From assembly GCF_014230085.1 (NCBI RefSeq), contig NZ_JACHVB010000013.1, forward strand, positions 62,001 through 126,000: DNA of 64,000 nucleotides, given 5' to 3'. Below the pieces are notes generated by a model that saw only the letters and a program-made list of their open reading frames with translations, made no database searches and was not told the origin of the DNA. Shown here one piece after another: positions 1 through 64,000 of the stretch; position 1 is the stretch's first letter; each line of letters opens with the position of its first letter. This stretch comes from Ruficoccus amylovorans. GTDB lineage: Bacteria > Verrucomicrobiota > Verrucomicrobiia > Opitutales > Cerasicoccaceae. A program made the translations under genes and the position numbers.

Positions 1-490
1 AGGCGGACTGACCGGCGGAACGAGCGATCTGGGCTCCGCGACCGGGCTGCATCTCGATCGCGTGGATCGTGGTGGCCGGCGGGATCATCTTGAGCGGCAC
101 GCACAGGCCGGGCGTGAATTCCTCGACCGGGCTGTTGGTGCTCAGCAGCTTGTCGCCTACCTTCAGCCCGCGTGGGCAAAGGATGTAGCGCTTTTCGCCG
201 TCCTCAAACTTGAGCAGGGCAATGTTCGCGCTGCGGTTCGGGTCGTACTCGATGGAGACAATCTCAGCCGGGATGTCCAGCTTGTCACGACGGAAGTCGA
301 TGATACGGTAAAGGCGCTTGTGGCCACCTCCGCGACGGCGAGAAGTGATGCGGCCGTAGTTGTTACGGCCCTTCTTGCGGTGACGCGAGACGGTGAGGCT
401 CTTTTCCGGATTGTTCTTGGCGAGTTCCTGGCGGCTTTTGCTATGAAAGCGCTGTGAGGGTGTAATGGGTTTGGTCTTTACAATGGCCAT
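1..490 (-). CDS. rplB: 50S ribosomal protein L2 (partial, C-terminus outside window)
   Basis: L2 is a primary 23S rRNA-binding protein near the peptidyl transferase centre. The minus-strand frame starts at the ATG at 490 ([15 protein letters not shown]) and runs off the left edge after about 163 residues. It shows the L2 hallmarks [17 protein letters not shown] and, further on, [19 protein letters not shown]. It is the last visible gene of the str/S10 cluster and follows rplW by about 20 bp. The catalytically important C-terminal His-containing loop is not in view. Confidence 0.96.
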
Positions 491-510
491 GGCTTTCGCG
501 GCTGAAAAGG

Positions 511-801
511 TTAGACGGTCTCGATGGATTCACCCTGCTGAAGGGTGACGATGGCTTTCTTCATGTCGGGGGTCTTGCCGTACTGGCCGCGAACGGTGCG
601 GCTGCGCTTGTTCTTGCCCTTGACAGTGAAGATGTTCACGCGGGCGACCTTGACGTTGTAGAGCTTCTCTACGGCCTCGGCCACATCGGTGCGTTTGGAT
701 TGCGGATACACCTCGAAGACGTGCTGATTCAGGTTCGCTTCGAGCTGGGCGGACTTCTCGGTCACGCGCTTTTCCTTGATGACTTTATCGGGTGAAATCA
801 T
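511..801 (-). CDS. rplW: 50S ribosomal protein L23
   Basis: L23 sits at the polypeptide exit tunnel and docks trigger factor and SRP. The 96-residue protein has the normal length and the typical C-terminal pattern, with [16 protein letters not shown] around residues 47-62 and a basic [19 protein letters not shown] segment. It lies 12 bp downstream of rplD and about 20 bp upstream of rplB in the same direction, so it is part of the S10 operon. Confidence 0.96.
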
Positions 802-813
802 GGCTTGAGTTCC

Positions 814-1443
814 TTAGCGTTGGTTGGCGCGTTCGAGGATGCGGTTAAAGCCTTCTTCGCTGGCGACGATCTTGTCGAAGCGCATCAGGTCCCAGGCGTT
901 GATCGAGTCAGCGTCCACAATGTAGACGCGGTCGATATTACGCGCAGCCAGAGCGGCGTTGTCGTTGAACTCGCTGTCAACGATGAGCACCTTGCCCTTG
1001 GGCTGGATCTTGCCGATGAGGCTGTTGAAGAGCTTGGTCTTGGGCTGCTCGACTTCGAACTTTTCGATCAGGTCGAGGCCGCCTTCGGAAGCCTTGTTGA
1101 ACAGAGCGCGCTTGAACGCGAGGGTCTTGACACGCTTGTTGATGTGCTTCGACCAGTCGCGGACCTTCGGGCCGTGGGCGACGCCACCACCGACGAAGAT
1201 CGGAGCGCCGCGGTCGCCGTGACGGGCGTTACCGGTGCCCTTCTGGCGGTAGACCTTCTTGCCGGTGCGGTTAACATCGGAGCGGGTCTTCGCCTTGGCG
1301 GTGCCCTGACGGTTGTTGGCCTGGTAGGCCACGATCACGTCCTTGAGCGCCTGGAGGCCCTTGTTGCCTTCGAACGCCGGGAAGTTGTCAAAATCCTTCT
1401 CCGTGCTGGAGGAAGCGTCTGCGGAATATACCTTGAATTTCAT
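814..1443 (-). CDS. rplD: 50S ribosomal protein L4
   Basis: L4 binds domain I of 23S rRNA and lines the exit tunnel; in E. coli it also represses the S10 operon. The 209-residue frame begins MKFKVYSADAS and contains the conserved RQGTAKAKTRSDV loop followed by KVYRQKGTGNARHGD (about residues 45-78) and the C-terminal Rossmann-like half. Spacing to rplC is 18 bp. Whether L4 autoregulates this operon cannot be judged, because the S10 leader is missing and the genes are fused to the str operon. Confidence 0.97.
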   Translation of the reverse strand: MKFKVYSADASSSTEKDFDNFPAFEGNKGLQALKDVIVAYQANNRQGTAKAKTRSDVNRTGKKVYRQKGTGNARHGDRGAPIFVGGGVAHGPKVRDWSKHINKRVKTLAFKRALFNKASEGGLDLIEKFEVEQPKTKLFNSLIGKIQPKGKVLIVDSEFNDNAALAARNIDRVYIVDADSINAWDLMRFDKIVASEEGFNRILERANQR

Positions 1444-1461
1444 AGCTGGCGTCCCCTTCCC

Positions 1462-2106
1462 TTACTTCTGCTTCTTGGTTTTGATCGCCTTGCGGATGAA
1501 CACCGTGCCGCCCTTGGGGCCGTGCACGCTGCCGCGGATCAGGATCAGGTTCTGGTCCTCGATGATACGGACGATATCGAGATTCTGGGTGGTACGACGG
1601 GCATTGCCCATGTGACCGGGCATTTTCTTGCCCTTGATGACCTCACCGGGCCACTGGCACATCCCGTAGGAACCACCGCGGCGGTGCATCATGGAGCCGT
1701 GAGAAGCGGGCGAACCGGCAAAGCCGTGGCGCTTCATGACGCCCTGGAAACCATGACCCTTGGTCGTGCCGATGACATCAACCTTCTGGCCTTCCTCGAA
1801 ACGAGTAACGGTGAGGGCGTCGCCGAGGCTGACCTCTTCCCCGTCGGGGATGAATTCGCAAATGTCGGTGACTGCCTCGACTCCTGCCTTTTTCAGGTGG
1901 CCCTTGATGGGCTTGGAGACGCGGTGGGCCTTCTGGTCCACACCGAAACCGATCTGGATGGCATCGTAACCATCCTTGCCGTCGGCAGTCTTGATTTGAA
2001 GGACCGGGCAAGGGCCGGCTTGTACTACAGTGACCGGGACGAGACGGTTTTCACCGTCATAAACTTGGGTCATCCCGATTTTTTTACCAATCAGTGTCAG
2101 GCTCAT
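1462..2106 (-). CDS. rplC: 50S ribosomal protein L3
   Basis: L3 is an early assembly protein whose loop reaches the peptidyl transferase centre. The 214-residue protein starts MSLTLIGKKIGMTQVY, the usual L3 start, and contains TKGHGFQGVMKRHGFAG near residues 114-130 and the MPGHMGNARRT segment. It is downstream of rpsJ by about 110 bp, the longest gap in the S10 part of the cluster, and upstream of rplD. Confidence 0.97.
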   Translation of the reverse strand: MSLTLIGKKIGMTQVYDGENRLVPVTVVQAGPCPVLQIKTADGKDGYDAIQIGFGVDQKAHRVSKPIKGHLKKAGVEAVTDICEFIPDGEEVSLGDALTVTRFEEGQKVDVIGTTKGHGFQGVMKRHGFAGSPASHGSMMHRRGGSYGMCQWPGEVIKGKKMPGHMGNARRTTQNLDIVRIIEDQNLILIRGSVHGPKGGTVFIRKAIKTKKQK

Positions 2107-2217
2107 AGCTCATTGGCAGGTGGAAACCATATCTGGCTTCCGTTTCCTAGACCTGCGTGAGGGGTTAAATGTGATGTAAATGGTCTGCTTCTCGAAAGAA
2201 GTAAAGAGTGTGTTTTA

Positions 2218-2526
2218 TTAAACGTTGATGGTGATGTCCACACCTGCCGGGAGGTTGAGCTTCTTGAGCTCGTCCACCGTCTGGGCGGTCGGTTCCATGA
2301 TGTCGATCAGGCGCTTGTGCGTGCGAAGCTCGAACTGCTCCATGGACTTCTTGTCCACATGCGGGGAGCGGTTGACGGAGAGCTTCTCGATGCGGGTCGG
2401 CAGCGGAACGGGGCCGCTCACACGTGCGCCGGAGCGCTTGGCGGTTTCCACGATGTCGCTGGCCGACTGGTCGATGACGCGAAAGTCGAATCCCTTGAGT
2501 TTAATGCGTATGCGTTGTCCGGTCAT
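2218..2526 (-). CDS. rpsJ: 30S ribosomal protein S10
   Basis: S10 is a 30S head protein and, with NusB, a transcription antitermination factor. The 102-residue protein starts [14 protein letters not shown] at 2526. The frame stays open 20 codons further upstream into the 3' end of fusA, but the start at 2526 gives the normal S10 length and fits the family N-terminus. The motif [19 protein letters not shown] is present. It follows fusA by 19 bp with no tuf gene between them, joining the str and S10 operons. Confidence 0.97.
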
Positions 2527-2545
2527 TGCGGTAAGTGTTCTGGGC

Positions 2546-4708
<2,163 letters not shown>

Positions 4709-4751
4709 GGCCAGAAATTGGTCGGTGGTTACAAAAAATTGAAAAACGCGA

Positions 4752-5225
4752 TTACCAGCGCAGGTGGGCGAAGGCGCGGTTAGCCTGGGCCATGCGGTGG
4801 GTTTCTTCCTTCTTCTTCACAACGCCGCCGGTGTTGTTGTAGGCGTCGATGATCTCCTGCGCGAGGGCTTCGCGCATCGGAGTGCCCTTGCGGGACTTGG
4901 CGGAAGTCACCATCCAGCGGAAGGCAAGGCTCTGCTGGCGTTCATAGGTGATTTCAACCGGGACCTGGTAAGTCGCACCACCCACGCGGCGGCTCTTGAC
5001 TTCGAGCTTGGGGCGGGCATTTTCCAGCGCGCCAAGAAGCAGGTCGACCGGGTCGCCTTTTTCAAGCTTTTCGCTCACGCGCTCAAACGCACCATAAACG
5101 ATGCGCTGTGCGGTGGCCTTCTTGCCCTTGGCCATAACCAGATTAATCAGGCTGGCAACCAGGGGGCTGTCGTAGCGGGGATCGGGAATGGGTTCCCGTT
5201 TAACGGCTCTGCGGCGGCGTGACAT
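4752..5225 (-). CDS. rpsG: 30S ribosomal protein S7
   Basis: S7 nucleates assembly of the 30S head and contacts E-site tRNA; in E. coli it represses the str operon. The 157-residue frame begins [18 protein letters not shown] and contains VNLI-like and [11 protein letters not shown] motifs and the C-terminal [20 protein letters not shown], which is diagnostic of S7. It lies 14 bp after rpsL and 43 bp before fusA. Confidence 0.98.
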
Positions 5226-5239
5226 GATATTTTATTAAA

Positions 5240-5620
5240 TTACTTTTTTTCCTTCGGGCGCTTGACCCCGTACTTGGAACGGCTGCGACGGCGCTTTTCA
5301 ACGCCCTGGGTGTCGAGGGTGCCGCGGACAATGTGGTAGCGGACGCCGGGAAGGTCCTTCACACGACCACCACGAACGAGCACAACGCTGTGCTCCTGGA
5401 GGTTGTGCCCTTCATCCGGGATGTAAGCGATCACTTCATAACCGCTGGTCAGGCGAACCTTGGCCACCTTACGGATAGCGGAGTTCGGCTTCTTGGGCGT
5501 ACGGGTCATGACCTGCACGCACACACCGCGACGAAACGGGTTGCTGACCAGGGCCGGAGACTTGGTCTTGGCCTTCTGCAGCACCCGGGGTTTCCGGACG
5601 AGTTGGTTGATAGTTGGCAT
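5240..5620 (-). CDS. rpsL: 30S ribosomal protein S12
   Basis: S12 is a decoding-centre protein. The 126-residue frame starts [12 protein letters not shown] and carries the conserved [16 protein letters not shown] loop and [13 protein letters not shown] loop. The lysines at both usual streptomycin-resistance positions are unmutated, so a sensitive-type S12 is expected. It is the first gene of the str/S10 cluster, so the main promoter should lie in 5621-5860. Confidence 0.98.
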
Positions 5621-5714
5621 GAAAAATCGGTGGGCTTAGAAAACATAAAACCCGCCGGAAACAGAGGTTGAGCCCTGATCCTGCGGATTTCGGGAAAGGC
5701 GACGAGAGTAGGCT

Positions 5715-5728
5715 ATCACCCCGGTGAT
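5715..5728. promoter_or_regulatory. Perfect palindrome in a putative str-operon promoter
   Basis: ATCACCCCGGTGAT is a 14-bp perfect palindrome about 95 bp upstream of rpsL. On the minus strand it lies between a TTGCAT (-35-like) and a TACTCT (-10-like) hexamer spaced by 16 bp, as an operator would. Promoter and operator are both inferred from pattern alone. Confidence 0.25.
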
Positions 5729-5862
5729 GCAAGCGATTTTTTCAGTGTTTTCGATTTTTTTTCAAAGAGACGAAAACACCCATCGCCAGAGCGCCTGCTC
5801 CGCGTCAGCATGGTATTGTAGGGAGGAATTGACGACTCCACCCCAATAAAAGTCAGGGTCAG

Positions 5863-6450
5863 TCAACACATTTCCGCGTCGGTGTCCACCCATTTCATGA
5901 AAACTTCGGGCTTTGTGCTCAGAAGCCGCTCCAGTAAAGGCTCCGGACGGCTTTCGACAATGAGCTGCTCCAGCTGCTCGCGCAGTAAAAAGCCCCCCTC
6001 CACCATCGCCTCGAAGAATCTGAGCAACGGAGTATAATAGCCGTCCACATCGAGCACAGCGCAGGGCTTGAGCTGGATACCGAGCTGCGCCCACGTGAAG
6101 ACCTCCGAAAATTCCTCCAGCGTGCCTATGCCGCCCGGAAGCACGGCAAAGCCGTCGGACAGTGTGGCCATCGTCATCTTGCGCTCGTGCATGGTGTCCA
6201 CCAGGTGCAGCTCCGTCAGTCCGTGATGGGCGATCTCCTTCTCAGCCAACATATGCGGGATCACCCCAATCACGTGCCCACTAGCCTCCAGGGCGGCGTC
6301 GGCTGCCGCGCCCATCAGCCCGGTGCGTCCGCCTCCGTAAACCAACGTATGACCGCCCTGCGCAATCAACCGCCCAAGCTGGCGGGCCGCATCGAGAAAA
6401 ACGGGAGCTACACCGGCATTGGCACCGCAGAAGACACAGATATTGGCCAT
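5863..6450 (-). CDS. LOG-family nucleoside 5'-monophosphate phosphoribohydrolase
   Basis: LOG ('lysine decarboxylase-like', TIGR00730) proteins hydrolyse the N-glycosidic bond of AMP or cytokinin riboside monophosphates. The 195-residue protein starts MANICVFCGANAG and has the Rossmann-type LVYGGGRTGLMGAAADAA segment (about 37-54), the HERKMTM motif and the diagnostic PGGIGTLEEF motif (about 105-114). Length and motifs are intact. It lies downstream of the rpoC terminator in the same direction and looks independently transcribed. The physiological substrate in bacteria is usually unknown; an annotation as lysine decarboxylase would be wrong. Confidence 0.9.
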   Translation of the reverse strand: MANICVFCGANAGVAPVFLDAARQLGRLIAQGGHTLVYGGGRTGLMGAAADAALEASGHVIGVIPHMLAEKEIAHHGLTELHLVDTMHERKMTMATLSDGFAVLPGGIGTLEEFSEVFTWAQLGIQLKPCAVLDVDGYYTPLLRFFEAMVEGGFLLREQLEQLIVESRPEPLLERLLSTKPEVFMKWVDTDAEMC

Positions 6451-6498
6451 GCCCGGATGCTCTCCCCTTCCCAGCCGCTGGCAAGTCAGAATCCAAAA

Positions 6499-6526
6499 AA
6501 AGGCCGGTCGAAAACGACCGGCCTTT
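6499..6526 (-). terminator. Rho-independent terminator of the rpoBC operon
   Basis: A 12-bp stem (AAAGGCCGGTCG / CGACCGGCCTTT) with a 4-nt loop lies 28 bp past the rpoC stop. On the minus strand the hairpin is followed by a run of T residues. It cleanly ends the secE-to-rpoC transcription unit before the LOG gene. Confidence 0.9.
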
Positions 6527-6553
6527 GAAAATAACGGATTGTCCGCGAACGGC

Positions 6554-10714
<4,161 letters not shown>

Positions 10715-10734
10715 TGCTGTGTATCTCCCTCTGC

Positions 10735-14523
<3,789 letters not shown>

Positions 14524-14650
14524 GGTTCTGCCTGGATGCTTGTTGTGTGTCGGTGACGTGCTCATCGCCGCCGGGACTACCCTGCCCTTTCACGCCTGGA
14601 CAGCCTCGGGGAAGATCAGCGTTTAATGGGATGTTGTAAAAACGCAGAGA

Positions 14651-14675
14651 GCGGACCCGCCACTGGCGGGCCCGC
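14651..14675 (-). terminator. Hairpin between rplL and rpoB (attenuator-like)
   Basis: An 11-bp GC-rich stem with one mismatch (GCGGACCCGCC / GGCGGGCCCGC) and a 3-nt loop sits in the rplL-rpoB gap. On the minus strand a T-rich stretch follows about 8 nt later, so termination is likely partial. E. coli has an attenuator at the same place that lowers rpoBC relative to rplJL; the same role is inferred here. Confidence 0.55.
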
Positions 14676-14731
14676 TTTTCCACGGATTAAAAAGCTTGGC
14701 TAGCAATTTCGTTATCTTCGATAAACGGAAT

Positions 14732-15115
<384 letters not shown>

Positions 15116-15227
15116 GATGTTTCCTTGAATGACAGGTGATTTTTTAAGAGGCGCGCCTCCCTGCTCTGTTCTTTGGATACTCTTGTATCTTTTATTGGGT
15201 TTGTTTTCCGGAATGGAAAGGTTTGGC

Positions 15228-15749
15228 TTAAGCTTCGCCTCCTTCGGCGCGGACCTTGGCCTGCAGGACATTGACAAAGTCCTGCGGACCGGCAATCAGC
15301 ACGCGCACCATCTGAGTACCGGGCTGCGTGAACAGGCCGAGCAGCTGGCTGCGGAGGGCTTCCAGGCTCGGGAGCTTGGAAAGGGCTTCGACGTCGTCGC
15401 GGGTGAGGGCCTTGTCCCCGAGGATACCAGTCTTGATATCGACCTTCTCCTTGTCCTTGAAGAACTTGAAGAGGACCTTGGCGACCTCGGAGGGGTTCGG
15501 CCCGCCAACCACGATCGCGGTCTGGCCGTTGAGGACGGACTCGTCCACCGGCAGTTCGCGGGCACGGGAAGCGACCTTGAAGATGTTGTTTTTGACGACG
15601 TGGAACTCGGCGTCCTTGGCAGCCAGGAGGCCGCGAAGCTGGGCCGTGTCTTCCACGTTCAGTCGGCTGAAGTCCGTCAGGAAGACGTACTCCGACTTGT
15701 CGAGGTGAGTGTTCACCTCATCGACGAGAAACTGTTTTTCGGGTCTCAT
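15228..15749 (-). CDS. rplJ: 50S ribosomal protein L10
   Basis: L10 anchors L7/L12 dimers to the ribosome. The 173-residue protein starts [19 protein letters not shown] and contains [22 protein letters not shown] (about 22-43) and the C-terminal helix that binds the stalk. It follows rplA by only 5 bp, leaving no room for the long L10 leader that carries translational control in E. coli, so any L10 autoregulation would have to act inside the rplA 3' end. Confidence 0.95.
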
Positions 15750-15754
15750 GGCGC

Positions 15755-16453
15755 TTAGTTGAGGCTGAGGGTTTTCGTGTCGATCTTGACGCCGGGGCTC
15801 ATGGTCGAGCTGATGGTGATGCTCTTGATGAACGCGCCGCCCTTGAACGACTCCGGACGGGCCTTGGCGATGCAGTCGAGCGCCGTGGTGGCGTTTTCGA
15901 GCAGCTGCTGGGCGCTGAAGGAGCGCTTGCCAACGACAACGGCGAGGTTGGCGGTCTTGTCCATCTTGTACTCGACGCGACCGGCCTTGACTTCCTGAAT
16001 GCCAGTGGCGATGTCGTCGGTCACGGTGCCGGACTTCGGGTTCGGCATGAGGCCGCGCGGGCCGAGCACACGAGCGATTTTGCGCACTTCCTTCATGGCA
16101 GAAGGAGTGGCCAGGGCGACGTCGAAGTCCATCCAGCCTTCACTGACCTTGGCGATCAGGTCGTCCATACCGGCGTATTCGGCACCGGCGTCGAGAGCGG
16201 CCTGGGCGTTTTCGGTGAAGACGGCGACGGTCACCTTCTTACCGCTGCCATTGGGCAGGGAAACGGTGCCGCGGACCATCTGGTCGGACTGCTTCGGGTT
16301 GACGGCGAGGCGGGCGTAAATTTCCACGGTCTCGTCGAACTTGGCGGCGGGCATTTTCTGCAGGAGCTCAATGGCATCCTGAAGACCATGCGCGGCCTTG
16401 AGATTTCCGGCACTCTGCGCGGATTGCATGCGTTTGCTGACTTTGCTCATCAT
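15755..16453 (-). CDS. rplA: 50S ribosomal protein L1
   Basis: L1 forms the L1 stalk at the E site and represses its own operon in many bacteria. The 232-residue frame has FDETVEIYARLAVNPKQSDQMVRGTVSLP (about 39-67) and the LGPRGLMPNPKSGTV motif, both diagnostic. The first two codons are ATG ATG; the start may be either. It lies 14 bp after rplK. Confidence 0.97.
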   Translation of the reverse strand: MMSKVSKRMQSAQSAGNLKAAHGLQDAIELLQKMPAAKFDETVEIYARLAVNPKQSDQMVRGTVSLPNGSGKKVTVAVFTENAQAALDAGAEYAGMDDLIAKVSEGWMDFDVALATPSAMKEVRKIARVLGPRGLMPNPKSGTVTDDIATGIQEVKAGRVEYKMDKTANLAVVVGKRSFSAQQLLENATTALDCIAKARPESFKGGAFIKSITISSTMSPGVKIDTKTLSLN

Positions 16454-16467
16454 GTCCTCCTTACAGG

Positions 16468-16893
16468 TTAGTCAATGACTTCGATCCCCATCGAGCGGGC
16501 GGTCCCCTCGATCATGCGCGCGGCATGGGCGGGGTCGGTCGCGTTGAGGTCGGCCTTTTTGATTTCGACGATCTCCAGGATCTGCTTGCGGGTCACCTTG
16601 CCAACTTTTTCCTTGTTGGGGGTGCCGGAGGCCTTGGCGATGCCGGCGGCCTTCTTCAGCAGGACGGGAGCGGGCGGGCTCTTCGTGATGAAGGTAAAAG
16701 ACCGGTCCGCGTAAACGGTGATGACGACCGGCAGGATCATGCCGGCTTCGCCCTTGGTCTTGGCGTTGAATTCCTTACAGAAGGCCATGATGTTGACCCC
16801 TGCCGAGCCGAGGGCCGGACCAACCGGCGGCGCCGGGTTGGCCGCACCAGCGGGCAGCTGTAAGCGTACGGTTCCTACTACTTTTTTAGCCAT
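16468..16893 (-). CDS. rplK: 50S ribosomal protein L11
   Basis: L11 is part of the GTPase-associated centre and is needed for RelA activation. The 141-residue protein starts [16 protein letters not shown] and shows the [24 protein letters not shown] signature (about 21-44) and the C-terminal RNA-binding domain ending [10 protein letters not shown]. It is the first ribosomal gene after nusG, 33 bp away. Confidence 0.97.
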
Positions 16894-16926
16894 GGTATGT
16901 ATGCGGTGTTAGCGAGCCGTCTTGAT

Positions 16927-17511
16927 TTAAGACTCTTCCGCTCGTTCGACTTGCCAGTATTCCAGATCGACCGGGGTGAACCGGCCAAAGATGGAAACGG
17001 AAACTTTGAGGCGGCCGCGCTCCGGATCGACTTCGTCGATCTTGCCGATGAGGTTGAGGAACGGACCGTCGGTGATTTTGACCTCTTCGCCCACTTCGTA
17101 AACGACCTTGGGCTTCTCGACCCCTTCGGCCGCCTTGACCTGGTCGAGGATGGTGTTGACCTCGCTCTGCTTGAGCGGCGTGGGGCGGTCGTCTTCGCCG
17201 CCGAGGAACCCGATTACCCCCTGGATGCTCTTGACGAAGTACCAGGGCTTGTGCAGCAGCTTGCCGTACTCGTCGTACATGCGCATGCGGATGTACAGGT
17301 AGCCGGGATACAGCTTGCGGGTCTTCTGGCTCTTCTTGCCGTTCTTGACCTCGGTGACAACCTCGGTCGGCATGAGAACCTCCTCAATGTAATCCCCCAT
17401 TTCCTCGACTTCGATGAACTTGTCGAGGTAGCGCTTAACCTTTCCCTCCATGTTGGAGAGGGTGTGAACGGCGTACCAGTGCAAACCGGCAAGTGAATGG
17501 GTGCTGGTCAT
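16927..17511 (-). CDS. nusG: Transcription elongation and antitermination factor NusG
   Basis: NusG binds the beta' clamp helices to promote processivity and links RNA polymerase to Rho or the ribosome. The 194-residue protein has the NGN domain (WYAVHTLSNMEGKVKRYL near the N-terminus, EEVLMPTEVV, KSQKTRKLYPGYLYIRM) and a C-terminal KOW domain (VYEVGEEVKITDGPFLNLIGKIDEVD). Order secE-nusG-rplK is canonical. Confidence 0.97.
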   Translation of the reverse strand: MTSTHSLAGLHWYAVHTLSNMEGKVKRYLDKFIEVEEMGDYIEEVLMPTEVVTEVKNGKKSQKTRKLYPGYLYIRMRMYDEYGKLLHKPWYFVKSIQGVIGFLGGEDDRPTPLKQSEVNTILDQVKAAEGVEKPKVVYEVGEEVKITDGPFLNLIGKIDEVDPERGRLKVSVSIFGRFTPVDLEYWQVERAEES

Positions 17512-17539
17512 GGGCGTCTAGGGGGTAAAGGTGCGGGGC

Positions 17540-17755
17540 TTAGCTGTTGCCGCGGACGAGGTCGCTGAAGAAGGCGACAAAGTTGAAGTTCGCGAAGTCA
17601 ACCACGGCGATGTACACGCCAAGGAGGCAGACGGCGATGATGACAACGGCGGTCATCTCCTTCAATTCCTTGAAATTGGGCCAAACAGCCTTCTTAAAGA
17701 CCTCGATACGGGTCTCCTGGAAAAAGAGGCGGATTTTGTTAAAAGGATTGGCCAT
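17540..17755 (-). CDS. secE: Preprotein translocase subunit SecE
   Basis: SecE clamps SecY in the inner-membrane translocon. The 71-residue protein has the amphipathic stretch EVFKKAVWPNFKELKEMT (about 18-36) followed by one membrane segment (about 37-55), the short single-TM SecE architecture usual outside the enterobacteria. It lies 28 bp upstream of nusG and downstream of tRNA-Trp. Confidence 0.95.
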   Translation of the reverse strand: MANPFNKIRLFFQETRIEVFKKAVWPNFKELKEMTAVVIIAVCLLGVYIAVVDFANFNFVAFFSDLVRGNS

Positions 17756-17882
17756 TAGAGTGATGGGAAGTTTGAAGGTTTGAAAGTTTGAAAGTTCCGG
17801 GACGCCGTTGTCTCTGCCGTGATGACACCAGACCCTTCGGCCCGAAACTCTTAAACATTCAAACGTGTCTTTGCGTAAGTGG

Positions 17883-17955
17883 CAGGGCGGGAGGGATTCG
17901 AACCCCCAACTTGCGGTTTTGGAGACCGCTGCTCTACCAATTGAACTACCGCCCT
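17883..17955 (-). tRNA. tRNA-Trp (anticodon CCA)
   Basis: The minus strand folds as a full cloverleaf: 7-bp acceptor AGGGCGG/CCGCCCT with discriminator G, a D-arm containing AATTGGTAGAG, the anticodon loop CTCCAAA and a T-arm with GGTTCGAATCC. The 3' CCA is not encoded. It sits between tuf and secE, the same place as E. coli trpT-like synteny. Confidence 0.97.
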
Positions 17956-18047
17956 ACGCAAAAAGTTGCCTGTCTTTCTGTTAATGAAGAAGCCGGGAAC
18001 CCTTTTCCAAGGGCCCCCGGCGAAAAAGCTCAGACGCGGGTGCGCCC

Positions 18048-19238
<1,191 letters not shown>

Positions 19239-19268
19239 GTTGATGTTGAGTGTTTGAAGAGAAGCTGG

Positions 19269-19341
19269 AGCCCCAGAGCGGATTCGAACCGCCGACCTCG
19301 TCCTTACCAAGGACGCGCTCTGCCGACTGAGCTACCGGGGC
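19269..19341 (-). tRNA. tRNA-Thr (anticodon GGU)
   Basis: The minus strand gives acceptor GCCCCGG/CTGGGGC (one G-U pair), D-arm TAGCTCAGTCGGCAGAGC, anticodon stem CGTCC/GGACG with loop TTGGTAA (anticodon GGT in DNA), and T-arm GGCGGTTCGAATCCGC. The 3' CCA is not encoded. It lies 30 bp upstream of tuf and is probably cotranscribed with it. Confidence 0.97.
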
Positions 19342-19371
19342 CCGCAAAGAGGGACAAAAATGAAGGGCACG

Positions 19372-19400
19372 ACATTGGGCACCTAAAAATCTACAGTCAA
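19372..19400 (-). promoter_or_regulatory. Putative promoter of tRNA-Thr-tuf-tRNA-Trp-secE unit
   Basis: On the minus strand TTGACT (19400-19395) is followed after exactly 17 bp by CAATGT (19377-19372), a weak -10, and then a GC-rich stretch before the tRNA-Thr 5' end. The consensus -35 and GC-rich discriminator resemble stringently controlled stable-RNA promoters. This is pattern-based only. Confidence 0.4.
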
Positions 19401-19458
19401 CACTTTTAGTGATGCTTTTTTCGTTTTTTTGTCCGGAGCGGAAAAGAAAGAACCTTGA

Positions 19459-20973
19459 TCAGATTTTTTCCGGACGCAAGGCCGGAAAGAGAATGGTATC
19501 GCGGATATTAGCGGCACCCGTCAACAGGATAATCAAACGATCTATGCCGACGCCCATACCGCCCGCCGGGGGCATGCCGTGCTCCAGTGCCACGAGGAAA
19601 TCTTCGTCGAGGTTTTGCTTCTCCTCGCCGACCTGGGCCTCCAGCATGGCGCGCTGGAGGATGGGGTCGTTCTGCTCGGAATAGGCCGGGGCGATTTCCT
19701 GCCCGTTGATGGCCAGCTCGAAGATGTCCAGCGTGCCGTCGCCGCTCTCGTTGAGCTTGGCCAGCGGGATCAGCTCCTTGGGGATGCGGGTGACGAAAGT
19801 CGGCTGAATGAGCTTGGGCTCGACCATTTTTTCGTAAACGTCCTGAGTGATCTCGTAGTCGGCCAACTCGGGGTTGACCTCGATACCGAACTTCCGCGTC
19901 GCGGCCAGCTTGTCCTCCCGCGAGCGGGTGAACCAGTCGGCGTCGCCGGTGGCCTCCTTAACGAGGGTCGCGTACTCAACTTCGCGCCAGTTACCGGAAA
20001 GGTCGATCATGGTGTCGTCGTCGGCGCGCTTGATCTGGTAGGTGCCCAGGACGTTTTCGCAAATGTGGTGCAACATGCCACGGATCAGGTCCATCATGCC
20101 GCGGTGGTCCGAATAGGCCTGGTAAACCTCCAGCATGGTGAATTCCGGGTTGTGGCGGCGGGAAAGCCCCTCGTTACGGAAAACACGTCCCAGTTCGAAC
20201 ACCCGGTCGAAACCGCCCACGAGCAGGCGCTTGAGGTGGAGTTCGAGCGCGATCCGCAGGTAAAAGTCGCAGTCCAGCGCGTTGAAGTGCGTGATGAAGG
20301 GCCGGGCAGCGGCCCCGCCGGCCACACCGTGCAGGCTCGGCGTCTCGACTTCGAGAAAGTCCTTCTTCCACAGGTAATTGCGGATTTCCTGAATAATCCG
20401 GCTGCGGGTGATGAAGCGTTCGCGCGACTCCTGATTGGTAATCAGGTCGAGGTAGCGCTGACGGTAAATCTGCTCGCTGTCGGTGAGGCCGTGGAACTTC
20501 TCCGGGAGCGGGCGCAGGGCCTTGGAAACGAGCTTGTAGTCCTGTACCCGGACGGTGACTTCGCCCGTCTTGGTGCGGAAGAGCGGCCCGCGGACCCCGA
20601 TGATGTCGCCCAGGTCGAGCTTCTTGAACTCTTCATTATAGAGGCCCTCCGGCAGCGCGTCGCGCTGGACGTAGAGCTGGATCAACCCGTCGCGGTCGAG
20701 GATCTTGACAAAGCTGGCCTTGCCCATGAGGCGGAAGGTGACGATGCGCCCGGCCACGGAGACCTCGGGGCCGTCCGGCGCGTGCGCGTCTTCGGAGTCG
20801 GCGGGCGGGAGCGTTTTCTCGAAATCCTCGTAGGCCACCAGCGCAGTCTTGGAGGTATGCGTCTGGTCCCAGTTGGCGCGGAAGGGATCGGTGCCCCGCT
20901 CCCGCATGTCCGCCAGCTTCTTGCGGCGCACGGCAATCAGGTCGCTCGTGTTGTCTGTCTGTGCTTCGCTCAT
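19459..20973 (-). CDS. lysS: Lysyl-tRNA synthetase (class II)
   Basis: LysRS charges tRNA-Lys with lysine. From the ATG at 20973 (MSEAQTDNTSDLIAVRRKKL) the protein has 504 residues: an N-terminal OB-fold anticodon domain (about 50-165), class II motif 1 near LITNQESRERFITRSRI, motif 2 around FELGRVFRNEGLSRRHNPEFTM, and C-terminal motif 3 GGMGVGIDRLIILLTG. The frame is open 12 codons further upstream, but that segment is not LysRS-like. It precedes the tRNA-Thr-tuf unit. Confidence 0.96.
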   Translation of the reverse strand: MSEAQTDNTSDLIAVRRKKLADMRERGTDPFRANWDQTHTSKTALVAYEDFEKTLPPADSEDAHAPDGPEVSVAGRIVTFRLMGKASFVKILDRDGLIQLYVQRDALPEGLYNEEFKKLDLGDIIGVRGPLFRTKTGEVTVRVQDYKLVSKALRPLPEKFHGLTDSEQIYRQRYLDLITNQESRERFITRSRIIQEIRNYLWKKDFLEVETPSLHGVAGGAAARPFITHFNALDCDFYLRIALELHLKRLLVGGFDRVFELGRVFRNEGLSRRHNPEFTMLEVYQAYSDHRGMMDLIRGMLHHICENVLGTYQIKRADDDTMIDLSGNWREVEYATLVKEATGDADWFTRSREDKLAATRKFGIEVNPELADYEITQDVYEKMVEPKLIQPTFVTRIPKELIPLAKLNESGDGTLDIFELAINGQEIAPAYSEQNDPILQRAMLEAQVGEEKQNLDEDFLVALEHGMPPAGGMGVGIDRLIILLTGAANIRDTILFPALRPEKI

Positions 20974-21137
20974 GGGAAAAAGCGATGAGACTGCGCCTCC
21001 CGGCGGCATTTGGCAAATCGTTTTTCACGCGAACCGGCACCGGAAGGCGACTGCCGGACCGTTTTGAGCGTAACCCGTGAAGAAAATTCCGCGTCTTAAC
21101 GATTGGCAAGTCAGGCTCACGTGATAAATCAGAAGCT

Positions 21138-22148
21138 ATGACGTTCGAATCCGCCCCGGCCTGGATCATGCCGGACCTGACCGCGACCCCCAGCCTGCGA
21201 ATCGGCTTTCTGGCACTGTGCGCGCTTTTCATCCTGCTGAGCATCCTCGACGGCCGCCGCGAAGGCCTTGGCCGAAAAAGCTTCGGCGTCATCGCGCTGA
21301 TCGGCGGCATCTGCGTGGGCTACTTCGGGGCCGACTTCTGGGGCGCGCTCGCGGGGAAGTTCCTCCCCTACCCGCCAGCCGTGCTCCGGCTTTTCGGCGG
21401 AATCGGCGGTTTCCTGCTTTTCAGCGTGGGCTTCAGCCTGATCGGGATGTTTGTTTTTCGCCCCACCCGCAAGGTCGATGACCCCGAGCTCAAGCGCATG
21501 GTCGGCACCGGCGGCGCACTTGCCGGTTTCGTGCTGGGCGTGCTCAGCGTCCTGCTGATGCTCGTCATGGTCCGCGTCGTGGGGCAGTTCGGGGAGAGCT
21601 TCATCCGCGGCTACGGGCCAGTGCTGGAGGCCAACTCCCAGCGTGAAGACTCCGAGGAAGTCCCCGCCGAAGCCCAGCTCGCGCTGAACTCCCTCGGCTG
21701 GATCGCCCGCCTGAACGCCTCACTGGAAGGCCTGCCCGGTGAAGATCTCATCGCGCGTATCGATCCGATACCGGACAAGACTTATCGCGTCACAGACAAG
21801 GTGGTCCGCGTCATGAGCGACCCGGTGGCGCTGGACATTCTCGCCCGACAGCCGCAGACCCGCCGCCTGCTGGACGACCCCCAGGTGCAGGAACTTATCG
21901 CCGATGAAGAAATCGCCGCCCTGGCCCAACAGCGTGACCTTCAGGGCCTCATGAGCCACCCCAAGGTCGTTGCCCTCGCCCACGACGGCCAGTTTACCGC
22001 GCTGCTGGAAGAGTATGAGCTGGAAGCCGAACTGGACAAGGCACTCAACGCCCCGGCTCAAGCTCCAACCCCCTTCCCTGTCCCCAACCAACCGGAGCAG
22101 AACGACACGCCTCAAGTCATCATCATCGAGCCAGTCGAAGGCTCGTAA
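21138..22148 (+). CDS. CvpA-family-like integral membrane protein
   Basis: Four predicted membrane helices (about 20-37, 47-66, 82-107 and 122-147) with the charged cytoplasmic link FRPTRKVDDPELKRMVGTGGALAGFVLGVLS are typical of CvpA (colicin V production) family proteins. A roughly 190-residue soluble C-terminal tail ends in a Pro-rich segment followed by acidic residues (PAQAPTPFPVPNQPEQ). CvpA proteins are linked to envelope homeostasis, but their biochemistry is unclear. It is the first plus-strand gene after the lysS divergence, with about 160 bp of shared upstream region. The CvpA assignment rests on topology and motif impression. Confidence 0.6.
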   Translation: MTFESAPAWIMPDLTATPSLRIGFLALCALFILLSILDGRREGLGRKSFGVIALIGGICVGYFGADFWGALAGKFLPYPPAVLRLFGGIGGFLLFSVGFSLIGMFVFRPTRKVDDPELKRMVGTGGALAGFVLGVLSVLLMLVMVRVVGQFGESFIRGYGPVLEANSQREDSEEVPAEAQLALNSLGWIARLNASLEGLPGEDLIARIDPIPDKTYRVTDKVVRVMSDPVALDILARQPQTRRLLDDPQVQELIADEEIAALAQQRDLQGLMSHPKVVALAHDGQFTALLEEYELEAELDKALNAPAQAPTPFPVPNQPEQNDTPQVIIIEPVEGS

Positions 22149-22221
22149 TCGCGCAACGCAGGAAGCACATTTTCCGCTCGCGCGGCGCGGCTAGCTGCGC
22201 GAAACCTGCCGTATATTAAAT

Positions 22222-22316
22222 AAAGAGACGCACACGGAGGCACAAAGGCACGGAGAGCAAGATTTCCTGACCCGGTTGAACAATCCGTGTCCATCGGTGC
22301 CCTCTGTGGTTTAATA
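22222..22316. repeat. Palindromic dispersed repeat (CCGTGTCC...CTCTGTGG type)
   Basis: The gap between the CvpA-like gene and hspQ holds two mutually inverted arms: ACACGGAGGCACAAAGGCAC on the left and CCGTGTCCATCGGTGCCCTC on the right. Sequences of this flavour recur as dispersed intergenic repeats in many environmental bacterial genomes (recalled, not checked). Related arms occur at 25999-26040, 28366-28436 and 33669-33695 in this window. Confidence 0.55.
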
Positions 22317-22337
22317 AAGCTGGCAGTGTGACTCCGC

Positions 22338-22688
22338 TCAGGGGGCCGAATACGGCCAAGGGGTCAGGTTCCGGATGTAGCGGCCCGCGTCGAAACCGGA
22401 AAAGTACAGCTCCGTCCAGGGGTGGATGATGCACTCGCCTGAATCGTCTTCGGTCAGGCTGGTTTCAGCCGCGTAGGTCGAGTAAGCCACCCCGTCCACC
22501 AGCACATGATACCAGGGCTGGTTGCGTTCCGGCTGAGTCTGGTTCTGCTCGTACCACTGCTCGGAGGCACGGCACTTTTCGTCGAAAGCCACAATCACCC
22601 CCCGGTAGCCATAGCGGGCATGGCGAATCACCTGGCCGATAAGGAAACGCGGCTGCCGCCTGGTAAAAGCTTCTCTGGGTGCGATCAT
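22338..22688 (-). CDS. hspQ: HspQ / YccV-like hemimethylated-DNA-binding-domain protein
   Basis: The 116-residue protein matches the YccV-like (HspQ) domain: RFLIGQVIRHARYGYRGVIVAFDEKC, then W/Q-rich NQPWYHVLVDGVAYSTYAAETSL and the HPWTELYFSGFDAGRYIRN end. In enterobacteria HspQ is a heat-shock protein that enhances Lon substrate degradation and also binds hemimethylated oriC DNA. Here it stands alone between a repeat and fur. The family call is firm; the precise role is inferred. Confidence 0.82.
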   Translation of the reverse strand: MIAPREAFTRRQPRFLIGQVIRHARYGYRGVIVAFDEKCRASEQWYEQNQTQPERNQPWYHVLVDGVAYSTYAAETSLTEDDSGECIIHPWTELYFSGFDAGRYIRNLTPWPYSAP

Positions 22689-22865
22689 GGTCGGGCGAAA
22701 GACCTACCGGCGAACCAGCAGCCGGACAACGAAAAAAGCGAACGGCGCCACTTGGCCTGCAGGCGGTCCATGCCGGGGTCTGTTCAGATAAACGAAAACG
22801 GGCTGCGAAGCCACGTGAATGGTGCGATATGATTCCGGCGGAAAGGAACTCAGACGTATCCGCCC

Positions 22866-23306
22866 TCAATGGCTGCGGCAATCCTCGCAGACGCCGTAAA
22901 GCTCCAGCACGTGGCTGACATTCTCGTAGCCGAGATTTTTCGCGAGGGCTTCGAGTTTTTCGGCCTCGCAGAAGTCGAGCTTCTCCGCCCGGTGGCATTT
23001 GCGGCAGATGATGTGATGGTGGTGGTGGTTTTCAGCCACCAGTTCGTAAAGGGCTTTGCCGCCGGCTTCGAGGTTGAAACGCTGCACGATCCCGGCCTTC
23101 TCAAAGGCTTCCAGGCTGCGGTAGATCGTAACCAGGTCGGCCTTGTCCGAACCGACCAACTGGTGAAGCTGCTCCGCCGAAAGCGGTCTGGACTGCTCGA
23201 CCAGCACCGCCAGCATGGCCTTGCGCGGCTCGGTGATCCGGTAATGCTCGCGTCTCAGGACATCGATGGCGTCGTCAATCCGGGGCTTTTCGTGTGCATG
23301 TGTCAT
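22866..23306 (-). CDS. Fur-family metal-responsive repressor
   Basis: The 146-residue protein has a winged helix (RITEPRKAMLAVL, ADLVTIYRSLEAFEKAGIVQRF, about 23-78) and a C-terminal dimerisation domain with the His cluster ENHHHHHIICRKCHRAEKLDF and a second Cys pair GVCEDC. Both structural-zinc CxxC pairs are intact. Fur, Zur and PerR cannot be separated with confidence by eye. It lies convergent to nothing obvious and is transcribed away from fumC; no metal-uptake operon is adjacent. Confidence 0.88.
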   Translation of the reverse strand: MTHAHEKPRIDDAIDVLRREHYRITEPRKAMLAVLVEQSRPLSAEQLHQLVGSDKADLVTIYRSLEAFEKAGIVQRFNLEAGGKALYELVAENHHHHHIICRKCHRAEKLDFCEAEKLEALAKNLGYENVSHVLELYGVCEDCRSH

Positions 23307-23410
23307 ACGATAGAAACGTTACCCCGTAATATGAAGCCATCCCCCCGGCTTGGCAAGGATCGGTCGTCTTTATTTGAGACGCGCCCCGGAGGGGGCCGGA
23401 AAACGAATCC

Positions 23411-24796
23411 TCAGGCCTTCGGGTGGATCATGTCTTTGGGGTCGAGGGCTTTGTCGATCTCGGCCTCGTCCATGAGCCCTTCTTCGAGCAGGACTTCCTT
23501 CAGGGTCTTGTTTTCGTTGTGGGCTTTTTTGGCCACGCGGGCCGCGTTGTCGTAGCCGATGTAGGGATTCAACGCCGTGACCAGCATGAGCGAACGCTCG
23601 ACCAGTTCGCGACAGCGCTCCTTGTTGACCTGGATGCCCGCCACGCAGCGGTCGGCAAAGGTGTTCGCGCCGTTGGCGAGGACTTCCACCGAGTCGTGCA
23701 GGGCGTAGGCAATGGTCGGAATGGTCACGTTCAGCTCGAAGTGGCCGTCGCGCCCGCAGACCGCCACCAGATTGCTCATCGCAATCACGTAGTTGCTGAG
23801 CTGCACGATCATCTCGCTCATGACGGGGTTGACCTTGCCGGGCATGATGGAGGAGCCCGGCTGCGTCGGCGGCAGGCTCAGCTCACCCAGGCCGGAACGC
23901 GGCCCGGAGCCCAGCAGGCGGATGTCGTTGGCGATCTTGGTCAGGCTGGCGGCGATGGTCGCCAGCAGCCCGGCGACTTCCACGCAGTCGTCGCGCCCGC
24001 CCTGGGCCTCGAAGTGGTTATCGGCCTCGCGGAAGCCGATCCCGGTCTTTTCCCGCAGGACCTCGCAGACCATCCCCGGAAAGTCCGGGTGGCAGTTGAT
24101 GCCCGTGCCCACAGCGGTTCCGCCAATGGCCAGCTCCTCCAGCCGGTCGATGGCGTCCTCGGCGCGGACAACGGCCTTCTGCATCTGGGCGGCATAGCCG
24201 GAAAACTCCTGCCCCAGCGACAACGGGGTCGCGTCCATCAGGTGAGTGCGGCCGATTTTGATAATGTCCTTAAAATCCTCGGCTTTGCCGTCGAGTTCCT
24301 CAAAGAGGTGGCGGAGCGCGGGCACGAGCTTTTCCTTGATCGCCACGGCGAGGCTGACGTGGAGCACCGTCGGGACGATGTCGTTGGAGGATTGCCCCAT
24401 GTTCACGTCGTCGTTGGGGTGGACCGGTTTTTTCGAGCCAATCGGATTCCCGACATACTGGCAGACGCGGTTCGAGACGACTTCGTTCAGGTTCATGTTC
24501 GAGGAGGTGCCGCTGCCGGTCTGGAAAATATCCACCGGGAAATGCTCCGACAGCTTCCCGTCGATCACCTCCTGGCAAGCGCGCTTGATCAGCTCGGCCT
24601 TTTCCATCGACAGCCGCCGCAGCTTTTCGTTGGCGTCGGCGCAGGCCCACTTGACCAGCCCCAGTCCACGGATAAACCCCTCGGGCATCCGGTGGCCGCT
24701 AACCGGGAAGTTCAGCACCGCGCGCTGCGTTGAAGCACCGTAGAGGGCCTCGTCCGGCACCTCCATCTCACCCATGGAGTCTTTTTCGAGTCGCAT
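23411..24796 (-). CDS. fumC: Class II fumarate hydratase
   Basis: Fumarase C interconverts fumarate and malate in the TCA cycle without an iron-sulfur cluster. The ATG at 24796 (MRLEKDSMGEMEVPDEALYGASTQRA) gives 461 residues. The superfamily signature GSSIMPGKVNPV and the GSGTSSNMNLNEV and GRTHLMDATPLSLGQEF motifs are all present. The frame is open for another 34 codons upstream, but that prefix lacks family similarity. Malate dehydrogenase lies in the same window at 51828. Confidence 0.96.
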   Translation of the reverse strand: MRLEKDSMGEMEVPDEALYGASTQRAVLNFPVSGHRMPEGFIRGLGLVKWACADANEKLRRLSMEKAELIKRACQEVIDGKLSEHFPVDIFQTGSGTSSNMNLNEVVSNRVCQYVGNPIGSKKPVHPNDDVNMGQSSNDIVPTVLHVSLAVAIKEKLVPALRHLFEELDGKAEDFKDIIKIGRTHLMDATPLSLGQEFSGYAAQMQKAVVRAEDAIDRLEELAIGGTAVGTGINCHPDFPGMVCEVLREKTGIGFREADNHFEAQGGRDDCVEVAGLLATIAASLTKIANDIRLLGSGPRSGLGELSLPPTQPGSSIMPGKVNPVMSEMIVQLSNYVIAMSNLVAVCGRDGHFELNVTIPTIAYALHDSVEVLANGANTFADRCVAGIQVNKERCRELVERSLMLVTALNPYIGYDNAARVAKKAHNENKTLKEVLLEEGLMDEAEIDKALDPKDMIHPKA

Positions 24797-24981
24797 AAGT
24801 AACGTCCATCCTACGCCCACGACCTGCCCTGCGCAACTCAAACCGCGCAATGAATGGCTTGGGAATTTGACCACCCACAGCGAAAGCATGCTACACAAAT
24901 TTCTCCCTTAAAAATGAGAGATTTACCCTAAACAGCCTTGCTACGATGCGGGAAATCATCCATTGATGGATGGTAAAGAGC

Positions 24982-25941
24982 ATGGACGCGTCCCTTTTGC
25001 CAAGCACGCCGCAGATTATCAAAAACATCGAAGAGGAACTGCGCCTCAACCAGGAAGTCTCCCAACTGAAAACCTCCGTGCGGGAGATGAAAACGCGTCT
25101 CCAGCAGCTCGAATCGTCGTTCACGCTGACCGAGCGCGTCGGCTTCGTCACGGAAGCCTCCGAAAACAAACGCCGAGAAATAAGCGCCCTGGCCACCGCC
25201 ATTAACGGCCAGATCAGCGTCATCAAGGACCGGGCCGAACGCTGGAAAACGCTCTGCGCCGAGACGGAGCGCCTGCTCGAACGCTTCCTCAGCGAAAGCG
25301 ACCAGGAATACCGCACCGGCGTGCGCGTGAAGGTCTTTTACCGCGACCTGCGCAAAAGCCTGGGCGACTTCCAGCAGGCGATCCTGGACTTCCTCAAAGG
25401 GCTCGGCCAGGCCCGTGCCGCCATGTGCGCGCAGTACGACGCCCAGAACCGAGCCTTTCACGCCAACGCCCACGAGCGCTTCGACGAGGCCGCCGCCAGC
25501 GGCCAGCGCGTGGACCGGGCCATCCGCCACTTCAACGACCTCGCCGACGGGCACACCGACGAGACCCGCCAGACCTATCTCAGCCACATCAGCCTGCCCC
25601 GGTTGACCATCCTTCACGCCCGCCAAAGCGTGCACACGATCCGCGAGCAGGACATCGCCACCGCCCACAGTCATATCGACGGGGCCATCGACCGGCTGGA
25701 GAAGTTTTTACAAACCGACCTCCCCGCGCTCGCCGAGCAGATTCGCGCCGCCGACAGCGAACACGACGAGACCACGACCCGCTACGTGGAGCAGTACTGG
25801 GAGCATCTGCGCCACCAGATCTGGCAGGAACTGCAGCGCGGCTCCACCCCCTCGCAACACGCCCGCTCCCGTCTGCGCCTGCGCCGACAACCCGACTCCG
25901 GCGACTCCCACCCCACCAGCCCCGCCCTCCAGAACGTGTAG
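24982..25941 (+). CDS. Predicted cytoplasmic helical/coiled-coil protein, unknown function
   Basis: I do not recognise a family. The protein is nearly all helical: a coiled coil at about 10-50 (rich in E/L/K/Q heptads), further helices to about residue 285 with conserved-looking segments YRTGVRVKVFYRDLRKSLGDF and YLSHISLPRLTILHARQSV, and a disordered Arg/Ser/Pro tail. No signal peptide or membrane helix is seen. The ATG at 24982 is preceded by AAAGAG at a sensible distance; an in-frame ATG at 24970 adds four residues. It is transcribed divergently from fumC. Confidence 0.75.
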   Translation: MDASLLPSTPQIIKNIEEELRLNQEVSQLKTSVREMKTRLQQLESSFTLTERVGFVTEASENKRREISALATAINGQISVIKDRAERWKTLCAETERLLERFLSESDQEYRTGVRVKVFYRDLRKSLGDFQQAILDFLKGLGQARAAMCAQYDAQNRAFHANAHERFDEAAASGQRVDRAIRHFNDLADGHTDETRQTYLSHISLPRLTILHARQSVHTIREQDIATAHSHIDGAIDRLEKFLQTDLPALAEQIRAADSEHDETTTRYVEQYWEHLRHQIWQELQRGSTPSQHARSRLRLRRQPDSGDSHPTSPALQNV

Positions 25942-25994
25942 GGTACGGGCAGTCAAGCCGACCTCCCATTTTCCGGGAAGTCCAAATGCTTTTC

Positions 25995-26060
25995 ATCCCC
26001 CAACCTCTGCGCCTTGGCGTCTCTGCGGCGAATTCATCTCTTCATCTCCAAGGCGCAACA
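25995..26060. repeat. Dispersed repeat arm (CTCTGCG..TTGGCG..CTCTGCGG)
   Basis: Between the coiled-coil gene and the epimerase lies CCTCTGCGCCTTGGCGTCTC followed by TGCGGCGAA, the same type of repeat as at 28421-28436 and 33664-33695. It appears to be a single decayed arm without an obvious inverted partner. Confidence 0.4.
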
Positions 26061-26079
26061 AAACGAGCAGAGGCAGGCC

Positions 26080-26994
26080 CTACCGCAAAATTTCGGTAAA
26101 CCCGTCCTTGTAGGTCGGATAGGCGGGCTTCCAGCCAAGCTCGCGCTCGATCAGTCCGGCGTCGATGCGGCGGTCGGGCATCCGTCCGGCTTCCGAACGC
26201 CGTCCGCTGTCACGCGAACGGGCCTGATCCGGCGCGAAGACCGGCTCGGGTTGCCCGCACTGTTGAGCCAGCCAGCCGATGATCTCGCCCCGGGGAGCCG
26301 GGTGGCCGTCGGTCACGTTGTAAATCCGGTTCGCCACCTGGGCCGGAGCCTCGAACGCGGCGAAAACAGCCCGCGCGATGTCGTCGCGATGGATGAGGTT
26401 GAGCCAGGTTTCGCCCGAGCCGGGGAACTCGGTCTTACCGGCCTTGAGCATGTCCACAAAGTAGTGGCGATTCGGGCCGTAGATCCCCCCCAGGCGCAAC
26501 GCGAACCAGCGGCTGAGGCCGGGCGCGCCCTTGAGCAGGTCTTCGGACTCCAGCAGGAGCGAGCCGGTCTCGGAAGCGTTTTCGGTTGGGGCGGTCTCGT
26601 CCACCCACTCGCCGTCGGCCTGCGGATAAACGCTCGTCGCGCTGGTGTAAACGTAGGTGCCGATGTGGCCCGTGGCGGCCCACTTGAGGATCGAGCGCTG
26701 GCCGTCGATGTACGACTTGCGGTAGCCGTCGATCCCGCCGCCGGCCGAGCTGACGCAGTTCAGGACGAAGTCCTGGTCCCGGTCAAATTTGTCGTGCCAT
26801 GCGTCGCTGTCGAGATCGGCCACTTCGACTTGCGTCAGGCCGAGGGCGCGCAGGGCCTGCGCCTTCTCCGGGTTGCGGGTCAGGGCGCGGACCTGCCAGC
26901 CCTTGGCCAGCGCCTGCCGGGCGATTTCCGAGCCGACATAGCCGCAGCCGAAGATAACGAGTGTGGGTTGGTGAGGGAGAGGTTTTGAAGACAT
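26080..26994 (-). CDS. YeeZ-like NAD(P)-dependent epimerase/dehydratase (extended SDR)
   Basis: The 304-residue protein begins with an N-terminal Rossmann nucleotide-binding motif VIFGCGYVGSEIARQALAKG (about 13-32), has the TSATSVYPQADGEWVDE segment typical of YeeZ-type atypical SDRs, RLGGIYGPNR near 167-176, and LNLIHRDDIARA around 198-209. A canonical YxxxK catalytic pair is not apparent, as in other atypical SDRs (GxxGxxG changed to GCGYVG). Substrate unknown. It is the downstream neighbour of the seven-helix protein on the same strand, about 80 bp apart. Confidence 0.8.
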   Translation of the reverse strand: MSSKPLPHQPTLVIFGCGYVGSEIARQALAKGWQVRALTRNPEKAQALRALGLTQVEVADLDSDAWHDKFDRDQDFVLNCVSSAGGGIDGYRKSYIDGQRSILKWAATGHIGTYVYTSATSVYPQADGEWVDETAPTENASETGSLLLESEDLLKGAPGLSRWFALRLGGIYGPNRHYFVDMLKAGKTEFPGSGETWLNLIHRDDIARAVFAAFEAPAQVANRIYNVTDGHPAPRGEIIGWLAQQCGQPEPVFAPDQARSRDSGRRSEAGRMPDRRIDAGLIERELGWKPAYPTYKDGFTEILR

Positions 26995-27071
26995 GGGGAT
27001 ACTGGGATTCCGGGTCTGGTGAGAGAAGATACTACCCCTTTAAAGCATCTGCCGCCGATGGCAAGCCGCGT

Positions 27072-28160
27072 TCAGCTTTCGTCGGAATCCTTCATCCGCT
27101 TGGCTGGGCGGCGGAACTTCGGCTTGGGGCGGGCGACAGCGGAGTCGTCACCCGAAGCGGTATCTTCCCCTTCAGCCTCGGCCCGCAATTCGGCAACCTC
27201 AGCCGCCGGTTCCCCGGTGTAGGCGGCGTCCTCGTCCGCGACCGGTTCCTCGTCTTCGAGGATCTCCTGCACCTCCATGGTGGAGGGAGCAATCCGGGCC
27301 TTGCGGAAGGCGGGCTTCATCACGATACGGGCGGCCTTGCGACCGGCTCCCTGATAGAACCCGTACGCGATCAGCACGACCGTCACCAGGTCCACCATGT
27401 TCAGCAGGAACGGATAAAGCGAACTGCTCGGCAGGAAGCGCGAGAGCAGATTCAGGAACGGGTAGAGGAACCACCCGCAGGCGATGACCAGCACGATCAC
27501 CGTCACGCCCCGCCGGAGGTTTTCCGGCACGTCATCCTCCGGCAGCGAACCGAGGGTGAAAAACAGCATCACGATCAGGCTGGCCGAACACGTGAACGAC
27601 CCCAACGCGAACACGAGTTGGAGCCCCTGCGACACGCTGGCGAGGTTCGACAGCGCGATAAAGAAGAAGACCCCGGCAGCCATGCCGAACATCACCACGT
27701 ACACCGGCAAGTCCTTTTTCGCCACATGGATCAGGCGCGAGAGCATGACAAAAAGGAACGGTGCCAGGAAGGTCCAGCAGGCCCCGCGCACGACCAGGTT
27801 ATAGGTGTCGGAGTGCCCCGAGAGGAACTCAGCGAAGCTGGACTTGGCGACGAAAAAGCTCCCCGCCAACACGAACAAAAAGATCCCGAAGCCCACCATC
27901 TCCCCGAAGTGGACCTGCGCCCGCCGCCGGAATGCCTGCGCGAGGAAAAACACCCCCAACAGGCCGAAGAGCACGAGATCGACCAGAAACGACTGGTACG
28001 TCAGCTTGTCGAAGGGCGTGATCGTCAACGGCTCGGACGACGCCTCGACCACCGCCGTGGCGGTGGACTCCGTCGCCTGACCGGAAAGCACCGGCGTCCA
28101 ATCGTCCACCTCCGTGCTCACCGGGGGGAGTTTATCTACTAAAACCGCTTTTTCTGCCAT
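27072..28160 (-). CDS. Seven-helix membrane protein resembling a microbial rhodopsin but lacking the retinal lysine
   Basis: Seven membrane helices are visible at about 55-78, 87-105, 122-146, 151-171, 178-204, 216-240 and 247-270, preceded by a 50-residue head and followed by a 90-residue acidic then basic tail. Helix C reads RGACWTFLAP (Arg125, Cys128, Trp129, Pro134), aligning with proteorhodopsin Arg94, Asp97, Trp98 and Pro103. Helix E has FALG, helix F has GWFLYP (Trp230, Tyr233, Pro234), and helix G has NMVDLVTV, where Asp257 matches the Schiff-base counterion Asp and Val261 occupies the position of the retinal-binding Lys. The proton acceptor is Cys and the donor position is Met139. 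If homologous, it is a non-retinal, non-pumping rhodopsin relative. The family call is my alignment by eye; an unrelated 7TM protein remains possible. Confidence 0.5.
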   Translation of the reverse strand: MAEKAVLVDKLPPVSTEVDDWTPVLSGQATESTATAVVEASSEPLTITPFDKLTYQSFLVDLVLFGLLGVFFLAQAFRRRAQVHFGEMVGFGIFLFVLAGSFFVAKSSFAEFLSGHSDTYNLVVRGACWTFLAPFLFVMLSRLIHVAKKDLPVYVVMFGMAAGVFFFIALSNLASVSQGLQLVFALGSFTCSASLIVMLFFTLGSLPEDDVPENLRRGVTVIVLVIACGWFLYPFLNLLSRFLPSSSLYPFLLNMVDLVTVVLIAYGFYQGAGRKAARIVMKPAFRKARIAPSTMEVQEILEDEEPVADEDAAYTGEPAAEVAELRAEAEGEDTASGDDSAVARPKPKFRRPAKRMKDSDES

Positions 28161-28321
28161 AAACCGAAGGGGTTAATGCCCCACTCAAACGGCCAGAACC
28201 CCCGATATCCAGCGCGAATTCCGCTTTTACCGGATGTTACAGGCGCATTTAGGGGACAGACCTCATCCCTTGGCCGGCCATCCGACCCAAAGCCGTTCGG
28301 TGTAGTCAACTCAGGCCTAGC

Positions 28322-28475
28322 CTAGTGTCGTGTTAGCTAAGTTCTTAACAAATGTTAATGGCCACAAAAAGGCACAAGAAGCACAGAAAACTTCGTGGAT
28401 ACAGAGTTCGCTCTGCGTCTTTGCGCCTCTGCGGTGAAAATATTTTTATCAGGAACTAAGCTAACGGGACACTAG
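28322..28475. mobile_element. MITE-like element 1 (about 25-bp terminal inverted repeats, CTAG flanks)
   Basis: CTAGTGTCGTGTTAGCTAAG (28322 onward) matches the reverse complement of 28451-28475 (CTAGTGTCCCGTTAGCTTAG) with four mismatches over 25 bp. CTAG at both edges could be a target duplication. There is no ORF inside. The interior is itself a palindrome of the CACAAAAAGGCAC / GCGCCTCTGCGGTG dispersed-repeat type. It lies in the 555-bp gap between the rhodopsin-like gene and the secreted protein; the remaining 28161-28321 holds nothing I recognise. Confidence 0.6.
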
Positions 28476-28476
28476 T

Positions 28477-28701
28477 GTTGTGTCTTCAAATTACGGAGCG
28501 AGTCCACGCAGGTTGGTTTTGAGCATGTTTTTCGGCTTTCGAGGCGAGGCAATTCAAGAATTGATTCGCCTTCGGCTCAGGGCTTCGCCCCAAATACTGC
28601 GTATTTGTCCATCTGCGCTTCGCTCCGTTCCGAGCCGAGGAAACGAAAAACGGGCCAAAATCCGGCCAAGTGGGCGACGTGAGATAATTTGAAGACACGA
28701 C
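28477..28701. mobile_element. MITE-like element 2 (17-bp terminal inverted repeats)
   Basis: GTTGTGTCTTCAAATTA at 28477-28493 is the inverted copy, with one mismatch, of 28685-28701. The 225-bp element is an imperfect palindrome over most of its length (arms TTTTGAGCATGTTTTTCGG and CGAAAAACGGGCCAAAA) with inner hairpins such as CAAATACTGCGTATTTG. Because it is palindromic, both strands carry a mirror-image 70-codon open frame beginning MSSNY, which is an artefact. Its termini share the TGTYGTGT start with element 1, which abuts it. Confidence 0.65.
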
Positions 28702-28715
28702 CTAACCCAGGCGAC

Positions 28716-29372
28716 CTACTCTTCCGCCACCCGATGCAAGACGAAAAACCACACCTCATCCTTACCGATACACGGCATGGTGGCCAGCGGCAGCTCTTCC
28801 GGCAGATTCTGTTTCGAGCTGGTTTCCCGTGTGGAGAAAAGGGGCACGGGAATCGGCGATCCGGCTGCCAGCGGCAACCACTTATCCAGCGTGACGAGGC
28901 TGAGCTTTATCTCACCCTGGCCGCGACCACGGCCATCCTCGCGCACCTCAGCCGTAAACCCGACCTGCCGCTCCTCGAACTCCGACGGCTCGCCGGACTC
29001 ATCCAACGCCGTGGCGTAGGACAAGGTCCACGACTGGTCCAGCGACCAGAGACCCGGCTCCGCCTGCTCCAGTTCCCCGTAGGCAAGGAGCGTGAGACCT
29101 TTGCCACCCATGTCGGCCAGGGCTTGCCCGGCCAGACGCGTGTAGGCATCCGGATCCGGCCCGCTATAAAACTCCGGCAGCGAGTACAGGGTCATCATCT
29201 TTCCATCCTCAACCGGAACAGTTTCTGCCTTCACGGCGTCCATATCATAGCCCTGAGCCTCCATCCACGGCCAATCCACAATAAAAAAATACGCCCTGAA
29301 CGTGTCAGCACGCAGCGTGGAGAGGCAAGCGATGAGGGCAACAGCCCACAGCAGGCAACGATGGTTTCTCAT
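28716..29372 (-). CDS. Secreted or periplasmic hypothetical protein
   Basis: No family recognised. The ATG at 29372 gives 218 residues with a clear signal peptide (MRNHRCLLWAVALIACLSTLRA, cleavage probably after the Ala near 22). The mature part is mainly beta-like, with TVPVEDGKMMTLYSLPEFYSG, a segment GQGEIKLSLVTLDKWLPLAAG, and a closing PCIGKDEVWFFVLHRVAE that resembles the VGL-rich end of type II/III secretion-system-like beta sandwich proteins only loosely. Its start is 28 bp inside the 3' neighbour's spacing and it is codirectional with the upstream nucleotidyltransferase stop (29401). Confidence 0.65.
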   Translation of the reverse strand: MRNHRCLLWAVALIACLSTLRADTFRAYFFIVDWPWMEAQGYDMDAVKAETVPVEDGKMMTLYSLPEFYSGPDPDAYTRLAGQALADMGGKGLTLLAYGELEQAEPGLWSLDQSWTLSYATALDESGEPSEFEERQVGFTAEVREDGRGRGQGEIKLSLVTLDKWLPLAAGSPIPVPLFSTRETSSKQNLPEELPLATMPCIGKDEVWFFVLHRVAEE

Positions 29373-29400
29373 GGGTATCACCCCATCGTAGGGCAATCCA

Positions 29401-30276
29401 TCATCCCAGCGCAAGCAAACGCTCCTGCACCCGGGGCTTGTCCGCCGGGTAGGTCACGCCGAACCATTCCCCGCTCGTCGGCAGGACCGTGCAGCGGGCG
29501 CGCCCGGCGCGGATGAGGTCGTCCACCACGGTCGGGATGTAGCACTCGGACTTGAGTTCCCCGCCGTGGGCTTGCAGGAATTCGCAAAAATGCTCCTCCA
29601 GCACCGCGAAGAGCGCCGGAGTGAAGCCCCAGAAATTCATCGACACCGGCGCGTCGAGCGGGATCTCCACCCGCTCCCCGGCGAGGTTGTTACCGCGCAC
29701 GTTGCCGTCGTCCTCCTGCCGGATGTCCGTGTGTTCCTCCACCGTTTGCAGGAAAGGGCCGTCGAGTCGGCAGACACCGCGGTTGACGCTCCCGTGGGGC
29801 GAGAGGGTGTTTTTCAGCGGGTAACCGACCATGCACAGTTCGCCCGCCTCGGCGGGGTCGAGCGTGCGCAGGTGCGCGAGGATGCGCGCGTAGGCATCGG
29901 CCCCGTAATAGTCGTCGGCATTGATCGCGATAAAGGGATCGTTCACCACCGCGCGGGCGGCGCGGATCGCGTGAGCCGTGCCCCAGGGCTTCGTCCGCCC
30001 CTCCGGCACGATGTACCCGGCGGGCAGGTCCCCCAACTCCTGAAAGGCGTATTCCACCTCCATCAGCGCGGTGGCCTTCTCCCCCACCCCTTGCCGGAAA
30101 GCCTCGGCAAAGTCCCGGCGGATGACGAAGACCGCTTTCCCGAAGCCCGCCGCCGCCGCGTCGCGCAGCGAATAGTCGAGCAGCGTTTCGCCATTGGGCC
30201 CCATCGGGTCGAGTTGCTTGAGACCGCCGTAGCGGCTGCCCATTCCGGCGGCGAGGACGAGGAGAGTCGGTTTCAT
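29401..30276 (-). CDS. Sugar-phosphate nucleotidyltransferase-like protein
   Basis: The 291-residue protein starts MKPTLLVLAAGMGSRYGGLKQLDPMGPNGETLLDYSL, the GT-A fold nucleotide-binding signature L-A-A-G-x-G-x-R, and has INADDYYGADAYARIL (the metal-binding Asp region near 112-127) and NRGVCRLDG. It should activate a sugar 1-phosphate with an NTP, but the lack of a clear UTP- or dTTP-type signature leaves the sugar unknown. The upstream-extended frame is non-conserved. A palindromic repeat lies upstream, and no polysaccharide gene cluster is adjacent. Confidence 0.8.
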   Translation of the reverse strand: MKPTLLVLAAGMGSRYGGLKQLDPMGPNGETLLDYSLRDAAAAGFGKAVFVIRRDFAEAFRQGVGEKATALMEVEYAFQELGDLPAGYIVPEGRTKPWGTAHAIRAARAVVNDPFIAINADDYYGADAYARILAHLRTLDPAEAGELCMVGYPLKNTLSPHGSVNRGVCRLDGPFLQTVEEHTDIRQEDDGNVRGNNLAGERVEIPLDAPVSMNFWGFTPALFAVLEEHFCEFLQAHGGELKSECYIPTVVDDLIRAGRARCTVLPTSGEWFGVTYPADKPRVQERLLALG

Positions 30277-30392
30277 AAAAAAGCGGCAGGGAGCTTCGCG
30301 CCCCACCCGCCCGAACGCAACCCGCGAATCACCCCCACGCACAGGTTTTCAAACACAGTTGCTCTATGCTCAGGGGCTGACCGGATTGTTTT

Positions 30393-30471
30393 TTTAACAG
30401 GAAGGCCGGGAAGTGAGAAAGAATACGCTTCCGCGCCCTTGCTTCGCGTTCTTCCCGAACTTCCTGTTAAA
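30393..30471. repeat. 79-bp palindromic repeat (TTTAACAGGAAG type)
   Basis: TTTAACAGGAAG at 30393-30404 has a perfect inverted copy at 30460-30471; the match continues inward as CGGGAAG after a 2-bp mismatch. Similar AACAGGAAG repeats are scattered in many environmental genomes (recalled, not checked). It sits between the nucleotidyltransferase promoter region and the oxyR stop and could act as a terminator for oxyR transcripts. Confidence 0.6.
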
Positions 30472-30502
30472 TCCCTTCCCTTCTCGTCAGTGACCGGAGG
30501 CA

Positions 30503-31402
30503 TCACAAGGCCCTTGGGACCGCGCTCAGTTCCACCACCATGTCGTGGAAGGCGCGCTGGGTGCGGGTCATGCTACCGGTGTTGGCCCAGACCAGCACAA
30601 TGGCCCGGCTGACCGACTGGGGCGAGACGGAGTGAAAGCCCACCCGGCGGTGCTTCATCTGCTCGGCGGCCATTTTCGGGATAAAGGAAAAACCCAGCCC
30701 ACCCTCGATCAGGGAAACGACCGTCTCCAGCTGCGCGCTCTCGATGGAGACTTTCGGCGTCAGCCCCGAGGATTCGCAGAGGGAAATACTCTGACGCCCG
30801 AGGCAGTGCATGTCCTTCATCACGATCATGGGGTACTCGGCCAGATCCTCCAGCTTGATCCGACGGCGCTTGTTCAGCGGATGGCTCTCGGCCAGCGTGA
30901 GCAGGAGTTCGTCGTCGAAGAGCGTGCGCGCCTCCAACTCATTCTCCCACGGAAAGGGCCGGCTCATCAACGCAAAGTCGAGCCGCCCGTTACGCAGGCC
31001 GGAGACAAGGTCGTTCGTGGTGTCCTCGACCAGCGACAGCTCCATCTGCGGGTACTCGGCCAGGCAGCGCTCCATCAACGCGGGCAAGAGAAAGGGAGCG
31101 ATGGTCGGGATGGCCCCGAGGTTGATCTTGCCGCAGGCGATGTCATTGTGGGCCTGGGCCTCGTCGCGGATGCACTCGGCCTCCAGCAGGATGCGCCGGG
31201 CGCGGGGGAGCATCGTCTCCCCGAAGTGCGTCAGCCGCGCCCCCTTGCGCGTGCGCTGGACCAGCGGCTGGCCCAGTTCGTCCTCCAACTTCATGATCTG
31301 CTGGCTGAGCGAGGGCTGCGAAACATAACACGCCTCCGCCGCCCGCGAGAAATTCCCCTGCCGGGCCAGCTCCACGAAGTAGCGTAATTGGTGCATTTCC
31401 AT
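30503..31402 (-). CDS. oxyR: LysR-type peroxide sensor OxyR
   Basis: The 299-residue LysR regulator has an N-terminal winged HTH (QLRYFVELARQGNFSRAAEACYVSQPSLSQQI, 5-36) and an effector domain with both OxyR redox cysteines, Cys200 and Cys209, in HCLGRQSISLCE, at the same 9-residue spacing as E. coli Cys199/Cys208. Oxidation by H2O2 should form the disulfide and activate transcription. It is divergent from katA with an OxyR box immediately upstream of its own start codon, so it is very likely autoregulated and the direct activator of katA. The start could also be the second ATG (31396). Confidence 0.93.
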   Translation of the reverse strand: MEMHQLRYFVELARQGNFSRAAEACYVSQPSLSQQIMKLEDELGQPLVQRTRKGARLTHFGETMLPRARRILLEAECIRDEAQAHNDIACGKINLGAIPTIAPFLLPALMERCLAEYPQMELSLVEDTTNDLVSGLRNGRLDFALMSRPFPWENELEARTLFDDELLLTLAESHPLNKRRRIKLEDLAEYPMIVMKDMHCLGRQSISLCESSGLTPKVSIESAQLETVVSLIEGGLGFSFIPKMAAEQMKHRRVGFHSVSPQSVSRAIVLVWANTGSMTRTQRAFHDMVVELSAVPRAL

Positions 31403-31403
31403 A

Positions 31404-31440
31404 ATAGGCCTTAACTATCGCACGCATAGTAAGTATATAT
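31404..31440. promoter_or_regulatory. OxyR operator between oxyR and katA
   Basis: Four half-sites are spaced by exactly 7 bp: ATAG (31404-31407), CTAT (31415-31418), ATAG (31426-31429) and ATAT (31437-31440, one mismatch from CTAT). This is the E. coli OxyR tetramer consensus ATAG-N7-CTAT-N7-ATAG-N7-CTAT. The site begins 2 bp from the oxyR start codon and ends directly at the katA -35 region, the position for class I/II activation. Confidence 0.88.
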
Positions 31441-31469
31441 TTCCCCAATGAAAGATTTTTCGCTAGAAT
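31441..31469 (+). promoter_or_regulatory. katA: Putative katA promoter
   Basis: A poor -35 (TTCCCC, 31441-31446) lies 17 bp from a good -10 (TAGAAT, 31464-31469), about 57 bp upstream of katA. A weak -35 flanked by an activator site is what an OxyR-dependent promoter looks like. Inferred from pattern. Confidence 0.55.
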
Positions 31470-31526
31470 AACCACGTCCTTCAAATCACCGCCTGTTCAA
31501 GGCAACCTCAACCCTTCGATTGATCT

Positions 31527-32975
31527 ATGGCCAACAGACTGACCACCACCGCCGGCAACCCCGTCGCCGACAACCAGAACTCCCTCTCCGCCGGGCCGCG
31601 TGGCCCGCTGCTGATGCAGGACTACCAGTTGCTGGAAAAACTCGCGCACCAGAACCGCGAGCGCATCCCCGAGCGCGTCGTCCACGCCAAGGGCTGGGGC
31701 GCGCACGGGACGTTCACCGTCACCCACGACATCACGCAGTACACCCGGGCGGAGATTTTTTCCGAAGTCGGTAAAAAGACCGACATGCTGGCGCGCTTTT
31801 CCACCGTGGCCGGGGAAATGGGCGCGGCCGACGCCGAACGCGACGTGCGCGGTTTCGCGTTAAAGTTCTACACCGGCGAGGGCAACTGGGACCTCGTCGG
31901 CAACAACACGCCCGTCTTCTTCGTGCGCGACGCCTACAAGTTCCCCGACTTCATCCACACCCAGAAGCGCCACCCGCGCACTAACCTGCGCTCAAACACC
32001 GCCATGTGGGACTTCTGGTCGCTCTCGCCCGAGAGCCTGCACCAGGTCACCATCCTGATGAGCGACCGCGGCCTGCCCACCGCCCCCATGTATATGAACG
32101 GCTACGGCTCACACACCTACAGCTTCTGGAACGACAAGGGCGAACGCTACTGGGTCAAGTTTCACTTCAAGACCCGGCAGGGCCACCTCCACCTGACTAA
32201 CGCCGAGGCCGCCGAAGTCGTCGGCCAGACCCGCGAAAGTTATCAGGAGGCGCTCTACGGCACGATTGAGAAGGGCGAGTTCCCGCAGTGGACGCTCTTT
32301 GTCCAGATCATGCCCGAGACCGACGCTGAAAAGACGAGCTACAATCCCTTCGACCTGACCAAGGTCTGGCCCCACGGCGACTACCCGCTGATCGAGGTCG
32401 GCGTGATGGAGCTTAACCGCAACGCGGAGAACTATTTTACCGAGATCGAGATGGCGGCTTTCTCCCCCTCGAACATCGTGCCCGGCATCGGCTTCTCCCC
32501 GGACAAGATGCTCCAGGCCCGCGTCTTTTCCTACGCGGACGCGCACCGCTACCGGCTCGGCACGCACTACGAGGCACTGCCTGTCAACCGCCCGAAGAGC
32601 CCCGTGCACCACTACCACAAGGACGGCTCCATGCGCTTCTTTGACAATTTCAATGAAAACCCGGACGCCTACTACGAGCCCAACTCCATGAACGGCCCGC
32701 AGGAAGACCCCTCCGTGGCGGAGCCACCGCTGCGCATCAGCGGCGACGCCGAGCGCTACAACCACCGCGAAGGCAACGACGACTACACCCAACCCGGCAA
32801 CCTCTTCCGCCTCTTCAACGACGAGCAGAAGCAGCGGCTTTTTTCCAACATCGCCGCCGCGATGGAAGGCGTCCCCGACGAGATCAAGCTGCGCCAGATC
32901 ACGCACTTCGCGAAGGCCGATCCGGCCTACGGCGAGGGCGTGGCCAAGGCCGTCGGCCTGAGCGTCCCGACCTGA
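31527..32975 (+). CDS. katA: Monofunctional heme catalase (small-subunit, clade 3)
   Basis: Catalase disproportionates H2O2. The 482-residue length is that of small-subunit clade 3 enzymes. His53 lies in the signature [12 protein letters not shown], the distal Asn is at 126-127 ([11 protein letters not shown]), and the proximal heme ligand Tyr336 is in [14 protein letters not shown]. There is no signal peptide, so the enzyme is cytoplasmic. The upstream OxyR operator predicts peroxide induction, and the ankyrin gene follows 120 bp downstream. Confidence 0.97.
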
Positions 32976-33094
32976 CGCAAGCGACCTAACTCCCGCGGCG
33001 GCGGAGTCCCCGCACTCCGCCGCCGGCTGTGGGTTGTCATAGAAAACCACTACACGAACATCCGATCCGAACTCCAAACCATCCCCGTCACGCC

Positions 33095-33619
33095 ATGCCC
33101 GCCCTCCATCCTTCACAGCCCGACACCTCCGCGCGAAGCGTCGTCAATCTGACCGAAGCCGAAGAGGCCCGTTACGCGGAACTCCAGCGGCAGGCGCTCG
33201 ACTTCGCCCGCCACGGCGAGACCGCGACGCTCCGGCTCATGGTCGAGTCCGGGCTACCCGTCAACCTCTGCGACCACAAGGGCCAGTCGCTGCTCATGCT
33301 CGCCAGCTATAACGGCCACCTCGACACCACACAGATGCTTCTCTCACTCGGCGCGGAGGTGGACCGCCGCAACGACCGCGGCCAGACGCCACTCGGGGGC
33401 GTCGCCTTCAAGGGCTACCGCGAACTGGCCGAGCTACTCGTGAGCCACGGCGCGGACATCGAGGCCGACAACGGCGGCGGCATGACTCCCCTCTCTTTCG
33501 CCGCCCTGTTCGGGCGGCGCGACGTGGTCGCCTTCCTCAAGTCCCAGGGCGCGAAGCTGCGCATGCGCGATCACTTTCTCGGTATTGGCGGCTCCCTCCT
33601 CAAACGCATCGTCATGTAA
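33095..33619 (+). CDS. Ankyrin-repeat protein downstream of catalase (AnkB/AnkA-like)
   Basis: From the ATG at 33095 the protein has 174 residues with about four ankyrin repeats: GQSLLMLASYNGHLDTTQMLLSLGAEVDRRND, GQTPLGGVAFKGYRELAELLVSHGADIEADN, GMTPLSFAALFGRRDVVAFLKSQGAKLR, and a degenerate first repeat. There is no signal peptide. In Pseudomonas aeruginosa ankB sits beside katB and is needed for full catalase activity; the same partnership with KatA is inferred from the gene order. Confidence 0.85.
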   Translation: MPALHPSQPDTSARSVVNLTEAEEARYAELQRQALDFARHGETATLRLMVESGLPVNLCDHKGQSLLMLASYNGHLDTTQMLLSLGAEVDRRNDRGQTPLGGVAFKGYRELAELLVSHGADIEADNGGGMTPLSFAALFGRRDVVAFLKSQGAKLRMRDHFLGIGGSLLKRIVM

Positions 33620-33654
33620 AACAAGAAGAGCAACAGAATCCGAAATTTCCTCCG

Positions 33655-33725
33655 CTCTGAAAAAGCCTCTCTTCACCTTGGCGGCTTTGCGGTGAAAAAT
33701 TGATTAACCACAAAGGTGATGAGAA
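33655..33725. repeat. Dispersed repeat arm and convergent hairpin
   Basis: GCCTCTCTTCACCTTGGCGG and CTTTGCGGTGAAAA resemble the arms at 25995 and 28421. The adjoining AAAGGTGA (33713 onward) pairs with TCACCTTT (ending 33739) across the stop of the minus-strand MocR gene, giving a convergent-end hairpin between the ankyrin gene and the MocR gene. Confidence 0.35.
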
Positions 33726-33730
33726 AATGC

Positions 33731-35194
33731 TCACCTTTTGGAAGGCTTCAAGTGTCCGGCGGCGAGTTCGCGCACGAGCCGGGCAAGCGTGTGTATTGAT
33801 TTTCGGATACGCGCATCGCAGGGGTAGCCGCAACTGATCCGGATGCGGTTACGGATGTCCGCGTGCGGGCAGAATATCTGGCCGGGGGCGATGTCGATTT
33901 TTTCCGCCGCCGCCAGCCGGTGCAGGTCGAAGGCGTCCACTCCGTCGGGGAGCTGTACCCACAGGTAAAAACCGCCCTCGGGCTGGCTCAGGCCCGTCCC
34001 CTCCGGGAACGACGCCAAAATCTCCTCGCTGATCTGCGCCATCTGCGTGCGGAACGCCTGCCGCAGCGAACGCAGATGACGCTCCATCGCTGTGGACTCC
34101 AGAAAACGGGCGATGGCGAGCTGGTTGATCGCGGGAGTCGTGAGGCTGGAGATGTACTTGAGCCGCCGGACCTGTTCGCTGTAACGACCACCCGCCACCC
34201 ACCCGACCCGCAGGCCCGGCGAGAGGATTTTGGAAAACGAGCCGCAATACAGGACAAGCCCGTCGCGGTCGAGCGACTTGACCGGGCGCGGGCGCTCCGG
34301 CCCGAAGTGGATGTCCCCGTAGATGTCGTCCTCGACCAACGGGATGCCGTGGTCGGCCAGCAGCGCCATCAGGCGCTCGCGGCGGGGCTGGCTCATGCAG
34401 CTTCCGTTCGGGTTGCTGAAGCTCGGCACAAGCATCACCGCCTTAACCCGGTGGCGCTCGATAGCGGTCTCCAGCAGGTCCAGGTCGATCCCCTCCTCGC
34501 AGGTGCCCGGGACAGGCAGTGCCCGCAGGCCGAGGCTTTCAAGAATTTCCAGCAGGCCAAAGTAACAGGGAGACTCCACTGCGACGATGTCGCCGGGATG
34601 CGTCACCGCTCGCACCGCGAGGTTTAGCGCCTCCATCGCCCCGAAGGTGACGACCAGTTCCTCCTGCGCGACGTGGCAGCCGTAGCTGGCGAAACGCCTC
34701 ACCAGTTGCCGCAGCAGTTCGGGGTGGCCGGGCTTTATATCGTAGCGCCCGAGCCGCTCGGGTTGCGAACGCGCCAGTTGCGCCAGGCAGCGGGAGAGGC
34801 GTTCGGTGGGGAGTAGTTCGGGGGCGGGAATGGCGGCCCCCAGTGGGACCATCCGCTCATCCCCGGCCTGATAAAAAACCTGCGCCACCACGTCGGAGAC
34901 ACCGACTGCGCCGGGCTCCAGTTTGCAAGACGAAGGAGGTGGAGGCGGAGCACAATCGACTCGGCGGTGGCGCACGAAAAAACCGGACTTGGGCCGGGCC
35001 TCGATCAGCCCCCGCGCCTCCAACAGCGAAAGCGCCTGAAGCGCACTGGCGGGGCTGACCCGCTCGCTCGCGCACAGTTGGCGGACCGAGGGCAAGCGCT
35101 CGCCGACCCGGAAAACTCCGTCCTGTATCTGCGCATCGAGCTGCCGGGCGATCCGCTCGTACAGAAACTCACCACTGGCCGGTCCCACTGACAT
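33731..35194 (-). CDS. MocR/PdxR-type GntR-aminotransferase fusion regulator
   Basis: The 487-residue protein joins an N-terminal GntR winged HTH (LYERIARQLDAQIQDGVFRVGERLPSVRQL, about 11-40) to a fold-type I aminotransferase domain with the PLP-lysine motif YCGSFSKILSPGLRVGW and SFSNPNGSCM. MocR proteins use PLP-amino acid adducts as ligands and often control vitamin B6 or amine genes. It is divergent from a cupin gene across a 378-bp region, its likely target; no pdxST genes are visible. Confidence 0.92.
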   Translation of the reverse strand: MSVGPASGEFLYERIARQLDAQIQDGVFRVGERLPSVRQLCASERVSPASALQALSLLEARGLIEARPKSGFFVRHRRVDCAPPPPPSSCKLEPGAVGVSDVVAQVFYQAGDERMVPLGAAIPAPELLPTERLSRCLAQLARSQPERLGRYDIKPGHPELLRQLVRRFASYGCHVAQEELVVTFGAMEALNLAVRAVTHPGDIVAVESPCYFGLLEILESLGLRALPVPGTCEEGIDLDLLETAIERHRVKAVMLVPSFSNPNGSCMSQPRRERLMALLADHGIPLVEDDIYGDIHFGPERPRPVKSLDRDGLVLYCGSFSKILSPGLRVGWVAGGRYSEQVRRLKYISSLTTPAINQLAIARFLESTAMERHLRSLRQAFRTQMAQISEEILASFPEGTGLSQPEGGFYLWVQLPDGVDAFDLHRLAAAEKIDIAPGQIFCPHADIRNRIRISCGYPCDARIRKSIHTLARLVRELAAGHLKPSKR

Positions 35195-35345
35195 GGCGTC
35201 AGCCTAGCAGATTTCTCCAAAAGGTACAGATACAGTTTTCTCAATTGTCGACCATAACAGATCACCCTTTCCCAACTGTACCGGTCGATTTTCCCGCAGG
35301 CTGCATCTGTGCGAGCGGCGACAGATTTGCGATACTGCTTCCGCC

Positions 35346-35576
35346 ATGAATACCCTGCTGCGCAAACTTCTTTTCCCCAAAGCCATCATCACGCTCGCCG
35401 GGGCGAAGCCGATGGTCGAAGGGAAGCCGATAGCCAGGTCTTCCCCCCACCGCCAAGCCCCCGGTACCCACATCCGGGGCGTTGGCGACCCGGAGCAGTT
35501 GCGCAAAGGTTCGCCCCGGAAACGGCTCGTCTTGTGCGCGAGCCGCTGTATCGTCGTCCACCGAGACTCACCATGA
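35346..35576 (+). CDS. Possible small ORF overlapping the cupin start by ATGA
   Basis: A 76-residue frame with genome-like GC-rich third positions begins MNTLLRKLLFPKAIITLAGA, and its TGA overlaps the ATG of the cupin gene in an ATGA arrangement typical of translational coupling. The protein resembles nothing I know, and no ribosome-binding site is obvious. The rest of the 35195-35572 gap should hold the divergent MocR and cupin promoters. It may be chance. Confidence 0.3.
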   Translation: MNTLLRKLLFPKAIITLAGAKPMVEGKPIARSSPHRQAPGTHIRGVGDPEQLRKGSPRKRLVLCASRCIVVHRDSP

Positions 35577-36049
35577 AAATCGCCAGCCTTCACGACATCC
35601 AGCCGCGCACCTGCACCTCGCCGGGCGGCAAGTTCGCCCTCGAAAGGACCGACCTCTCCGCCGCGCTCGGAGCCACTCCCGACACCCCGCCCGAAAAGGG
35701 TGGCCACCCCTTCGCTGTCGAGCGAGCCAGCATCCCCCCCGGCAAACAGAACTGGCCCCTGCACAGCCACGCGGCCCAGTGGGAGTTTTACCTGATCGAG
35801 TCCGGCACCGGCGTGCTCGTGACCGCCGAGGGCGAGACCCCGCTGGCCGAGGGCAGCATCGTCATGTGCGAACCCGGCGAAGCCCACGCCCTGCGCAACA
35901 CCGACCCGGCACAGCCGCTGGTCTATCTCGTCATCGCTAACAATTCCCTCGCCGATCTCATCCACTACCCCCGCAGCGGTAAGTGGATGGTCAAGCCCGC
36001 CCGCCTGTGCTTCCGCGAGAACATTGACTATTACGAGGACGAAGAATAG
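35573..36049 (+). CDS. Single-domain cupin protein
   Basis: From the ATG at 35573 (MKIASLHDIQPRTCTSPGG) the protein has 158 residues with both cupin motifs: motif 1 around NWPLHSHAAQWEFYLIESGTG (about 60-80, metal ligands His, His, Glu) and motif 2 around EGSIVMCEPGEAHALRNT (His about 104). The active site looks metal-binding. Function is unspecified, as for most standalone cupins. It is divergent from the MocR regulator. Confidence 0.82.
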   Translation: MKIASLHDIQPRTCTSPGGKFALERTDLSAALGATPDTPPEKGGHPFAVERASIPPGKQNWPLHSHAAQWEFYLIESGTGVLVTAEGETPLAEGSIVMCEPGEAHALRNTDPAQPLVYLVIANNSLADLIHYPRSGKWMVKPARLCFRENIDYYEDEE

Positions 36050-36175
36050 CCCACCCATTTGCGGTGTCCTCCGCAGGCCGAAGCCCGAACAGCAAAATCC
36101 GCTTGTATTGAAAAACAACTACGCTCTCAGCGTTTTTTCCAACCAATCTTTTTCTCCACAGACGGACAAGCCGCC

Positions 36176-37381
36176 CTACGCCCCGGTGATTTCGACCGCG
36201 AGCAGGGTCACGTCGTCCATGCGCGGGGCCTTGCCCCGAAACTCGCGCACGCGCTTGTTAATGCCTGCGGCCATGTCCTTGACCGGGGATGATAGCTCGG
36301 CCTCGAAGGCTTTGATCAGCCGGTCGAGTTCAAACTCCTCGGCGCACTCGTTGACGGTTTCCACCGCCCCGTCGGTATAAAAGAGCAACCGGTCGCCCAC
36401 CGACAGCTCGAAACGCTCGCCGCAGCGCTCGCGCCCGGTAACAAAGCCAATGGCGTCCTGCCGCTTGAGGCGGATCACCTCGACGGTGCCGCGTTGGCTG
36501 TCATAGTGCAGGATGTCTGGGTGCCCGGCGTGGGCCACCTCCAACACGTAGCACTCCTGCTCGCGGCGGATGCGACCGGCCACCATCGTCACGTAGTTGG
36601 GGCGGATGAGATCTGAAATTTCCTTCTGCACCCGCTCCAGGGAAAGCTCGAGGTGGTCCGGCTGATCGACCACCGCCTGGTCGGCCACGTGCTTGACCAG
36701 CAGCGTGTAGAGAGCGGCCGAAATCCCGTGGCCGCAGACATCGCCGAGCAGGAACATGAACTCGTCCGGGCGCCCGGAGGGGAAACTCAGCACGTCACCG
36801 CCAACTGCCTCCAACGGGTTATAAACCAGCGAGTAATCCAGAAAAGAACACGGCTGGGACTCGCCCGGGATGAGCGCACTCTGCACGCGGCGGGCGTTGT
36901 CGTAGTCGATCTGGAGGATGCGGTTCTTTTCGCGCAGGCGGCGCTCGGATTCCTCCAGTTTGTCGAGGGCGAGTTTCTCGCGGGTGATGTCGCGCGAGAT
37001 GCCCAGGATGCCCACCAGCTTACCCGAGTTGAGGTGCAGCGGGATCTTGGTCGAAGTCACCCAGGTGACGCTCCCGTCGGGCCAGGTTTCCTTTTCGGTC
37101 AGGTTAATGAGCGGCTTGCCCGAGCGCAGGATTTCCTGCTCATCCTCGTAAGCCTGGCGGGCGTGCTCGTCGGTGAAGAAGTCAAAATCCGTCTTACCCA
37201 CGATGTCCTCCAGCGAGGAGACGCCGAACTTTTTCGCATGCCGCTGGCTGACGTACACGAAGCGGCACTTCATGTCCTTGAAGTATATGCAGTCCTCGGA
37301 CTCATTCAGGAGGGCGTCAAACAAAGCCGGAATACTCATCCGGTAGATGTCCTGAACCTGCTTGACTTCGTGTGTTTTCAT
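36176..37381 (-). CDS. PAS-SpoIIE/RsbU-type serine phosphatase
   Basis: The 401-residue protein starts at 37381 (MKTHEVKQVQDIY). Residues 17-135 form a PAS domain with PAC, including KTDFDFFTDEHARQAYEDEQEIL and GKLVGILGISRDITREKL. A coiled-coil signalling helix (136-166) follows, then a PP2C-like SpoIIE domain (180-401) with GGDVLSF, GDVCGHGISAAL and the C-terminal MDDVTLLAVE metal residues. It probably dephosphorylates an anti-sigma antagonist in a partner-switching pathway, but no RsbV/RsbW genes are in the window. Confidence 0.92.
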   Translation of the reverse strand: MKTHEVKQVQDIYRMSIPALFDALLNESEDCIYFKDMKCRFVYVSQRHAKKFGVSSLEDIVGKTDFDFFTDEHARQAYEDEQEILRSGKPLINLTEKETWPDGSVTWVTSTKIPLHLNSGKLVGILGISRDITREKLALDKLEESERRLREKNRILQIDYDNARRVQSALIPGESQPCSFLDYSLVYNPLEAVGGDVLSFPSGRPDEFMFLLGDVCGHGISAALYTLLVKHVADQAVVDQPDHLELSLERVQKEISDLIRPNYVTMVAGRIRREQECYVLEVAHAGHPDILHYDSQRGTVEVIRLKRQDAIGFVTGRERCGERFELSVGDRLLFYTDGAVETVNECAEEFELDRLIKAFEAELSSPVKDMAAGINKRVREFRGKAPRMDDVTLLAVEITGA

Positions 37382-37569
37382 AGACGCCGACCCCCTGCTA
37401 CGACCGTCAAGAAGCCATACAAACATGCCTCCGGCTCAGGTCCAGCGAGAAACAGATGCGTGAGAGTTTTTTCCGTGAAAATGTCAGTCCATGTTAGCGC
37501 ACGGTGGGTGATTTTACAATTCAGAGCGACAAAATCCTGGCAATATTCCACGAAAGCGGACCTTGGCCC

Positions 37570-39438
37570 CTACTTCTCCGTCGGCACGACAATGCCCCGC
37601 AGGATGATCTTCTGGGCGAAGATAAAGACCAGCAGCGGGGGGATCGCAGCCAGCAGCACCGACGCGTAAACCCCGCCGCTGGACACTGTCTCGCGGTACT
37701 GGTAGAGCCAGACCGGCAGCAGCCACATTTCCTGCTCAGGGGCCACGATGATGGCGAACAAGAACAGCGTGTAGGCGGCGTTAAAGGCGCTCAGTGCGAC
37801 CACGGCCAGGATCGGCTTGCTCAGTGCCATCGTGATAGTGAAAAACATCCGCGCCTCCGACGCACCCTCCAATTGCGCCGCCTCGTACAGCTCGCGCGGG
37901 AGAGAATCGAAGAAGCCCTTGAGCAAAAATATCAGGTACCCGTTGGCCACGGTCGGCAACAGCAGCCCGGCAAAGGTATTCATCAGACTGAGCTTTTGGA
38001 GCATGAGAAAGACCGGGATCGTCGTCACCATCGGCGGAAAGGCCATCACCGCCATCATGAGAAAGAGTACCTTGTACCCGCCCGGCAGGCGAAAGCGCGA
38101 AAGCGCGTAGGCTGCCAGCGGGTTGACCAGCACCGCCGCCAGCACCGAGAGCGCGCAAAAGATGACCGTGTTTCTCAACACCCGCCCCTCGAACGCGATG
38201 GCGTCGATGACGTTGACGAAGTTCCGCGTCGCGAACTGCCACCGGAGTGCCCCGGCGTGCTCACGCACGTAGAGTGCCTCCAGTCCGGACTGCGGGAGCC
38301 AGGCGTATTCAAAATTCGGATACACTCCGTCGTATTCACGCGAAAGCGCCTCGGGTGTGCCGTACTTCTTCCGCAGCCAGTCGGTCCAGGCGTACTCTGG
38401 GCCGGTCAGCAGCCAGTGCTCCGGCCCCACCGCCAGCAGAAACTCCCCGTAATCGCGCCGGGCCGCGCCCGAGAGGTAGTCGCCATCCGGCAGCAGCACC
38501 CCGGCGAAAGCAGCGAAGTCACTCCCCCACTCGCGATTGAGCGCGGCAATGTCGCCGCCGTAGCGCGTGGCCAGAAAGCCCTGATAATCCTCGGCGGGTA
38601 CGCCTTCGAGCACAACGAAGGAGGGGTTCAGCTCCCGCGAGACGAACGCTACCCAAGCCTCGCGGAAGGCCGCCTGTTCCTCCGACGGAACGCGCTGGGG
38701 CAGGCGAAATTCGCCGTAGGAGCCGAGGTCCAGCCCGAGCGTCTCGTTGAGCCGCTCCAGCGAGCCGTAGCGCGGGAAAACCACTTGGGTGAGAAACATC
38801 CCCGAGAGCGAGACCAGCCGCCGCTGCGCTGGGGGTGCTTCGCGCAGCAACCGCGTGTACTCCCCGTGCAGGGCGTTGGGCGTGTAGTCGTAGCGGGTCG
38901 AAAGCCACTCCGGCGGCGGCATGGTGAGCTGCGTCCAGCTCCCGACCGCCGTCCCGGTGTCGCGGGCATAAGCCGTCACATCGCCGTCGAAGCGCGCCCG
39001 CACCCGTCCCCGCAGTTCCCGCAGATTACGCGGGATGGTCAGCAGGCCGGAGCTTCCGCCCAGCGCCTGCCAGTGCGCGGGTAAGTCGGCCTCCAGCACA
39101 AAGGCCCGCAGGTCGCGGGCGGCGGTTTCGCTCCCAGCGGACGGTGGCGCCGCCTGCGCGAAGGAGTAGTCACGGCTCAGGTGGGCGGCGTTGAGATCGC
39201 CGACGCGTTGCTCGTATTTGTATTCGAGAAATTTCCGGTAAAGCGCATCCCCGTCATAGAAGTAGCGCGGAACGAGGCCGAGTTCGTTCTCGTCCAGCTC
39301 GCTGCGGAAGGAACCCGAAACCAGCAGCAACAGCGGGTAGAGCATCGTCACCGCCCCGAGCGAGAGCAGCACAAAGACCGCCGCGTGGAAGCACTTCCCG
39401 GCGGTGGTCTTGGACTCGACTGTGGTGAAAATCGGCAT
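37570..39438 (-). CDS. MalG-type sugar ABC transporter permease with a large repeat-containing insert
   Basis: The 622-residue protein has a first membrane helix (about 17-42), then about 350 extracytoplasmic residues, then five or so helices of a normal MalG-type permease (about 420-610) with the EAA loop ELYEAAQLEGASEARMFFTI (517-536) and MMAVMAFPPMVTTIPVFLML. The insert holds four copies of a 26-29-residue motif (146-174, 221-247, 289-317, 354-382) of pattern YG...LN...G...F...LP, resembling short repeats in some glycoside hydrolases. It is 6 bp downstream of the fused binding protein-permease gene. No ATPase gene is adjacent. Confidence 0.88.
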   Translation of the reverse strand: MPIFTTVESKTTAGKCFHAAVFVLLSLGAVTMLYPLLLLVSGSFRSELDENELGLVPRYFYDGDALYRKFLEYKYEQRVGDLNAAHLSRDYSFAQAAPPSAGSETAARDLRAFVLEADLPAHWQALGGSSGLLTIPRNLRELRGRVRARFDGDVTAYARDTGTAVGSWTQLTMPPPEWLSTRYDYTPNALHGEYTRLLREAPPAQRRLVSLSGMFLTQVVFPRYGSLERLNETLGLDLGSYGEFRLPQRVPSEEQAAFREAWVAFVSRELNPSFVVLEGVPAEDYQGFLATRYGGDIAALNREWGSDFAAFAGVLLPDGDYLSGAARRDYGEFLLAVGPEHWLLTGPEYAWTDWLRKKYGTPEALSREYDGVYPNFEYAWLPQSGLEALYVREHAGALRWQFATRNFVNVIDAIAFEGRVLRNTVIFCALSVLAAVLVNPLAAYALSRFRLPGGYKVLFLMMAVMAFPPMVTTIPVFLMLQKLSLMNTFAGLLLPTVANGYLIFLLKGFFDSLPRELYEAAQLEGASEARMFFTITMALSKPILAVVALSAFNAAYTLFLFAIIVAPEQEMWLLPVWLYQYRETVSSGGVYASVLLAAIPPLLVFIFAQKIILRGIVVPTEK

Positions 39439-39444
39439 GGCTGG

Positions 39445-42282
39445 TCAGTTCCCGCTGGCTCCGCTTTTGAACTCCGCCCGTGCCAGCAGGCGCATCTGGT
39501 ACGCGGTGAACCCGATCAATATCCCACCCATGATCCAGGCCATCGCCGTGCCCACCCCGTAGTCGAGGTCCATGAACGTGCGGTAAAAAATCGCCAGCGA
39601 GAGCGTACGGGTCGCCTCGTTGGGGCCGCCGCCGGTCATGATGAGAATCTGGTCGGCCCCGCCCTTGAACGCGGCCACCAGCGCGGCGATCAGATTGATC
39701 ACGATGAGGAATTTCATCCTCGGCAGCGTGATATAAAAGACCTTGTGCCAGAAGCCCGCCCCGTCGATGGCCGCCGCCTCGTACAGTTCGTCGGGGATGC
39801 TCTTGAGCCCGGCCAGGTAAATGATGCAGCCCGGCCCGCTGGCCGCCCAGACCGAGGGGATGATAATGCACAGCATCGCCATGCGCGGGTCTTGCAGCCA
39901 GCGCTGCGGCTCGATCTGGAAACGCCCCGAGAGCGAGCCGAGCACGGCGGCGGCTTCGCCGGGACCACCCGCCCGCAGCGCCTCCCCCAGCGGGGCCAGT
40001 GTCACCGCGATAAAGGCCAGCCCCAGCCCCCACAGGCACAGCTTGAGCCCGGTCGGCATTTCCTCCAGCTTGGCCGGCAGCACGACCAGCAGCGCGATCA
40101 GCGCCAGCCAACAGCCCAGCAGCAGCCACTTGACCAGCGTGGCAGGGACCGACCCGAGCTGGTTGAGCGCGAGCAGGAGCTGGTTCAACGTGCCCGAGGG
40201 GGCCGGATCGTACATTTGCAGCCATAGAAACATGACCACGACCCCGGCCAACACCGAGGGTAGGTAATAGACCGTGCGAAAAAAGTATTTGGCGAAGGTC
40301 GTCGGCACCTCCTGCAGGAGGATGGCCAGTAGAATCGGCGGCCAGAACCCCAGCCCAATCATGAGCGCGACGAAGTAAAACTCCCGCCAGAGCGCGTCCC
40401 AGAAGCGCGGGTCGTAGAGGATCGTGGCGAAGTTGTCCACCCCCACCCAACGGCTGGGCAGGACCAGTTCGTAGTCCATGAAGGTGATGGTCGCCCCGCC
40501 GAGGATGAGCGGCAGGTATTGCCAGACGAGGATCAGCCCGAAGGCCGGAAGCAGCAGCACCCAGCCGCGCAGGAGGTTGCGGCGGTGGCGACGGTGGCTG
40601 AGGTCAACCGCTGGCCCGACCCGACCGAAGCTTCTCCAGACCGCCCCGATCCCGACCGTAAAGGCCGCCGCCAACACAGCCAGCACACAACCCGCCACCT
40701 GACGGCGCTCCCGCAACTTCTCCGGCGCGATACGCCCGAGGGCACGGGCGTTGACCTCCTCCTCCGCCGCGCGGAGCAGAGCGAGGATGTCAGCCTCAGC
40801 GGCTTCGGCGGAGAGCCCGGTGTAGTCGCGTTCGAGCGCCTGGTTGACCGGCATGGAAAGCATCCGGTAAATGAACTGCGTCCCCCGGCCGTAGGGCTCG
40901 GGCACGCCCCCGGCCAACGCCTCGGCGTAGGTTTGCGCCCAGCCCGGCGGGACATTTTCCAGCAAGCGCCCGTAGCCGAACTTCCTCAGCAGTTCCGGGC
41001 TGACGAATGCCCCGTAGCCGCGGTCCACAAAAAGCCGCGTGCGGATGGCCTGCGCCTCCTCCCCGGTGACGAACCACAGGTAGCGCATGGCCGCCAGTTG
41101 CTGGGCCGGGCTGCCCTGGCTGAAAACCCCCAGCATACGGGCGTTGAGCAGGCTCCCGCGCTGCCCGTCCGGCCCCACCGGCAGCGGAGCGATCCCGACC
41201 AGTTGCGGGTTGATGGCGGCGAGCATCTGGTCGTCGAGCGAGCCGAAGCTCATGCTGACCAACCCGCGTTTCCAAAGGTTGTTAAAGTCCGGGCGCAACA
41301 CCGCCGCCCCGTTAAAAGTCTCGCCGTCGCGGGTGTAGGGCTCGCGCAGCAGCCGCCAGAAAAACCGCACGCCCTCCGCCGCACCGGGCGTGGCGAAGGA
41401 GGCCCGCCACTGGCCGTCCGCATCCTGGGTCATGGCGCGGGTGTCGCCATTGACGAGGAACTGGTACGCCTGGTAGCTGATCCCGTCGCCGGGGCTGAAG
41501 GCCATGGCGTAGCGGCGCTGAGCGGGATCGTGGAGCTGGCGGCAGGCGGCGAGAAGCTCGTCCCAGGTGGCGGGTGGACGAGCAGGGTCAAGCCCGGCGG
41601 CCTGGAAGTGGTCCTTGCGATAAAAAAGCGCCCGCACCAGCGTCGATGTCGGCAACGTCCAAACGTGCTTGCCCGCGAAGCGCCCGCTCATGTCCTCGCG
41701 GTAAACGACCGGCCAGGCCCGCTCCGGCACACGCTGCCGGATCAGCTCCAGCGCAGTAGCCACTTCCTCCGGGGCCGGGTCGGCCAGCCAGTCGCCGTCC
41801 TTGCCCGTCTGGCGGACGGCGGGGTCGGCGCTCAATTGGCGGGCGAGCAGCGTTTCCAACGGCTGGAGAAAGCCGTGCTCGTTGTACGTGGCCGACTGGC
41901 GGAAATTCACGTAGATGGCGTTAGCGCCCATCCCGGCGGCGATGGCCATGAGCGAACCGGAGTCGCGCGCGTCGTCCACCCCGATGGCGGGCATGGCAAA
42001 GGACTTGATCCGCAGGTCCGGGTTTTGCGCCAGAAACGCCTGCACTACTTCGCGCTTGGCCAGGGCGTCGATGGTGACTTCGCCCGGCTGAGGGAGGTTT
42101 TCCACTGTGATCGTGACGGGCGCGGACGCGATGTTCACGCCACTTGCTTCGCGCTCAGTGGTCCCATCCGCGCGCAGGAGAGCCCCACCCGTCAACAGTC
42201 CCATCGCAGCCAGCAGCCCCGCTGCCACTCGCCGCGGACGCGCGAAGCGCAGGGACCGGAGTGAGAGAAAGGGGGCTGGCAT
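39445..42282 (-). CDS. Fusion of extracellular solute-binding protein and MalF-type sugar permease
   Basis: The 945-residue protein has a signal or anchor helix (18-38), a family-1-like solute-binding domain (about 55-520, with PATWDELLAACRQLHDP at 237-253 and a typical GDWLADP hinge region), a membrane helix (530-549) and a MalF-type permease (572-935). The EAA motif DELYEAAAIDGAGFWHKVFY is at 831-850. A further 100-residue insertion separates helices within the permease (about 695-800). Such fusions tether the binding protein to the channel. The ligand is probably a carbohydrate; MalG-like partner is the next gene, MalK is missing. Confidence 0.88.
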   Translation of the reverse strand: MPAPFLSLRSLRFARPRRVAAGLLAAMGLLTGGALLRADGTTEREASGVNIASAPVTITVENLPQPGEVTIDALAKREVVQAFLAQNPDLRIKSFAMPAIGVDDARDSGSLMAIAAGMGANAIYVNFRQSATYNEHGFLQPLETLLARQLSADPAVRQTGKDGDWLADPAPEEVATALELIRQRVPERAWPVVYREDMSGRFAGKHVWTLPTSTLVRALFYRKDHFQAAGLDPARPPATWDELLAACRQLHDPAQRRYAMAFSPGDGISYQAYQFLVNGDTRAMTQDADGQWRASFATPGAAEGVRFFWRLLREPYTRDGETFNGAAVLRPDFNNLWKRGLVSMSFGSLDDQMLAAINPQLVGIAPLPVGPDGQRGSLLNARMLGVFSQGSPAQQLAAMRYLWFVTGEEAQAIRTRLFVDRGYGAFVSPELLRKFGYGRLLENVPPGWAQTYAEALAGGVPEPYGRGTQFIYRMLSMPVNQALERDYTGLSAEAAEADILALLRAAEEEVNARALGRIAPEKLRERRQVAGCVLAVLAAAFTVGIGAVWRSFGRVGPAVDLSHRRHRRNLLRGWVLLLPAFGLILVWQYLPLILGGATITFMDYELVLPSRWVGVDNFATILYDPRFWDALWREFYFVALMIGLGFWPPILLAILLQEVPTTFAKYFFRTVYYLPSVLAGVVVMFLWLQMYDPAPSGTLNQLLLALNQLGSVPATLVKWLLLGCWLALIALLVVLPAKLEEMPTGLKLCLWGLGLAFIAVTLAPLGEALRAGGPGEAAAVLGSLSGRFQIEPQRWLQDPRMAMLCIIIPSVWAASGPGCIIYLAGLKSIPDELYEAAAIDGAGFWHKVFYITLPRMKFLIVINLIAALVAAFKGGADQILIMTGGGPNEATRTLSLAIFYRTFMDLDYGVGTAMAWIMGGILIGFTAYQMRLLARAEFKSGASGN

Positions 42283-42469
42283 GGTGCACAGATTGGCGAA
42301 TCCGCGCTCGGGGGTAAACCTTGTTATTCGCGCCGGACTTTTCTTCCGCTGTCATCCGTCGGGAACAAGAAAGGCATTAAGGCTGTCGTAAGCTTTACTT
42401 ATTATTTGAGAGAATCAAATCAAATCCATTGATGCACCGCCCCCGGCGGAGCTATACTCCGACAGTACC

Positions 42470-42475
42470 AGGAGG
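42470..42475 (+). promoter_or_regulatory. Consensus Shine-Dalgarno of malonyl-CoA decarboxylase
   Basis: AGGAGG, exactly complementary to the 16S rRNA tail, lies 7 nt before the ATG at 42483. It fixes that start. Confidence 0.85.
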
Positions 42476-42482
42476 TTGAAGC

Positions 42483-43904
42483 ATGAAGATTGCCACAGAA
42501 GTCATTGAACGGGGGAAACGCAACTTGTCCCGGCTCCCGAAAGTGCTGGGGCTCTCCCGGCGAGCAACCGGCGCCGACGGCGAACGCCGCCTGAGCCAGT
42601 CCGAGGTCAAGCCCCTGCGCGGGCAGATCGAAGCATGCATCGCCCAGCGCGGCGGACAGGTCTCCTCCTCGCAACACGCGGCCCGGCTCTCTGCCCAGTA
42701 CCGGCTCTGGGGCACGGCGGAAAAGCGACAGTTTCTCGAACTGCTGCTGGATGATTTCGACATCAATGAAGACCGGGTGCGCGAAGCCCTCCACGCAGCC
42801 GAAAATGTGACGGGCGAGGAACTCCGCAACGCCTGCCAGGCACTGCGCAAGGCGCTCGTTCCTGATCGAGCCGAACTGCTGCGGCAGTGGACCCTGCTTC
42901 CCGCCGGGGTCAAGTTCCTCGTGGACCTGCGGAGTGACGTGCTCGATTTAATGAAGACCGAGCCGCGCTTCAAGCCGCTGAGCACCGACATCAAGCTCAT
43001 GCTCGCCTCCCTTTTCAACGCCGGTATCCTGCAACTTCAGCCCATCAGTTGGAATTCCCCCGCCGCGCTGCTGGAAAAGCTCATCGCCTACGAGGCCGTG
43101 CACGAGATCCGCAGTTGGGAGGATTTGAAAAACCGCCTCGATGTGGACCGGCGCTGTTTCGCCTTCTTTCACCCGAACATGCCGGACGAGCCCCTGATTT
43201 TTATCGAGGTGGCGCTGTGCAAGGGAGTAGCCGACAACGTGCTCAAGCTGCTCGATACCTCCACTGCCGCACTCAACCCGCGCGAGGCCGACACCGCCGT
43301 CTTTTTCTCCATTTCCAACACGCAAAAGGGCCTGGCCGGGATTCCCTTCGGGGGCTTCCTCATCAAGCAGGTGGTGGACCGCCTCCAGCACGACGTGCCC
43401 AACATCCGCAAGTTCATCACCCTCTCCCCCATGCCCGGCTTCCGCAAATGGCTGACGGGCGAGGACGGCCTGGCCGCCGTCGCCGCGCTCGATGCGAAAA
43501 AGCTTAAAACCACCGCCCCGGGCCTGACCGCCGCGAAGGACTTCGTCGCCTGGCTCGACGGACTCGACTGGCAGTCACCCGAGGCCATCCCGGAGGAGTC
43601 GCGCCTGCTGCTGCGCGGCCTGGCCGCCCGCTACCTGACCGAAGCCAAGCGCGGTAACGGCCCGGCGGCGCTTGACCCCGTGGCGCACTTCCACCTCAAC
43701 AACGGCGCCCGCGTCGAGCAGATCAACTGGGGCGCGAACCTGACTGAACGCGGCCTGCGCGAGTCCTTTGGCCTCATGGTCAACTACCGCTACAAACTGG
43801 AACGCATCGAACAGCATCACGAAGACTACCTGCACAAAGGCCGGGTCCATACCTCCACTCTGGTGCGCGGCCTGCGCGCCAGGGTGGCCCCGGCCAAAAG
43901 TTGA
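42483..43904 (+). CDS. Malonyl-CoA decarboxylase
   Basis: MCD converts malonyl-CoA to acetyl-CoA and CO2. The 473-residue protein has the N-terminal four-helix region and C-terminal GNAT-like domain: RRCFAFFHPNMPDEPLIFIEVAL, FFSISNTQKGLAGIPFGGFLIKQVV, FITLSPMPGFRKWL and the C-terminal HFHLNNGARVEQINWGANLTE with the catalytic His. The consensus SD decides the start. It is an orphan here, between the ABC permeases and a histidine kinase, with no matB or matC malonate genes beside it, so it more likely balances malonyl-CoA in fatty-acid metabolism. Confidence 0.93.
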   Translation: MKIATEVIERGKRNLSRLPKVLGLSRRATGADGERRLSQSEVKPLRGQIEACIAQRGGQVSSSQHAARLSAQYRLWGTAEKRQFLELLLDDFDINEDRVREALHAAENVTGEELRNACQALRKALVPDRAELLRQWTLLPAGVKFLVDLRSDVLDLMKTEPRFKPLSTDIKLMLASLFNAGILQLQPISWNSPAALLEKLIAYEAVHEIRSWEDLKNRLDVDRRCFAFFHPNMPDEPLIFIEVALCKGVADNVLKLLDTSTAALNPREADTAVFFSISNTQKGLAGIPFGGFLIKQVVDRLQHDVPNIRKFITLSPMPGFRKWLTGEDGLAAVAALDAKKLKTTAPGLTAAKDFVAWLDGLDWQSPEAIPEESRLLLRGLAARYLTEAKRGNGPAALDPVAHFHLNNGARVEQINWGANLTERGLRESFGLMVNYRYKLERIEQHHEDYLHKGRVHTSTLVRGLRARVAPAKS

Positions 43905-43944
43905 CCGGCCAGTCATACCGATTCCAAGTAGTTTTGAGAGTTAT

Positions 43945-43980
43945 GCGAGAGGGTGTTTTTTGAAAAGAGCAGCCTCTCGC
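43945..43980. terminator. Hairpin after the malonyl-CoA decarboxylase gene
   Basis: GCGAGAGG (43945-43952) pairs perfectly with CCTCTCGC (43973-43980) across a loop containing TTTTTT. It lies 40 bp past the MCD stop in the convergent gap with the histidine kinase. It is a plausible but not textbook terminator; the remainder to 44087 shows another small inverted repeat (GGAACTTCGTTCC). Confidence 0.35.
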
Positions 43981-44087
43981 GCTCTCCCCAAAAAACGTTT
44001 GAGACGGAACTTCGTTCCTTCGCAGGAACGGTAACCTCAACCCCGGTGAGAAATGGTAAAAGGGATTTTTTTGGCCAACGGCGGGCA

Positions 44088-47000
44088 TCAGCTCACATCC
44101 ACCGGCTTGCGCTGGAAGTACCAACGCTCCAGGCAATTTTGCAGAGCGTCAAGTTGCATCGGCTTGGGCAAGTGATCGTCCATCCCGGCCAGCAGGCACT
44201 TGGCGGCATCGCCGGGGAGAACGTTTGCCGTCAATGCCACGATATAGGGGCGCTCCAGCTCCCGGCCCCGCTCCACACGCAGTTGGTAATATTCGCGAAT
44301 GCGGCGCGTGGCCGCGTAACCGTCCATGCGCGGCATCTGGCAATCCATGAAAATAATCGGGTAGCCTACACCGTCCCAGGCCTCAAGCGCTTCCACGCCG
44401 TCGACCGCGGTATCCGCGGAGATGCCCAGCTTGCGCAGCAGCATGACCATGACCTTGAGGTTGACCGCGTTGTCATCGACCACCAGTACCTTGATCCCGC
44501 CGTAGGAGGAGGAAACTTCCGGCAGGGCCGTAGCGGCGGCAGGAGCCGATTCCGCCACCGTCTCATCCACAGAGGATACGCGCATCAGCACATCAAGCAG
44601 GCGCGAAGGCGTGACCGGCTTGCGTATCCAGTCGTCGATACCAGCTTGCTCGGCTTCATCATCGCTCAGGGTGATACCAACCGATTTGAGCAGGACGACC
44701 TTCGGGCGACCCGCCGGGAAGTCCTGACGCAGCCCGGCCTTGCGCGTCAGGGTATCGACATCACACTCCTCGACATCCGAATCCACCAGCACCACATCAA
44801 AAGCTTCCTCCGGTGTCGCGCGTTCGAGGATTTCACGCGCCCCCCACAACGAGAAGACCGAACGGCTTTTGACCCCCCAACGCGAGAGGCGGCGTGTCAA
44901 CAGACGCGCCGATGTGGGGCTGTGCATCAGCAGCAGGCAACGTTTGCCCTTGAGGGCATCACCGGCCCCCATCGGGCGGGGCTCGTGTTCCTCGCGCGGA
45001 GGAACGTCAAACTCCAGGGTAAAGGAGAAGCTGGACCCCTCCCCAAGCACACTTTCCACCTTGAGCTCGCCGCCCATCACGGCGACGATTTTCTGGGAAA
45101 TGGAAAGCCCCAACCCAGTCCCGCCGTACTTGCGGGCAGTGGAGCCATCAGCCTGCATAAAAGGCTGGAAAATCTGTTCGCACTGCTTGGGGGTCATTCC
45201 GATGCCGGAGTCCTTGACCTCGAAGCGCAGCACGCGCCGATCCTGCCGCGAGTTGGCCTCACTGACCAGCAGGCTGACCTCGCCCTGGTCAGTGAACTTG
45301 ATGGCGTTGCCGAGCAGGTTCATAATGACCTGACGCAGTCGGGCCGGGTCGCCCTCCAACTCGACCGGGCCATCGTCCGCGCACCAGACGACCAGCTCAA
45401 TCTTCTTGCGCACAGCCAGCGGGGCCAGCAGTTCAACCGTGGTGGTGAGCAGTTCGGACAGGGAAAACGGCACCCTCTCCAGTTCCATCTTTTTCGCCTC
45501 GATCTTGGAGTAGTCGAGGATATCGTTGATCAGCGTAAGCAGCACATCCGAGCTTTCACGGATCGTATCGACGCACTCAAGTTGCTCCCGGTCGAGCTTC
45601 GTGTCGAGCAGGATGGTCGCCATCCCGATGACACCGTTCATCGGCGTGCGTATCTCGTGACTCATGTTGGCCAGGAACTGACTCTTGAGTCGGTTGGCCT
45701 CCTCGGCTTTCTCACGCATGGCCTCAAGTTCATGCTCATGCTCGACCTCGTGCGTGATGTCCTCGGTAAACATCATGAGGCCGCCAACCTCTCCGTCCGG
45801 CTCAGTCCAGGGGCGTACTTCCCAGCGCAGGTACTGATCGTGATCCCACCCTTCCGGCCGCCAGCAGTCGCGGTCACGGCTTTCGACGTGGCCCTGGAGG
45901 CAGCGCTGGTGAATCCGCTTCCACTCGTCCGAGACATTGGGGAAGACCTCGTAGTGTGAGCGCCCTGCCAGTTGCTGTCCCTCCAGCCCATAGTCCCTGA
46001 TCCAGCGGTTACTGCTGGCGATGTAGCGGACTTCCCGGTCAAACATAGCAACCGCGGCGGGCGCGTGCTGGACAAAGGCGAGCAACTGCGCCTTTTCTCG
46101 CGAAAGCTCCCACTGAGTCTCGCGAATCTTTTCCAACCGATGGCGCCCCACCTGAAGTGAGTGCGCGAGGAAGGCCAGCAAACCCGCAGTCAGAATACCG
46201 GAGACGAGGAAAAACGTCTGCAGGCGGCTGTCCCGCCCCGAAAGCCGTTCCGGGTCAACCACAACCTTCCAGTAAACCCCGGGAGCGATTTCTACATAGC
46301 TGACTCCCAGATGCTGGACAGGCTCGGTCTCAATTTTTTTCGCGTCGCTAACTGTCACCGCCACATGGTCCTGGCCAATGGATGCGAGCGTATTGGCAAT
46401 GAGAATGCGGCGATTCACCACTGCGAACAGCTCCACGCCCTGCCCAGTCGTGGCATTATACGCCATGATACTCCAGCACAGCCCGCTCTCACCATCCGCC
46501 AGACGACAGGTGCGGATATCCGTCTGCCGAAGATCTTCCGACATCTCTTCTATGCCAAGGGCAAACATCCCGTGCTCTGGTGTTCCCCTTCCCTCCGGAT
46601 AGACCCACTCCACGCCCGCATCCGGCTTGCGAAGGTAAAGGTAGGTGAGCGAGCGGAAATCGTCCGTCAGGTACTGAACGTCCTCATCCCATGTGCCCTT
46701 GTTCGGCGTGTCCTCGCCCAGAACCTGGCGGGCTTCCCGCGCGAGGGTGCCGTTAAGGTCGTAGAGCCGGGTATTAATCAGCCCCGCAATCAGCTCAGCC
46801 CGTAACTGGGCGAAACGCATCCGGCTCTGCACCGTCTGCGCCGACAGTCCCAGATACACCGCCAGCACAAAAAACAGCGTCCCAACCAGCACCGGCACCC
46901 AGATCCAGCGTGCGCTCTTCAGGTGCTCGAAGTCCCCACAACGGAAACGCTGGGCAATCACCCCCAAGGCCAGAAATAAAAACGCCAGCGAGGTATGGAT

Positions 47001-47579
47001 AGCCATTTCCGACAGCTTGTACTCCAGCCAAAGCATCGGGGGCAGCCCCATCGCGTAGCGGAACAGCGACGCGCCCGCCACCCCGGCCAGTGAGCAGCCA
47101 AAAAGCAGGATAGCTGCTTCGCGGGCGACCGTATTTTTCCGGCACGAAGTCAATGTCATTGCCACGCCACCCAGAAAAAAGCACAGGCTGGTCATCACCG
47201 ACATCCGCCCCGGAGCTGGAGAACGGTCAGTCACAAACGGCGTCGCTAACAGGTGATCAATACCCAGATCCACCTGAAACACGTGCTGCACGAGATTGAT
47301 TCCCCCCCACACCAGCAGGGCCAGGCTGAACCATCTCGTCAATGACCAGCGGTCCCAAACCGGACGAATGGATAAAAAGAGCAGTGCCCCGGCGAACAAG
47401 ACAAAACCAAGTGCCGTCGTCGCCTGCATCGGGGCCAGCCCCGGATGAATTTGCACGGCCGATGCCACTCGCAACAGCCAGCCCGCATATACAATCCCCG
47501 CAATCACGAGCACAAGAACCGCGCTCAGGAACGAAAACGGGCACACGCGACGAAATGGGGTGTCTGTGCCGCTCACCAT
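44088..47579 (-). CDS. Hybrid sensor histidine kinase with membrane sensor, PAS and two receiver domains
   Basis: The 1163-residue protein has seven or so N-terminal helices (about 13-247), a 200-residue extracytoplasmic region (250-450, CHASE-like, with LTYLYLRKPDAGVEWVYPEG), an eighth helix (455-478), a PAS domain (495-612), HisKA with His641 in FLANMSHEIRTPMNG, HATPase with NLLGNAIKFT and KYGGTGLGLSISQKIV, and two receivers. Receiver 1 (about 878-1000) lacks the acidic pocket pair at its start (LLLMHSPTS) although an Asp is present in VVLVDSD; receiver 2 (1028-1150) is intact with VVDDNAVN and Asp1079 in FMDCQMPRMDG. There is no adjacent response regulator. Confidence 0.95.
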   Translation of the reverse strand: MVSGTDTPFRRVCPFSFLSAVLVLVIAGIVYAGWLLRVASAVQIHPGLAPMQATTALGFVLFAGALLFLSIRPVWDRWSLTRWFSLALLVWGGINLVQHVFQVDLGIDHLLATPFVTDRSPAPGRMSVMTSLCFFLGGVAMTLTSCRKNTVAREAAILLFGCSLAGVAGASLFRYAMGLPPMLWLEYKLSEMAIHTSLAFLFLALGVIAQRFRCGDFEHLKSARWIWVPVLVGTLFFVLAVYLGLSAQTVQSRMRFAQLRAELIAGLINTRLYDLNGTLAREARQVLGEDTPNKGTWDEDVQYLTDDFRSLTYLYLRKPDAGVEWVYPEGRGTPEHGMFALGIEEMSEDLRQTDIRTCRLADGESGLCWSIMAYNATTGQGVELFAVVNRRILIANTLASIGQDHVAVTVSDAKKIETEPVQHLGVSYVEIAPGVYWKVVVDPERLSGRDSRLQTFFLVSGILTAGLLAFLAHSLQVGRHRLEKIRETQWELSREKAQLLAFVQHAPAAVAMFDREVRYIASSNRWIRDYGLEGQQLAGRSHYEVFPNVSDEWKRIHQRCLQGHVESRDRDCWRPEGWDHDQYLRWEVRPWTEPDGEVGGLMMFTEDITHEVEHEHELEAMREKAEEANRLKSQFLANMSHEIRTPMNGVIGMATILLDTKLDREQLECVDTIRESSDVLLTLINDILDYSKIEAKKMELERVPFSLSELLTTTVELLAPLAVRKKIELVVWCADDGPVELEGDPARLRQVIMNLLGNAIKFTDQGEVSLLVSEANSRQDRRVLRFEVKDSGIGMTPKQCEQIFQPFMQADGSTARKYGGTGLGLSISQKIVAVMGGELKVESVLGEGSSFSFTLEFDVPPREEHEPRPMGAGDALKGKRCLLLMHSPTSARLLTRRLSRWGVKSRSVFSLWGAREILERATPEEAFDVVLVDSDVEECDVDTLTRKAGLRQDFPAGRPKVVLLKSVGITLSDDEAEQAGIDDWIRKPVTPSRLLDVLMRVSSVDETVAESAPAAATALPEVSSSYGGIKVLVVDDNAVNLKVMVMLLRKLGISADTAVDGVEALEAWDGVGYPIIFMDCQMPRMDGYAATRRIREYYQLRVERGRELERPYIVALTANVLPGDAAKCLLAGMDDHLPKPMQLDALQNCLERWYFQRKPVDVS

Positions 47580-47732
47580 CTTCCAGAATCTTATAGAAAA
47601 GTCTCCCTTCGCAAGTCGAACCTATTGATTTAAAAGCCAACCCTCCCCGCGGCGACTGCTCTGCCGGAGCCGATTAATAGCATGGATCAGTTGTCCTCAT
47701 AAATACATAGAACCATCCTCTCCGGATGTAAA

Positions 47733-47758
47733 TCAGGCCGGGCGACAGCCCGGCCTGA
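47733..47758 (-). terminator. Hairpin downstream of galK
   Basis: An 11-bp perfect stem (TCAGGCCGGGC / GCCCGGCCTGA) with a 4-nt loop lies about 35 bp past the galK stop on the minus strand. The tail on that strand is only TTTACATCC, so it is a moderate terminator; A-rich sequence lies on the other side. Confidence 0.6.
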
Positions 47759-47790
47759 CTCAAAAAACGGAAAAGAAAAACCGCCGGGGC

Positions 47791-48957
47791 TCAGGCCTCG
47801 ACCGATTCGACCACATGAGCGCCAGCCCCCGAACGGGTATGGAAAACCGTCGGCATATGCCCGAAACGCTCCTGATAGCGGGTGCAGGCATCCTTGGCCG
47901 AAGCCTCGGAAAAAGTCCCGTCGGTCACGACCATAACGGCCCCGCCGAAGCCGCCACCGGTCAGGCGGCAACCATAGACACCCTCGACCTGGCGCAGTTC
48001 GTCCACGAGGAAGTCCAGTTCGTCGCAACTGTTTTCGAAATCGTGGCGCGAGCTTTCATGCGAGGCCAGCAGCAGGCCGCCCATGCGCTTGAGGTCACCG
48101 TCGGTCAGTGCCGAAGCCATTTCACGCACGCGCATGCTCTCGGTGATGACGTGGCGCGCACGCGCCAGGAGGCTTTCGGACAACTGCCCGGAAACGCTCT
48201 CGAGCTGGGCGAGGTTGGCATCCGCCAGGCATTCCAGCTCGGGGTACTTCACCTTGAGGATGTCAAAGGCTTCGAGGCATTCCTTGTGCCGTGTGGCGTA
48301 GAGAGAGTCCAGCAGGGCATGCTTTTTCTGCGTATTGAAGACCCAGAAATGCACCCCGGCAGGCATCGGCACCCGCTCAAAGGTCTCGGTCTTGCAGTCG
48401 ATCTTCACGATGTGGTTCTCCTCGCCGAAGGCGCTCACCCCCTGGTCGAGAATCCCGCAGGGCATCCCCACAAAGTTATTTTCCGCCTCGCGCCCATAGC
48501 GGGCCATCTGCTTGCGATCCGCCTTGAAACCGTAAGCCGAGGAAAAAGCGTAAGCCGCCGACAGCTCAAAGGCCGCGCTGCTGCTCATACCCGCGCCCGA
48601 GGGCAGCGTGCTGGCCACCGCCATCCGAAAGCCGCCCGGCATCTTGTAGCCGTGCTTGCGCAGCACGTGAAAGACACCCATCGGGTAGTTGACCCAGCCG
48701 TCCGTCCCTTCCACAGGCTTCAAGTCGGTCAGAGGAACGACCACACGGTCGTCACGGCCCTGGCTGACCAACTCGGCCTCATCACCCTCGGTGCGCGTGA
48801 GGGCGATCCCCATCACACAGTCCACAGCCAGCCCCATGACGGGGCCACCGTTGTAGTCGGTATGGTTACCGATGAACTCAAGCCTGCCCGGAGCGACGGC
48901 CACATGCTCCGGGGCAGACCCGAAGCGTTCCTTGAAGTAATTAACGGCTTCTTTCAT
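47791..48957 (-). CDS. galK: Galactokinase
   Basis: GalK phosphorylates galactose to galactose 1-phosphate (Leloir pathway). The ATG at 48957 gives 388 residues; a TTG two codons upstream is the alternative. The signature GRLEFIGNHTDYNGGPVMG (27-45), the GHMP ATP-binding LPSGAGMSSSAAFE (about 118-131) and the C-terminal RLTGGGFGGAVM are all present, with a catalytic Asp in GILDQGVS. galT and galE are not adjacent. Its start codon lies only about 14 bp beyond the hairpin that terminates the upstream HU gene. Confidence 0.95.
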   Translation of the reverse strand: MKEAVNYFKERFGSAPEHVAVAPGRLEFIGNHTDYNGGPVMGLAVDCVMGIALTRTEGDEAELVSQGRDDRVVVPLTDLKPVEGTDGWVNYPMGVFHVLRKHGYKMPGGFRMAVASTLPSGAGMSSSAAFELSAAYAFSSAYGFKADRKQMARYGREAENNFVGMPCGILDQGVSAFGEENHIVKIDCKTETFERVPMPAGVHFWVFNTQKKHALLDSLYATRHKECLEAFDILKVKYPELECLADANLAQLESVSGQLSESLLARARHVITESMRVREMASALTDGDLKRMGGLLLASHESSRHDFENSCDELDFLVDELRQVEGVYGCRLTGGGFGGAVMVVTDGTFSEASAKDACTRYQERFGHMPTVFHTRSGAGAHVVESVEA

Positions 48958-48970
48958 GTGCAAAGAAAAA

Positions 48971-48989
48971 GCCCGCAGTAACTGCGGGC
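48971..48989 (-). terminator. Terminator of the HU gene, abutting the galK start
   Basis: GCCCGCAGT / ACTGCGGGC gives a 9-bp stem with a 1-nt nominal loop (3-4 nt in practice) followed on the minus strand by TTTTTCTTTG. It lies 28 bp past the HU stop. The T-tract runs straight into the galK ATG at 48957. Confidence 0.88.
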
Positions 48990-49017
48990 TTTCTCAAGTC
49001 TAAAATTTCGGGACAGA

Positions 49018-49293
49018 TTAGAGGACGGCCTTCAAACCGGCGCCCGGCTTGAACTTGACGGTCTTCGAAGCGGCAATCTTGATCTTTTCGCCGGTCTTCG
49101 GGTTCACGCCGGTACGGGCAGCGCGCTTGGTCACGGAAAAGGTGCCGAAACCGATCAGTTGGACGGCCTTGTCCTTCTTCACGCCCTTCTTGATGGCGTC
49201 GATGAAGGCGTCAACCGCACGTTCGGCCTGAGCCTTGGAGGTGTCTTTACCGAGTTGCTTTTGCACTTCGATAACAAGCTCTGCTTTATTCAT
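49018..49293 (-). CDS. hup: DNA-binding protein HU
   Basis: HU is a histone-like nucleoid protein that bends DNA non-specifically. The 91-residue protein begins MNKAELVIEVQKQLG and carries the IGFGTFSVTKRAARTGVNPKTGEKI signature (about 47-71), including the intercalating Pro region, with normal length. It is monocistronic, closed by a strong hairpin before galK. Confidence 0.96.
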   Translation of the reverse strand: MNKAELVIEVQKQLGKDTSKAQAERAVDAFIDAIKKGVKKDKAVQLIGFGTFSVTKRAARTGVNPKTGEKIKIAASKTVKFKPGAGLKAVL

Positions 49294-49372
49294 ATTAATG
49301 TATAGGTTTTGGATGTTTACGGTTTGAGAATACGAGGGTGATTACGTAGATGCGAGCTAGGCACCGTCAACC

Positions 49373-49636
49373 TTAATCTTGGTCCGATCCCTGTTTTTTT
49401 GCCGGTTTGACGGGGGCTGAGGCCTTTTCTGGCGGGGGATCGGTCCAAACGCCCCCCTGCCTCCCCCTGACCATCAGCCTCAGGAGGTGGTCCATAGCCT
49501 CAACCTGCTTAATATTACGTTCGAGGGCAATCTGCTCCGAACGTTTCCATAACTGACGGGCCATCGTGAGGGCCTGTTCGGGGGGCGCCCCGAGGTTCTC
49601 GCAAAGGCGCACGAGCGACTCTAACGGCTCACTCAT
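49373..49636 (-). CDS. Small hypothetical protein coupled to ygfZ
   Basis: The 87-residue protein is mostly helical (ESLVRLCENLGAPPEQALTMARQLWKRSEQIALERNIKQVEAMDHLLRLM) with a Pro/Lys-rich tail ending KQGSDQD. I do not recognise a family. Its ATG shares one base with the ygfZ stop (TGATG), so it is translationally coupled and probably functionally or at least transcriptionally linked to YgfZ. Confidence 0.75.
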   Translation of the reverse strand: MSEPLESLVRLCENLGAPPEQALTMARQLWKRSEQIALERNIKQVEAMDHLLRLMVRGRQGGVWTDPPPEKASAPVKPAKKQGSDQD

Positions 49637-50562
49637 CAGGCCAGTGCCTCCCCGACTTCAACCACACCCTCATCGGCGAGCACGAGCACCGCCCCTCCTT
49701 CCAGGGAACGCTTCTTCAGCATCGCCAACCCCAGTACCTTGCCATCGCCCGCCGCCGCCGAACGCACCTCGCCGACCGTCCGGCCTTCGCTGTCAAGGAC
49801 TTGCGCCGGGAAAGCGGATGGCAACGCCGCCAGCTTCACCCGGAAAAGCGCCCGCTGGGTCCGCCCCATCGCATCGAGCCGGGCCATGACTTCCTGCCCA
49901 AGGTAGCAGCCCTTATTAAAAGATACGGCGTCTTTTTCCAACCCACCCTCTTGCGGCAGATCTCCCGGCCCGATATCCATCGGGACGGCCGGGATTCCAG
50001 CCACGATCCGCTCGAAGGCGAGAGCGTCGGCACTGATTCCGCAACTCGCGCTCTCCCCCTCCGGCAACCCGCGCAGCCAGAGTGTTTCCCGGCACGAGCG
50101 CACCGAGCGCCTCCCCGCAAAACTCAGCCCGGCGGCAAACGGGCGATCCCCGATGCTGCCCGCGCCCGACTCACCCCCCGGCCCCTCTTCCTGGGCGACA
50201 AAAGTCCCGGCAACGGGCACTTCGGCGGCAGGCAGGCCGATTTCGACCAGCAGGCGGGCCTCGGCAGTCAGGTCCTCGATCTCCACCTCGTCGGCGATGA
50301 TGTTTTCTTCAAGCTTGGCAGCCAGAAGGTCTGCGGAGCAGAAATAGCTCAGCAGCACAAACTCCTCCGCCCCGAGGACGAAAATCAGGCTGTCGGCGTG
50401 GACCTTGCCCTTACGGTCGAGCCACAGCCCATAGCGAGTCTGGCCGGGGGCGAGCCCGCGCAAGTCATTGCTGAACTGGCTTTGAAGGTAGGTCGGAGCG
50501 TCTTCGCCGCTCACGCGGAGCACGGCGGCGGGGCGGGTCTGGGCAGTGAGAGCGTCAGGCAT
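49636..50562 (-). CDS. ygfZ: YgfZ-type folate-binding/GcvT-like protein
   Basis: YgfZ is a tetrahydrofolate-binding protein that supports Fe-S enzymes such as MiaB. The 308-residue protein has the GcvT-like N-terminal half (QSQFSNDLRGLAPGQTRYGLWLDRKGKV, about 27-54) and the diagnostic KGCYLGQE motif (217-224) with its conserved Cys219. The C-terminal barrel FRVKLAALPSAFP follows. It overlaps the next gene by one base. Confidence 0.92.
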   Translation of the reverse strand: MPDALTAQTRPAAVLRVSGEDAPTYLQSQFSNDLRGLAPGQTRYGLWLDRKGKVHADSLIFVLGAEEFVLLSYFCSADLLAAKLEENIIADEVEIEDLTAEARLLVEIGLPAAEVPVAGTFVAQEEGPGGESGAGSIGDRPFAAGLSFAGRRSVRSCRETLWLRGLPEGESASCGISADALAFERIVAGIPAVPMDIGPGDLPQEGGLEKDAVSFNKGCYLGQEVMARLDAMGRTQRALFRVKLAALPSAFPAQVLDSEGRTVGEVRSAAAGDGKVLGLAMLKKRSLEGGAVLVLADEGVVEVGEALA

Positions 50563-50674
50563 GGGAAGGATGAAAAGGGCTTGGCGGGGCCGGATTTAAC
50601 CAGCACGTCACAAGAATAGCCTTGAAAAGACCCGCTTCGTCAAACGTGATATGATGTTTTTCGAAAGATCCACA

Positions 50675-51739
50675 ATGGAGCCCTGTAAGGTCACCGACAT
50701 CAATATCGCCGCCACGCGGGAACTTCCCGCCCCGGCACAATTACTTCAGGAGATCCCCCGCACGGAGGCGCAGCAAGACTTTGTCGCCGCCGCCCGGCGC
50801 GAGATTCACCGTATCATCTTTGGCAACGACAAGCGCCTGCTGCTCGTCGTCGGCCCGTGCTCGATCCACGACATCGCCGCCGGACGCGAGTACGCCCGCA
50901 AGCTTGCCAAGCTCTCCGAGGAGGTGCGCGAGCGCATCCTCATCGTCATGCGCGTGTACTTTGAAAAGCCGCGCACGACCGTCGGGTGGAAGGGGCTCAT
51001 CATGGACCCCTACATCGACAAGAGCTACAACATCCCCGCCGGCCTGCGCATCGCCCGGGAGTTTCTGCGCGAAGTCATCGACCTGGGCCTGCCCACTGCC
51101 ACCGAGCTGCTCGACCCGATCACCCCGCAGTACATCGCGGACCTGATCTGCTGGTCGGCCATCGGCGCGCGCACGACCGAGAGCCAGACCCACCGGCAGA
51201 TGGCCTCCGGCCTGTCCATGCCGCTCGGGTTCAAGAACAGCACGGACGGCTCCATCGAGGCCGCCGTCAACGCCATCAACGCCGCCAGCCGCGAACAGAC
51301 CTTCCTCGGCATCGACCAGCAGGGCCGCGCCGCCTCCGTCACCACCAAGGGCAACCCGGACTGCCACCTCGTTCTGCGCGGCGGCAAAAACGGCCCCAAC
51401 TACGACGCCCAGCACGTCACGGATTACCTGGCCAAGCTCAAGTCCAGCGGACTCGTCCCGGCGCTCATGGTCGATTGCAGCCACGACAACGCCTGCAAGG
51501 ACTACACCCGCTACCCCGAGATCCTGGCCGATGTGGTCAGCCAGCTCAGCCAGGGCCAGGACGGCATCATCGGCGCCATGGTCGAGAGCAACCTCAACCC
51601 CGGCAGCCAGAAAATCGTGATCGGGGAAAAGATGGACTACGGCGTTTCCATCACCGACCCCTGCGTGGGCTGGGATGAAACCGAAAAAATGATCCGAAGC
51701 ACATTTAAAGCGTTGGAAAATCGCTTTTCTCTCGCCTAA
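50675..51739 (+). CDS. aroG: 3-deoxy-7-phosphoheptulonate (DAHP) synthase, class I
   Basis: DAHP synthase condenses PEP and erythrose 4-phosphate, the first step of the shikimate pathway. The 354-residue protein (start [11 protein letters not shown] at 50675, chosen over an in-frame ATG eight codons upstream for its GAAAGA ribosome-binding site) has the metal-binding [37 protein letters not shown] and [13 protein letters not shown] motifs of the AroAIalpha (AroF/G/H) type. The feedback amino acid cannot be told by eye, so aroG is used generically. Confidence 0.95.
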
Positions 51740-51827
51740 ATCAAATCAGCATTCATTATTGAACCCCGTCTTCGCAATGAGCGCAACTAATGTCATCTAC
51801 AAAGGTAACCCGTATAGAAGCAAAACC

Positions 51828-52814
51828 ATGAGCAAAGCACCCATTCGTGTCGCCGTCACAGGAGCCGCCGGTCAAATCGGCTACGCTCTCCTCTTCCGTA
51901 TCGCCTCCGGCCAGATGTTCGGCCCGGACCAACCGGTCGCCCTCAACCTGATCGAAATCGAACCCGGCATGAATGCCCTCAAGGGTGTCGTGATGGAGCT
52001 TGAGGACTGCGCCTTCCCGCTGCTGACCGACGTCGTCCAGACCTCCGACCTCAACGTCGGCTTCAAGGACGTCAACTGGGCCCTGCTCGTGGGCAGCGTG
52101 CCGCGCAAGAAGGGCATGGAACGCGCCGAACTGCTCGGCATCAACGGCAAGATCTTCGTCGGCCAGGGTAAGGCCATCAACGACAACGCCGCCAAGGATG
52201 TGCGCGTGCTCGTGGTGGGTAACCCCTGCAACACGAACTGCCTGATCGCCATGCAGAACGCCCCCGACGTCCCCAACGACCGCTTCTTCGCCATGACCCG
52301 CTTGGACGAAAACCGCGCCAAGAGCCAACTCGCCCAGAAGGCCGGCGTACCCGTGAGCGCCGTCTCCAACCTGTGCGTGTGGGGCAACCACTCCCCGACG
52401 ATGTTCGCCGACTTCACCAACGCGAAGATCAACGGCAAGCCCGCCACCGAAGTCATCACCGACAAGGCCTGGCTGGAAGAAACCTTCCTCCCCGTCGTCG
52501 GCAAGCGCGGCGCGGCCATCATCGAAGCCCGTGGAGCCTCCTCCGCCGCTTCGGCCGCCAACGCCGTGGTTGACACCGTGGTCAGCCTGACCACCCCGAC
52601 CGCCCCCGGCGACTTCCACAGCGTCTGCGTCTGCTCCAAGGGCGAATACGGTGCCCCCGAAGGCATCATCACCTCCCTGCCGATCAAGTCCGACGGCACC
52701 AAGTGGGAAGTGGTCAAGGGCCTTCACCTCAACGACTTCGCCAAGGAAAAGATCGCCGTCTCCATCAACGAGCTCACCTCCGAGAAGGAAACCGCCATGG
52801 CCGCCCTCGCCTAA
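51828..52814 (+). CDS. mdh: NAD-dependent malate dehydrogenase
   Basis: MDH oxidises malate to oxaloacetate in the TCA cycle. The start at 51828 ([28 protein letters not shown]) gives 328 residues; the Rossmann motif TGAAGQIGY is at 9-17 and AGAAG-type, typical of the cytoplasmic-MDH-like group. The catalytic loop [16 protein letters not shown] holds the active His. An AGAAG ribosome-binding site precedes the ATG by 7 nt. It follows aroG by about 90 bp and is closed by a strong terminator. Confidence 0.96.
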
Positions 52815-52875
52815 AGCGAGCGCCCCACGGCACCTGATCCAAACAACTTCCGCGGCCCCGCGCCGCAACCTTTTC

Positions 52876-52903
52876 AAGCCCGGTCAATCGACCGGGCTTT
52901 TTT
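52876..52903 (+). terminator. Terminator of mdh
   Basis: AAGCCCGGTC / GACCGGGCTT forms a perfect 10-bp stem with loop AATC, followed by TTTTTT. Its T-run overlaps the stop codon (52902) of the convergent hypothetical gene. Confidence 0.92.
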
Positions 52904-53708
52904 ATGGTTGGTAAGTACTCATTAAATCATCAAACAGCGTGAAATACATTCGAACATCCCCCTGATCGGTTGAAAACAAGCTATCCCTTGTCAATTGAAC
53001 AAGAAGACGGTCTTCATATTCAACGCCCCCTTGCGATAACAAGCTGCTGATTTCCAAGTAAGCAGCTTCCGCTAACTCTACGTTCTCGCTCAGAGAGGAA
53101 AAAGGATCACGATTTAGAATTCTGTTCTGATAGGTCAGAAACTCTGGGTCCTTACGATAACGACGAACAACTTCCAATACTTGCGTTGTCCATTGAGCGG
53201 GAAGTCCCAGCTTAGTCTCAAAATAACCTTCTACATATCCATCAACGTCTCCGGCACTTAACTTCCCACTCTCCATCTCTTGACGCGCGACAAACAACGG
53301 AGTCAATTGGGCAAAGAAAGCATCCAACCCGTTTACAAAAATCTCATAATCCTCTGAGCCCGGCTCCGGAAACTCAGGGAAACGTTCGCGAAGATCCCAA
53401 AGTATCCGAAAAACTCGACCATCCATTGCTCCCAGCTCTGCCGGTGTCTGAGGAATTATGATCGGCGGCAACTCTCTCCAGCTACGGTTCATCGCTGACG
53501 TAGTATCAGTCACTTTCGCGTTCTCTTGCACCAGCTCCGCCTCCAGCGCGATGATCCGCGTCTCCAGTTCGATGTTCGGGTTGAGGGTCTTCGTGACGAC
53601 AACCTGCTCCTTTCTGGTCACGACTTCCGGACCGCGGGCCAACAGGTAGCCGACGGCAACGAGAAGGCCGAGATTCAAGAAGAGGCTGAGCGCGAACAGG
53701 GGTTTCAT
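52902..53708 (-). CDS. Membrane-anchored hypothetical protein with coiled coil, compositionally mosaic
   Basis: No family recognised. The 268-residue protein has an N-terminal membrane anchor (MKPLFALSLFLNLGLLVAVGYLLA), a coiled coil (about 45-66: ELETRIIALEAELVQENAK) and a helical soluble domain ending near residue 268. The gene is a composition mosaic: the first 60-65 codons are GC-rich like the neighbours, while about 52905-53510 (the rest) is markedly AT-richer. That pattern suggests recent recombination or acquisition of the C-terminal part. It is convergent with mdh. Confidence 0.7.
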   Translation of the reverse strand: MKPLFALSLFLNLGLLVAVGYLLARGPEVVTRKEQVVVTKTLNPNIELETRIIALEAELVQENAKVTDTTSAMNRSWRELPPIIIPQTPAELGAMDGRVFRILWDLRERFPEFPEPGSEDYEIFVNGLDAFFAQLTPLFVARQEMESGKLSAGDVDGYVEGYFETKLGLPAQWTTQVLEVVRRYRKDPEFLTYQNRILNRDPFSSLSENVELAEAAYLEISSLLSQGGVEYEDRLLVQLTRDSLFSTDQGDVRMYFTLFDDLMSTYQP

Positions 53709-53874
53709 CGCTGGATATGAGCTATCACAATCCGCACATGCCCTTCAATCGCAAATAACCGCTCCCTCTCCCCGATGGTGGCGACCCAGTTTTGCTGCGC
53801 ATCGAAAGTGCAAGCTGCGCTTGCCGCGGGTCTGGGCTGCGTAAGCCCAGAAAAAAACCTCCCTCCCCCTGTTC

Positions 53875-54471
53875 CTAAAAGTCTCTGCGCCCGTCGAGGG
53901 CGCTTTTGAGGGTGGCGGAGTCGGCGTAGGTGATGCCGCCGCCGCTGGGCAGGCCAAAGCCGATGCGCGAAAGCCGGATGTCCGCGCGCCCGGCCAGGAG
54001 CTCGTCCTGGATGTAGTGGCAGGTAGCCTCGCCCTCGATATCGTTGGACAGCGCGAGGATCAGCTCCTGCACCTCGCCCTCCTCGATCCGGCGGCGCAGG
54101 CTGGCGAAGTTCAGGTTCGACGGGCCGACGCCGTGCAGCGGCGAAAGCTTGCCGTGGAGCACGTGGTACACGCCGCGATAGACGCCCGAACGCTCAATCG
54201 CGAGCAGGTCGGGGACGGTTTCGACAACGCAGGTCACCTCGCGGTGACGCGCCGGGTCGGCGTAAATGGCGCAGGTATCGGCCTCGGTCAGATTCCCGGT
54301 GATCGGGCAGCGACGCAGGTTGGCGGCGGCCTGCCGCAACGCCTCGACCAGCGGCTCCAGCCGCTCGGGCTTTTCCACCAGCAGATGCAGCGCGATCCGC
54401 TCGGCCGAGCGATAGCCCAGACCGGGCAACTGCTTCAGAAGCTGCTCCACCTTTTCCAGAGATTCCGACAT
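53875..54471 (-). CDS. recR: Recombination protein RecR with a half-degenerate zinc finger
   Basis: RecR acts with RecO/RecF to load RecA at gaps. The 198-residue protein has the N-terminal HhH region (LKQLPGLGYRSAERIALHLL, 12-31), the zinc-finger position, and the Toprim domain (CVVETVPDLLAIERSGVYRGVYHVLHGKLSPLHGVGP). In the finger, where the family has four Cys, only Cys55 and Cys67 remain; the second and fourth positions are Thr58 and Tyr70. Tetramer and DNA-binding function should be intact otherwise. ybaB/ebfC is not adjacent. Confidence 0.93.
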   Translation of the reverse strand: MSESLEKVEQLLKQLPGLGYRSAERIALHLLVEKPERLEPLVEALRQAAANLRRCPITGNLTEADTCAIYADPARHREVTCVVETVPDLLAIERSGVYRGVYHVLHGKLSPLHGVGPSNLNFASLRRRIEEGEVQELILALSNDIEGEATCHYIQDELLAGRADIRLSRIGFGLPSGGGITYADSATLKSALDGRRDF

Positions 54472-54519
54472 GACGTAGGCAGGGAAACAAACACCCGCAC
54501 CGGGGGCTTGTCACGTCAT

Positions 54520-55041
54520 TTATGCGGGGAGCAGCGGGCGAACCATCAGCCGGGAACCCTCGCCGTAGCTGGCCAGGATTTTCTCCAGCACGGCAACATC
54601 CAGCCCCTCCAGCTCCGTAAAGCCCTGTCGATCCCAGTAGCCGCCCGCCTGCGCCACGGAAACCAGCGACAGACACTCGAACCCGGCGGTCACGGCCATC
54701 TCGCTGATGCTTGCCAGCATACGGACGGCAGTACCGGCCCCGCGACAACGGGCGAGCAGAGTGATGTCGTGCAGGTAAAAACAATCCGGCTTCGGCAACT
54801 GTGCCGGAAAAGGCCGGTCATTTTCCGGACAAGTCCCCAGCAGCCACGGAAAGGCCAGCGCGTAGCCGACAAGCTCGTCCCCTTCCCTCACCACGAGGAA
54901 AAACTCGCCAAAGCGCCCGAAACGGTCCTCAAACACAGCCCGTGATTCGAGCAGGTGCGGCTCGAAAGACGCCTGCTGGACCTGGATCGCAGCCGGGATG
55001 TCCCCGGCCCGCATCGCGTCGATGATAAGCGGTACAGCCAT
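54520..55041 (-). CDS. GNAT-family N-acetyltransferase
   Basis: The 173-residue protein has a GNAT fold: PAAIQVQQASFEPHLLESRAVFEDRFGRFGEFFLVVREGDELVGYALAFPW, then a beta-4 strand CFYLHDITLLARCRGAGTAVRMLASISEMAV with the acetyl-CoA binding pattern (R/Q-x-x-G-x-G/A: RCRGAGTA, about 110-117). Substrate unknown. It lies 48 bp upstream of recR on the same strand, an accidental-looking pairing. Confidence 0.85.
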   Translation of the reverse strand: MAVPLIIDAMRAGDIPAAIQVQQASFEPHLLESRAVFEDRFGRFGEFFLVVREGDELVGYALAFPWLLGTCPENDRPFPAQLPKPDCFYLHDITLLARCRGAGTAVRMLASISEMAVTAGFECLSLVSVAQAGGYWDRQGFTELEGLDVAVLEKILASYGEGSRLMVRPLLPA

Positions 55042-55176
55042 GATAGCAGAATGTTCCCGCCGCGCATCAGTGGCCGGTCAGGCAATTCCGGCAAGCATCG
55101 GACAAGAAAACGCCCACTGCCGGTTGCCGGAGGCTAGACAGCGCCTCCGGCAACCACAGGGCGGTAAAACGAGAGA

Positions 55177-55263
55177 AAATGGCTAAATGATTGAATGGTT
55201 AATCGTTGTTTCCGGCGTTCAGCGTTCAGCATTCAACAATTAACCATTAACAATCAGCCATTT
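55177..55263. repeat. Palindromic repeat (AATGGTTAAT type) downstream of lpd
   Basis: AAATGGCTAAATGATTGAAT...GGTTAATCGTTGTT (55177-55210) is the imperfect inverted copy of 55235-55263 (AACAATTAACCATTAACAAT...). The loop contains the direct repeat GTTCAGC twice. It is AT-rich in a GC-rich genome, and its distance of 3 bp from the lpd stop makes a transcription-termination role possible. Confidence 0.55.
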
Positions 55264-55265
55264 AA

Positions 55266-56663
55266 CTAAATATGGATCGCTTCGCCGTGGGTGGCGGCAG
55301 CGGCTTCCATGAGGGCCTCGCTGAGGGTCGGGTGGGCGTGGATGGTCCCGTGGATTTCCTCCCAGGTGGCTTCCAGTTCCATGCCCAGCGCGTACTCGGC
55401 GATCAGCTCGGTGGCTTCATGCCCGGTGATGTGCGCCCCGAGGATTTCGCCATCCTCTTCGGCCACGATCAGCTTGACGAAGCCGTCTGACTCGGCGGCG
55501 GCCACCGCCTTGCCGGAGGCGGTGAAGGGGAACTTCCCGATCTTGTACTTGATGCCCTTTTCCTTCACGTCGCGCTCAGTCATGCCAATGCTGGCGACCT
55601 GCGGCTGGCAGTAGGTGCATCCGGGGAAGCGCTCCATCGGACGCGGTTCCCCGTGGCCGAACATGCCATTAACAGCCTGCACGGCCTCGTAGGTGGCGAC
55701 GTGGGCGAGCCAGGGCGGTCCGATGATGTCGCCGGCGGCGTAGATACCCTTGACGGAAGTGTTGTAGTGGCGGTCCACCTTGATGTACTTGCGGTCCATC
55801 TCCAGCTTGACCTTCTTGGACAGCAGGCCGTCCATATTGGCCTGGACACCGATGGCCACGAGCAGGCTCTCGGCCTTGAGCGGGGTGATCTTGTCGCCCT
55901 TGACCGCGTCGAGGGTGACGCCGTCGTCGGTCACGGCGATATTTTCAGCTTTGGTGTCGGTGTGGATCGTGACGCCCTGCTTCTTGAAATCGCGCTCGAC
56001 AAACTTCGACACCTCGTCGTCCTCAACCGGCAGGACGTTCGGGAGCATTTCGACAATAGTGACCTCGCAGCCGAAGGAGTTCATGAAGTAGGCGAACTCC
56101 ATCCCGATGGCACCGGCCCCGAGCACGATGCAGGACTTGGGCAGATCGCGGCGGTCGAGGATCTCGCGGGCCGTCATGACGCGCTTGCCGTCAGCCTTGA
56201 GGCCGGGAAGCATGCGGGCGCGACACCCGGTGGCGACGAGGACATTCTTCGTGGAAAGGATCTTGCCCTTGTCCTCGCCGTCGGTGATCTCGACCAGGCC
56301 GGGGACGTTGATCTGGGCCTTGCCACGGATGTACTCGACCTTGTTCTTGCGGAAGAGGAACTCGATGCCCTTGGCCATCTGGTTGGCGACGCCGCGCGAA
56401 CGCTCGACGACCTTCGCGAAGTCCACCTCAATGCCTCCGACCTTGAAGCCGAAGTCCTCGGCGTGAAGCATGGTGCGGTAGAGTTCGGCGCTCTTGAGCA
56501 GGGCCTTGGAGGGAATGCAGCCCCAGTTCAGGCAGGTGCCGCCCGCGCGTTCCATTTCAACGCAGGCCACTTTCTTGCCCAATTGCCCGGCGCGAATAGC
56601 GCCCGCGTACCCGGCGGGTCCGCCGCCGATTACTACCAGATCGTATGTCGGTTCGTCTGCCAT
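55266..56663 (-). CDS. lpdA: Dihydrolipoyl dehydrogenase (E3)
   Basis: E3 reoxidises dihydrolipoamide in 2-oxoacid dehydrogenase and glycine-cleavage complexes. The ATG at 56663 (MADEPTYDLVVIGGGPAGYAGAIRAG) gives 465 residues. The redox disulfide is in GGTCLNWGCIPSKALL, the FAD and NAD motifs are GGGPAGYAGA and GAGAIGMEFAYFMNSFG, and the C-terminal active-site HAHPTLSEAL with the catalytic His is present. No E1 or E2 genes are adjacent, so it is a stand-alone lpd gene. Confidence 0.96.
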   Translation of the reverse strand: MADEPTYDLVVIGGGPAGYAGAIRAGQLGKKVACVEMERAGGTCLNWGCIPSKALLKSAELYRTMLHAEDFGFKVGGIEVDFAKVVERSRGVANQMAKGIEFLFRKNKVEYIRGKAQINVPGLVEITDGEDKGKILSTKNVLVATGCRARMLPGLKADGKRVMTAREILDRRDLPKSCIVLGAGAIGMEFAYFMNSFGCEVTIVEMLPNVLPVEDDEVSKFVERDFKKQGVTIHTDTKAENIAVTDDGVTLDAVKGDKITPLKAESLLVAIGVQANMDGLLSKKVKLEMDRKYIKVDRHYNTSVKGIYAAGDIIGPPWLAHVATYEAVQAVNGMFGHGEPRPMERFPGCTYCQPQVASIGMTERDVKEKGIKYKIGKFPFTASGKAVAAAESDGFVKLIVAEEDGEILGAHITGHEATELIAEYALGMELEATWEEIHGTIHAHPTLSEALMEAAAATHGEAIHI

Positions 56664-56809
56664 AACGGTATTTCTTTGTAAAAAAAGGGAACTAAAGCCG
56701 CATTCGGGGTGCCCGTCAATGCCGCTTCGGGCTTGTCGCAAAATAGGAACCCCGCTCCCCTGCCCTGTGAACGCGTTTGCAGGCGGGATTCAGGGACCGA
56801 CGCCAGCCC

Positions 56810-57292
56810 TCAGATGTCGATCACATCGTCGTCGTTGCCGGAGAGGTTTTTGCGCGCGGAGGAGTCCGGACCTTTTCCGGGAGGGCCGGAACGCCGGACC
56901 GTGACCTTGACCCGGCTGCCGCCGACGAGAAGGTTAGCCGCGAGGCTGACCAGGCTGATGACCAGCGCCACCCAGAGCGCCGACCAGAAAGAGGCCAACT
57001 GGAAGCCCGGCACGACCGCCTCGACCAGCAGGAGCACGAGGGCATTAATCACGACCAGCCCAAAGCCGAAAGTCAGCACGACAAAGGGCAGCGCGAACAG
57101 AATCAGCACCGGCCGAATAACGAGGTTGAACAGGCTCAGCAGGAGCACAACCAGCACGAGCGTCCCCCGGCTGTCGTAGTGCACACCGTCGCTCAGGCTG
57201 GAGGCGATCAGCACCCCAAGTGCGATCAGCACCCAGCTTTGCAGGAGCTTGACGAAGTTGATCTGGCCTTTGCGCGCGGGTCGGTTATCCAC
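56810..57292 (-). CDS. Phage-holin-family-IV-like small membrane protein
   Basis: The coding frame is open to 57436, overlapping the next gene, but a GTG at 57292 starts a 160-residue protein of the expected type (VDNRPARKGQINFVKLLQSWVLIALGV). Four membrane helices follow (about 15-32, 37-58, 66-88 and 96-121), then a Lys/Arg-rich RVKVTVRR and an acidic tail NDDDVIDI. This four-TM pattern with FNLVIRPVLILFALPFVVLTFGFGLVVINALVLLL matches the mycobacterial-4-TMS holin superfamily IV (YvlD-like); function unknown and not evidence of a prophage. Confidence 0.75.
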   Translation of the reverse strand: MDNRPARKGQINFVKLLQSWVLIALGVLIASSLSDGVHYDSRGTLVLVVLLLSLFNLVIRPVLILFALPFVVLTFGFGLVVINALVLLLVEAVVPGFQLASFWSALWVALVISLVSLAANLLVGGSRVKVTVRRSGPPGKGPDSSARKNLSGNDDDVIDI

Positions 57293-57341
57293 GGGCAGAC
57301 TTTCGCACGGCTTGGACGAGGACGCAACCCCGCAGTCCGGT

Positions 57342-57839
57342 TCATTCCTCGGAAGCCGACGAGCCGATCCCGCGGAGAATGCGCATCGGATAGGCCTGTG
57401 TGCCGTTAGTATCCTCTTCAGCGGAGTCGTCCGCATCGGCGGTCTTGAGCACCAGCCACACCCGGTAGTACAGAGGCTGCGTCAGCACCCGCGGACTGGT
57501 CAGGTAAACATTGCCAGGCCCGGCGTTTAACACGGTCGTCAGCATGAGGTTGGTCGCCGCGCTACCGATTGCTTTACGGTAGCGAACCAGTGCGCTCGGA
57601 AACACCGGCTCCATAATCTTCCCCTCCGGATCGAGAAAATAGACCCGCAGGTTCGTCCCGATGAAACGCAGGTTGACCGTGCCGGGCACCTCTCCTTGCA
57701 GTGGGAAGTAAATACCGTCTTCCGGCAGCTCATCCCCAATCTCAAGCGCATTGATATCAACCGCTTGCGCATCTTCAGCCACAGCGTGGTAACCGGTCAC
57801 AAAAAAACAGACAAGACCGAGAAGCAGGAACCGGATCAT
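57342..57839 (-). CDS. Secreted hypothetical protein
   Basis: From the ATG at 57839 the protein has 165 residues with a signal peptide (MIRFLLLGLVCFFVTGYHAVA, cleavage near 21-22). The mature part is mainly beta strands: GDELPEDGIYFPLQGEVPGTVNLRFIGTNLRVYFLDPEGKIM and LTTVLNAGPGNVYLTSPRVLTQPLYYRVWLVLKT, then a disordered acidic stretch. No family recognised. It may be envelope-located; it is 49 bp upstream of the holin-like gene. Confidence 0.65.
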   Translation of the reverse strand: MIRFLLLGLVCFFVTGYHAVAEDAQAVDINALEIGDELPEDGIYFPLQGEVPGTVNLRFIGTNLRVYFLDPEGKIMEPVFPSALVRYRKAIGSAATNLMLTTVLNAGPGNVYLTSPRVLTQPLYYRVWLVLKTADADDSAEEDTNGTQAYPMRILRGIGSSASEE

Positions 57840-58060
57840 GCGGTCAACCCTAGCAGGGCTCTCCCCTGCCCTCAAGCGCGAACTCATTTGCCAGTCCCGG
57901 TTGACAGAATTTTGATAAAAACCCTTAATGCCCTGGCTCAAAGGACGTTATAAATAAACCTGAAAATGTTTCCAGAAACCGCACCTAAAGCACTTGTCCA
58001 AAGCGCCGTTGTGACGATATTATTAGTATAGAAATTTTCGTCAGTTTCAGTATTCACGTC

Positions 58061-59284
58061 ATGGTCCGAACCTCCATCGCCAGTCGCCTCTTCCACGCAA
58101 CCGCTCACCTCGCAGCTTGCGTGGCCTTGGCCTGCACCCCCTTTACCCTCCTCGCCAACAACGGAAATGGCAATGGGAACGGCAACGGCAATGGCAACAA
58201 CGGCAGCAGTTCCAACGTTTACAACTGGGTAGGAAGCCCTTGGTACAACGGTTGGTCCCAAGGCTCCAACTGGGCCGGGGGCACCGCTCCGCCGTCGCAG
58301 TACGACGACCCGGCGGCGGCCAATACGATCATGAACTTTGGGACGGGCACCTCCTCCTTCAATGACGGGTGGATCCATACCCAGAAGGAAATCCACTTTC
58401 TGGACAGCCTCGGAAACTCGACTTACACGATCAACAACAACTCCTCCGTCAAGATCTTCAAGTTTACCAACGCCCCGGTCATCAGCGTCGATCATACCGG
58501 CACGGCGATTATCAACAGTGGCGTGGACTTTCAGGAAAATATCCTCATAACCGGCAACAATGGCGGCACCCTGAATATCAATGGTGCGATCAACAAAGGC
58601 TGGCAATGGGAGCCGGTCGCCCCCACCGGCGGTATCACCAAGGAAGGTAACAGCACCCTCATCCTGAGCGGCTCCGAGTCCAACAAGCTCAACAGCCTCA
58701 CCATTGAAAACGGGACCGTCGTGCTGAACAAAACCGGCGGAGCCACCGCCGCTTCCGGCAATATTTCCATCAACGGCGGCACCCTCTTGCTGGCCTCCTC
58801 CAACCAGATCGCCGACAACACCACGATGAACCTGAACGGCGGCACCTTCGCCACCGCGGGCAATTCCGAGCGCCTCGGCACCTTGACCCTCTCCTCCTCC
58901 TCGACCATCGACCTGGGCCAGAGCGGCACGGTCAACTTTGCCGACAGCAGCGGCACCTCCTGGAGCGGCAGCCTCGTCATCACCAACTGGAGCGGCGACT
59001 CCTCCGGCGAGGGCAACGGCTTTAGCCAGATCTACTTCGGCACCGACGCCAGCAGCCTCACGGCCGACCAGTTGAACTCCATCACCTTTGTCAACCCGGA
59101 CGGCTACAGCCCCGGCATTTACGGCGCGAAGCTGCTCGACAACGGCCAACTCGTCCCCTTCTCCAGCTTTTCGGTCATCCCCGAACCCAGCACGGTCATG
59201 GGCGGCATTCTGATGACGCTCGGCGCGGCCTTCCTCGGCTGGCGACAGTGGCGCAAGAGCCGGGTAGCAGACCCACACTCTTGA
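58061..59284 (+). CDS. PEP-CTERM-sorted secreted protein with beta-strand repeats
   Basis: The 407-residue protein has a signal peptide (about 1-32), a low-complexity Asn-Gly segment (NGNGNGNGNGNN), then autotransporter-associated beta-strand-repeat-like sequence: GGTLNINGAINKG, GGITKEGNSTLILSGSESNKLNSLTIENGTVVLNKTGG and NISINGGTLLLASSNQI (about 165-250). The C-terminus is a textbook PEP-CTERM tail, IPEPSTVMGGILMTLGAAFLGW then RQWRKSR (about 375-403), the substrate of an exosortase. It should end up at the cell surface, linked to extracellular polysaccharide. Exosortase genes are not in the window. Confidence 0.92.
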   Translation: MVRTSIASRLFHATAHLAACVALACTPFTLLANNGNGNGNGNGNGNNGSSSNVYNWVGSPWYNGWSQGSNWAGGTAPPSQYDDPAAANTIMNFGTGTSSFNDGWIHTQKEIHFLDSLGNSTYTINNNSSVKIFKFTNAPVISVDHTGTAIINSGVDFQENILITGNNGGTLNINGAINKGWQWEPVAPTGGITKEGNSTLILSGSESNKLNSLTIENGTVVLNKTGGATAASGNISINGGTLLLASSNQIADNTTMNLNGGTFATAGNSERLGTLTLSSSSTIDLGQSGTVNFADSSGTSWSGSLVITNWSGDSSGEGNGFSQIYFGTDASSLTADQLNSITFVNPDGYSPGIYGAKLLDNGQLVPFSSFSVIPEPSTVMGGILMTLGAAFLGWRQWRKSRVADPHS

Positions 59285-59440
59285 TATCCGATCCAGTCAA
59301 AGCCTGTCCGGGGCAAAACCTTTCATTGTCATCAGCCTGTTACCGCCAAAGCATTGTTCAACGGCCAACTCGATACCGGGGATTGAGCGCTGGGAATCCT
59401 GAGATCATTGATTTTCAGAACCTTATCCCTGTTTCAGCAT

Positions 59441-59464
59441 GCATTGGCACGGAGGGACCAATGC
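59441..59464. repeat. Small perfect hairpin in the PEP-CTERM to tRNA-Ser gap
   Basis: GCATTGG and CCAATGC form a 7-bp perfect stem with a 10-nt loop (CACGGAGGGA). It is the only structure noticed in the 294-bp gap 59285-59578, where no coding signal is convincing. Function unknown; there is no T-tract, so it is not a terminator. Confidence 0.3.
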
Positions 59465-59578
59465 CGGGGTGGATGGTAAGGAGATACGAACTTTCGTTAC
59501 GCGATCGAAACCACAAGGGGTAGGCACGCAGTGCCGTAGCACAGCCCCTCAATCGGGTCAAGCGCCGAGCGCTTGTGG

Positions 59579-59663
59579 CGGAGAGGGAGGGATTCGAACC
59601 CCCGGTCCCTTGCGGGACAGCGGTTTTCAAGACCGCCGCAATCGGCCACTCTGCCACCTCTCC
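59579..59663 (-). tRNA. tRNA-Ser (anticodon UGA)
   Basis: The 85-nt minus-strand gene has acceptor GGAGAGG/CCTCTCC with discriminator G, a D-arm TGGCAGAGTGGCCGA, anticodon stem GCGGT/ACCGC with loop CTTGAAA (anticodon TGA), and the long serine-type variable arm GTCCCGCAAGGGAC, plus T-arm GGGTTCGAATCC. The 3' CCA is not encoded. It is a single tRNA gene. Confidence 0.97.
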
Positions 59664-59896
59664 TGATTGAAGGGGCGCAAGCTAGCGGATTTTTCTCGGA
59701 AGGGAAAGGGCAATTTTTCACCGGACAGGAGACTTTCCAGGCCTGTACTCCTACGCCCCTCCCCCCTGCTCATTGCCATTAGTCACGCCCGGCAGCAGAC
59801 AAGGCGCCAACATCCTCTCTCCCACGCAAGGAGAGGTAAACAAAGGCAGTTCAGATTTGCCAGAAATGCGGTCGTGGGCATAATTAAGAAGCAGAC

Positions 59897-62173
59897 ATGT
59901 CCGACTGTTGCTCTCATCATAAAAAAGAGGAAAAACCGGCCGCCAGCGAAGCTCCCGCCAAGAAGCCTTGCTGCCACGGACATCACGGCGACGCCCACGC
60001 CAGGCACCACCACGGACCGCAAAAGCCCGCCGGGCCAGTCATCCCAGGGGTGACGATGTACATCTGCCCGATGTGTCCGGGCGTGCGCCAGGCTGGGCCG
60101 GGCGTGTGCCCCAAGTGCGGCATGGCGCTCGAACCCGAGGACGCCAGCGCGGGCGACGAAGCGGCCCGGGAAGAGTTCCGGGCGATGGCGCGGCGGTTCT
60201 GGGGCTCGCTCGTTTTCAGCATTCCGGTCTTCCTGCTGGCCATGCTCCCGATGGCCTGGCCCGGCATGAACGACCTGCTCCCCCACACCGCCAACCGCTG
60301 GGTCCAGTTCATCCTGACCCTGCCGGTGGTCTTCTGGGCGGGAAATTTCGTCTTCACGCGCGGGTTCAAGTCGCTGCAAGGCTTCAACCTGAACATGTTC
60401 ACACTCATCATGACCGGCGCGGGTGCGGCCTTTATCTTTTCGACCGTCGCGTTGCTGACTCCGGGGATTTTCCCGGACTCGTTCCGGGGGCACGGCGGCG
60501 AGGTCCATGTCTATTTTGAATCGACCGCCGTCATCCTCTCGCTCGTGCTCCTCGGGCAGATGCTCGAAGCCCGCGCCCGTGGCCGCACCGGCGAGGCGTT
60601 GCGGGCGCTCATGGACCAGGCGGCCAAGACCGCCCGGGTCGTCCACGACGACGGCAGCGAGGAGGAAATCGACATTGCCAACGTCGAGAAAGGCATGTGG
60701 CTACGCGTCAAACCAGGCGAAAAGGTACCCGTGGACGGCGTCATCGTAGAGGGCGGCAGCTCGGTGGACGAGTCCATGCTCACCGGCGAATCCCTCCCGG
60801 TGGAAAAAACGGTGGATGACACTGTAACCGGCGGCACACTCAACGAGCGCGGCTCATTTATCATGCAGGCGGAGCAGGTCGGAGCCGACACCGTGCTGGC
60901 CCATATCGTGGCCCAGGTCGCCGAGGCCCAGCGCAGCCGCGCCCCCGTCCAGGCCGTGGCCGACAAGGTGGCGGGCATTTTCGTGCCGGTGGTCGTCGGC
61001 ATCGCGATTATATCCTTTATCTGCTGGGCGCTCTGGGGTCCTGCCCCTGCCCTCACCTACGCTTTTGTCAATGCCGTGGCCGTGCTCATCATCGCCTGCC
61101 CCTGCGCGCTCGGGCTGGCCACTCCGATTTCCATCATGGTCGGCGTCGGACGCGGCGCGACTGAGGGCATCCTGATCAAAAACGCCGAGAGTCTGGAAAA
61201 GCTAGAAAAAATCGACACCCTCTGCCTCGACAAGACCGGCACCCTGACCGAGGGCAAGCCCGCCCTGACCGACCTTGCCGCCGTCGGCGAGGTCGGGGAG
61301 GATGAGGTGCTGCGTCTGGCCGCCTCGCTCGAACAAGGCAGCGAGCACCCACTGGCCGCGGCCATTGCCAACGCCGCCCGCGAGCGCAAGCTCGACCTGT
61401 CCAAAGCCAGCGACTTCGAGTCCGTCACCGGCGGCGGCATCAAGGGCCAAGTCGACGGCTCAGCCCTCCGGGTCGGCAACGAGGAATTCGCAACTGGCGG
61501 AAGTTCCCTGCCAAAGTCACTGGCAGACAAAGCCTCCACCCTCAGCGCCGAGGGCAAGACGGTCATGTTTGTCGCCCGGGGGGAATCTGTGCTCGGCTTC
61601 ATTGCGGTGGCCGACCCGATCAAGACCACAACCCCCGAGGCGGTCAAAGCCCTTCAGGCGCGCGGCATCAAACTTGTCATGCTCACCGGCGACAACGAGG
61701 GCACGGCCAAAGCCGTAGCCGGCAAGCTCGGGATCGAAACTTACCGCGCGGGCGTCAAGCCCGGCGACAAAATCGAGGAGGTCAAGCGCCTGCGCCAGCA
61801 AGGCCGCCGTGTGGCCATGGCCGGGGATGGGGTTAACGATGCCCCCGCCCTCAGCGCGGCCGATGTCGGCATCGCCATGGGCACGGGAACGGACGTGGCG
61901 ATGGAGAGCGCCGGGGTCACACTGGTCAAGGGTGACCTGCGCGGCGTCGAGCACGCCATCGCGCTCAGTCACACCGTCATGCGCAACATCCGGCAGAATC
62001 TCTTTTTCGCCTTCATCTACAACGGCGTCGGCGTCCCGGTGGCCGCGGGCATCCTGTACCCCTTTATCGGGGTGCTGCTCAACCCGATGATCGCCGCGCT
62101 CGCCATGAGCCTGAGCTCGGTCTCGGTCATCACCAACGCCCTCCGGCTCAAGTCCACGCCGCTCAAGCGCTAA
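59897..62173 (+). CDS. copA: CopA-type Cu(I)-exporting P1B ATPase with N-terminal Cys/His region and HMBD
   Basis: The 758-residue ATPase has the transmembrane CPC motif ([16 protein letters not shown]), the phosphorylation DKTGTLTEG, the TGES actuator ([12 protein letters not shown]) and [10 protein letters not shown] hinge. The Tyr-Asn ([16 protein letters not shown]) and Met-Ser-Ser ([11 protein letters not shown]) ligands point to the P1B-1 Cu(I) class. Unlike E. coli CopA there are no CxxC HMA domains; residues 1-50 are rich in Cys-Cys and His ([22 protein letters not shown]) and 54-80 is a heavy-metal-binding domain [26 protein letters not shown] nearby regulator (CueR or CsoR) is not present. 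Confidence 0.94.
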
Positions 62174-62203
62174 GCGCCAGCGCCTCTCAACGCCCCCTTC
62201 CAC

Positions 62204-62716
62204 GTGTCCCGCCGCCGCCTGCCGCCACCGCCCAAGGAACACCTGCTGGTTGACGGCTACAACCTGATGCACGCCTGGCCGGAAACCCGGCGGCTGTTGA
62301 GGCGCGACATCGACGGTGCCCGCGAACGCTTCCTCGATACGGTGCGCATCATTCACGACATCGGCGGCGTGCGCACGACCGTTGTTTTCGACGGGCGCGG
62401 ACTCAAGCCCGAGGTCGAATATCCCGGCGGCGCCACGACCTTCGCGGTGGTCTTTTCCCCGGCCGGACTCTCCGCCGACGGGGTGATCGAGCAACTTGTC
62501 GCCAAGGCCAAAGACCCGACCACCTGCTCCGTCGCCACCCGTGACAACCTCATCGCCGAGTCCATCCGCGCCTCGGGCGCGGTTGTACTGACTCCGCAGG
62601 ACCTCATGGACTGGGTGGACCGCTGCGCACGCCAGCAAGCGGACACTCTCCGCCAACAACGCCGCAAGCAGCGCCAAACCACCCCCGACCCCAGCCCCTG
62701 GGACATCCTCCCCTAG
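62204..62716 (+). CDS. YacP-like NYN-domain ribonuclease
   Basis: The 170-residue protein starts with GTG at 62204 and has the YacP/NYN PIN-like motif LLVDGYNLMHAWPETRRLL (about 14-32), the acidic residues VVFDGRGL near 60-67, and the C-terminal VATRDNLIAESIRASGAVVLTPQDLMDWV. NYN proteins are predicted metal-dependent RNases; B. subtilis Rae1 (YacP) cleaves mRNA on the ribosome. It is 30 bp after copA and possibly cotranscribed, with no obvious functional link. Confidence 0.85.
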   Translation: MSRRRLPPPPKEHLLVDGYNLMHAWPETRRLLRRDIDGARERFLDTVRIIHDIGGVRTTVVFDGRGLKPEVEYPGGATTFAVVFSPAGLSADGVIEQLVAKAKDPTTCSVATRDNLIAESIRASGAVVLTPQDLMDWVDRCARQQADTLRQQRRKQRQTTPDPSPWDILP

Positions 62717-62832
62717 GCAGGGCGCAGCCCTGCACCCTCGGTGCTGCGCACCGTGATGGGACTCCACCCCAACGGCAGGGCATGCCCTGCACCCTCGGTG
62801 CTGCGCACCGTGATGGGGCTCTGCCCCATCGG
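62717..62832. repeat. Tandem duplication of a 58-bp hairpin-rich unit
   Basis: Two head-to-tail copies (62717-62774 and 62775-62832) differ at only a few positions. Each copy contains the hairpins GCAGGGC..GCCCTGC and CGGTGCTGCGCACCG. It begins directly after the yacP stop and lies in the 494-bp gap to rplI (62717-63210). The rest of that gap holds a few more small inverted repeats (GGAGCCAGAAAGGCTCC, CAGGACTCTGTCCTG) and no believable gene. Confidence 0.8.
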
Positions 62833-63136
62833 AGCCAGAAAGGCTCCTGCCCCGTGAGTGGTACGACTCGCCCGACGAAAAAATACCTGCGTCGGAACAA
62901 ACAAGACATGCCTTTCGCGTGCCGGGGTAGTCGCCTTTTGCACATCGGGGTAACTGATAAGACAGTACGGGTTTTCGTTGCGCCCCCCTGATAGCGTGGG
63001 ACATAGCGGAGTTCGTTTAAGTCGGCGACAATCACCGTGGCCCATGCCGCCGCGTTGGCGGTGGCATGAGTGATCCGACAGGATCACAGCTGCAGGACTC
63101 TGTCCTGCGCCCTCATTGTCCTGTGCGGTCACGCAC

Positions 63137-63170
63137 AAAAAACCTCCGCCCGGATTGGGCGGAGGTTTTT
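63137..63170 (-). terminator. Terminator downstream of rplI (bidirectional)
   Basis: AACCTCCGCCC / GGGCGGAGGTT forms an 11-bp perfect stem with loop GGATT, flanked by A6 on one side and T5 on the other, so it can work in both directions. It lies 41 bp past the rplI stop. Confidence 0.92.
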
Positions 63171-63210
63171 GGAAAAAGAGTGCGAACCTGAGAAATCCGA
63201 ACGAGAGAAG

Positions 63211-63708
63211 TTACTCAGCCTTGGGGGCTTCGGCTTCCTCGTTTTCTTCGATCGGGTTTTCGGAAACGACTTCCCACTCGAACTCGACCGTGACTTCGGG
63301 GTGAAGCTTCACCTTGGTGGCGTGCTTACCGAGGGCCTTGACGGGCGTGTAGAGGTTGAGCTGCTTGCGCTCCAGCTCGACGCCTTCCTCGGCCAGGCGG
63401 TCGATGAGGTCCTGAGCGGTGACCGAGCCGAACATCTTGCCGCCTTCGCCCGTCTTCACGGCGATGGCGATGCTGACCTTTTCGATCTTGGCGGCCAGTT
63501 CCTGAGCATGGCCCAGTTCCTTGGCTTCGCGCTCGGCGCGGCGCTTCTGAAGGGCGTCAATGTACTTCTGGTTGGCGCGGTTGACCGGCAGGGCCAGCTT
63601 GCGCGGCAGCAGGAAATTACGGGCGTAGCCAGCCTTGACGGTGACCTGGTCGCCTTCGCCACCGAGGCCGGTTACGGGCTCGAGAAGGAGGATGTCTGTC
63701 GTTGCCAT
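63211..63708 (-). CDS. rplI: 50S ribosomal protein L9
   Basis: L9 binds 23S rRNA domain V and helps maintain the reading frame. The 165-residue protein has the N-terminal L9 domain EPVTGLGGEGDQVTVKAGYARNFLLPRKLALP (about 10-41) and the central helix and C-terminal domain (FGSVTAQDLIDRLAEEGVELERKQL), followed by an acidic tail PIEENEEAEAPKAE that is longer than in E. coli (149 aa). It lies 41 bp after rplS, not next to rpsR or rpsF as usual. Confidence 0.96.
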   Translation of the reverse strand: MATTDILLLEPVTGLGGEGDQVTVKAGYARNFLLPRKLALPVNRANQKYIDALQKRRAEREAKELGHAQELAAKIEKVSIAIAVKTGEGGKMFGSVTAQDLIDRLAEEGVELERKQLNLYTPVKALGKHATKVKLHPEVTVEFEWEVVSENPIEENEEAEAPKAE

Positions 63709-63749
63709 TGGGAAATATAAATCGGGTTGAGTAATCTACTGGACCGGAA

Positions 63750-64000
63750 TTAGCGACCGGAACGGCTGGCGCGGCTGGCCTCGACGAGGCGCTTTTCCTT
63801 CACCTTGTTGGCCTGCTTGCCGATACGGCCACGCAGGTAGTACATGCGGGCACGCATGGTGACGGATTCACGGTCCACCTCGATCTTGTCGATGTTGGGG
63901 GAGTTGACGGGGAAGACGCGCTCAACACCTTCGCCATAGGAGATACGGCGGACGGTGAAGGTCTCGGCGATACCACGGCCCTTACGGCAGATCACGATAC
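63750..64000 (-). CDS. rplS: 50S ribosomal protein L19 (partial, N-terminus outside window)
   Basis: The minus-strand frame runs off the right edge, leaving about 83 C-terminal residues: [36 protein letters not shown] then [20 protein letters not shown]. This is the L19 C-terminal signature; L19 sits at the 30S-50S interface. Its usual neighbours (rpsP-rimM-trmD) would lie to the right. Confidence 0.94.

Follow-up and report, generated by a model that had tools for sequence, protein, structure and literature searches.

Type-1 opsins without the retinal-binding lysine are known from haloarchaea and fungi (PMC4915679, in the part of that report available) as well as from Guillardia and, with a broader distribution, under the name Rh-noK (PMC7714340, likewise in part). 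In the accessible text on the haloarchaeal ORPs, all eight species with an ORP and no canonical opsin are described as being without crtY and brp, and the idea that microbial opsins may act as non-light, GPCR-like receptors is put forward as an open proposal (PMC4915679). A rhodopsin survey of Verrucomicrobiota, as far as its available sections state, kept only lysine-bearing sequences for analysis (PMC10284914), so that a lysine-less group would be passed over. No description of the lysine-less Opitutales family reported here was found in the literature searched, which covered the topics of rhodopsins in Verrucomicrobiota, Rh-noK, ORPs and FArhodopsins and mostly papers outside subscription. 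New here are the bacterial lineage, the tails and architecture, and the near-complete separation from rhodopsin and PF15461 genes, lysine-less opsins themselves being already known.

The window analyzed is a stretch of 64,000 nucleotides from Ruficoccus amylovorans, whose assembly (G000; 4.5 Mb in 64 contigs) has a stated completeness of 97.78%. Because the protein described below has kept the rhodopsin fold and lost the photochemistry, we take it to be a retinal-free, rhodopsin-derived seven-transmembrane protein that would serve as a light-independent membrane receptor or hub, with a probability of roughly 0.6. The nearest named relatives come from Verrucomicrobiota metagenome-assembled genomes, JB024 (74% identity) and Verrucomicrobiia isolate 5_bin.45 (57%). 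The gene, its parts and its downstream neighbor are placed as follows (window coordinates):

27072..28160, minus strand: lysine-less rhodopsin-like gene, 362 aa, ATG start, stop codon included (open reading frame list, homologues and dN/dS)
28119..28160, minus strand: conserved N-terminal tip, residues 1-14, MAEKAVLVDKLPPV (conservation over 13 rows and pattern scan)
28017..28118, minus strand: low-confidence linker between the tip and helix A, residues 15-48 (pLDDT, N-tail lengths and loop charges)
27345..28016, minus strand: seven-helix core of bacteriorhodopsin type, residues 49-272 (AlphaFold2 model, Foldseek, VIA-align and hhalign)
27786..27788, minus strand: codon of Arg125, at the position of bacteriorhodopsin (BR) Arg82, in the helix C motif R-x-x-C-W-x-x-x-x-P (alignment with genuine rhodopsins)
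27378..27380, minus strand: codon of Val261, the site of the retinal-binding lysine (BR K216), which is V, L or M in 13/13 homologues and K in 12/12 genuine rhodopsins
27072..27344, minus strand: charged, probably cytosolic C-tail, residues 273-362, with the basic stretch KPKFRRPAKRMKD at its end (alignment, pLDDT and charge counts)
26080..26994, minus strand: NAD-dependent epimerase/dehydratase-like (SDR) gene, 77 bases downstream of the rhodopsin-like gene (Pfam and neighborhood comparison)

Between the gene and the next one upstream, some 550 bases (window 28170-28700) hold no assigned gene and gave no Rfam or tRNA match, and no sigma-70-like promoter match was found within window 25900-29500. 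On the plus strand, window 24970-25941 contains a 323-aa open reading frame that looks coiled-coil-like by eye, with weak Pfam matches below cut-off.

Taken as a single sequence, the window protein matched PF01036 with an E of 0.0093 and 15.9 bits, below the gathering cut-off of 24.6, and matched none of the NCBIfam models. A single-sequence search of the PDB ranked FtsW (0.56) above a rhodopsin (2.5), neither of them convincing. In a member-by-member Pfam search of A1, an alignment of ten lysine-less homologues, PF01036 appeared at E<=1 in three members (best 0.0093), DUF996 likewise in three, and one row matched EpsG at 0.00089, better than any A1 match to PF01036. With three of ten rows reaching PF01036 at this level and one preferring EpsG, single sequences do not settle the family, and most of these results would suit an unrelated seven-helix membrane protein that resembles rhodopsins by chance. 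The profile search of solved sequences, in which actinorhodopsin 9hfk (0.0077) came first and ESR 4hyj (0.043) second, can be read partly in the same direction, as dopamine transporters (0.11-0.12) came next, ahead of further rhodopsins.

Chance resemblance is, however, contradicted by the comparison of profiles. Aligned by hhalign with A3, nine genuine rhodopsins of the same order, A1 gave a probability of 94.9, an E of 4.8e-8 (for one comparison) and a score of 61.8 over 221 columns. The transmembrane core alone scored 55.2, against 17.4 and 18.2 for reversed-profile controls and at most 31.2 for 60 local shuffles, and the E of the core comparison was still 8.1e-7 when L012, an A1 row without the helix F and G landmarks, was removed. 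It is contradicted, moreover, by a phmmer search of 132 genomes of the order, in which the window protein retrieved, besides its close homologues, the lysine-bearing rhodopsins L017 (1.1e-6) and L016 (5.3e-4), and by the fold matches and the landmark residues in register that are described below. We give chance resemblance almost no probability and regard the window protein as almost certainly rhodopsin-derived by descent.

Among nine genuine rhodopsins tested, the family HMM gave 48.0 bits on the rhodopsin of genome G069 and at most 11.7 on the other eight. The G069 rhodopsin reads D-T-K in the joint alignment and we take it to be ESR-like, ESR itself presumably being D-T-K. In a phylogenetic tree, 13 lysine-less rows lay together on one side of a branch with a support of 100/100, joining near the rhodopsins L039 and L043 through long branches, about which the tool issued a warning; the tree was built without haloarchaeal sequences. 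Three rhodopsins (L032, L035, L043) were in the tree and outside A3, and three that were masked, cut or partial (L041, L044, L046) were outside both. The profile of the f11 members, which belong to another family of the order than the host's family (f1), gave no direct match to rhodopsins when used alone and is linked to them only through f1. The best explanation of these sequence comparisons is that the lysine-less family probably descended from, or is sister to, ESR-like (D-T-K) proteorhodopsins.

An AlphaFold2 model of the window protein, a predicted and not a solved structure, was built from ten sequences without templates. It contains seven helices (residues 49-78, 85-113, 123-144, 148-171, 178-204, 213-239 and 248-272), with 10-residue pLDDT means of 78-97 over residues 51 to 270 and values mostly below 50 in the tails, including residues 1-42. 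Foldseek against the PDB gave a best E of 3e-5 and 30 chains at E<=1e-3, of which 25 are titled as rhodopsin; the remaining five (Kin4B8 three times, psXR, and 5jsi, titled 'membrane protein') we also take to be rhodopsins. VIA-align placed the model on HeimdallR1 with a Z of 24.1 (rmsd 2.8, 223 residues aligned), with the PsFAR mutant at 23.7 and ESR 4hyj at 23.0, and the apo-proteorhodopsin 8cnk was among the best matches; rows within 1 Z unit are tied, and Z was 22-24 across the best 50 rows listed. The viral fold library gave no match to the model at E<=1e-3. The predicted fold is thus the seven-helix bacteriorhodopsin arrangement, as the first-pass annotation, made from the letters of the window, had anticipated. 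For the f11 member L015, whose model was built from an alignment that also contained f1 rows, the mean pLDDT was 68.6 and helices E and F were broken up; no fold match reached E<=1e-3, and the best rows, from 2.9e-3, were mostly microbial rhodopsins mixed with GPCRs, so a bacteriorhodopsin fold for the f11 members is suggestive only.

Landmark residues were counted in a joint alignment of 13 homologues and 12 genuine rhodopsins, from which a frame-broken copy in G112 was left out. We take R125, C128, W129, P134, M139, W230/Y233/P234, D257 and V261 to be the equivalents of BR R82, D85, W86, P91, D96, W182/Y185/P186, D212 and K216. The residues that the first-pass annotation had picked out (R125, C128, W129, P134, W230/Y233/P234, N254, D257 and V261) align with the genuine rhodopsins at the positions it gave, and its description of the protein as a lysine-less relative of microbial rhodopsins is confirmed by the predicted fold, by profile homology and by Val261 in the lysine place. 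It was also right that the proton acceptor has become Cys (C128 at the D85 site) and the donor Met (M139 at the D96 site); the FALG of helix E is present, but nothing seen here suggests that this motif is typical of rhodopsins.

Loss of the lysine, raised as a question for the clade as a whole, extends to all 13 aligned homologues, which have V, L or M in its place, and none of them therefore has the helix G Schiff-base lysine of a functional rhodopsin. Under the broad ORP/Rh-noK definition, a type-1 opsin homologue without the lysine, the family is included. The D85 site holds C, S, T, V or L in the 13 homologues and the D96 site M, V, I or L. Of the conserved set that had been expected, Trp (W86 site) and Pro (P91 site) are kept in 13/13 rows and Asp257 (D212 site) in 12/13, but Arg125 (R82 site) in only 9/13; W182 and Y185 are kept in 9/13 and P186 in 12/13. 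All nine f1 rows retain R82, W86, P91, W182, Y185, P186 and D212, while several landmarks are lost in three f11 rows and in L012, the f3 member. The f11 rows are without the R82, W182 and Y185 equivalents, and with the missing direct profile match to rhodopsins this makes a common pocket doubtful in f11.

Covalently bound retinal is very probably absent from the lysine-less family. A lysine in helix B, at position 106 or 107 in all ten A1 rows, was considered as an alternative attachment site and is an unlikely one, since ESR (4hyj) has an aligned lysine. Retinal taken up from the surroundings, or some other polyene, might still lodge in the space flanked by W129 and W230 with no Schiff base and so make the protein a non-covalent photoreceptor. 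The W86, W182, Y185 and P186 equivalents are retained together in 9/13 rows, and the empty proteorhodopsin pocket, in a structure reported in the accessible part of PMC11322631, can hold non-covalent decanoate, whose carboxylate pairs there with the retinal lysine; 8cnk, an apo-proteorhodopsin, is among the best fold matches. Such a photoreceptor is nevertheless very unlikely: PF15461, the oxygenase model by which retinal supply was judged, was unmatched in 13 of 14 carrier genomes, the f1 pocket has changed at three sites (C, S or T at D85, A at T90, and N at W189, a site that is Y or F in genuine Opitutales rhodopsins), f11 is without most of the cage, and the helix B lysine is an improbable substitute that ESR shares.

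The lysine-less gene was found at E<=1e-3 in 14 of the 132 genomes of the order, nine in f1, one in f3 and four in f11; 13 further genomes of the order with weaker matches, up to E 1, were excluded from the count. In the host's family it is present in nine of ten genomes, G117 being the only one without it. Searches of the class with A1 and of the phylum with the alignment A4 gave at least 11 of 384 genomes (one of which, G055, is a match to a genuine rhodopsin) and at least 11 of 387 (one of which is a marginal partial match outside the order); these were thin, even samples in which at most 4 or 5 candidates per genome were scored. As all the genome searches scored just the candidates from a permissive initial pass, misses are possible. 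The match outside the order, in G496, is partial (E 9.5e-4) and was not counted as a family member.

Genuine rhodopsins, defined by PF01036 above cut-off, occur in 13/132 genomes of the order and the retinal-forming PF15461 oxygenase in 19/132, and the presence of PF15461 in all 13 rhodopsin genomes served as a positive control; neither model matched any of 14 well-known control genomes. Among the 14 genomes with the lysine-less gene, 13, including the 97.78% complete genome of the window itself, matched neither PF01036 nor PF15461, the sole exception being G069, which has both. Retinal supply was judged from PF15461 alone, and several assemblies are drafts. The absence of both matches from the window's own genome fits the light independence that the first-pass annotation had proposed, and its suggested check for retinal-synthesis genes came out, for PF15461, as that proposal would have it. 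As the lysine is lost, mostly in genomes without rhodopsin or PF15461, the fold has seemingly been reused for a light-free job, and a light-independent role is likely for the family.

The annotation had offered, as a second option, a scaffold partner of a genuine rhodopsin. A partner or regulator in a mixed oligomer has been suggested for Rh-noK, and Rh-noK genes adjoining pump genes are described in the available parts of PMC10308929 and PMC7714340. G069 has both genes, and its rhodopsin is the closest to the family of the nine tested. The lack of a PF01036 match in 13/14 carriers, the nearly complete genome of the window among them, contradicts a general role of this kind, which we consider exceedingly unlikely.

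The N-terminal tip and the N-tail that follows it are absent from the first-pass annotation. The tip follows a pattern like M.E[KRP]..L...LPP, in which M1, E3, P12 and P13 are invariant in 13/13 rows and L7 is found in at least 90%, and it is invariant across the three families. In 810,170 fetched bases, mostly from around these genes, the pattern occurred only at the starts of 14 distinct family members. The tail before residue 47 measures 46-161 aa in the 13 rows; that of the window protein is the shortest, and the linker after the tip is longer in 12/12 relatives, variable in length and often rich in Pro, Ala, Lys and Glu, with many lysines in some tails. Summed over 13 rows, loops 1, 3 and 5 contain 144 K/R and loops 2, 4 and 6 contain 31; these loop charges predict an N-out, C-in topology, as in rhodopsins, which would place the N-tail outside, and on this sequence evidence the N-terminal arm is probably periplasmic. 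The N-tail is hydrophilic and no signal peptide was apparent by eye; export of so long an N-tail with no signal peptide would be unusual. At the other end, the 90-residue charged tail that had been noted is present as residues 273-362 after helix G, with 16 K/R and 21 D/E in residues 267-362. Its last residues form a basic stretch in most f1 rows and read KPKKRF in three f11 rows.

The lysine-less gene is under purifying selection. By the method of Nei and Gojobori (own script), four pairs within the genus gave dN/dS values of 0.15, 0.19, 0.21 and 0.28. In three others, with synonymous change close to saturation (dS 1.7-2.4), the range was 0.065-0.106, and the last of the eight pairs was saturated, with a pN/pS of 0.24. 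These values argue against a decaying rhodopsin gene without function, as do the presence of the gene in 9/10 genomes of the host's family and the conservation of the tip. The loss of key photochemical residues could be expected of decay, and one of the four f11 copies (G112, L106:8803-9944) is split by a frame break in which decay and assembly error are indistinguishable, yet decay is barely credible as an account of the family.

Gene neighborhoods differ between the families. In the window, the adjacent genes encode the SDR and a protein without a Pfam match; no MCP/HAMP transducer gene lies immediately beside the rhodopsin-like gene, and neither adjacent gene has the SPFH Pfam match of a flotillin, the other carriers being judged on both points by homology and start letters. 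The SDR gene directly follows the rhodopsin-like gene in 9/9 f1 carriers, and an acyltransferase gene precedes it in two genera (five genomes; PF01553 at 23.2 bits against a cut-off of 23 in the one of five tested). In G117, which has no rhodopsin-like gene, acyltransferase and SDR adjoin each other, from which it follows that the gene was inserted or lost there with its neighbors undisturbed. Retention of this pair without the gene weakens the SDR as a functional partner, and its link in f1 is probably positional.

In all four f11 genomes, the genes that follow the rhodopsin-like gene encode, in this order, a Ser/Thr kinase, a 241-aa protein that matched no Pfam model, an ATPase of ParA type and a 343-aa protein (Pfam on one genome):

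L056:9823-13618, L057:3591-7414, L058:4767-8544 and L106:9980-13761: kinase, 241-aa protein, ParA and 343-aa protein in a row in f11

The ParA was rejected as a specific partner in f1, where 10/10 genomes, even G117, have a relative that lies on a different contig or at a distance. The kinase was likewise set aside as a general partner, being unmatched at 1e-40 in 10/10 f1 genomes in a search run without a positive control. In f3, the downstream gene is purC-like, as judged from the letters only. Three neighborhoods for one protein family argue against a single obligatory neighbor. Separately, relatives of the ParA and of the 241-aa protein are found close together in G000, G083 and G117, in opposite orientation and with no kinase match beside them.

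Some observations concern the genuine rhodopsins. Two small genes precede each of the ESR-like rhodopsin genes of G069 (L107:7926-11764) and G055 (L108:6505-9923), and one of these four genes, in L108, is weakly Roadblock/LC7-like (PF03259, E 0.026, below cut-off). If its partners are Roadblock-like, such a rhodopsin might have a sensory role. In G069 the rhodopsin gene is followed by a lycopene cyclase gene (PF05834) and by a gene at the position of the PF15461 match, and the G055 rhodopsin gene (L108:7443-8123) appears frame-broken, with two partial PF01036 matches.

How a light-independent receptor or hub might work can be sketched from these features. With the Schiff-base lysine gone, and with it both the acceptor and the donor of protons, the protein would work without light, through a seven-helix body whose loop charges suggest an N-out, C-in orientation. 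The flexible outer arm may present its conserved tip to a partner in the periplasm or outer membrane, and the emptied pocket, which in f1 retains the W86, W182, Y185 and P186 equivalents, may accommodate a lipid or another lipophilic ligand. Binding would then displace the helices, a change that the charged, basic-ended C-tail could relay to a cytosolic partner. No ligand, partner or output was found, and the neighbors differ by family (acyltransferase and SDR in f1, kinase and ParA in f11, a purC-like gene in f3). A sensor, as the first-pass annotation had proposed, is plausible. The more specific picture of a bacterial analogue of a non-visual GPCR, in which a response in the cytosol is set off by the periplasmic arm with its fixed tip, or by a lipid occupying the former retinal pocket, is in our estimate unlikely; in f11, the co-located Ser/Thr kinase would perhaps be the output of such a receptor.

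The main rival, along the lines put forward for opsin-related proteins of yeast, is a simple scaffold or a chaperone of the membrane, with neither ligand nor signaling, in which the fold has been kept for stability and for building oligomers. In its favor are that the W86 and P91 sites are kept in 13/13 rows while pocket and proton-path sites vary, most of all in f11, and that no transducer gene is immediately adjacent in the window. Specific partners are suggested instead by the tip, invariant at the N-terminus, and by the basic C-terminal end conserved in most f1 rows, and a pure scaffold need not keep the W86/W182/Y185/P186/D212 set that 9/9 f1 rows retain. We consider the scaffold somewhat unlikely, and a receptor or hub in preference to a plain scaffold or chaperone possible, if short of probable.

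For the receptor or hub reading, the family offers a separate bacterial lineage in which opsins can be tested as non-light receptors. Since only one of the nine carriers in the host's family has a rhodopsin or PF15461 match, a role of light can probably be discounted at the outset, and the invariant N-tip and the basic C-end provide two handles for finding partners.

Among known systems, the ESR-like proteorhodopsins (L039/L017 of G069, L043/L016 of G055, and 4hyj) share the fold and are the closest by sequence of the nine tested. L039 and L043 still have the retinal lysine, together with Asp as the acceptor and Lys as the donor-site residue, whereas the lysine-less family does not; L039 is, furthermore, without long tails, and its gene in G069 sits with lycopene cyclase and PF15461 genes. 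Y174 and W178 of the haloarchaeal ORPs presumably occupy the Y185 and W189 places. According to the accessible part of PMC4915679, the ORPs have lost both residues, whereas f1 keeps Y185 and has lost the W189 place. They too are lysine-less type-1 opsins, with a hydrophobic residue in the lysine place (group B), and their retinal gene pattern has a counterpart here, as 13/13 rhodopsin-free carriers are without PF15461, the only retinal gene judged. As described there, ORPs are closest to sensory opsins and often lie beside MCP transducer genes, whereas the window gene has none adjacent; the Opitutales family, unlike the ORPs, adds a conserved N-tip and tails. Rh-noK and the fungal ORPs are likewise lysine-less type-1 opsins, and some Rh-noK genes adjoin proteorhodopsin and retinal genes (PMC7714340, in its available part), whereas 13/14 carriers here are without rhodopsin. 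Finally, the FArhodopsins (PMC10308929, as far as accessible; PDB 9r21/9r23) are divergent type-1 opsins, most freshwater ones being lysine-less, with Z scores to the model of 23.7 (mutant) and 23.5. Marine FArhodopsin genomes are stated in that text always to have a genuine proteorhodopsin as well and an adjacent flotillin gene, whereas 13/14 carriers of the Opitutales family have no second proteorhodopsin and no flotillin gene adjoins the gene in the window.
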